Part shown: piece after piece, positions 1 to 28,229 of the stretch
Layout of the letters: each line of letters starts with the position of its first letter
How positions within the stretch are numbered: the stretch's first letter is position 1
Position numbers and translations under genes: made by a program
Source: a virus
DNA length: 28,229 nucleotides
Virus record (IMG/VR): IMGVR_UViG_3300022074_000283
Span: 1 to 28,229 of that record
Strand: one strand, 5' to 3'
The notes under the pieces: generated by a model
The model's input: only the letters and a program-made list of their open reading frames with translations
Told to the model about the DNA's origin: nothing
The model's database searches: none

Positions 1-814
1 ACATAAACAATTCTTTGACATCATCAGGTATATCTGTTCTTTGCATTGCACGTTGTGATGGACTGCCCAACGGATTACTAACTACAGGATCATAGTCACC
101 ACCTTTAGCTGGTGTGTATCCATCATCTAAAGATAACGCACCCACATTATCTGTTGGTGTCATGTGGTCAATCTTTTCACCCTTGAATAGCTTGTTTACT
201 TTAGCGGCACCGCTTTGAAAAAATGGCTTTGCATATGGAGCACCTTTCATGATGCCACCAAAAGCAGCTGAAAACACAGTAGCAGCTGCTACATTGGCAT
301 AGCTTTCACCCGGCTCATCAGCCACAGCAAATGGTGCGCGGCGCAACTCAGATGCAATGCCATAGCCAGCACCTACGCCACCAGCCCTAGTTACAGCTTG
401 TGTAAAAGTTTTACCAAGTTTGATGTAATTCAAGCCGGGAATGAACACAGTCAGGGTAAGTGGATCTGTGATACCGCCAGCCAGCTGTGCAGTTAAAGGG
501 GCATCAGCAGCCTTCCTACGGCGTTCTATAGCTGTCCTAGCACGGCCCTCTAAGTATGCTAAATGCTGTGGATTCTTTGCACGTACAAGATCATCATAAT
601 AAGGAAGAAGATCCTCTGATATGTTCGACACAACATCAAAGGTAGAATCTACAGGTGTGTTACCAAATAAACGCTCTTCTTCTACACGTTCAATAAGAGG
701 CATGTTGTTATAAGCAACATTAGCTTTCCAGCCCTCATACCAAGAGACAGGGGTTTCATCTGATATTTCATTAGGTATAGCAATAAAAAAGTCTCTACGG
801 CCTAAATCTGTCAT
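1..814 (-). CDS. Large internal virion protein, N-terminal part (cut by window edge)
   Basis: Open frame of 271 codons running off the left edge. It starts at an ATG whose ATGA overlaps the stop of the 710-aa gene upstream, so the two are translationally coupled. The N-terminus reads MTDLGRRDFFIAIPNE. Gly/Ala-rich hydrophobic stretches follow at about residues 108-130, 145-155 and 175-190. I see no lysozyme or transglycosylase motif in the visible part. It is third in a run of genes after the tail nozzle, the position of T7 gp16, whose family is ejected into the host to help form the DNA channel. The role is inferred from synteny and these amphipathic stretches only. The C-terminus and any enzymatic domain lie outside the window. 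Confidence 0.6.
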   Translation of the reverse strand, partial: MTDLGRRDFFIAIPNEISDETPVSWYEGWKANVAYNNMPLIERVEEERLFGNTPVDSTFDVVSNISEDLLPYYDDLVRAKNPQHLAYLEGRARTAIERRRKAADAPLTAQLAGGITDPLTLTVFIPGLNYIKLGKTFTQAVTRAGGVGAGYGIASELRRAPFAVADEPGESYANVAAATVFSAAFGGIMKGAPYAKPFFQSGAAKVNKLFKGEKIDHMTPTDNVGALSLDDGYTPAKGGDYDPVVSNPLGSPSQRAMQRTDIPDDVKELFM

Positions 815-2943
815 GGTGATTCTGTGAGATATGCACCGCTATCCCACTGCTCCTGTAGTTTACGTGTACGTGCAGCAGCCTCATTAGCTTCTTGAGTAAG
901 CCTTGCAGTCTCAGATTGATTATGCTCAATAATCTTTTGGCTTACGTATTGGTTGCCAACTGACATAGGCTTGCCATTAACACGCAACAGCATCCTATCT
1001 TTATCAACAAGAAAATACACAGGCATAGCTGTGCCTTCCCTTGTATCAGGCACAAGAAACACATCCTCACCAAGTGTAGGACGTTTGCCATTGGGCAAAG
1101 CAGGAAGTAAATCTAACCGTTTACCAACACCATCTTCAAATATCTGCATCCTAGCAGTATCTGGATAAGCTGCTTCTGGTGCATACTGTGATCTGCCAAT
1201 GTCAGGATGCAGGTAATTACTATCTTTAAAAATAGAATCAGAGGCTGTTTTTAGTATCTTCTTAACCTGCTTCTTATCCATAGTAAGAAGCAAATCATCT
1301 ACATAAGATGCATAAAAATTTACTTCATCAGCAGATGCGTCATCATTAATGTCTGAAATAAACTGCCTTACAGCAACATCAGCTGATTTATCAGATCCTA
1401 ATGCACTTTTGATAAGCGCATTTCTTGTATTCTTATCAGGATACTTTGCAAGAGTTTCTCTGTACTGACTTAAAAACTCAGGCACTGCATCATTGCCAAC
1501 TGTATCTCGAACATTCAAAAGTGTTTCATAAAGAACCTGCGTATCTTTATCTAACCCTCTTGGCATAAATTCTGTGTAAACCTTTTGTCCACCACCGCCT
1601 CTAACAAAGCGTGTAGCCTGTTCGTAAATATTCAAAGCACCAACAATTTGTGATGCTGGCATAGAAGAAACAGTTTCCAAATAATCAATAGCAACCTTTG
1701 GCAAAGGGCCAGCTTGCTCAAACATTACAGCACGAAATGGCAATGTTTGCTTTTCCCAAGCACGAAACTCAATATCATTTGTAGGCGGTGTTAAAGCACG
1801 TGCAGCTGTATTACCAAAATCAGTACCGCTTGTAATGCCATAAACATTAGACATAATATTATTGCTATCTGATTGTGACACAGAAGCATTGTCACTCAAA
1901 TTACGCATAGCAACTTGTGTTGCTCGCTCCGCTTTTTCTCCATTAAAAATTTCAGCAAGCGTTCCTTGCGTTCTTGTTAATCCAGATGCAAGTTTATTCC
2001 GAACAGTAATCTCATCAAAGCCAGCATCTTTAAGCGTAGCTTCTGTAAAACCAGCTCTAGCCAAAATAGATCTAGTTTTTGAATCTATTTTTTCTAAGCT
2101 GCCTTCACCTACAGCAACAGCCAATGCGTTATATATTTTAGAAAGATATGGTGTTTTTCTGTTTAGATCATCACCTTCAAACTGGTCTGCCACACGATTT
2201 GTAATAGCTGTAAGCAAACCGTTTGCATAAATATATTTAGCTTCAGATATAGCTGTGCGTTCAAAAGTAACGCCAACTTGAGGATACTCAGCTGCTATAT
2301 CTGCTGCGGCTTGAATTTGATTTTGCAAAAGTTGTTTAGCAGCACCAGCACCGCCTTGCTGTCTTGCAATAGATTCTAGATTAGAGTTTTGGGATTCAAA
2401 AACAGCAAGTGCATTTGATGCTGCAATCTTATTGTCTTGCTTTACGCGATCATTAAATAATTTTAGAGCGTATTGTTTGCTTGTTATAGCACCAATGTTT
2501 TCAACAAGAGGAGATAGATCGCCTGATGTATTTACATTTTGTTTTAAATATTCATCAAAAGATTCTTCAAATCCATCAGGATCCCTTACATGCTGAGAAG
2601 CAAGTTTTTGTGCGACGCTATCAACTTCAAGTGATACAGCTTCAAGGAACCGTTTTTTAGCAATAGGTTCATAATACTTTTGAGCAACAGGAGATAGATC
2701 CCTTGGCAACTCTGGAAATACCATTTTGCCAGTAGAATCTTTTGCACTTATTGCGGCAAGTGTTGCAGCCTCTTTCCCCTTTTGCTTTTCGTTTTCATAG
2801 CCAATTTGATAGGCAGTATCGCGCAGCTGCTTGCCCATAGAGGCAATCTGCTGTCCAACACGCACAGCACCATCGCCCATAGGCACAATACCTATTGGGC
2901 CAAGGCGTGTTTCTGTAGGTGTGAATACTTTAATTTCTGCCAT
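811..2943 (-). CDS. Internal virion protein, T7 gp15-like position (710 aa)
   Basis: A 710-aa, mostly helical-looking soluble protein without a signal peptide or clear membrane segment. It starts MAEIKVFTPTETR. A probable coiled coil lies near the C-terminus (about residues 670-702, rich in E, A, R, Q). It sits between the 150-aa and the truncated internal-protein genes and overlaps the latter by ATGA. The Shine-Dalgarno match is weak (AGG about 13 bases upstream), so it may rely on re-initiation after the preceding gene, which stops 14 bases before. The size and place fit T7 gp15, a core protein ejected into the periplasm. I cannot see a diagnostic motif, so the functional name rests on gene order. 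Confidence 0.6.
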   Translation of the reverse strand: MAEIKVFTPTETRLGPIGIVPMGDGAVRVGQQIASMGKQLRDTAYQIGYENEKQKGKEAATLAAISAKDSTGKMVFPELPRDLSPVAQKYYEPIAKKRFLEAVSLEVDSVAQKLASQHVRDPDGFEESFDEYLKQNVNTSGDLSPLVENIGAITSKQYALKLFNDRVKQDNKIAASNALAVFESQNSNLESIARQQGGAGAAKQLLQNQIQAAADIAAEYPQVGVTFERTAISEAKYIYANGLLTAITNRVADQFEGDDLNRKTPYLSKIYNALAVAVGEGSLEKIDSKTRSILARAGFTEATLKDAGFDEITVRNKLASGLTRTQGTLAEIFNGEKAERATQVAMRNLSDNASVSQSDSNNIMSNVYGITSGTDFGNTAARALTPPTNDIEFRAWEKQTLPFRAVMFEQAGPLPKVAIDYLETVSSMPASQIVGALNIYEQATRFVRGGGGQKVYTEFMPRGLDKDTQVLYETLLNVRDTVGNDAVPEFLSQYRETLAKYPDKNTRNALIKSALGSDKSADVAVRQFISDINDDASADEVNFYASYVDDLLLTMDKKQVKKILKTASDSIFKDSNYLHPDIGRSQYAPEAAYPDTARMQIFEDGVGKRLDLLPALPNGKRPTLGEDVFLVPDTREGTAMPVYFLVDKDRMLLRVNGKPMSVGNQYVSQKIIEHNQSETARLTQEANEAAARTRKLQEQWDSGAYLTESP

Positions 2944-2957
2944 AATAAATAAACCTA

Positions 2958-3410
2958 CTAAGTTTTATAGATCATATAACCTTTATAACCAGCATCAGCT
3001 ACAGCTGAAAACTGTTGCAGTGTTGCAAGCTCTCTTGCTTGCTGACCTTCAAATTGTGCAAATCTTGCTCTTGTTTCTTGTCTTGTGCGAGAAAACAGAC
3101 TTTCTAATCTTACTTGTTTCAACTCTGTTACAGTCTGTCTTTGTGCTTTTTTCTGTATGGCCTTTAAAGATCTGTCAGATCCACGTCTGTTATAGCCAGC
3201 TATGGCTGATGAGTTACGCAAAAACTCAGAGTATCTTTGAGAACGTAATGTTGAATCACGCTCTGCTTGCAACTGAATAAACCGTTTGTTTTCCCTAGCT
3301 TGTCTTGCAATCTCATCTTGCTTTATTTGTTCAGCCCTTGCAGCCTGATCGTAACCAGTTACCTGCATTGCTGTGCCGATTGCTAAAGCTGCTACTGCCA
3401 ACTGCCACAT
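2958..3410 (-). CDS. Small internal virion protein, T7 gp14-like position (150 aa)
   Basis: Protein of 150 aa with a short hydrophobic Ala-rich N-terminus (residues 1-18), then a long highly charged helical region rich in Q, R, E and A (about 22-135). Its ATG overlaps the stop of the nozzle gene as TAATG. In T7-like phages a small protein of this shape directly follows the tail nozzle gene, and T7 gp14 is ejected into the host outer membrane. The N-terminal hydrophobic stretch plus Q/A-rich helix matches that family's general look, but no catalytic signature exists to check. Confident as a real gene; function inferred from position and composition. Confidence 0.65.
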   Translation of the reverse strand: MWQLAVAALAIGTAMQVTGYDQAARAEQIKQDEIARQARENKRFIQLQAERDSTLRSQRYSEFLRNSSAIAGYNRRGSDRSLKAIQKKAQRQTVTELKQVRLESLFSRTRQETRARFAQFEGQQARELATLQQFSAVADAGYKGYMIYKT

Positions 3411-5980
3411 TAGAATGTCACCTCTACTATCATACCGTTCAATTGCATGTTAAGTGGTGCTATCTGAGATATAGTTACAGATGGATCTCTGCTATATCCC
3501 AGTGAACCACGAAACTCTTTCTTACCTGTAAATGGTTCTCTTGATGCTGCCGGATCAAAAGTAACATCACGAATAATCATATTCGTATCATTCACAGATA
3601 TGCTTAATGTTTCCTGCAAATCTAATATAACATTAGTTATTTTGCGAGGACGACCTGTCAAAACACCACCCGGAGCTTGTAATGAATCAATAGGATTCGT
3701 TTTTAACTCTGGTAAAAACTTATAACCTATTTGTGTTTTAACAGATAATTTAACAGCACTAACATCTACATTGCCACCAGCAACAGTAAATGCCCCAAGA
3801 TACTCAGTATCATCAATAACATCTACTACAGCACCATTAGCAAAATGGCTAGATACATCAAAGACACCAGCTGCGCCATCAAATGTATCTGAGAAGTCCA
3901 TGTTTAAATCTTTGTCAAACTGCTCAAGAAAAAACTTGTTTGTACCAGAACCATCATCTCTAACAGTTACACCAAACAAACTTTCATCAACAGCGCATAC
4001 AGAATGATATGCACCCTCTGTTGCCCAACGCATCCAGCCAGCACGTTTTTCGGAACGTATACTGTAGAACACAGCTATCTCACCTGTATCCATAAGAAAG
4101 AAAGCATATGCACCCGGCCTATCAAGCGAACCCTTAACATTAGTTAGCTGAATGGGGCTGGATATTAAATGAGATGAAAGTATCGAAATCATATTAGTTG
4201 TATAAGCAGCTTCGCTATCATTGAATATGTATTCACGAACAGCTGTGCCTGTAGCTTGCACAAACAATGTACCACCATCTAAAGATGTGGGTCTTACAAA
4301 ACTACAACCAAATGGCGTTTGTTCAGAAACCTTAGCTATAGATGCTGTAATCGGCTGATCCTGAAACGCTGGCAAGAAGAACTCGCCTTGATTACAAAAC
4401 ACCTGTAAATCACGATTAGATACAAGATGTCTGATAAAGTTAGTTACACCAACAGCAACTTCAATATCGATAGCGTCTGGTGTATCACCTTCGCCAACAT
4501 CAAAATTAAAATACTCACCAGTAGCAGATGCCCATATACCACTTGGTTGAGAAGGTGTGCCGCCAAACCAAAGCCTATTTTCATGAAATGTTACGGCAGC
4601 TGGAAAGCCCCTTAATGCACTATATGATTGTTCGTACCAATCAGTAGTAGCTGCCACACTACTTATAGTGGGATTGCCGCCACCTGTTGCAGTAGATGAC
4701 GCAGAGCCACCAGCTGTATAATCAAACTCATTACGATTTAATACAGTCGCAATAGTTCTTGTGCCATTTATATTACCATTATTAATTCCACCTAATGCAC
4801 CAGCATTAGAAATTACAATGCTATCACCAGCAGACAACCCATGATCCGGCATAACAACATGTACTTTATTTGATCCTTCTGTAGTGTTTAGAGAATCAAA
4901 ATCAAGCTGCTGCTGTATTGTTCCTTGTATATTTCCTGTGACATTTTGTGAATCAGTAAATCCTGTAATGTCAACTTGTGTATCATGTATTAACAAACTT
5001 GTGCCAACATGTGATGCGTTAAAATATGCAGCACTTGTTGTAAAAGTCCGACTATTTCCAGATGTATGTGATGGAGTAATTGTTACACCAGAACCTTGAA
5101 AGTTATAATACGGCTGTAATTTTTTATTACCATCAGCTGCTATATCAAACTCAAATGTTCTAACTTCAAATGAAGTAAGACCTGTGCGAACTAACTCACG
5201 GATCATAAAATCATTATGAGCAATAAACATAAAATCGCCAGATTGTGCGTAAGTAAACTCTTGTAAATTACTATCTGTAAATGGCAAAGCAGCTGAATCA
5301 ACATCAGCTGTTAATGTTGCCGACAACGAATTAAATGACCCATCTGCATTAACTCGAAATATCTCAATCTTACCAGAGCTAAAAGCACATACATACTTTT
5401 CATCACTAGAAAAGATAAACGGCTCAAGCCTTATTTTTTGTGTAACAACAGAAAAATCAGTTACAGCAAGGCGCGTTGAATCAGATGTGGTTACAGTAAG
5501 GTTTTTTATACTTGTACCATCTCTTGTCACAGTAACAACATTGGCAGCCGGGTTAGTTGATGTAAGTCCAGATATAGCATTAAGAGCAGTAAATATATTG
5601 TCAGCTGTTGTATTGTTATCTGTAAAAGCTCTTACAAAATATTTGTTTCCAATATTAGAACTTGGCGCATCTGCACTAGAAGTCTCAAACTCAAGAACAG
5701 CTTTAGTGCCACCATCTAAAATAAATGATAGCTGCGTACCAACAGCAATGTTGGCATAGTCAGTTACGGTAATTGTTGCGCTTGGCTGTGAATAGCTTTG
5801 TGAAAAATTGTGAAGTCTTTTGGTTCCGGGGCGATTAATTATGCCACCTTCTGCACGAATAAACACATTTTTCACAGATTGCCCAGACTGATTGTAGATT
5901 GCTGAATCTACCCTCGAAGTCAAAGAAGGGCTTATTTCACCAAAAACAAAGTTGTTTAGCGGTATTCTAGTCCTCGCCAT
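3410..5980 (-). CDS. Tail tubular protein B / tail nozzle (T7 gp12-like, 856 aa)
   Basis: An 856-aa, beta-rich protein starting MARTRIPLNNFVFGEISPSL. The opening, with its FGEISP-type motif and the following GGIINRPGTKR segment, is characteristic of podoviral tail nozzle proteins. Repeated Thr/Ser/Asn-rich beta stretches fill residues 70-450, and a WFGGTPSQPSGIW-like segment (about 470) is also typical. It starts as TAATG on the stop of the adaptor gene with AAAGG eight bases upstream. The product forms the hexameric distal tail tube through which DNA leaves the virion. The length is close to T7 gp12 (about 790 aa). Confidence 0.88.
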   Translation of the reverse strand: MARTRIPLNNFVFGEISPSLTSRVDSAIYNQSGQSVKNVFIRAEGGIINRPGTKRLHNFSQSYSQPSATITVTDYANIAVGTQLSFILDGGTKAVLEFETSSADAPSSNIGNKYFVRAFTDNNTTADNIFTALNAISGLTSTNPAANVVTVTRDGTSIKNLTVTTSDSTRLAVTDFSVVTQKIRLEPFIFSSDEKYVCAFSSGKIEIFRVNADGSFNSLSATLTADVDSAALPFTDSNLQEFTYAQSGDFMFIAHNDFMIRELVRTGLTSFEVRTFEFDIAADGNKKLQPYYNFQGSGVTITPSHTSGNSRTFTTSAAYFNASHVGTSLLIHDTQVDITGFTDSQNVTGNIQGTIQQQLDFDSLNTTEGSNKVHVVMPDHGLSAGDSIVISNAGALGGINNGNINGTRTIATVLNRNEFDYTAGGSASSTATGGGNPTISSVAATTDWYEQSYSALRGFPAAVTFHENRLWFGGTPSQPSGIWASATGEYFNFDVGEGDTPDAIDIEVAVGVTNFIRHLVSNRDLQVFCNQGEFFLPAFQDQPITASIAKVSEQTPFGCSFVRPTSLDGGTLFVQATGTAVREYIFNDSEAAYTTNMISILSSHLISSPIQLTNVKGSLDRPGAYAFFLMDTGEIAVFYSIRSEKRAGWMRWATEGAYHSVCAVDESLFGVTVRDDGSGTNKFFLEQFDKDLNMDFSDTFDGAAGVFDVSSHFANGAVVDVIDDTEYLGAFTVAGGNVDVSAVKLSVKTQIGYKFLPELKTNPIDSLQAPGGVLTGRPRKITNVILDLQETLSISVNDTNMIIRDVTFDPAASREPFTGKKEFRGSLGYSRDPSVTISQIAPLNMQLNGMIVEVTF

Positions 5981-6564
5981 TAACTTCGCCTTTCAGTAAT
6001 AAACCTCGAAGTAACCAGTTTACGTGTTGTTTGCTGCTGACTATCTAATGTTTTTGCTTGCTGAAGAAGCTGCCCACCCTTTGATTCAAGAATGGTTGAT
6101 AGTTGCTCATCTCTTGCAATAGCAAGTGCAAATGAGCTTGCTAATGCAAACTGTAAAGCAGTTGTAAAGTAGGATGGGAAGTCTTGCTCTAAAGCGCGAA
6201 AACCATAATCAGCTATCAAAATATCATTGGTTGATGAATTGCTGAATACCTTATCGCCATAAACATTATATTCAATAATAGCATCGCTAACAGTAATAGC
6301 ATGAAGCATAAGCATATCAGCAGGAAGTTGATGTGCGCGATCATATCTACCTGATGGAGCGTTAGTTAAAAGATTAAGCTGTGCTTGATTTGTAGCAAAA
6401 CGCCATCTACTAGAACAAAGAGTTGTTCTTACAATATCTTCATAAACAGCATTAGCAACAATAGCCTCAGTGCTTGAAGCTGTAAAAGACGTTATAGGTT
6501 CAGCACCGATAAGTATCAATGCCCTTGATGCAATATCAATATCTGAATTAGCTACACTTGGCAT
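5980..6564 (-). CDS. Tail tubular protein A / adaptor (T7 gp11-like, 194 aa)
   Basis: A 194-aa protein opening with MPSVANSDIDIASRALILIG, a pattern shared by podoviral adaptor proteins (a helix carrying ALxLIGxxPI). The segment with CSSRWRFATNQAQL (about residues 50-65) is the conserved W/RFA motif of the family. It forms the dodecameric ring between portal and nozzle, and it lies immediately upstream of the nozzle gene. Its start codon lacks a close Shine-Dalgarno sequence. The only good one (AGGAG) lies 27 bases upstream, beyond a GC-rich hairpin listed separately. The length matches T7 gp11 (196 aa). Confidence 0.88.
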   Translation of the reverse strand: MPSVANSDIDIASRALILIGAEPITSFTASSTEAIVANAVYEDIVRTTLCSSRWRFATNQAQLNLLTNAPSGRYDRAHQLPADMLMLHAITVSDAIIEYNVYGDKVFSNSSTNDILIADYGFRALEQDFPSYFTTALQFALASSFALAIARDEQLSTILESKGGQLLQQAKTLDSQQQTTRKLVTSRFITERRS

Positions 6565-6596
6565 TGCGTAATGGGGGGCCGCAGCCCCCCACTCCT
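6565..6596 (-). promoter_or_regulatory. Split ribosome binding site: AGGAG, 7-bp hairpin, then ATG of the adaptor gene
   Basis: On the minus-strand mRNA, AGGAG (6592-6596) is followed after one base by a perfect hairpin (GGGGGGC, loop TGCG, GCCCCCC; 6573-6590), then eight bases, then the adaptor ATG. Unfolded, the spacing of 27 bases is too long. Folded, it is about nine. There is no U-tract after the stem, so this does not look like an ordinary intrinsic terminator. A 3'-end stabilising role for the capsid message is an alternative. Confidence 0.55.
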
Positions 6597-6597
6597 A

Positions 6598-6861
6598 TTA
6601 GTCGGTATCAGTTACAGTAATTGCTGTGCCATCTGAAATATCAACTACTGAACCAGTATTTGATAAGACAAGAGCTACACTCAATGTAGGCGCATCGCTA
6701 TCTAAAACAAAGATAGCATCACCAACATTAAGCATATTAGCAGCATTATTAAAATAACCAGATACACGTACAGCAGTCATGGCATCTGTTGAATCATAGA
6801 ACCAAAGGCTATGACCACCACCACCTGACATACGAGTAAGACCTGATGCAGAAAAAGCCAT
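6598..6861 (-). CDS. Small virion-type protein downstream of the capsid gene (87 aa)
   Basis: An 87-aa, beta-rich, acidic protein starting MAFSASGLTRMSGGGGHSLW, with a good Shine-Dalgarno (AAGGAG, 8 bases). It lies 14 bases after the major capsid gene and before the adaptor. I recall this short protein from many podoviral and prophage capsid clusters, where it directly follows the capsid gene, but I know no proven function. A capsid decoration or head-completion role is inference from place and size. The GC hairpin just after its stop may separate its expression from the tail genes. Confidence 0.7.
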   Translation of the reverse strand: MAFSASGLTRMSGGGGHSLWFYDSTDAMTAVRVSGYFNNAANMLNVGDAIFVLDSDAPTLSVALVLSNTGSVVDISDGTAITVTDTD

Positions 6862-6875
6862 TCTCTTACTCCTTC

Positions 6876-7688
6876 TTAATTGTTATCAAGGACTTCATAG
6901 ACACCGTTGTCATCAATAACAACAGCACCCATGGACATCATTGATGTTGCGAGGTGAGCAGCCTTCTCAGGCACATAGTTGATCTCTGTCTGAACATCAG
7001 AGTTGATGCCAAGACCAACAGCAGTTGAGTGATAAGCCATGTTCTTACCAGCTGTAATTGCTGATGTTGAGAAGATCTTAAAGCCTAAGAACTCTTTCAT
7101 TGTCATGCCGCCAGCGAATGGCAGGTTCTGTTCGCCCACATAATCTGATGAGGCAAACTCATCAATGAGGAACAAATCTGCATATCCTTTTGGATGCATG
7201 GCAAGATAACGCTGACCATCTTCTGGAATGTTTGCAGTACCAAAGGTTTCAAACAATGAAAGAAGATCGGCTTTTTCAAGAGCAGAACCTGTGTCGTGGA
7301 TCTGAGTTGAGTTTGCACCTGAATCCATTGCTGTATACAGGATCTCATCAGTCTTACGACCCAGAGCAGCAGCAGCTGATTGAGCCACAGCTTGACGCTC
7401 ATCGATATTGGTTTTCAACTCATCCAGCTTATCAATATATTCTGGCGCATAGAAATCTTCCATAGTCGCCTCGACATTGGTATGCACGAGTTCCATTGGG
7501 GTTACGTTACCGTTACGAGATTTTGTGTTAGCTGATCCAGTACCAATCTTCTGGAAGCGAACAACATTGCCACGAACATTACCAGCGGTGCGAACAGTAT
7601 TGCGGAGTTTAGAACCCATGCGCTGATATGCAAGGTGAACATCAATCTCGAACTGCTTGATAAAGGCTTGATCGATTGTATTAGCCAT
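6876..7688 (-). CDS. Major capsid protein (270 aa)
   Basis: A 270-aa protein starting MANTIDQAFIKQFEIDVHLAYQ with AAAGGA eight bases upstream. It matches what I know of the HK97-fold phage capsid proteins grouped as Phage_capsid_2. The signs are an N-terminal helix, an acidic E-loop-like region with NVRGNVVRFQK, a central DEILYTAMDSGANST segment and a C-terminal P-domain/A-domain with FLGFKIFSTSAI and MMSMGAVVIDD. The position after the scaffold fits. It is short for a capsid protein, as in related marine podoviruses. A 100-bp leader precedes it, the longest gap among the virion genes and possibly room for extra control. Confidence 0.88.
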   Translation of the reverse strand: MANTIDQAFIKQFEIDVHLAYQRMGSKLRNTVRTAGNVRGNVVRFQKIGTGSANTKSRNGNVTPMELVHTNVEATMEDFYAPEYIDKLDELKTNIDERQAVAQSAAAALGRKTDEILYTAMDSGANSTQIHDTGSALEKADLLSLFETFGTANIPEDGQRYLAMHPKGYADLFLIDEFASSDYVGEQNLPFAGGMTMKEFLGFKIFSTSAITAGKNMAYHSTAVGLGINSDVQTEINYVPEKAAHLATSMMSMGAVVIDDNGVYEVLDNN

Positions 7689-7790
7689 TACTCAGTCCTT
7701 TGTTAAAGTTTCACTACACCAACGGTTGTCCGTTTTATTCCTCATCCAGTTATCTCATATCGAGGCTGTCAGATTAAACAGGCCGTAATA

Positions 7791-8315
7791 TTAACTCCAT
7801 GCCACATCTAAACGACTATTGCAACGCACAAAACGTACACATTGATAACCATTTATAATTGTGAGCTTCTTTGCAAAAGAAAACCCAAGCCAAGTAAGCC
7901 ATTTAATTGTCCTTTCATGGTCTACTGGCACAAGATTTTCTAGTATGTCATAGTCTAAAAGTAAGGAATCCATAATGTATTTTGTGGCTTTGCAAAAAGC
8001 TATAGGCTTTTCTTCGCATAAATGACTGCCTAATAACCATATGCAGCCACATAACAAATCTTCACGATCTGTCATATCTGACGTGCCAAACATAGCGCAT
8101 GGCTCATCATCAATTAATATTGTCCATGTTTTGCCGTACTTATCACGCAGAGGTTCATGCAATGCTTTCCATGTAGAAACACCAGCAATCAAACACTCTC
8201 TTGCATCAGATGGCCTCAGTCGGTGTTGCAGATAGCCAGCATGCTCTACAGTAGCATCGACTATCTGCACACCTTCAACTGGACACTCAGCGATAAAGCT
8301 GTGAGAAACCTTCAT
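7791..8315 (-). CDS. T7 gp13-like / DUF2833 protein with GNAT-like appearance (174 aa)
   Basis: A protein of 174 aa from the ATG at 8313-8315. The same frame opens seven codons earlier at a TTG, but the ATG has AAGAAG just before it and is preferred. The layout, with an N-terminal strand-helix, RPSDARECLIAG, then WTILIDDEPCAMFGTS and a C-terminal NLVPVDHERTIKWLTWLGFSF block, is that of the T7 gp13 family (DUF2833). That family has an acetyltransferase-like fold, and the terminal block resembles the end of GNAT domains. T7 gp13 is needed for assembly of internal proteins. The gene overlaps the end of the scaffold gene by 29 bases and sits just before the capsid gene. Confidence 0.65.
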   Translation of the reverse strand: MKVSHSFIAECPVEGVQIVDATVEHAGYLQHRLRPSDARECLIAGVSTWKALHEPLRDKYGKTWTILIDDEPCAMFGTSDMTDREDLLCGCIWLLGSHLCEEKPIAFCKATKYIMDSLLLDYDILENLVPVDHERTIKWLTWLGFSFAKKLTIINGYQCVRFVRCNSRLDVAWS

Positions 8316-8988
8316 CGACTTCTTTAACAAACGCAATATCTCTCTTTACAGGATTCCAGTAACGTGGGTCTTGCATCTTTGTACGCAAGTCATCTTCAGT
8401 AGTTCTAGCAGAAACTCCAGCATCGCCAGACACAGATGCATCTTTAACATTCTGCATTAGAAACTCCATCATCTCTATGCCTTTAGCAGATGTGCCAATG
8501 CCTAAGATAACATCTTCATATTCTGCTGGAAAAAACTTTTGGCTCCAAAGACTTACAGCTTCAATTCTAGCGTCTGCATTATCACCAAGGGCTTTTGTTT
8601 CAGCTTCAAGATCCGGCTGCATTGCTTCTAATGCATCATTAAACTGTTGAATACCATCCTCAAATTCTTCCTGACTGTAGCCATTTTCATATGCGTGGTT
8701 TGTCCACCATTGAAATAGAGAATTATCAACAGCCATTTCTTCATCTACAATTTCAGGCATGGCGTAATCACCAGCTGTAGCAGGGCGGCTTGAGTACGCC
8801 TCCTGTTCCATCTGGCTGATTATTTCATTACGAAGGTCATCTTCACGCTTGCCTTTCCAAGATTCAAGCTCACCATAGGACTTTGCCATAGCCTCTGGTG
8901 ATTCAAACTTCTCAGGCAACCATTCGGGTCGTGTGGATACAGGTGCTTCTGTAGCCTCTGCTACCTCCACATTGTCTGCTTCATCCAT
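8287..8988 (-). CDS. Capsid assembly scaffolding protein (233 aa)
   Basis: A very acidic 233-aa protein with predicted helices throughout. It has a disordered E/A/T-rich N-terminus, then RPEWLPEKFESPEAMAKSYG, a motif common in podoviral scaffold proteins (WLPEKFxSPEE...YxELE). The C-terminal region carries a few basic residues (KRDIAFVKEVDEGF), as expected for the capsid-binding end. It starts with AAGG seven bases upstream and overlaps the Bbp19-like gene by eight bases. Its place between portal and capsid genes is that of T7 gp9. Scaffold proteins guide procapsid assembly and then leave the head. Confidence 0.82.
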   Translation of the reverse strand: MDEADNVEVAEATEAPVSTRPEWLPEKFESPEAMAKSYGELESWKGKREDDLRNEIISQMEQEAYSSRPATAGDYAMPEIVDEEMAVDNSLFQWWTNHAYENGYSQEEFEDGIQQFNDALEAMQPDLEAETKALGDNADARIEAVSLWSQKFFPAEYEDVILGIGTSAKGIEMMEFLMQNVKDASVSGDAGVSARTTEDDLRTKMQDPRYWNPVKRDIAFVKEVDEGFSQLYR

Positions 8989-9241
8989 TTTTATCTACCT
9001 TTTCTGCATGTTTAATACGTCTTTCAATAAGACCTACGATATACCGCTGCCCTTCAAGATGCCGTAGTTCGGCATCACTTGCAGCTGGCCCAGTTACTGC
9101 TTCTATTGTTATAGAACGCAGATATTTTAAAACCTGCTCTCCACTAGGGCTTCTAAACAAAGACCTAATATTAAGAGAGATTTCATTATCTTCAGATATT
9201 TTCCGTGGGAAATTATCTATACCAATTCTATTGTTGGACAT
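8981..9241 (-). CDS. Bbp19-like small phage structural protein (86 aa)
   Basis: An 86-aa protein read from the ATG at 9239-9241; a GTG two codons earlier is the alternative. Residues about 30-80 show the pattern GEQVLKYLRS, then LRHLEGQRYIVGLIERRI. This resembles the small Bbp19-type phage domain (named from Bordetella phage BPP-1), found between portal and scaffold in many podoviruses. The gene overlaps the end of the portal gene by 14 bases. The biochemical role is unknown to me; a virion or head-assembly role is inferred from the neighbours. Confidence 0.65.
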   Translation of the reverse strand: MSNNRIGIDNFPRKISEDNEISLNIRSLFRSPSGEQVLKYLRSITIEAVTGPAASDAELRHLEGQRYIVGLIERRIKHAEKVDKNG

Positions 9242-10772
9242 TCTCACTAGCCATCATCTGTTGCTGTTGTTGCTGCGCTTGCATTTGTTGCGCTGCTTGT
9301 ATGAGTGCCTCACGATCCACTTTATCTCTTACCAGCGTATCAGGAACACCAAACTTTTTAGCTAAATGAACAGCTACATCTTCAGAGCTTACTAGGAGAT
9401 TCAATACTTCAGGGCCAAACGTACCACCAACCAACTGCAAATATCTTGAGATTGCAGATATATCCTGATTCGCTTGCGCCTGTGCTAATGGAGATGTAGA
9501 TCGAACTTTGATCTCTCTGCCATTAATAGTAGGCAACTCAATACGTCCCTGTTTTTTGAGGATATATACAACGCGTTGAAGTATTGGTTGCACCATTTCT
9601 GCTTGCAGACGACCAAAGGCAGATCCAATACGTCTCGACAAATCTGCCATGCGTTCTGCAACTTCTGTAGCTGACGCTGGTGTTTTGTTAGGATCACCAA
9701 GCATATCATTATACAAAGCGCGTTTGATATTATTACGCATATCACCAAGCACAAGATTGGCTACATCAAAGTTTCCAGCATTGCGTATTGGTTGCAAACC
9801 CTGAGAACCCATAGCTTTTGGGATAATTGTGCCGGGGACAAGATTGATTGTATCTGTATTGATAATACCATCATCATCCATCTGATAGATGCCTGAGATA
9901 GCCATCTGTGCATTTTCTAACACAAGCTCAATAGTAAGGTTTGTTGTCTTAATAGCAGACAACGCATTGATTAGAGGGCCACGTCCATAAATCTCACCAC
10001 TAGCTTTTGACCAGCGGAAACATACAAATGGATTAGAGCCTGTGCCTGAGAACTGATCCTGCTGGATAATTTCTTTATCAGGAATATTAATAACAAAGAA
10101 ATCAAACAAATCTTGATTAGGCTTTGAATAGTTACGGCATACAATCTCAACAATATCAACCTTAGCATCAGGGTTTGTTGTTATCGATCTTTGCGTTTTT
10201 TCTCCAATATTTCCCTTTGGATAAGCGATAGGGATCTCTTCATACTTAAGAGAACGTTGGCGATATACATGGTCAATCTTATCATCCGGGCCTGTATCAA
10301 GATATACACTCGGTAATGGAATAGCATTGAAGCGTACTGGATTAACTGCATCACCTTCTTCAACAAGCAAGATGCCTGTACCGACAGCCAAGTCCATAAA
10401 TGATTCATGCACTTCTTGCCCAAAATTAGAGTTTTGGATAATCTCGAAAACATAATCCGTCACCTGATCTAAGCTGTTGTTAATTTCATCCTGACTTTGG
10501 TTTGGCACTTCACTGCCAGCAAGCAAGTCAGCCCAACGTGCAAAGTTAGGAACAAGACCAGATTGAAGGCGTGACGCAAACTCTTGCACACCAACAACAG
10601 CTGTTTCATCAAAGATCTTGTCATCTCTACGCTGCCCCGGAGATTCATAAAAGAAGCTCTGACGCATTGGCATTGCGTATTCATAACATTCTTCAAATAA
10701 AGATTCAAAAAGCACTCTGTTAGTTTTTGCTTTCTGAAATTTTTCTAACATTCTGAGTGCTGATTTTTCCAT
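9228..10772 (-). CDS. Portal / head-tail connector protein (T7 gp8-like, 514 aa)
   Basis: A 514-aa protein that fits the podoviral head-to-tail connector family. Markers are an N-terminal helical stretch with FEECYEYAMP, then RDDKIFDETAVVGVQEFASRLQSG (each part shorter in the family core) and VGTGILLVEEG. Conserved GRGPLINAL and LYNDMLGDPNKTPASATEVAERM segments lie in the C-terminal half. The last 30 residues are glutamine-rich, including a run of six Q. It starts as TAATG on the preceding stop. The product forms the dodecameric vertex ring for DNA entry and tail attachment. The length is close to T7 gp8 (536 aa). Confidence 0.92.
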   Translation of the reverse strand: MEKSALRMLEKFQKAKTNRVLFESLFEECYEYAMPMRQSFFYESPGQRRDDKIFDETAVVGVQEFASRLQSGLVPNFARWADLLAGSEVPNQSQDEINNSLDQVTDYVFEIIQNSNFGQEVHESFMDLAVGTGILLVEEGDAVNPVRFNAIPLPSVYLDTGPDDKIDHVYRQRSLKYEEIPIAYPKGNIGEKTQRSITTNPDAKVDIVEIVCRNYSKPNQDLFDFFVINIPDKEIIQQDQFSGTGSNPFVCFRWSKASGEIYGRGPLINALSAIKTTNLTIELVLENAQMAISGIYQMDDDGIINTDTINLVPGTIIPKAMGSQGLQPIRNAGNFDVANLVLGDMRNNIKRALYNDMLGDPNKTPASATEVAERMADLSRRIGSAFGRLQAEMVQPILQRVVYILKKQGRIELPTINGREIKVRSTSPLAQAQANQDISAISRYLQLVGGTFGPEVLNLLVSSEDVAVHLAKKFGVPDTLVRDKVDREALIQAAQQMQAQQQQQQMMASENVQQ

Positions 10773-11056
10773 TAGACTGTCTCATCAAGGTAGCCAACGC
10801 CACCAGCTTGACTTGTTATTAAAGATCTTTGACCTGCGCCGCCTCTTTTTCTGCGTCTAATCTGATCTTGCAATCTTTTTTGACGCTCTTCTTTCTGCTT
10901 TGATTCCTCTTCAGCCATCATTTCTTTTTGAAGAATATCTTTTTCTTCTTCTTCATCTTTAGCTGCTTGTGGCTTTGGCGGTGGCTTTGGCTTGCTAACA
11001 CCTGTTAACGCTCTAGTAATCTTAACGATAGGCTTCATTATTGATGAAGTACACAT
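10772..11056 (-). CDS. T7 gp7.3-like tail/assembly protein (94 aa)
   Basis: A longer reading frame exists, but the start at 11054-11056 has a strong Shine-Dalgarno (AAGGAGC, 7 bases) and begins just after the terminase stop, giving 94 aa (MCTSSIMKPIVKITRALTG). The middle is proline- then E/K-rich and likely a charged helix. The C-terminus (RRRKRGGAGQRSLITSQAGG) resembles the end of T7 gp7.3, which carries a similar basic-GG-KSL-Gly-rich pattern and also precedes the portal gene. T7 gp7.3 is a virion/tail assembly protein. The similarity is short and from memory, so the assignment is moderate. Confidence 0.6.
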   Translation of the reverse strand: MCTSSIMKPIVKITRALTGVSKPKPPPKPQAAKDEEEEKDILQKEMMAEEESKQKEERQKRLQDQIRRRKRGGAGQRSLITSQAGGVGYLDETV

Positions 11057-11066
11057 ATCTTGCTCC

Positions 11067-12605
11067 TTACATTCTTGCCCAAAGACCTTGACGCTTTTGT
11101 TTTGGCTTCCTGCTAAATACGTCAAACTCCATCTTTGCTTGAAAAGGTTTAGAAATATTTGACATGTTTGACAAGATATTTCTACCTTCGCCAGCACCCA
11201 TCATTAAATACTGCAATGCATCATGTATATGTGAAAAGTGGTTCTTTTCAGGCTTGTCATCAAACCTTTCACCAGATACCTGCATACGTTTATACTGATA
11301 CCCACCCTCAAAACCTTTGATGAGTGTACGGCATCTTGGATCAATTAGAAAGCCTGACTGTCCTTCAACCATTCTATTAAGGGGTGCGTTGACAGCTTCA
11401 AGGCGCAAGGACACATCATTTGAATGTGCTGGTCTTGCTTTCAAGCCACAGCCACGCAGTATCTGAAAAGGTGTTGATTCATCAGTTTGTGCGCGGAAGT
11501 CGCCAGCTGGATCTCCAATTATATTTATCTCACAATCAGCATAACGAGACGCTATTTCAACACGAAGCACCTCACTAAACCTTACAATACCCATATCAAA
11601 AGCAACAACTTCTTGCAGTATGAGCCATCTACCTCGAACCTTTTGCCCAAACACAGCAGCTGGTGTAAGTCCAAAGTCAACGCCTACAAATACAGGCATG
11701 CCAGAGGCAGTGGGTATTTCCTCTTTTGCAATATGTACATCTGGCGCGAACATAGAATATACAGGCTTGCCATCCTGTATTGCACCTAGCTTGTTCATTA
11801 CATAAACGTCTATCCAGCTTTTTGTTTTACCTTGTACAATGTTTGGATAGTAATCAGTACGCATGTTGTTTTTGTTCTCAGCTACATCATTAGGCAAATA
11901 CTCAAGCACATTGCCATCCTGATCTTTGCTTTCAACCATGCCAGAAGGTTGTGTAAAGAATAGCCAGTTGTCTGGCCTTACTAACATCTTAGCTTCTTCT
12001 TTTGGAATATGATCTGGTATCGGCACTTCGCCTGACATAATAGGCCACCAATGATCTTCCTCTGGTGCATTGGTATCTGCAATCACGCCTGTCCATGTAC
12101 AACCGCCATCTTTCATAGAAGGAAAGCGACCAACGCGCATAGTGCATGCATCGATAATAGACTTGGGTATCTCCCTAGCCTCATTGATCCAGATGCCAGT
12201 TAACTCAAGGGAGAGAAGTTTCTTCACATCTTCTGGACGGTCGAGGGCTAGGAAGATTACTTCGAGTTCCAGATCACCTTGTTTAATCCAGTGTGTATAT
12301 GGAACTGACCATAAGAACTTTCCCCATTCAGCTTCGGGGAACCAGTCAAGCCATGTCTTGATGGTGGTTGTTCTTAGCTGTGGATTAGTATTACGGATAA
12401 TAGCCCAGCGGCTGCGCCGCTTGCCATCTTGTCCTTTTTGTTGTTGTAAGGCTCTGCGGAATATCTCAACGCAACAGCCAACGGATTTACCAGAGCCTAC
12501 TGGCCCACGTAGGCCACGAAAGAAACTATCATCTTTCATAAATGATTTAAGAACATCACCGTCTGGTTTGTACTTAAACTTGGTCAACCTTTTGATCCCT
12601 GCCAA
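11067..12605 (-). CDS. terL: Terminase large subunit (512 aa)
   Basis: ATPase-nuclease motor of DNA packaging. Walker A is GPVGSGKS (residues 34-41) and Walker B is GIWINEARE (137-145). The nuclease domain shows three acidic sites: VGVDFG (D310), IIGDPAGD (D365) and HIHDALQY (D462). The start is uncertain: a TTG at 12603-12605 without a convincing Shine-Dalgarno, lying inside the end of the previous gene (32-base overlap), gives the fullest N-terminus before Walker A. The first in-frame ATG (residue 23) would still leave Walker A intact. The length is normal for podoviral terminases. Confidence 0.95.
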   Translation of the reverse strand: MAGIKRLTKFKYKPDGDVLKSFMKDDSFFRGLRGPVGSGKSVGCCVEIFRRALQQQKGQDGKRRSRWAIIRNTNPQLRTTTIKTWLDWFPEAEWGKFLWSVPYTHWIKQGDLELEVIFLALDRPEDVKKLLSLELTGIWINEAREIPKSIIDACTMRVGRFPSMKDGGCTWTGVIADTNAPEEDHWWPIMSGEVPIPDHIPKEEAKMLVRPDNWLFFTQPSGMVESKDQDGNVLEYLPNDVAENKNNMRTDYYPNIVQGKTKSWIDVYVMNKLGAIQDGKPVYSMFAPDVHIAKEEIPTASGMPVFVGVDFGLTPAAVFGQKVRGRWLILQEVVAFDMGIVRFSEVLRVEIASRYADCEINIIGDPAGDFRAQTDESTPFQILRGCGLKARPAHSNDVSLRLEAVNAPLNRMVEGQSGFLIDPRCRTLIKGFEGGYQYKRMQVSGERFDDKPEKNHFSHIHDALQYLMMGAGEGRNILSNMSNISKPFQAKMEFDVFSRKPKQKRQGLWARM

Positions 12606-12768
12606 ACTTTATCATGCGTTCAATAGTTTCCGGCCCTATAGAAGCTATTAGTTTGTCTGCTTCATAGTCGGTGCAAAACTCTTTAGGATGGTGAACAAGG
12701 TGGACTTTCTTCACCACTCTACGCAAAACTTCACGTTCTTCTATCTTCAACGTATGAAGAAAACTCAT
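12574..12768 (-). CDS. Small protein upstream of the large terminase (64 aa)
   Basis: A 64-aa protein starting MSFLHTLKIEEREVLRRVVKK, coupled by ATGA to the gene before and overlapping the start of the large terminase by 32 bases. It is helical, with a basic/histidine-rich middle (KKVHLVHHPKE) and an acidic-to-basic C-terminus. I do not recognise a domain. Short genes in this place are usual in marine podoviruses. The tight overlaps on both sides support it as real. A helper of packaging or an internal head component are open possibilities. Confidence 0.6.
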   Translation of the reverse strand: MSFLHTLKIEEREVLRRVVKKVHLVHHPKEFCTDYEADKLIASIGPETIERMIKFGRDQKVDQV

Positions 12769-13016
12769 CTGTACCTCTTGGCTATACGCCTTGCGGCTTT
12801 GGGCTGCTTTGAAAACTGTTTGCCTTTGGCAGTATCTTCACGTTTCTTTTTGCTACTAGCAGCATACTGTGCGCTACTCATAGCCTTGATGGCAGCTGAA
12901 GGCAGGTATCTTTCGCCTGTAGCCTTTGGGCCTTGCGTTGATGGCTTGCCAGATTTGGTACGCCACTTCTGACCTGTCCATCTCATCAAGGATGTTTGCG
13001 ATGGCGCACGTGCCAT
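12765..13016 (-). CDS. Small basic protein, C-terminal half of a two-part conserved family (83 aa)
   Basis: An 83-aa, strongly basic protein. It carries RWTGQKWRTKSGKPSTQG, then ATGERYLPSAAIKAMSS and a tail rich in K/R with KGKQFSKQP. I remember this arrangement (W..TKSGKPS - ATGERYLP - KKR.DT..GKQF..QP) from phages and from giant-virus and environmental proteins. There it follows a GGKGG.PGQWSARKAQ segment in one polypeptide. Here that first segment is a separate gene immediately upstream, joined by TAATG. The function is unknown. The charge suggests DNA or RNA binding inside the virion, which is inference. Confidence 0.7.
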   Translation of the reverse strand: MARAPSQTSLMRWTGQKWRTKSGKPSTQGPKATGERYLPSAAIKAMSSAQYAASSKKKREDTAKGKQFSKQPKAARRIAKRYR

Positions 13017-13183
13017 TACGATGTATATCCCCCACCTTTGGCTTTATAGGCTTTAGCAAGCATCTGCGCTTTACGCGCAGACCATTGCCCCGGACTGCCG
13101 CCTTTGCCACCAGCCTTTATACGCTGGAACAAACGCTTACGCATGCCGGGCTTTGTATAGTTACCAGCTGCATTGACTGCCAT
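13016..13183 (-). CDS. Small basic protein with GGKGGSPGQWSARKAQ motif (55 aa)
   Basis: A 55-aa gene starting MAVNAAGNYTKPGMRKRLFQ and containing GGKGGSPGQWSARKAQMLAK, ending GGGYTS. I recall near-identical small proteins from cyanophages and pelagiphages. Its stop overlaps the start of the next gene (TAATG), which encodes the other half of the family's two-part module. It begins two bases after the stop of the preceding gene. The Shine-Dalgarno is weak (AAGG overlapping the previous gene's end). The function is unknown; the K/R-rich, Gly-rich make-up suggests nucleic-acid binding or a role in the condensed head. Confidence 0.8.
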   Translation of the reverse strand: MAVNAAGNYTKPGMRKRLFQRIKAGGKGGSPGQWSARKAQMLAKAYKAKGGGYTS

Positions 13184-13185
13184 GG

Positions 13186-13320
13186 TTAGGCCTTACCTGC
13201 TTTCGACTTCATAATCTTTTTCTTCAATGCTTCTGGCAAAGTTTTTTGCTTTGCACTTAGCATTGACTTCTTCGGTGGACGACCTTTCTTTGAACCGTAA
13301 GTCCCTTTTCCCATAGGCAT
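13186..13320 (-). CDS. Small Lys-rich protein, MPMGKGTYGSKKGRPPKK type (44 aa)
   Basis: A 44-aa gene starting MPMGKGTYGSKKGRPPKKS with a clear Shine-Dalgarno (AAGGAG, 7-8 bases). The opening GKGTYGSKxGRPPKK is a pattern I recognise from many marine phages, and it includes an AT-hook-like GRPPKK. The rest is lysine-rich helix. Its function has not been shown as far as I know. The hook motif and charge point to DNA binding, which is inference. It is one of a run of small basic genes between the 273-aa gene and the large terminase. Confidence 0.78.
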   Translation of the reverse strand: MPMGKGTYGSKKGRPPKKSMLSAKQKTLPEALKKKIMKSKAGKA

Positions 13321-13330
13321 AGCGATCTCC

Positions 13331-13579
13331 TTACATTGGGTCTATCAAACTTCTTGTTTTACTTTTGCTGCCTGTACCAGACATTATCATGCCTGTAGGC
13401 TGCACCTTTTTCTTTTTCTTTTTTTGAAGATTAGATTGTGTTTTGGTAGACAGTGTTGCTTTTGCAACAGGCGCATCAGGCGCATCAGGCAATGAAGAAT
13501 ACTTAGAAAGTGCAGCAGCTTGCATAAATTTTTTTAGAGCTGTACGCGATTGTGGATCCGAAAGTAATTTACTAAACAT
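13331..13579 (-). CDS. Hypothetical Lys-rich protein (82 aa)
   Basis: An 82-aa protein, MFSKLLSDPQSRTALKKFMQ, with an N-terminal helix (about 1-28), a low-complexity Ala/Pro/Asp repeat (DAPDAPVAKA) and a run of six lysines after LQ. The C-terminus (KSKTRSLIDPM) recalls the small basic KSL-type endings of podoviral assembly proteins but is not diagnostic. Its ATG overlaps the stop of the upstream gene as TAATG, and the next gene begins 10 bases after its stop. I do not recognise the family. Confidence 0.6.
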   Translation of the reverse strand: MFSKLLSDPQSRTALKKFMQAAALSKYSSLPDAPDAPVAKATLSTKTQSNLQKKKKKKVQPTGMIMSGTGSKSKTRSLIDPM

Positions 13580-13893
13580 TATGCTTTACCTTTCTTAGCC
13601 TTGTTTCTTCTGCTAATGGCTCTGGCTTTTGCTTTTGCATCGGCTTTAGAAGATGCACCCCACGCTCTCAAAGATAATAACAAACGTGTTGGTCTGCCTT
13701 TGCTATCTTTTTCCGGCCCCTTCATATTACCCATTCTTGCTAGGAAACTAGCTCGTCTTGGGTTGTCGCCTGACTTTACTGGTGCTTTGAGTGTTCCGCC
13801 TGTTTGCGCTTTGTAAGATGCGCGACCTCTGGCGTTGAGACCACCGCTGGGGTTCTGTCCGGCTTTCCTTGTCCATGCTGGTGACTTTGCCAT
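13579..13893 (-). CDS. Conserved basic protein, DUF6321-like (104 aa)
   Basis: A 104-aa, arginine/lysine-rich protein. It contains SPAWTRKAGQNPSGGLNARG, then NPRRASFLARMGNMKGPEKD, GRPTRLLLSLRAWG and a K/A/R-rich tail. This order (AW.RKEG.NP.GGLN - R.SF.ARM..MKGP - GRPTR...LR.W) is the pattern I remember for DUF6321, found in phages and environmental bacteria; the exact accession is from memory. The start overlaps the preceding stop (TAATG). It is probably a nucleic-acid-associated or head protein, given its charge and the packaging neighbourhood, but no function is established to my knowledge. Confidence 0.75.
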   Translation of the reverse strand: MAKSPAWTRKAGQNPSGGLNARGRASYKAQTGGTLKAPVKSGDNPRRASFLARMGNMKGPEKDSKGRPTRLLLSLRAWGASSKADAKAKARAISRRNKAKKGKA

Positions 13894-14714
13894 TACGCAC
13901 TCTCTGCATCAACGCTCATAGATAACTGCTTATCTTGCATTGCTCTGCGTGACATAGGTACTTCCATTTGTTTTGCTGGTTTTGGCTTAGGAAGAACAAC
14001 TTCTCTCTCAGCTGCCTGTGCTTCTGAAACAAACATATTTGTAAATGTTTTCCATAAATAAGCGCGTTTGTTTGTCATCGGCCCTTCAAGCATAAAGGTA
14101 GGTGCATCAGGTTCAATGTCATCATCATAGTCTATGTCTACAGTTTGTGGCTCTGAAGGGATTGCAATATTAACAGCAAGGTTAGTGTCCATTGCATCAT
14201 GCATAATTCTTTCGCCGATGAAACGTGCGCCAAAATATTGCGCTTTACGAGGTTGCTTACGGATAGCATCGAAGTAATCCATAAATGTTTTAAGGTCTGA
14301 ATACTCTTTCCATTCACCAACTTCAGGGAAATCGTATCTATCCTTAATAACTATTTGACCATTTTCTTTGTACACATCAAATGTACCAAGACTGGTCTTT
14401 ACCTGCTCTTCAAAAGACTGCACATCAAACCCCGGCCTACGCATTAAATTACCAAGGTTATATTTTTTATTGATGTCATCATAACCAAATGAACCAACAA
14501 AGCCTTCTTCCTTGTTAATAAAGTCAGGTACAAGATCATTGACCATGCCGCGCATTAGTTCAATAGCTTCACCAGATATATTATTTTCTGAGATAACTCT
14601 ATCACTGCCATTAATAAACTCTGGAAGCATAGAGTTTATAACACCTCGAATATAAAACTGATGGTGCAGTTTCATATCTTTGAGCATAGCTTCGAGTGAA
14701 ATAGGATTAGCCAT
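13893..14714 (-). CDS. Hypothetical protein in the packaging cluster (273 aa)
   Basis: A 273-aa protein starting MANPISLEAMLKDMKLHHQF. It is soluble and mixed alpha/beta, with repeated acidic/aromatic stretches and a proline/lysine-rich linker near the C-terminus (about 243-255, KPKPAKQMEVP). No membrane segment, metal site or nucleotide-binding motif stands out. The Shine-Dalgarno is poor. It lies between the secreted peptidase and the DUF6321-like gene, 31 bases after the peptidase stop. I do not recognise it; a virion component is plausible because all downstream neighbours are late genes. Confidence 0.65.
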   Translation of the reverse strand: MANPISLEAMLKDMKLHHQFYIRGVINSMLPEFINGSDRVISENNISGEAIELMRGMVNDLVPDFINKEEGFVGSFGYDDINKKYNLGNLMRRPGFDVQSFEEQVKTSLGTFDVYKENGQIVIKDRYDFPEVGEWKEYSDLKTFMDYFDAIRKQPRKAQYFGARFIGERIMHDAMDTNLAVNIAIPSEPQTVDIDYDDDIEPDAPTFMLEGPMTNKRAYLWKTFTNMFVSEAQAAEREVVLPKPKPAKQMEVPMSRRAMQDKQLSMSVDAESA

Positions 14715-14745
14715 GTTGAACTCTAAGCATATCTATAAAAAAAAT

Positions 14746-15240
14746 TCAACGCACAATATCAAATAAACAACTGTAACCATATCCATTGTCCATATGCAAA
14801 TGATCGTGATGCAATGAATCATGCATTGGAGTTAATACAGTATTAAAAAATTTACAGCCAGCTTTATATGCAGATTGCCAATCCTTTGATATTGGCACAC
14901 CATCAATAGCCGTAACATCTATAGCTTTGCCAAAACTGTGCTGGCTTGGAAACATACTACTGCGTTGCTTGCGGCAAACATACCCACCAACATTATCAAC
15001 CCTTTTGGCAGAAATATATTTTGCCCACATCCCAACATCTTTTGCTGTTGAACAAGATAATAAAACAGAAGGATAAAAGGTTGTTGTGTCAGTAGCGTAT
15101 AAACGCACAGCTTCATCGATAGAACAAAGGCCAGAAGGAGATTGCACTTCCTTTACACGCCAACCCATAGACTGCAAATCATCAAAGCAGCTGGCAGATG
15201 CAACAAACGGAAACAAAAGTAACAATATAAATATTCGCAT
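14746..15240 (-). CDS. Secreted extensin-like peptidase (peptidoglycan hydrolase type, 164 aa)
   Basis: A 164-aa protein with an N-terminal signal peptide (hydrophobic residues 3-14, cleavage likely after ASA near 15-17). The mature part carries a zinc site like extensin_C/D-Ala-D-Ala carboxypeptidase-type enzymes: SQHSFGKAIDVTAI (H101, D108) and HHDHLHMD (H147, H149). Six cysteines in the mature region (C18, C39, C63, C89, C129 and C158) suggest disulfides, fitting a periplasmic enzyme. It has no obvious Shine-Dalgarno. It lies right after the small terminase, away from the lysis genes, where a separate M15-type endolysin is found. It may act in lysis or in cell-wall opening; a superinfection role is also possible. 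Confidence 0.75.
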   Translation of the reverse strand: MRIFILLLLFPFVASASCFDDLQSMGWRVKEVQSPSGLCSIDEAVRLYATDTTTFYPSVLLSCSTAKDVGMWAKYISAKRVDNVGGYVCRKQRSSMFPSQHSFGKAIDVTAIDGVPISKDWQSAYKAGCKFFNTVLTPMHDSLHHDHLHMDNGYGYSCLFDIVR

Positions 15241-15330
15241 GATGCATATATGCTACAGAGTTCTGATGGGAATTGCAAGAGAGAAGGACGGGGTCGAGGG
15301 GTGGACGTTGCAGTTTTTGGGGCCACACCG

Positions 15331-15705
15331 CTATGTCAAGTCAATGCTCACCGTAATGTCGCCAGCGTGCATGTGCATGTGACGCTCGGGTGCCTTGAAC
15401 CCAGCACGGTCTAGGATATCCTTGCTCGCTTCCAGCTGTACGTACTCACTCTTGGCACCCTGAGCAAGCTGCACTAGCCGTGCAGCGGCAGTCGTAGCGT
15501 TGATACCTAAACTCTCAGCCACTCGTTGCATCATATACGCTTGCACATGCTGCAACCGCAAAGCCTTACTGGCTGTCACTCTCCCACTCTCACCGCTTGC
15601 ATATCCAGCTTCATGCGCGGCTTCTTTGATGCTACATCCTGTTGCTACGAGAGTATCAACCAGCCGCGCTTGTTTGCTGGTCACTGCAAGCTGTTTATTA
15701 GCCAT
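15331..15705 (-). CDS. terS: Terminase small subunit (124 aa)
   Basis: A 124-aa protein with an N-terminal helix-turn-helix, LAVTSKQARLVDTLVATGCS, then IKEAAHEAGYASGESGR. This is the usual pattern of phage small terminases (KQ..FV....G.S..EAA..AGYS). A helical oligomerisation part follows. It recognises the packaging site and feeds DNA to the large terminase. The start has AGGATG about 6 bases upstream, and a promoter is proposed 50-70 bases upstream. It is the first gene of the minus-strand late block, with large terminase eight genes further on. Confidence 0.8.
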   Translation of the reverse strand: MANKQLAVTSKQARLVDTLVATGCSIKEAAHEAGYASGESGRVTASKALRLQHVQAYMMQRVAESLGINATTAAARLVQLAQGAKSEYVQLEASKDILDRAGFKAPERHMHMHAGDITVSIDLT

Positions 15706-15730
15706 CTACACATCCTCACTAATCATTGAA

Positions 15731-15749
15731 CCCCCCCTAGATCCCCCCC
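15731..15749 (-). promoter_or_regulatory. G7-N5-G7 tract in the late leader (G-quadruplex capable)
   Basis: The minus strand reads seven G, ATCTA, seven G, between the proposed -10 box and the small terminase start. Each G7 can supply two GGG runs, so the four runs needed for an intramolecular three-layer G-quadruplex are present in DNA or in the leader RNA. The formation is inferred, not shown. Confidence 0.5.
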
Positions 15750-15750
15750 T

Positions 15751-15778
15751 TTTACACTCCTTCGCCACCGCTTGTCAA
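15751..15778 (-). promoter_or_regulatory. Candidate sigma70-type late promoter
   Basis: On the minus strand there is a perfect -35 TTGACA (15773-15778), a 16-base spacer, and TGTAAA (15751-15756, four of six matches to TATAAT). Transcription would start near 15744, in the G-rich leader, and run into the small terminase gene. It is the only good promoter I see for the long minus-strand block. Confidence 0.5.
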
Positions 15779-15792
15779 CGCACAAGCGAGAG

Positions 15793-15812
15793 CAAGCACT
15801 CACAAGCACTCA
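15793..15812. repeat. 10-bp perfect tandem repeat (CAAGCACTCA twice)
   Basis: CAAGCACTCA occurs twice in direct succession, next to a short inverted repeat CTTGT/ACAAG (15771-15786) that overlaps the proposed -35 box. The placement upstream of the late promoter suggests protein-binding sites (regulator or small terminase). The function is inferred. Confidence 0.55.
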
Positions 15813-15965
15813 CAGGAACGCCTCCTTGTGGTCACACTTCATCTCCGCCCTTTGCTCTCTGGTTGTGCGTCTTGTCACAGCAACCGTTCCTTCGTTTCTA
15901 CAGCTTGGGCCTCCCCCCTGCGGATAGTCTGCATGCTGCACCCCAGCGTGCAGACGCTGCGCTGT

Positions 15966-16017
15966 CAAACCGTCCTCCGCACCACTTCTGGCTTTGCCAG
16001 AACCGTGAGGAGGTTTG
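15966..16017 (+). other. Long imperfect hairpin in the early leader
   Basis: Arms pair in three blocks: CAAACC with GGTTTG, one bulged G, TCCTC with GAGGA, an internal loop, then TTCTGGC with GCCAGAA around a TTT loop. That is 18 base pairs in 52 bases, far above chance. No U-tract follows on either strand, so it is not a plain terminator. It may be a leader RNA element, a processing site or a DNA-level binding site. Confidence 0.65.
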
Positions 16018-16048
16018 ATCTGCCCTCTGTGGCACAGCCCTTGCCTAT

Positions 16049-16078
16049 CTACCGCAGGGGTTATTCCCTGCACTGTAG
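16049..16078 (+). promoter_or_regulatory. Hairpin just upstream of the first early ribosome binding site
   Basis: GCAGGG (16054-16059) and CCCTGC (16066-16071) form a 6-bp stem with a six-base loop, extended by CTAC/GTAG across a small internal loop. It ends five bases before AAAGGAGG (16083-16090). It may protect the 5' end of the message or influence ribosome access. Confidence 0.5.
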
Positions 16079-16095
16079 CTCCAAAGGAGGTTCCT

Positions 16096-16554
16096 ATGAG
16101 CAAGATTACTAACCATTTCGCTTCAGGCTTCGATTCAGTGTTCCCACAAGGAGATCGCTCTTCAATATATCTCACAAAGAACATAACTCGTAAGGCTGTT
16201 GAGCAAGCAAAGTGGCTCATCCACTCAAAAGAGAAAGACATCGCAGATCTCGAAGAAGATGGTGTCACTATCGCTGGTGCTGACGAGACAGGCACTGATG
16301 ATACACTTCTCATCTGTCGCAAGTATGGTGCGGTGCGTGGCGCATTGCACTTCGATGACATTGCACTTGACCGTATCGCCGAGCGTATGGACAATCTTAC
16401 CAATGAGATTACATACCTCAACAGCTTCATCGAACAGATGAAGGCAGCCTTCGAGCAATGCACTGGTGATACATTCACAGAGGCTAACAAGCCGCAGAGT
16501 CCAGTATCTTCTAAAAGATCAGCTGAACTCCGCAAAAGATTCAAGGCTGCATAG
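16096..16554 (+). CDS. Hypothetical early protein in its own transcription unit (152 aa)
   Basis: The frame is open further upstream, but the ATG at 16096 has a perfect Shine-Dalgarno (AAAGGAGG, 5 bases), giving 152 aa: MSKITNHFASGFDSVFPQGD. Residues about 33-60 and 95-120 look helical and may form a coiled coil; the C-terminus is basic (SKRSAELRKRFKAA). No known domain is seen. It is preceded by structured leader DNA and followed by two hairpins, the second a strong terminator, so it is probably expressed alone and in quantity. Early host-takeover protein is a reasonable guess, not a demonstrated role. Confidence 0.8.
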   Translation: MSKITNHFASGFDSVFPQGDRSSIYLTKNITRKAVEQAKWLIHSKEKDIADLEEDGVTIAGADETGTDDTLLICRKYGAVRGALHFDDIALDRIAERMDNLTNEITYLNSFIEQMKAAFEQCTGDTFTEANKPQSPVSSKRSAELRKRFKAA

Positions 16555-16562
16555 CAGCCTTG

Positions 16563-16584
16563 GCCTAGCCCTTCGGGGCTAGGC
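16563..16584 (+). terminator. 9-bp stem with UUCG tetraloop after the 152-aa gene
   Basis: GCCTAGCCC and GGGCTAGGC (16576-16584) pair around TTCG. The UUCG loop is an exceptionally stable tetraloop. No strong U-tract follows, so this may be a 3' stabiliser or a weak terminator ahead of the second one. Confidence 0.6.
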
Positions 16585-16613
16585 TACATAACCTTTCGAC
16601 GTTTCTCCCACTC

Positions 16614-16656
16614 GGCTCGCAGATATTCTCCCTTCTGCGAGCCTCTTTTTGTGTTT
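16614..16656 (+). terminator. Strong intrinsic terminator
   Basis: GGCTCGCAGA (16614-16623) and TCTGCGAGCC (16634-16643) form a perfect 10-bp stem with a 10-base loop, followed by TCTTTTTGTGTTT. This is a canonical rho-independent terminator ending the 152-aa unit and separating it from the next early operon. Confidence 0.88.
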
Positions 16657-16741
16657 GAATTGTGCACCCCTTCAATAGAGTAATCGTAACAACAGTGAAG
16701 ATGCGCTGAACGAAATCGAATCATTTTTTATGGAGGCAAAC

Positions 16742-16852
16742 ATGGATTTATTTTGGATCGTATTTATTCTATCAACCATTCTTGGCACAGTAGGCTATGG
16801 CTTCTTTATCTATGAATTATTTGTAGCCATTAAAGATAACTTGAATAAATAG
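16742..16852 (+). CDS. Small single-pass membrane protein (36 aa)
   Basis: A 36-codon gene starting MDLFWIVFILSTILGTVGYG with a strong Shine-Dalgarno (GGAGG, 5 bases). Residues 4-30 are almost wholly hydrophobic, a single transmembrane helix, followed by a short charged tail (KDNLNK). It stands first after the terminator and 51 bases before the DUF932 gene. I found no sure promoter before it; TTGAAT at 16655-16660 with TAGAGT 15 bases on is weak. Early small membrane proteins of phages often act on the host envelope or in superinfection exclusion, but nothing here proves that. Confidence 0.7.
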   Translation: MDLFWIVFILSTILGTVGYGFFIYELFVAIKDNLNK

Positions 16853-16862
16853 CTTTACCTTG

Positions 16863-16875
16863 GTGCAATAATGCA
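16863..16875 (+). promoter_or_regulatory. Extended -10 promoter element GTGCAATAATGCA (first copy)
   Basis: TGC-AATAAT fits an extended -10 (TGn plus TATAAT with one mismatch). The same 13 bases recur before the YqaJ exonuclease gene (20248-20260), and both lie 28 or 20 bases before a strong Shine-Dalgarno and an early gene. TGCA flanks both sides of ATAA, so it may also be an operator. A -35 (TTGAAT, 16841-16846) is at an unusual distance of 20 bases. Confidence 0.6.
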
Positions 16876-16903
16876 CTACATTGTAGATACAAAGGAGGCA
16901 ATC

Positions 16904-17773
16904 ATGAACGATTTATCTACAACAAACTTCGCCATTCAAACTGAAAACGAATGGTCATTTCCAATCGACACATGCAATCTGTATGCTTCATCAATACATA
17001 CAGATGACACACCAGTGCCAGAAAGTATGGCACGTGCGATTGTTCGCACCGATACCAATCAAGTGCTTGGTGTGCATGGTTCTAAATACAAAGCAATCAA
17101 GCACGATGATGTTGTCAACTCAGTGTTCGAGGCTGTTGCTGCATCAGGCATATCGAATGACTATGACCACAAGGTCAATGTCTTTGATAATGGCGCAAAG
17201 ATGCGCGGCATCATCAGGTTCAATGACCTGACAATCGAGCCAGCTGTCGGTGACACCATTGTATTCCAACTTACATTCTTCAACTCATACGATGGCTCAT
17301 GGGCATTTCAGCAGTCAGCTGAAGGGCTGCGATTGATCTGCCTCAATGGTATGGTTAGTCAATACTCTGTCGCAAAGACATGGCAAAAGCACACAGCCAA
17401 CATCAATGTCAAAGCAAGTGCCGGCAAACTACAAGCTGCGCTTGATGGGTTCTTCCAGAGCAAAGAACAATACCTCAACTGGAAGCGTACCCATGTCAGT
17501 GACCAGATGGCAGAGGATTTCTTCAAGCACAAAGTATGCCGCATCAACAACAACACAAGCACATTCAAATGGAATGAGAAGCGGCTTGATGATCTGATGG
17601 TATGCTGGCGTAATGATAGTCAAGCATTGGGTCACAACAAATGGGCGTTGTACAATGCCTTGACCTACTGGTCATCACATACAGAGGATAACAAATCACC
17701 GGCAAACACACAGCGTTTGCGTGAGGGGATTGTATCCAAAGCTATTGCCAAAGGTAACTGGGAGATTGCGTAA
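16904..17773 (+). CDS. DUF932 phage/plasmid-like protein (289 aa)
   Basis: The ATG at 16904 has AAAGGAGG five bases upstream, giving 289 aa; an upstream in-frame ATG overlaps the promoter element and is rejected. The sequence fits the DUF932 family found in plasmids and phages. Markers include AIVRTDTNQVLGVHGSKYK near the N-terminus, the VFDNGAKMRGIIRF strand, FNSYDGSWAFQ and RLICLNGMV. The molecular role is not established to my knowledge, though the family is commonly found near replication and recombination genes. The next gene starts on its stop codon (TAATG). Confidence 0.85.
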   Translation: MNDLSTTNFAIQTENEWSFPIDTCNLYASSIHTDDTPVPESMARAIVRTDTNQVLGVHGSKYKAIKHDDVVNSVFEAVAASGISNDYDHKVNVFDNGAKMRGIIRFNDLTIEPAVGDTIVFQLTFFNSYDGSWAFQQSAEGLRLICLNGMVSQYSVAKTWQKHTANINVKASAGKLQAALDGFFQSKEQYLNWKRTHVSDQMAEDFFKHKVCRINNNTSTFKWNEKRLDDLMVCWRNDSQALGHNKWALYNALTYWSSHTEDNKSPANTQRLREGIVSKAIAKGNWEIA

Positions 17774-18060
17774 TGACTGCACCTAAATTTACTAAACAAC
17801 AGTTTGATTTTGTTGCCGACTTCTTCGGCCCACTCATGCATCATCCAAGTGATATTGTCGAGGCAGCTGAACACCTTGCCAAGACAAATCCAAACTTCAA
17901 GAAAGATTTATTCATGGATCGTGCAACTCAGGCATGGGAGGCTCGTCATCTTGACGAGCAACATGCTGAGATGCAAGACAACGAATCCATGACGAACAGC
18001 AAACTGACAAGCACTTACTTCGAGGATGAAATCAAATGGCTAACCAAGTTTGGGCGATAG
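17773..18060 (+). CDS. Hypothetical early protein (95 aa)
   Basis: A 95-aa acidic protein starting MTAPKFTKQQFDFVADFFGP, coupled by TAATG to the DUF932 gene with GGGAG about 8 bases upstream. Residues 5-50 look helical (KQQFDFVADFFGPLMHHPSD, then IVEAAEHLAKTNPNF). No recognised domain. The coupling suggests it works with, or is made at a fixed ratio to, DUF932. It overlaps the next small gene by 25 bases. Confidence 0.7.
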   Translation: MTAPKFTKQQFDFVADFFGPLMHHPSDIVEAAEHLAKTNPNFKKDLFMDRATQAWEARHLDEQHAEMQDNESMTNSKLTSTYFEDEIKWLTKFGR

Positions 18061-18233
18061 ATATAACAGGCAGCTGTGAACGAAAAATCGAAGTCATTGC
18101 ACATAACGAAGAGCAAGCCAAGGAGTTGGCTTGCGAAATCTTCCAACAACTTTGGGACGAAACAGATACACATAAAAACTTTCGTCTCTTTGAAATGGAT
18201 ATATGGGAGGCAAGCAATGAAACTAAGGTCTGA
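18036..18233 (+). CDS. Hypothetical small early protein (65 aa)
   Basis: A 65-aa protein, MANQVWAIDITGSCERKIEV, in a different frame from its overlapping neighbours (25 bases with the gene before, 17 with the gene after). It has GAGGA about 10 bases before the ATG. The beta-alpha-beta-like pattern (AIDITGS...EVIAHNEEQAKELACEIFQQL) looks like a compact alpha/beta fold of the kind seen in many small phage proteins. I do not recognise the family. Confidence 0.6.
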   Translation: MANQVWAIDITGSCERKIEVIAHNEEQAKELACEIFQQLWDETDTHKNFRLFEMDIWEASNETKV

Positions 18234-18405
18234 AATTCTTGAACTCATACAACTATACAACGCACAGTATGCTGGTGCTTATGCTGGAGATCCTGAAACA
18301 ACCTACGATAAAATACTACAGCGTTGTAATCACAATTTACAAATGGTCGCAGATCATTTTGAATATGCGGATAACACAGAACCGCATGGAGGTAATGATG
18401 AATGA
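18217..18405 (+). CDS. Hypothetical small early protein (62 aa)
   Basis: The frame is open further upstream, but the ATG at 18217 has GGGAGG six bases before it, giving 62 aa: MKLRSEILELIQLYNAQYAG. It is mostly helical and has an acidic end rich in E, D, N and H. It overlaps the 65-aa gene and the DnaA-like gene by a few bases. No domain is recognised. The ribosome binding site makes it very likely real. Confidence 0.65.
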   Translation: MKLRSEILELIQLYNAQYAGAYAGDPETTYDKILQRCNHNLQMVADHFEYADNTEPHGGNDE

Positions 18406-18700
18406 CTACCCAAAACTAAAAGAGATACAACTAGCAGTCAGCAAAGTAACTGGCGTTGGTATGCATGAGCTTATATCAAATCGTAAACAGTCTCGCATAT
18501 ACAATGCACGTTACATGTACTACTTGATGGCATCTGAATGCACGCCAAAGAGTTTCGTACAGATAGGCGATGCTATCTACAAAGATCACACCACAGTTAT
18601 GGTTGGCAAACAAAAAGCCAAGTCAAAACTAGGTGATGTCAACTGGCTTACCCAGCTGAGGCAAGTATGCAACGAATTAGGGTTGCCATTGATTGCATAA
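18398..18700 (+). CDS. Stand-alone DnaA domain IV-like DNA-binding protein (100 aa)
   Basis: The ATG at 18398 (second of two adjacent ATGs) has GGAGG five bases upstream, giving 100 aa. Residues 10-80 match the DNA-binding domain IV of the bacterial initiator DnaA: VSKVTGVGMHELISNRKQSR, a helix with NARYMYYLMASE, then FVQIGDAIY and the signature KDHTTVMVGKQKAK. In DnaA this domain reads the 9-bp DnaA box. The AAA+ ATPase and loader domains are absent. It may mark the phage origin, compete with host DnaA, or repress transcription. The nearest DnaA-box cluster in this window is at 22255-22338. Confidence 0.85.
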   Translation: MNDYPKLKEIQLAVSKVTGVGMHELISNRKQSRIYNARYMYYLMASECTPKSFVQIGDAIYKDHTTVMVGKQKAKSKLGDVNWLTQLRQVCNELGLPLIA

Positions 18701-18720
18701 ATGCAGTATGTTTACTGCAT
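18701..18720 (+). promoter_or_regulatory. Operator-like palindrome ATGCAGTA-TGTT-TACTGCAT
   Basis: Eight-base perfect inverted repeats with a four-base spacer lie exactly at the start of the small HTH gene, directly after the DnaA-like stop codon. Like the two repeated promoter elements it contains TGCA at both sides. It could be an autoregulatory site for one of the two HTH proteins encoded just after. If the HTH gene starts at 18719, the palindrome is wholly upstream of it. Confidence 0.5.
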
Positions 18721-18904
18721 GATTACTTACCTAGACCAACTAATAAAAGCGGCAACAGATAGAAACCTATCTATCATTGCCGCTTTCCGCAAAGCAAATG
18801 TGCCTACCAGCACATACTATCGAACACGTGCTGGTAAGGATTTACGATTGTCAACAGCAAGGAAAGTGATGGATGCAATCACATCCAGTGAAAACCGTAA
18901 ATGA
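18701..18904 (+). CDS. Small HTH DNA-binding protein (67 aa, or 61 aa from 18719)
   Basis: Read from the ATG at 18701 (adjoining TAA of the preceding gene) it has 67 aa. From the ATG at 18719 it has 61, beginning MITYLDQLIKAATDRNLSII. Neither has a good Shine-Dalgarno, so re-initiation after the DnaA-like gene is likely. The part AAFRKANVPTSTYYRTRAG, with the following LRLSTARKVMDAI, looks like the helix-turn-helix of Cro/XRE-type small regulators. The 20-bp palindrome covering its first codons may be its operator. It overlaps the next HTH gene by 32 bases. Confidence 0.65.
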   Translation: MQYVYCMITYLDQLIKAATDRNLSIIAAFRKANVPTSTYYRTRAGKDLRLSTARKVMDAITSSENRK

Positions 18905-19103
18905 TATTTGGACAGATGCCGTAGATAATCTACGAGCTATCCGTAAACAGCGCGGTATTTCACAGGAAGAACTAGCTTTTCTGATGGGTTGTGAACCTTC
19001 TTTTATTCACAAGCTAGAAAGACAAAAGCGATTTCCATCACATCACTTATTGGTAACATGGATACATGCCCTCGAAGCGAAGATCGAAATCAAAACAAAA
19101 TAA
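18873..19103 (+). CDS. XRE/Cro-type HTH transcription regulator (76 aa)
   Basis: A 76-aa protein whose residues about 14-70 form an HTH_3-type domain: NLRAIRKQRGISQEELAFLM, then CEPSFIHKLERQKRFPSH. The spacing QEELAFLMG...SFIHKLE is typical of lambda-repressor-like domains. There is no dimerisation or cleavage domain, so it is Cro-like in size. AAGGAAAG lies near the ATG. It probably controls the early promoters; the palindrome at 18701 and the repeated TGCA-flanked -10 elements are candidate sites. Confidence 0.8.
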   Translation: MQSHPVKTVNDIWTDAVDNLRAIRKQRGISQEELAFLMGCEPSFIHKLERQKRFPSHHLLVTWIHALEAKIEIKTK

Positions 19104-19368
19104 AACTGGTTATGCGGCTGAGTGTCATCACTGCAAAACTGTTACTTCTTACTATGTCATTACAGGTGCTAATAATATTTGGTGTCTGGATTGTTTGGGG
19201 GATCACGGATGGGAACATCTCAGCGCAATAAAGGCAGCTACCATGAAAGATGGTGGGTCAACTGGTTCAAAGAAAACGGTGCCAAAGCGAATCGCCAACC
19301 TCTCTCAGGACAGCTGGGTGGAGACTTTCAAGGTGACATCAAGATCGAAACCAAAGACGGATTTCTGA
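19066..19368 (+). CDS. Possible zinc-ribbon protein overlapping the nuclease gene (up to 100 aa)
   Basis: A frame opened by the ATG at 19066 encodes, between the XRE gene and the nuclease start, CHHC and CLDC separated by 18 residues, a plausible four-cysteine zinc ribbon. A basic N-terminus (MPSKRRSKSKQNKTG) precedes it. The remaining 53 residues or so lie out of frame over the nuclease gene and look non-natural (S/T/K-rich). Either it is a real small gene with a 160-base overlap, or the ribbon is a remnant. It would overlap the XRE gene by 38 bases. There is no strong ribosome binding site. Confidence 0.35.
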   Translation: MPSKRRSKSKQNKTGYAAECHHCKTVTSYYVITGANNIWCLDCLGDHGWEHLSAIKAATMKDGGSTGSKKTVPKRIANLSQDSWVETFKVTSRSKPKTDF

Positions 19369-19544
19369 TTGCTGAATCAAAGTATCAAGCAACAGGCCGA
19401 GGCTTCGGATTACTCACAACAACACATAAGAATCAGCCATCTGATTTGTATCTTCTGAAACAAAAGACCGGGCCGCATTTCATATGTATCGAAGTGAGTA
19501 ATCCTTTAGCAGAAAAAATAGTCGGCTGGATTACTGGGAAGTAA
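19209..19544 (+). CDS. PD-(D/E)XK nuclease, Holliday-junction-resolvase-like (111 aa)
   Basis: Protein of 111 aa from the ATG at 19209. Catalytic pattern: E13 in NKGSYHERWW, D43 in LGGDFQGDI, and E56-x-K58 in LIAESKYQ. This is the order found in archaeal Hjc-type resolvases and related small phage nucleases, where it cuts branched DNA. With the exonuclease, annealase and SSB genes downstream it fits a recombination-based replication scheme. Its last codons (VGWITGK and stop) are part of an intrinsic terminator: the 5' arm of the stem encodes them and the TAA sits in the loop. Confidence 0.8.
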   Translation: MGTSQRNKGSYHERWWVNWFKENGAKANRQPLSGQLGGDFQGDIKIETKDGFLIAESKYQATGRGFGLLTTTHKNQPSDLYLLKQKTGPHFICIEVSNPLAEKIVGWITGK

Positions 19545-19566
19545 AATCCAGCCGACAGTTTTTCTT
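19521..19566 (+). terminator. Strong intrinsic terminator overlapping the nuclease stop codon
   Basis: GTCGGCTGGATT (19521-19532) pairs perfectly with AATCCAGCCGAC (19545-19556), a 12-bp stem with a 12-base loop, followed by AGTTTTTCTT. The loop contains the nuclease TAA (19542-19544), so ribosomes finishing the nuclease will cover the 5' arm. The next gene starts only 37 bases after the stem and no promoter is apparent in between. Confidence 0.88.
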
Positions 19567-19592
19567 CTTACAACCAAGTCATAGGAGGCATT

Positions 19593-19910
19593 ATGACTGA
19601 ATCATACGAACTATACAGAAAAGATTCCCCAAGCACAAGTGTTGAAGCTGCTGAAAGTATTGAACCTAACAGGCTCGAAACTCTTGTGTTAGATGCAATC
19701 CGCACATATCACAGCGGATGTATATCAGATGAAGTAATTCGATACATGGCTGTACATCATGGCATTGACCGATACTCTACAGTCACAGCCAGATACGCTG
19801 CACTCTATCGCAAAGGGCTGATTGATTACACAGGTGAAAAGCGCAAAGGTGATAGCGGCAGAAACCAACGTGTTATGGTTCCGGCTGAAAAACAAGGCAG
19901 ACTTCTTTGA
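19593..19910 (+). CDS. Winged-helix DNA-binding protein (105 aa)
   Basis: A 105-aa protein with a GGAGG ribosome binding site 5 bases before the ATG. Residues 28-95 look like a winged helix: LETLVLDAIRTYHSGCISDE, STVTARYAALYRKGLI, then a wing with GEKRKGDSGRNQRVMVP. Short proteins of this type are common in phage early regions, often as regulators or replication accessories. It is downstream of the strong terminator in the nuclease gene, so its expression depends on read-through or on a promoter I cannot see. It overlaps the next gene as TTGA. Confidence 0.7.
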   Translation: MTESYELYRKDSPSTSVEAAESIEPNRLETLVLDAIRTYHSGCISDEVIRYMAVHHGIDRYSTVTARYAALYRKGLIDYTGEKRKGDSGRNQRVMVPAEKQGRLL

Positions 19911-20224
19911 CAACTCCAGAAGCTAGGCAGCTTTGTTATATCTACAGACAACTGGTTGATGACAAATGGCAAGGCCGCAAAGTCCAATCCTCGTTCAGAT
20001 GGGACATGCGGCAGGAGACATTGGCACAGCAGCTGCTTGATCTTGGCTACACGCTAGAATCATTCAAGCAAGATGCCAATCAGCTGCTCGATTATCGACT
20101 GTCACAAAACAAAGACCCAATCTTTTCCTTGAAGTATTTTGTAACTAGAAAGGAAAAGATGGGTCAACCCATAGATGTGCAAGGCATAGTCAACAAAACC
20201 ATTGCATCACTACGAATGAAATAA
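19907..20224 (+). CDS. Hypothetical early protein, TTG start (105 aa)
   Basis: A 105-aa protein reading MTTPEARQLCYIYRQLVDDK from a TTG that overlaps the preceding stop as TTGA, a variant of the usual ATGA coupling. AAGG lies about 11 bases upstream. It is mostly helical and soluble (VQSSFRWDMRQETLAQQLLD...). No domain is recognised. The four-base overlap and the position between the winged-helix gene and the exonuclease promoter support it as real. A loader or accessory protein for replication is possible but unproven. Confidence 0.65.
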   Translation: MTTPEARQLCYIYRQLVDDKWQGRKVQSSFRWDMRQETLAQQLLDLGYTLESFKQDANQLLDYRLSQNKDPIFSLKYFVTRKEKMGQPIDVQGIVNKTIASLRMK

Positions 20225-20228
20225 CCGT

Positions 20229-20260
20229 TTGTATTTCTTACAATCGTGTGCAATAATGCA
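20229..20260 (+). promoter_or_regulatory. Promoter before the recombination genes (second copy of GTGCAATAATGCA)
   Basis: -35 TTGTAT (20229-20234), spacer 17, extended -10 TGC-AATAAT (20249-20257; five of six in the hexamer). The 13-base block is identical to that before the DUF932 gene. GGAGG follows 10 bases after the block, then the exonuclease ATG. Confidence 0.68.
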
Positions 20261-20280
20261 GTTCATAACAGGAGGCAAAT

Positions 20281-21069
20281 ATGAACAGACAAGGATTCAT
20301 TGGTGGATCTGATCTATACAATATCATGCAAGGCAACTGGCATGATCTGTGGCTAGTCAAGACTGGACGCAAACAGCCAGAAGATTTAAGCCACATATTT
20401 CGTGTGCAGCTGGGGTCATTCACCGAACAGTTCAACATCGATTGGTTCTGTAAAGATACAGGTCACACCATCGAACAGACACAGGTCGAAGTGCAGCGTG
20501 TCATTGGCGGTGTGCCATTCAAAGGCACCATCGATGCTATCGCTCACTCAGAAGAGGGCAAGCAAACTATACTAGAGTGCAAACATACAAGCAGCATGAA
20601 GTCACTTAACGACATGCTTGATTCTTACATGCCGCAGATACAGCTGTACATGACACTGTCACATATTGATAAAGCATACCTGTCAGCAATCTTTGGTAAT
20701 GATATTGGGTACTGTTCTGTAGACTACAGTGAAAGCTGGTTCAAGCCAGTCATCAAACGCTGTCAGAAATTCTGGCAGTGTGTGACTACAGACACAGAAC
20801 CAAGCCATGACATCGATACATGGAAGATTGATTGGTCATCTGTTGCAATCAATAACCTCAAAGCACGTGATGCTAGCAGTGACAATCATTTTATTGCAAT
20901 GGCACATGAGTACATTAACACTGTAGATTCAGCCAAGGCTAATGAATCTGCAAAGAAAGAATTACGCTCACTAATCAGGGATGATGAACGCGAAGTGTTC
21001 TGTGATCTGCTGGCAGTGCGGCGTGACAAGCGCGGCGCATGCCGCATCGTTGTAAACAAGGAGGCATAA
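20281..21069 (+). CDS. YqaJ-type viral recombinase exonuclease (262 aa)
   Basis: A 262-aa PD-(D/E)XK exonuclease of the YqaJ/lambda-Exo type. Motifs: GGSDLYNIM near the N-terminus, E49 in LGSFTEQ, D85 in PFKGTIDAI, E99-x-K101 in ILECKHTS, and YMPQIQLYM with Q119/Q121. It resects 5' ends to leave 3' single strands for the ERF annealase encoded next. It has a strong GGAGG site (5 bases) and its own promoter. The next gene starts one base after its stop, and its Shine-Dalgarno lies inside this gene's final codons. Confidence 0.88.
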   Translation: MNRQGFIGGSDLYNIMQGNWHDLWLVKTGRKQPEDLSHIFRVQLGSFTEQFNIDWFCKDTGHTIEQTQVEVQRVIGGVPFKGTIDAIAHSEEGKQTILECKHTSSMKSLNDMLDSYMPQIQLYMTLSHIDKAYLSAIFGNDIGYCSVDYSESWFKPVIKRCQKFWQCVTTDTEPSHDIDTWKIDWSSVAINNLKARDASSDNHFIAMAHEYINTVDSAKANESAKKELRSLIRDDEREVFCDLLAVRRDKRGACRIVVNKEA

Positions 21070-21070
21070 C

Positions 21071-21538
21071 ATGACAACGAAGAAAGAAAACAAACCACAA
21101 GCCAAGAACATGGCTGAAGCATTGCTTGAGTTCCAGAAGCTGGCAGTATCAGCCAGCAAGGATTCAAAGAACCCACACTTCAAAAGCAGCTATGCTTCGC
21201 TTGAAGCTGTCATAAGTGCGGCTAACGAAGCTACACAGTTTGGCATCTGCTTCACACAAGAGATTGACTTTGAGTTCAATGGTGATGCTGGCATGACGTT
21301 TGTGCGTACCGTACTAATACATGCACCATCTGGTGAGCAACGTACATCACGCACACCCATCAGATCCAAAGACCCAGCTGACCCACAGAAGATGGGCAGC
21401 GGCATTACATATGCCAAGCGGTACGGCTTGCAATCAGCCCTTGGCCTACCATCAGAAGATGATGATGGCAATGAAGCAAGCAAAGCACCAAAGGGTAAAG
21501 TACAACACATCAACCCAAACGATGAAGGAACATGGTAA
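21071..21538 (+). CDS. ERF-family single-strand annealing protein (155 aa)
   Basis: A 155-aa protein with the ERF signature: NPHFKSSYASLEAVISAANE near residue 36 and MGSGITYAKRYGLQSALGLP near residue 115. It anneals complementary single strands produced by the neighbouring exonuclease, which allows recombination-dependent replication or repair. AAGGAGG is about 6 bases upstream, inside the exonuclease gene. The C-terminus (after PSEDDDGNEASK) is a linker-like tail, slightly shorter than usual ERF proteins (about 200 aa). Confidence 0.9.
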   Translation: MTTKKENKPQAKNMAEALLEFQKLAVSASKDSKNPHFKSSYASLEAVISAANEATQFGICFTQEIDFEFNGDAGMTFVRTVLIHAPSGEQRTSRTPIRSKDPADPQKMGSGITYAKRYGLQSALGLPSEDDDGNEASKAPKGKVQHINPNDEGTW

Positions 21539-21933
21539 TGGACTACGATAATACAAATAGGGGTGCGGCTCACGCACCCTTTGAATCACAAAACCTATTG
21601 CTTACTGGCAAGCTAGACAAAGATGGCAACAACAAACAGGTTGCCATCATACAAGACAAAGACCAGCAAGGTCGTGATGTGCTTGTAGTGTTCGAGCGTG
21701 TTGGCGTTATGTATGGCAATGAAGATGCGACTGATGATAACAAGCAGCCGCACTACTCTGGGCCAATAGATGACAACCACCGCATTGCAGGATGGCGTTC
21801 AACAGACAAGAATGGTAAGAAGTATCTATCCCTCAAGAGGGCAGAGAAACAAGGTGGCACACCACCACCAAATGTTTCACGTGAAACAGTAGATACAAAC
21901 CCTACACCAATCGTTGATGATATACCGTTTTAG
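21538..21933 (+). CDS. SSB-like protein with DUF736-like core and DDIPF tip (131 aa)
   Basis: Read from the ATG at 21538, which overlaps the ERF stop (TAATG); an ATG six bases earlier is possible. The core contains GPIDDNHRIAGWRSTDKNGK and KYLSLKRAE, resembling the DUF736 family (SGxI...I.AW...SKNGKKYLSL). The last residues, IVDDIPF, copy the acidic tip of bacterial SSB proteins, which recruits partners such as RecQ, PriA and exonuclease I. Together with exonuclease and annealase this suggests single-strand binding as its role. That is inference from the tip, core and neighbours. Confidence 0.75.
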   Translation: MDYDNTNRGAAHAPFESQNLLLTGKLDKDGNNKQVAIIQDKDQQGRDVLVVFERVGVMYGNEDATDDNKQPHYSGPIDDNHRIAGWRSTDKNGKKYLSLKRAEKQGGTPPPNVSRETVDTNPTPIVDDIPF

Positions 21934-21942
21934 GAGAACAAT

Positions 21943-22134
21943 ATGAGCATACCAACATGGCAGCAGCTTATTGAAGATCTACGCATACCAGAAGTAGAAG
22001 ATAAACTAGATAGACTTGGACGAAAAATTCAAAAGAATAACTACTTCAACATTGGTAAAGGCAAAAAAATATTTTACAAACCAGTATCAATGGCTGAAGT
22101 TAATCGCGTAAGAGGCCGTCTCTATAGCCGTTAG
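21943..22134 (+). CDS. Hypothetical small basic protein (63 aa)
   Basis: A 63-aa protein, MSIPTWQQLIEDLRIPEVED, with GGAGA about 7 bases upstream, last gene of the plus-strand block. Lys/Arg-rich in the middle and at the end (RVRGRLYSR). No domain is recognised. Its end overlaps the end of the convergent endolysin gene by 35 bases, so the two transcripts are complementary at their 3' ends. I see no clear terminator for the early operon after it. Confidence 0.7.
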   Translation: MSIPTWQQLIEDLRIPEVEDKLDRLGRKIQKNNYFNIGKGKKIFYKPVSMAEVNRVRGRLYSR

Positions 22135-22549
22135 TCCTGTCATACGTCAAGGTCTGACCACGATTATCTTCCCAAGTGTGGCTACAGTGTACCCAACCAC
22201 TGTTGCCACCTGTATAACACTCCAATATCAACTGATCGAAATCTAGATTCTCTTGTATCCACAATGCAAGATCAAAGTTATCCACACCAGCAACCTCGAA
22301 GTCGGCGGCCTCACCCTTCGCATGCTGGCTGTGGATATTCGATCCAATAGCAATGCACAACTCCGGGCTGCGGTAGCCTGACGATACAATAAACGAACCA
22401 AACTCATTGCGTATCGGCTGCAATATATTCTTAGCCAACATCTTCATGCATTTAATATGCTCATCAGTAGGCTCATTAGGTATAGCTTTACGTTCAGCTG
22501 TCTGGCTTTTGACCATCTCAGCTAATGAAAAGTTCTGTGACAGCTTCAT
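22100..22549 (-). CDS. M15-type peptidase endolysin (149 aa)
   Basis: A 149-aa enzyme without a signal peptide. Zinc ligand pattern of peptidase M15A: HAKGEAADFEV (H76, D83) and GWVHCSH (H121; H124 may be extra). VSSGYRSPELC and WIQENLDFDQLI are also typical. It cleaves peptide bridges of the cell wall at the end of infection and needs a holin for access; the holin gene is directly upstream and overlaps as ATGA. This is the last gene of the lysis set. The gene also contains three DnaA-box-like sites. Confidence 0.88.
   Translation of the reverse strand: MKLSQNFSLAEMVKSQTAERKAIPNEPTDEHIKCMKMLAKNILQPIRNEFGSFIVSSGYRSPELCIAIGSNIHSQHAKGEAADFEVAGVDNFDLALWIQENLDFDQLILECYTGGNSGWVHCSHTWEDNRGQTLTYDRTNGYRDGLLRD
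22255..22338. other. Cluster of three DnaA-box-like 9-mers
   Basis: GTATCCACA (22255-22263), the perfect consensus TTATCCACA (22278-22286) and, on the other strand, ATATCCACA (22330-22338) fall within 84 bases, all inside the endolysin gene. They may be coding coincidence, but the phage encodes a DnaA domain IV protein. Elsewhere I noticed only isolated near-matches by eye (for example 8932-8940, 24849-24857). Confidence 0.35.
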
Positions 22550-22911
22550 TTCTTAATACCTTTCAGACTGCGTAAACCAAACGACGCAGCTATGCTAGCG
22601 TAAACGGCATATTGAAACCACTCCGGCGTATCATCCAGAGCCGCAAAGCCTTCCCTAACATAAGGCTGAAGCGGCGGCACAAAACACATACCTATAATAA
22701 TTATAAACAAAATCGTCCACGCTTCATCCTTCCAGCTGTTATCACTGGCTTGGGCCATTACCTTTTCCCAACCAGCCTCATGCTTCATTAACTCTGCTTC
22801 GGCCTCAGCTTTCGCCTGAGCCACCTTACCCTTAGCCTTGGTAGCCTCTACCTTCGATTCCATCCAAGACCCTGCCAGCGAGGCTATAGGGCCGATTAAA
22901 GCCTGTATCAT
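22546..22911 (-). CDS. Holin of the three-TM GTA type (121 aa)
   Basis: A 121-aa membrane protein. Helix 1 near residues 2-17, a charged A/K/E-rich coiled coil (22-58), a long hydrophobic helix with TILFIIIIGMCFVPPL (about 66-82) and a third helix with FQYAVYASIAASFGL (about 98-112). This matches the 3TM holins known from marine phages and gene transfer agents. It forms the membrane holes that release the endolysin. It overlaps the endolysin gene (ATGA) and is itself overlapped by the small secreted-protein gene upstream. Confidence 0.82.
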   Translation of the reverse strand: MIQALIGPIASLAGSWMESKVEATKAKGKVAQAKAEAEAELMKHEAGWEKVMAQASDNSWKDEAWTILFIIIIGMCFVPPLQPYVREGFAALDDTPEWFQYAVYASIAASFGLRSLKGIKK

Positions 22912-23126
22912 CGTGACAACACTCCCCTTGGTAGTGGTTTACAACTCCATCCTACAGGCTTGTATCCCGGCATGTATTTGTGGACACGTTCAGCCAAGAC
23001 CAAAGCATGTTGACTACAAGATTTCTCACTGTCCTGCCATTTCTGTGCTTCAAGAAACGTGCATTGCTCCCGCTGCACTGCACTGGTACCAATCAAACAT
23101 GCAATAACTACAGCCTGATACATCAT
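22908..23126 (-). CDS. Small secreted, Cys-containing protein (72 aa)
   Basis: A 72-aa protein with a hydrophobic N-terminus (MMYQAVVIACLIGTSA) that looks like a signal peptide, then REQCTFLEAQKWQDSEKSC and SCKPLP; three cysteines are in the mature part. I recall similar short proteins beside holins in marine phages, without known function. A spanin-subunit role is conceivable from the place, but no clear lipobox is seen, so this is not claimed. Starts overlap neighbouring genes at both ends (ATGATGA). Confidence 0.6.
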   Translation of the reverse strand: MMYQAVVIACLIGTSAVQREQCTFLEAQKWQDSEKSCSQHALVLAERVHKYMPGYKPVGWSCKPLPRGVLSR

Positions 23127-23338
23127 TCTCTTGGTGTCCTTGCTTCTTTGCCAAGATAAATACCATAGACACCAGTCATTACACCCATGATTACAGATAC
23201 AAATGCTGATTGCTGTGTTGTTGGGTTATCTAAATCCATGAACCATTCAGCACACCGCCATGACATAGCAACAGATGCAATCATAGTTAGCTTTGCTGTA
23301 AGATTAAACTGTATGTATCTCTTCCACCAATCAGTCAT
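23123..23338 (-). CDS. Small two-TM membrane protein (71 aa)
   Basis: A 71-aa protein, MTDWWKRYIQFNLTAKLTMI, with hydrophobic helices near residues 12-30 and 44-62 (SAFVSVIMGVMTGVYGIYLG). It has ATGA-type overlaps on both sides within the lysis set. This resembles small phage membrane proteins often called putative holins or antiholins. Which of this and the 121-aa protein is the timer of lysis cannot be told from sequence. Confidence 0.62.
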   Translation of the reverse strand: MTDWWKRYIQFNLTAKLTMIASVAMSWRCAEWFMDLDNPTTQQSAFVSVIMGVMTGVYGIYLGKEARTPRE

Positions 23339-23826
23339 GCTATACCCACTGCTCTAGCTACAGACACCATCAAGAAAGCGAACAAAGCAATTGTCACTGC
23401 GACAATACCGGCGATGAGTAGCGTTGTTTTAATCGTTTCTTCAAACTCTTTAGCCTTACGAACCGCTTCACGGCGAGCTTGCGCTTGCGCCTCTTTTTGT
23501 TCTTTGAGTTTCTTATTATGAAGGTCAACGATCTCTTGCCATGTATCCGGGCCGAACCGCATGTTAATCATGGTTCTTATGTCATTCATTTGTTCTTGTA
23601 GTTTTTTAGCCTCAAGAACCGCATCCATACTGCTTTTAAAGCTAATGTCACCAACACTAGCTTGCTTGTTACGCTCTTCATTAATCTTCTTTTGACAGTC
23701 AAAGAGCGTACTGACTTGTTGTGAAATATCAGCAACAGATTGAACATCGTTAATCCTTGCCTTGATAAAAGCTATTGCATTACTGGCTGCTGCCACCGCT
23801 GCAACGGCTGTTGTAATAGGCTCCAT
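23335..23826 (-). CDS. Coiled-coil membrane-anchored protein (163 aa)
   Basis: A 163-aa protein. A hydrophobic Ala-rich N-terminus (about 4-21), a long charged helical middle (about 25-125, rich in K/E/Q/A) and a strong transmembrane helix at the end (TLLIAGIVAVTIALFAFLM, about 135-153). I recall homologues in marine podoviruses and cyanophages without assigned role. It could span the periplasm or sit in the membrane during lysis, but the topology is unlike a classical i-spanin with only an N-terminal anchor. It is coupled by overlap with the 71-aa gene. Confidence 0.6.
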   Translation of the reverse strand: MEPITTAVAAVAAASNAIAFIKARINDVQSVADISQQVSTLFDCQKKINEERNKQASVGDISFKSSMDAVLEAKKLQEQMNDIRTMINMRFGPDTWQEIVDLHNKKLKEQKEAQAQARREAVRKAKEFEETIKTTLLIAGIVAVTIALFAFLMVSVARAVGIA

Positions 23827-23827
23827 G

Positions 23828-23998
23828 TCAGCCTCTCAAAATTACACCCAGCAACAAAACAATCATCGTGCCAGCAGAGCCAATCATAATATGTTCGATG
23901 CGTTTGATACGCAGTATAGTTTCTGTCCAACGCTCATCAGATACAGCCACATGCTTTTCTAATTCAACATGAATAGACTGTAGCGTAGGCTTTGCCAT
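23828..23998 (-). CDS. Small membrane protein, XhlA-like pattern (56 aa)
   Basis: A 56-aa gene not longer than the usual size cut-offs. It starts MAKPTLQSIHVELEKHVAVS, overlapping the stop of the fibre-like gene upstream (TAATG), whose GGAGAC provides the Shine-Dalgarno. A short charged helix with WTETILRIKRIEHIMIG leads into a transmembrane helix (about 38-53, ending LLLGVILRG). The layout matches the XhlA/hemolysin-type membrane proteins found next to phage holins and endolysins. The function is inferred. Confidence 0.65.
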   Translation of the reverse strand: MAKPTLQSIHVELEKHVAVSDERWTETILRIKRIEHIMIGSAGTMIVLLLGVILRG

Positions 23999-24378
23999 TA
24001 CGCTAAGTCTCCGTGAAATGAAACACAGTTATGATTTGAATCTACATCTGAACCAGAATCATTCCTTGAAACAGCACGTTGTGTAGTTGTTGTTCTGTAA
24101 AGATTATATGCATTATCTCTGGTGCCTTTATCTTGTAATGCATTTGAACGAGATGAAGTACCGCACATACAAAACGCTGTATTACCAAAAGCACTAACCG
24201 TTGTTAGCGTGAAATCACCAGCCGCATTATCTGTTAAGGATGCGGTGTTTAGGCTGTCATTTATGGTATTGCTGGAATACATTTGAGATTGTGACCACGC
24301 CTTCGCCAGTCCCTCAACAGCATTAGGGCCGCTAGAGATACCGCCGCCAAACTCAGCTAGTTCTGCTGCTTTACTCAT
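23998..24378 (-). CDS. Fibre-like paralogue 1 of the GDLA array (126 aa)
   Basis: A 126-aa member of the array. It lacks the usual N-terminal VDTL-type strand but keeps GLAKAWSQSQ, then INDSLNTASLTDNAAGDF and the end FHGDLA. The middle to C-terminal part is variable and rich in S, N, T, with three cysteines. The final codons GGA GAC TTA GCG TAA supply the Shine-Dalgarno and overlapping start for the small XhlA-like gene. It is probably a tail fibre or fibre-tip subunit, inferred from its N/S/T-rich, beta-prone composition and paralogues. Confidence 0.62.
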   Translation of the reverse strand: MSKAAELAEFGGGISSGPNAVEGLAKAWSQSQMYSSNTINDSLNTASLTDNAAGDFTLTTVSAFGNTAFCMCGTSSRSNALQDKGTRDNAYNLYRTTTTQRAVSRNDSGSDVDSNHNCVSFHGDLA

Positions 24379-24764
24379 GCTAAGTCTCCGTTTACTGTAC
24401 CCGAACTGCTAGTGTCATATAACACTCTAGAGTTACTTGAAGTATAATACGCCTCAATACCAAACCCGCCTGTTGTACGACTACCAGTAGTAATATCAGA
24501 ACTAATAACCCCTGCTGATGTGTTGTCCTCATTACCTAGTGATATAGCGGCGTTCACAGTTGAAAATGAATTTGTATAATTTAGACCCCTGTCACCCACA
24601 CCATCGTCATCTAAAGAGGAAATATTAAAACTATCGTCAAGGACAGTTCCTACAGAATTAATATCAAACCAAGCCTTCGCACTACCATTCGCCACAAAGC
24701 TAGTGGCAATGCTGTTGTTTCCGCTGGCATCCTTCAGGGTGTTTACTCTAAGTTCGCTTGCCAT
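24375..24764 (-). CDS. Fibre-like paralogue 2 of the GDLA array (129 aa)
   Basis: A 129-aa protein starting MASELRVNTLKDASGNNSIA, the N-terminal strand plus GN-type linker often seen in marine phage fibre proteins. The conserved core follows: GSAKAWFDINSVGTVLDDSF, NISSLDDDGVGDRGLNYTNSF. The variable half (about 75-120) is S/T/G/N-rich and the end is VNGDLA. The start overlaps the stop of paralogue 3 (TAATG), with that gene's GGAGAC as Shine-Dalgarno. Its own end overlaps the next start as ATGA. Confidence 0.65.
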   Translation of the reverse strand: MASELRVNTLKDASGNNSIATSFVANGSAKAWFDINSVGTVLDDSFNISSLDDDGVGDRGLNYTNSFSTVNAAISLGNEDNTSAGVISSDITTGSRTTGGFGIEAYYTSSNSRVLYDTSSSGTVNGDLA

Positions 24765-25165
24765 TATGCGAGGTCTCCGTGTACTAAGTGCATAATATAG
24801 TCTCTATCAAATGCGCCAGATATCCAAGAAAGTGTTCTTAATGACGATGTGGAAAACCCTTGAAAACTCTGAGAATTATCCTGTGCAGCTACAGTGCCTG
24901 AACCAGCCATAGCAGATGAAACTGCATTTACATTTTCAAGAGAATTAGTAAAGTTTGAACTATAATCACCTGTAGCATTGTCAGTTATTGAACTGGTGTT
25001 TAGCGAATCCCTTGCTGATACAGTGCCTGTACCGTCAATGTTTGACCAAGCCTTTGCCAATCCCTGCTGAAGTGACTGCGTTGCTGCCCCACCCTCAGAT
25101 GTAACAGTAATGTCACCCGCCGCTGTGATACCTTGCAGTTCATCTACTTTAAGAATACTAGCCAT
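24764..25165 (-). CDS. Fibre-like paralogue 3 of the GDLA array (133 aa)
   Basis: A longer frame exists, but the ATG at 25165 overlaps the previous stop (TAATG) and has GGAGAC nine bases before it, giving 133 aa: MASILKVDELQGITAAGDIT. It shares ATQSLQQGLAKAWSN almost exactly with paralogue 6, although the DNA has diverged. The core DSLNTSSITDNATGDY and the end VHGDLA are conserved; the region between is unique. It is a likely fibre-type structural protein by composition and context. Confidence 0.65.
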   Translation of the reverse strand: MASILKVDELQGITAAGDITVTSEGGAATQSLQQGLAKAWSNIDGTGTVSARDSLNTSSITDNATGDYSSNFTNSLENVNAVSSAMAGSGTVAAQDNSQSFQGFSTSSLRTLSWISGAFDRDYIMHLVHGDLA

Positions 25166-25542
25166 TATGCAAGGTCTCCGAATATTACAGCATCTAAGGT
25201 GGAAACATCTGCCCACGCACTTCCACTGTTACTGCTGTTTACAGGAAATGTTGTTGTTGTTCTGCTGGTATCGTAAGAGCCAACGTGCGCTGGATAGCTT
25301 GCGTCACTAATACCGTGCAAAACAACAGTGTAATCACTAGAACTCATAGCTGACGATACTGTTAAAACGTATAACCCTGCACCAGTATCAGACAAACTAG
25401 ACATTCCAAAACTTTCATTTATTTGTGCAGTGCTATCACCCGCAAACTGTGCAAACGCCTTCGCCGCACTCTGCTTAGTCAACCCAACTGGCCCAGTACC
25501 CGCCTTATCAGCAATAGTATCTACATTCAATACACTGGTCAT
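25165..25542 (-). CDS. Fibre-like paralogue 4 of the GDLA array (125 aa)
   Basis: Read from the ATG at 25542, which overlaps the stop of the 153-aa fibre gene (ATGA) with GGAG seven bases upstream. 125 aa: MTSVLNVDTIADKAGTGPVG. The core is modified (SAAKAFAQFAGD, then INESFGMSSLSDTGAGLY), and the end VIFGDLA matches the partial paralogue at the right window edge. The C-terminal half is S/T/N-rich and variable. Its GGA GAC CTT GCA TAA TG starts paralogue 3. Confidence 0.65.
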   Translation of the reverse strand: MTSVLNVDTIADKAGTGPVGLTKQSAAKAFAQFAGDSTAQINESFGMSSLSDTGAGLYVLTVSSAMSSSDYTVVLHGISDASYPAHVGSYDTSRTTTTFPVNSSNSGSAWADVSTLDAVIFGDLA

Positions 25543-26000
25543 ACGATACTCCAATACCCATTAACAGTGACAGTGGCATTGTCCTGTGTGATAGGCCCAG
25601 CCGATACACCATTCTCATCGCTGTCAATCGTGATGTCTGCGCTGATGGTTTGCCCATTCAAACGGATGATGCTGTCATTACCCTTGAAAGGATAGCGTGT
25701 GTCGCTTTCACTCTTGGTGTAGCTGTTCGCAATGCTAAAGGCATCGTACACTACAATCTCAACTACGTCATTCAAGGATGCCCCAGTAACCAAGACAACG
25801 CTTGTGCCGCTAGTGCTAGTGTAGTCTGTCACAGGCTTTAGCAATACACCGTTTTGATACACATCAACGTACAGGCCATCTGTATAGGTCAGCGTCTTGC
25901 TGTCTGCATCACTGCCTGTGAAGCTAGTCTGACCAGCAGTGGCTTGGTACAGGTATCGGTTACGAACACCGACGGATGGGGATTTACCTATGTATGCCAT
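25539..26000 (-). CDS. Tail-fibre-like protein (153 aa)
   Basis: A 153-aa protein, MAYIGKSPSVGVRNRYLYQA, with an N-terminal domain (about 15-85) typical of marine phage tail proteins: FTGSDADSKTLTY, YVDVYQNGVLLKPVTDYTS and VVEIVVYDAF. It is followed by a linker SYTKSESDTRY and a strand-rich end. It lacks the GDLA ending. The opening plus YxNGVLL pattern is widespread in fibres and structural proteins of marine phages. The Shine-Dalgarno is GGGG about 8 bases upstream. It probably contributes to host recognition, which is inference. Confidence 0.7.
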   Translation of the reverse strand: MAYIGKSPSVGVRNRYLYQATAGQTSFTGSDADSKTLTYTDGLYVDVYQNGVLLKPVTDYTSTSGTSVVLVTGASLNDVVEIVVYDAFSIANSYTKSESDTRYPFKGNDSIIRLNGQTISADITIDSDENGVSAGPITQDNATVTVNGYWSIV

Positions 26001-26003
26001 GTG

Positions 26004-26546
26004 TTACCCCGCAATCTCTGTTACACAGATAAATGATGTGCCACGTTCTTGTGCATAAGTGTCAAGATTATTAACTACTCTGTTTATGTATAACGTATCG
26101 GCAAGTTCTGCATTAATACCTAACTTATATGTTATCTGTGATGTAGAACTTGGACTGTCAAAGAATGATAGATAAGCAGTTTCTGGCGTGCTTCCTGCAT
26201 TGTCTCTATCGTATGTCCTTGTTGCTGGTGCAACGCCAAAGTTTCTGATTCCAGCTGCGCTTGTATGACCTAACTTTGTTGTGTCTCTGTAAAAGAAAAA
26301 CAAATGATTGTAGACATTAGGGTCATCATCACCAAACTCACCCATCCACATTGCTTCACATTTTATGATACTTGATGTTGATGTGGGAGTAATGTTGACA
26401 GTAAAACCAGTTACGACAGTATCTGTCGCCGCAGGTAGTGACACAGTGCTATCAGTTGTAAGCTGTGTACGTTGCACCTGTATAACCCCACCAGACGGTA
26501 TGCCAGATGCCGCTACACCACCATTTGTTATCTTAGAAAGTGCCAT
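26004..26546 (-). CDS. Tail-fibre-like structural protein (180 aa)
   Basis: A 180-aa protein, MALSKITNGGVAASGIPSGG, whose opening LSKITNxxV is common at the N-terminus of marine phage fibre proteins. The rest is beta-rich with a jelly-roll-like alternation (STSSIIKCEAMWMGEFGDDD, FFFYRDTTKLG, YLSFFDSPSS) and looks like a globular receptor-binding or structural domain. GGAG lies seven bases upstream. It follows the 124-aa assembly-like gene by 32 bases and precedes the 153-aa fibre gene. Confidence 0.68.
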   Translation of the reverse strand: MALSKITNGGVAASGIPSGGVIQVQRTQLTTDSTVSLPAATDTVVTGFTVNITPTSTSSIIKCEAMWMGEFGDDDPNVYNHLFFFYRDTTKLGHTSAAGIRNFGVAPATRTYDRDNAGSTPETAYLSFFDSPSSTSQITYKLGINAELADTLYINRVVNNLDTYAQERGTSFICVTEIAG

Positions 26547-26578
26547 TCACTTCTCCACAAAAGGGATGACCCCTACGC

Positions 26579-26953
26579 TTATGCGTAAGGGCTATCACCA
26601 AGCAAGTCTGCATCCCAAGCTGCCTTGAGTGCTGCAATGTTTGCTGCATTTGTAATTGCTGATGCGGCAGGTGCGTCACGAAGGTTAGTCTTCTTAGTTA
26701 CTGAAGCAGCTTTTGCGTCTGCGTCATCAGCTTCCATTGCCTTCATGTACACAACATCTTCAGCGTCAAGCAGTGGGCCACGAACCTCACGAACCTTATC
26801 ACGGAAGATGTCTTTTGCAGTGTCTAAGTCCTCTGAAATAACAGAGCCTGACAATGACCATGCACCACGAAAGGCACGGTCAGAAGGAACGGTAGCCGTA
26901 GAAGCATCAATCTGATTCCCGTCCTTATCTACGATGTATGTTGTTGCAGTCAT
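26579..26953 (-). CDS. Tail fibre assembly-like protein (124 aa)
   Basis: A 124-aa protein, MTATTYIVDKDGNQIDASTA, with AAGGAG about 8 bases upstream. The C-terminal half (FRDKVREVRGPLLDAEDVVY, then NLRDAPAASAITNA and LKAAWDADLLG) shows the pattern of DUF4376/phage tail assembly-chaperone-like domains (R..R..LL...D..y - LRD.P). These small helical domains sit next to fibre genes and may aid folding or assembly. It is inferred to serve the fibre genes around it. Confidence 0.65.
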   Translation of the reverse strand: MTATTYIVDKDGNQIDASTATVPSDRAFRGAWSLSGSVISEDLDTAKDIFRDKVREVRGPLLDAEDVVYMKAMEADDADAKAASVTKKTNLRDAPAASAITNAANIAALKAAWDADLLGDSPYA

Positions 26954-26963
26954 TGTTTTCTCC

Positions 26964-27437
26964 TTATGCTGCTATATCAGTGGCATTAATATCTTCAGCT
27001 ATCTTCCAAGCGTTGCGCCACTCACGAGTGCTTGGTAGCTGTTCTTTGCGGCAGATAACCATCTTTGGTTTGTTGCCTTCATTCCATGTTTTCCAGACGT
27101 GCTGTGGCACATCCTTCTGAATTAGGTATTCGATTGCTTCTTCTTCTGTCATTGCTGGCATTGGTTCTGTCTGGTGCAACAGATAGCCACGAGTATGCTT
27201 CTTGAAGTCAGGCTGCGCTTCGTCCTTTGCCAGTTCCCAGTAGACCCACACAGGTGGCAGGATACCACCCTGCAATGCACACGCCAGCCAGTTAGGGTCA
27301 GGCACAAGTATCTTGGCACACTCATCTACGCTGTCTTCGTACACTACACGATAGTCTGACTGCACACCGTCTATGTTTTCTTTTGCCCAGCACAGACGGT
27401 CAAACAGGTGTGTGCCTTGAAACTCTGGTGTTTGCAT
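26964..27437 (-). CDS. Hypothetical protein in the fibre cluster (157 aa)
   Basis: A 157-aa protein, MQTPEFQGTHLFDRLCWAKE, starting on the GGAGAC/TAATG junction of the upstream GDLA gene. It contains aromatic-rich segments (WVYWELAKDE, VPQHVWKTWNEGNKPKM) and ends PSTREWRNAWKI, a pattern I remember from small proteins next to marine phage fibre genes and related to assembly-chaperone-like domains. It is not itself a GDLA paralogue. The role, perhaps in fibre assembly, is inferred. Confidence 0.6.
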   Translation of the reverse strand: MQTPEFQGTHLFDRLCWAKENIDGVQSDYRVVYEDSVDECAKILVPDPNWLACALQGGILPPVWVYWELAKDEAQPDFKKHTRGYLLHQTEPMPAMTEEEAIEYLIQKDVPQHVWKTWNEGNKPKMVICRKEQLPSTREWRNAWKIAEDINATDIAA

Positions 27438-27802
27438 TATGCTAAGTCTCCGTGGATTGAACAGAATGTATCTGCATCCCTTGCGGTGTAAACATCATCT
27501 CTTTTGAAAGATGTAATCTTAAAATCAGAAGAAACTATTGTAACATTTTTTACACCAGTAAGTTCCGCAGCAATAGCCCCTGTGATTTGGCAATATTCTG
27601 TATTAGCCATACTACTGGACAGATTGAACTGATAGTCTCCTGTGCCGTTATCTACCCCTGTGCTGACGTTTAAGCTGTCTGCTACCACTGCGGCGGTATT
27701 TGCCTTAACCCAAGCCTTCGCACTACCCTCAACAACATAGTTCGTGGCGATTGACCCTGCGGTGCTGTGTTCCAGCGTATCTGCTACAATTTTACCTGCC
27801 AT
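27437..27802 (-). CDS. Fibre-like paralogue 5 of the GDLA array (121 aa)
   Basis: A 121-aa protein, MAGKIVADTLEHSTAGSIAT, with the core GSAKAWVKANTAAVVADSLN, then VSTGVDNGTGDYQFNLSS and the end SIHGDLA. Its middle-to-C-terminal part, YCQITGAIAAELTGVKNVT and onward, differs from all others. The start overlaps the stop of paralogue 6 and uses its GGAGAC as Shine-Dalgarno. It is likely a fibre-type structural protein. Confidence 0.65.
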   Translation of the reverse strand: MAGKIVADTLEHSTAGSIATNYVVEGSAKAWVKANTAAVVADSLNVSTGVDNGTGDYQFNLSSSMANTEYCQITGAIAAELTGVKNVTIVSSDFKITSFKRDDVYTARDADTFCSIHGDLA

Positions 27803-28182
27803 TATGCGAGGTCTCCGTGTGCTGACGTTGCAAATGAAGCATCGGTTGATGCAAAAGAGTTGTTATAAATATAAACATTTGCTTCACCAGTAGATAACGT
27901 ATTCGGCTCTGTGTTAAAATTTCCATAAAATCCATCTGAGCCAACGTGACTGTAGCTAGTATTATTAAACGAGTTTGTCCAATTTAAATCATAGTTTCCA
28001 GTGGCACTATCAGTAATACTGCTTACATTTAAGCTGTCATTAATTACTTGAGAACTACTTACGTTTGACCAACACTTCGCCAGCCCCTGTTGCAGAGACT
28101 GCGTAGCAGTAGCACCAACAGTCACGGTGATGTCGTTGGCGGTGGTCTTGCCAGTGAGGGTATCTACTTTTATCTCACTCAT
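27802..28182 (-). CDS. Fibre-like paralogue 6 of the GDLA array (126 aa)
   Basis: A 126-aa protein, MSEIKVDTLTGKTTANDITV, sharing ATQSLQQGLAKCWSN and NDSLNVSSITDSATGNYDLN with paralogue 3, and ending SAHGDLA. The variable half (about 72-118) is N/S/T/Y-rich. Its ATG overlaps the stop of the truncated upstream copy as ATGA, with GGAGAC before it. It is inferred to be a fibre-type subunit. Confidence 0.65.
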   Translation of the reverse strand: MSEIKVDTLTGKTTANDITVTVGATATQSLQQGLAKCWSNVSSSQVINDSLNVSSITDSATGNYDLNWTNSFNNTSYSHVGSDGFYGNFNTEPNTLSTGEANVYIYNNSFASTDASFATSAHGDLA

Positions 28183-28229
28183 GCTAGGTCTCCGAATATT
28201 ACTGCGTAATGACCATTAGTGTCTGTAGC
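28179..28229 (-). CDS. Fibre-like paralogue 7, C-terminal end only (cut by window edge)
   Basis: The last 16 codons of another array member read ...NGHYAVIFGDLA and stop (TGA overlapping the next ATG). The ending VIFGDLA is the same as in paralogue 4, and the codons GGA GAC CTA GCA again form the Shine-Dalgarno for the downstream gene. The rest of the gene lies beyond the right edge, so the array continues outside the window. Confidence 0.6.
   Translation of the reverse strand, partial: ATDTNGHYAVIFGDLA

Follow-up and report, generated by a model that had tools for sequence, protein, structure and literature searches.

A free-standing DnaA domain IV gene accompanies the C-terminal domain of O-like initiators in a small podovirus and its relatives

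DnaA is usually regarded as an ATP-driven initiator, and the plasmid origins of pSC101, P1, F, and RK2, which comprise iterons and a DnaA box, use the DnaA of the host. Stand-alone DnaA proteins of phages are already known, since they have been annotated or published in pelagiphages of the HTVC010P type: DnaA was listed in 2019 among the proteins common to all HTVC010P-related genomes (PMC6811365), and Skadi, which encodes such a protein, was published as a phage without a DNA polymerase (PMC10504331). The examples examined here (HTVC024P gp26, HTVC100P gp21, Skadi-1_28, and HTVC010P 26998-27531) carry a C-terminal PF08299 domain scoring 58-63 bits, and three of the four are annotated as DnaA. 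No functional study of stand-alone phage DnaA proteins was found in the literature searched. GafA and GafY activate the promoters of gene transfer agents in alphaproteobacteria, and GafA is also present in marine roseophages (PMC9638019, PMC11150451, PMC6363796). What is new in the locus described below and in its relatives is the linkage of a DnaA domain to the C-terminal domain (CT) of O-like initiators, the occurrence of origins combining a DnaA box with iterons in related phages, and the loss of the initiator winged helix in the clade of the phage studied.

The stretch of DNA analysed, referred to as the window, belongs to a small marine podovirus; it is a linear record in IMG/VR, 28,229 nucleotides (28.2 kb) long. 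Among cultured phages the nearest is Pelagibacter phage EXVC031P Hodr, whose portal protein has 62% identity to that of the window and which lacks a DnaA domain. At L014:15431-15958 Hodr encodes an HTH protein that ends in a DnaT-like domain (PF17948, 26.8 bits) and whose HTH part matches the product of the window gene at 18873-19103. Although its structural genes are Hodr-like, the window has a G+C content of 42.8%, versus approximately 32% in HTVC010P-type pelagiphages, so that SAR11 may not be the host. At 16614-16650 a T run follows a perfect inverted repeat of 10 bp, probably as an intrinsic terminator 5' of the main early operon. The genes of the module are listed below.

16871..17773, + strand: DUF932 protein, first conserved gene of the module (PF06067, 72.5 bits)
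18398..18700, + strand: stand-alone DnaA domain IV protein, P0001, 100 aa (PF08299, AlphaFold2 model, dN/dS)
18701..18904, + strand: 67-aa ORF adjoining the DnaA-domain gene, with three conserved hairpins in its 5' part
18873..19103, + strand: Cro/C1-type HTH protein of the same operon (HTH_3 and HTH_31)
19179..19544, + strand: RusA-like resolvase candidate (phrog_244, 30 bits)
19593..19910, + strand: small conserved protein, probably a winged helix by its sequence pattern (PHROG_1123, function unknown there)
19907..20224, + strand: CT domain protein, 105 aa, homologous to the C-terminal ~100 aa of O-like initiators
20281..21069, + strand: YqaJ-family exonuclease (PF09588, 36.5 bits)
21071..21538, + strand: ERF single-strand annealing protein (PF04404, 92 bits)

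The resolvase-like ORF and that at 19066-19368 overlap by 190 bp (19179-19368) in different frames, and synonymous variation is suppressed in both, which is consistent with dual coding.

P0001 is DnaA domain IV alone. Its ORF extends from an ATG at 18398, closely preceded by GGAGG, to a stop at 18700, shows coding overlap with its neighbours (8 bp with the upstream one), and has a dN/dS of 0.05 over 10 close relatives (dN 0.023, dS 0.458). The Pfam profile PF08299 (Bac_DnaA_C) matched residues 8-72 with 47.3 bits (E 2e-12), the gathering score being 31.5 bits, and exceeded the cut-off also in all five relatives' contigs searched. Sequence matches in the PDB were DnaA throughout, save a weak one (6xrw_A, E 0.7). 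A fold prediction against domain IV, proposed as a check in an earlier note made from the sequence of the window, gave an AlphaFold2 model, built on 22 related phage proteins, with a pLDDT of 93.5 and with TM scores of 0.86/0.91 and an rmsd of 1.1 Å relative to PDB 1j1v. Its top PDB matches were the Mycobacterium tuberculosis DnaA-DBD with box DNA and Escherichia coli domain IV with DnaA-box DNA, and for the DnaA-DNA crystal structures the TM scores were 0.86-0.91 and the rmsd 1.1-1.2 Å. The E. coli DNA-contact residues R407, D433, H434, T435, T436, and K443 are retained, and substitutions are found at R399 (K), Q408 (Y), and H439 (V). Sequence-specific binding of TTATNCACA by P0001 is predicted. 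The AAA+ domain of DnaA (PF00308) was matched neither in the window nor in 13 other phage records, with 13 of 14 controls positive, and no relatives of P0001 were found in bacterial genomes. The earlier note had described a stand-alone 100-aa domain IV protein with a KDHTTV signature and no ATPase. The Pfam score, the predicted fold, and the contact residues all agree with that description, the signature lies at residues 62-67, the lack of a PF00308 match extends to near-complete relatives, and the structural matches, being to DnaA domain IV, exclude a different HTH family.

A search that covered DNA_pol_A, DNA_pol_B, DnaB helicase, and DnaC/IstB-type loaders found none of them in the window or in 13 other phage records of 25-35 kb. 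The remark in the same note that no polymerase is visible thus holds for DNA_pol_A and DNA_pol_B in the window and in these relatives.

The modules of approximately 80 related viruses were mapped and compared. The slot directly 5' of the exonuclease gene takes several forms among them. In many relatives it holds an O-like initiator of ~200 aa with an HTH_36 winged helix, and full-length CT relatives match the PHROG "replication initiation O-like." In the window clade the slot keeps the last ~100 aa only, i.e., CT (19907-20224), which shows ~40% identity to residues 101-196 in O-like proteins of 196 aa; the alignment of 17 sequences has 24 invariant columns. A genome-wide search detected HTH_36 in none of 10 short-CT contigs (the window and nine relatives, some of them 31-34 kb long) and in all seven tested relatives lacking the DnaA domain but having an HTH_36-type initiator; HTH_36 was found in G006, G007, G009, G012, G033, G034, G038, G039, and G046. 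The O winged helix has been lost in the window clade, and CT and the DnaA domain remain. The loss of the winged helix makes the DnaA domain the leading candidate for recognising the origin in this clade. A free-standing, ATPase-less domain IV may have replaced the origin-recognition half of the initiator, reading DnaA boxes and passing the origin on to a separate, loader-like CT of 105 aa with no O-type winged helix; we propose this replacement tentatively, as possible rather than probable.

Searching with CT alone led to a second, unrelated phage group, N220, in which CT forms the C terminus of a protein of 303-346 aa with a different N terminus and whose modules share no other window gene. 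Against the PDB, the CT fold gave Foldseek E values above 4 and VIA-align Z scores of at most 5.1; one viral protein matched it with a TM score of 0.66 (E 2.5e-3). Because its fold has no clear PDB match, the role ascribed to CT rests on its position in O-like initiators, and CT is a candidate new helicase-recruiting module in place of protein P, the family that occupies the slot in other modules. The idea of protein P as a helicase loader is conjecture drawn from where its gene lies, and database searches gave no match in its favour. Where P is present, its gene and the O-like gene share ~200 bp read in different frames, as at L126:4390-4613, L132:4494-4711, and similar loci. Homology of CT to the C terminus of the HTVC010P O-like protein was rejected (hhalign probability, 0.4%). 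No cultured phage with CT or an N220 initiator was found in INPHARED, and no gene fusions of the DnaA domain with CT were found.

Co-occurrence was counted over distinct modules with enough sequence. The DnaA domain was present in 35 of the 36 CT-positive modules, namely, 15/15 with short CT, 5/6 with CT plus HTH_36, and 15/15 with CT plus another N terminus, and in 2 of the 31 with family P in the slot; CT and P were mutually exclusive in all modules. Whole-contig PF08299 searches agreed with these counts, the one exception on the CT side being the phage lineage L220 (= L123/G033), which has CT and no DnaA domain. When modules were clustered at 70% identity and scored by majority, the DnaA domain accompanied CT in 9/9 clusters versus 0/15 for P (p 8e-7), a p-value that overstates independence because the modules are related by descent. 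Three deep subtypes of the DnaA domain, A, B, and C, occur with CT, and A and B swap within one CT clade. The independent facts behind the linkage are two CT backgrounds (N220 and HTH_36/short) and these three subtypes. The idea that the DnaA domain is a one-for-one substitute for the O winged helix was rejected: both are present in L046, L035, and the N220 group, and therefore the tighter link is to CT versus P.

In the N220 phages DnaA boxes were found in seven-fold excess (24 versus 3.3 expected), and they lie inside the O-like gene. This gene carries TGTGGATAA, which includes a perfect TTATCCACA, followed by three ACAAGN6CTTGT palindromes (spacings, 33/34/45 and 24 bp) and then by AT-rich DNA. 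A perfect TTATCCACA was present in 18 of 21 distinct N220 O-like genes (mean 0.48 and maximum 3 after synonymous-codon shuffling), in none of 55 other initiator genes, and in none of 28 O-like genes of phages lacking the DnaA domain. IMG/VR was then scanned by the DNA pattern alone, with any gap of 4 to 34 bp between box and iteron allowed, and 47 distinct CT loci were returned, including L219:4850-4960 and L201:3900-4030. The gap was 10-12 bp in 34 of them, 14 bp in 1, 22 bp in 4, and 32-33 bp in 8, so that it equalled one, two, or three helical turns in 46 of the 47. The DnaA domain was found in 32 of these loci; in the remaining 15, no more than ~3.2 kb of sequence precedes the site, which is how far away the DnaA-domain gene can lie. 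Because the first iteron is translated in different frames among the phages (TSSSLC or HKPQLV), it is the DNA and not the protein that is conserved there. Read at the DNA level, the N220 O-like gene contains a putative lambda-like origin, with the box phased with the iterons. Modules lacking both CT and the DnaA domain had fewer boxes than expected (12 versus 23).

In the window itself there was no enrichment or cluster of DnaA boxes (three exact TTATNCACA versus 2.2 expected). No DnaA box was found in the CT gene of the short-CT clade, and the ACAAGN6CTTGT palindrome of the N220 group was found in none of 19 short-CT genes, in a search centred on that motif. One exact box, at 19003-19011 in the HTH gene 18873-19103, is kept in 8 of 11 clade members. 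An origin in the M15 peptidase gene, where three TATCCACA box cores lie within 84 bp (22255-22338), was rejected: the cores follow conserved amino acid motifs, 33 relatives showed no suppression at synonymous sites, and close relatives with the DnaA domain lack the cores.

The region directly 3' of the DnaA-domain gene, 18695-18845, had a fold z-score of -6.56 and forms three strong hairpins, one of which holds the start codon of the next ORF. The three stems are kept in the window clade, with only a shortened second stem in 1 of 11 members; most variation falls in the loops, L012 shows one two-sided change, and the gene carrying the hairpins shows half the usual synonymous variation. The hairpins are absent in other DnaA-domain clades, and a search of Rfam gave no match. 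Possible roles are that of an origin hairpin and that of an RNA control element.

We consider it probable that P0001 is a free-standing reader of DnaA boxes that works with CT and helps start phage replication through the host replisome. P0001 would bind DnaA-type origin sites without ATP, oligomerisation, or strand opening, and CT, as the C-terminal half of a lambda-O-like initiator, would most likely bring the host helicase or primosome. In the related phages, the DnaA domain and CT would act beside an intact, iteron-binding O winged helix; in the window clade the initiator would be split, with the DnaA domain as its origin-recognition half. The host replisome would then copy the genome, with YqaJ/ERF recombination serving the later stages. 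For the window, we infer DNA binding by P0001, its contact with CT, recruitment of the host helicase, and the location of an origin. The note's suggestion that the protein may guide host replication proteins to an origin of the phage receives strong, albeit indirect, support from the linkage to CT and from the boxes in helical register at the origins of relatives; its other suggestion, titration of host DnaA activity, found no specific support.

The boxes could instead be used by host DnaA in the N220 phages, as happens at plasmid origins made up of iterons and a DnaA box; the phage domain IV, having no AAA+ domain with which to open DNA, would be limited to competition for boxes and, by occupying them in a dominant-negative or titrating role, would turn off early theta replication or shut the host oriC. 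Boxes would in that case be expected in O-like genes of phages lacking the domain, where a perfect TTATCCACA was found in 0/28, and the linkage to CT and not to P fits a positive role in initiation better, so we regard this explanation as unlikely. Still less likely is that P0001 is a transcription regulator. GafY and the N terminus of GafA are DNA-binding domains similar to that of DnaA, and in some genomes they have separate genes; however, neither GafZ nor DUF6456 was detected in the window or in 13 other records (the Caulobacter control was positive), the gene sits in a recombination and replication module and tracks the initiator type, and the base-contact residues of P0001 are DnaA-like, whereas T435 and V437 are changed in GafA. 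That the window's origin is recognised by a different product of the module (that of 19593-19910 or the HTH proteins), with the DnaA domain as an auxiliary nucleoid-type or recombination factor, we find very unlikely: although the winged-helix-like 19593-19910 product, a possible alternative DNA-binding partner, is encoded directly 5' of CT and no DnaA-box origin was found in the window, its family, which is found whether or not the DnaA domain is present and alongside CT, P, or full O-like proteins, cannot explain the DnaA-CT linkage.

If, as we favour, these phages use the DNA-reading domain only, then marking of an origin is separable from its opening, and the DnaA-box code of the host has been adopted for viral origins. 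The many stand-alone "DnaA" genes of abundant marine phages, so far unexplained, would gain a role that can be tested, and box-iteron spacings of 11, 22, or 33 bp would be a signature for finding phage origins in metagenomes.

With domain IV of bacterial DnaA (1j1v, 3pvp) P0001 has in common the fold, KDHTTV, D433/H434/T435, and R407, whereas domains I-III are missing, and with them the ATPase and the helicase-binding domain. The DnaA proteins of HTVC010P-type phages likewise have a PF08299 domain and lie in modules with nuclease and annealing-protein genes, but they are 170-186 aa long with an N-terminal extension of ~90 aa, as opposed to the 100 aa of domain IV only in P0001; they form a separate deep branch from P0001 in the tree, and their phages have an O-like winged-helix protein and no detected CT homologue. 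GafA and GafY resemble P0001 in being small DnaA-like DNA-binding domains without an ATPase, and differ in context, which here is a replication module with no DUF6456/GafZ partner. The lambda O/P system shares with the relatives of the window the O-like initiator and the iterons lying within the O gene, and with other relatives a second protein encoded in the next slot; the window, by contrast, has no O winged helix, and the place of P is taken by a DnaA box-reading protein and CT. As in the iteron origins of pSC101, P1, F, and RK2, a DnaA box lies at a fixed helical distance from the iterons in the N220 phages; unlike those plasmids, the phage encodes its own DnaA box-reading domain.
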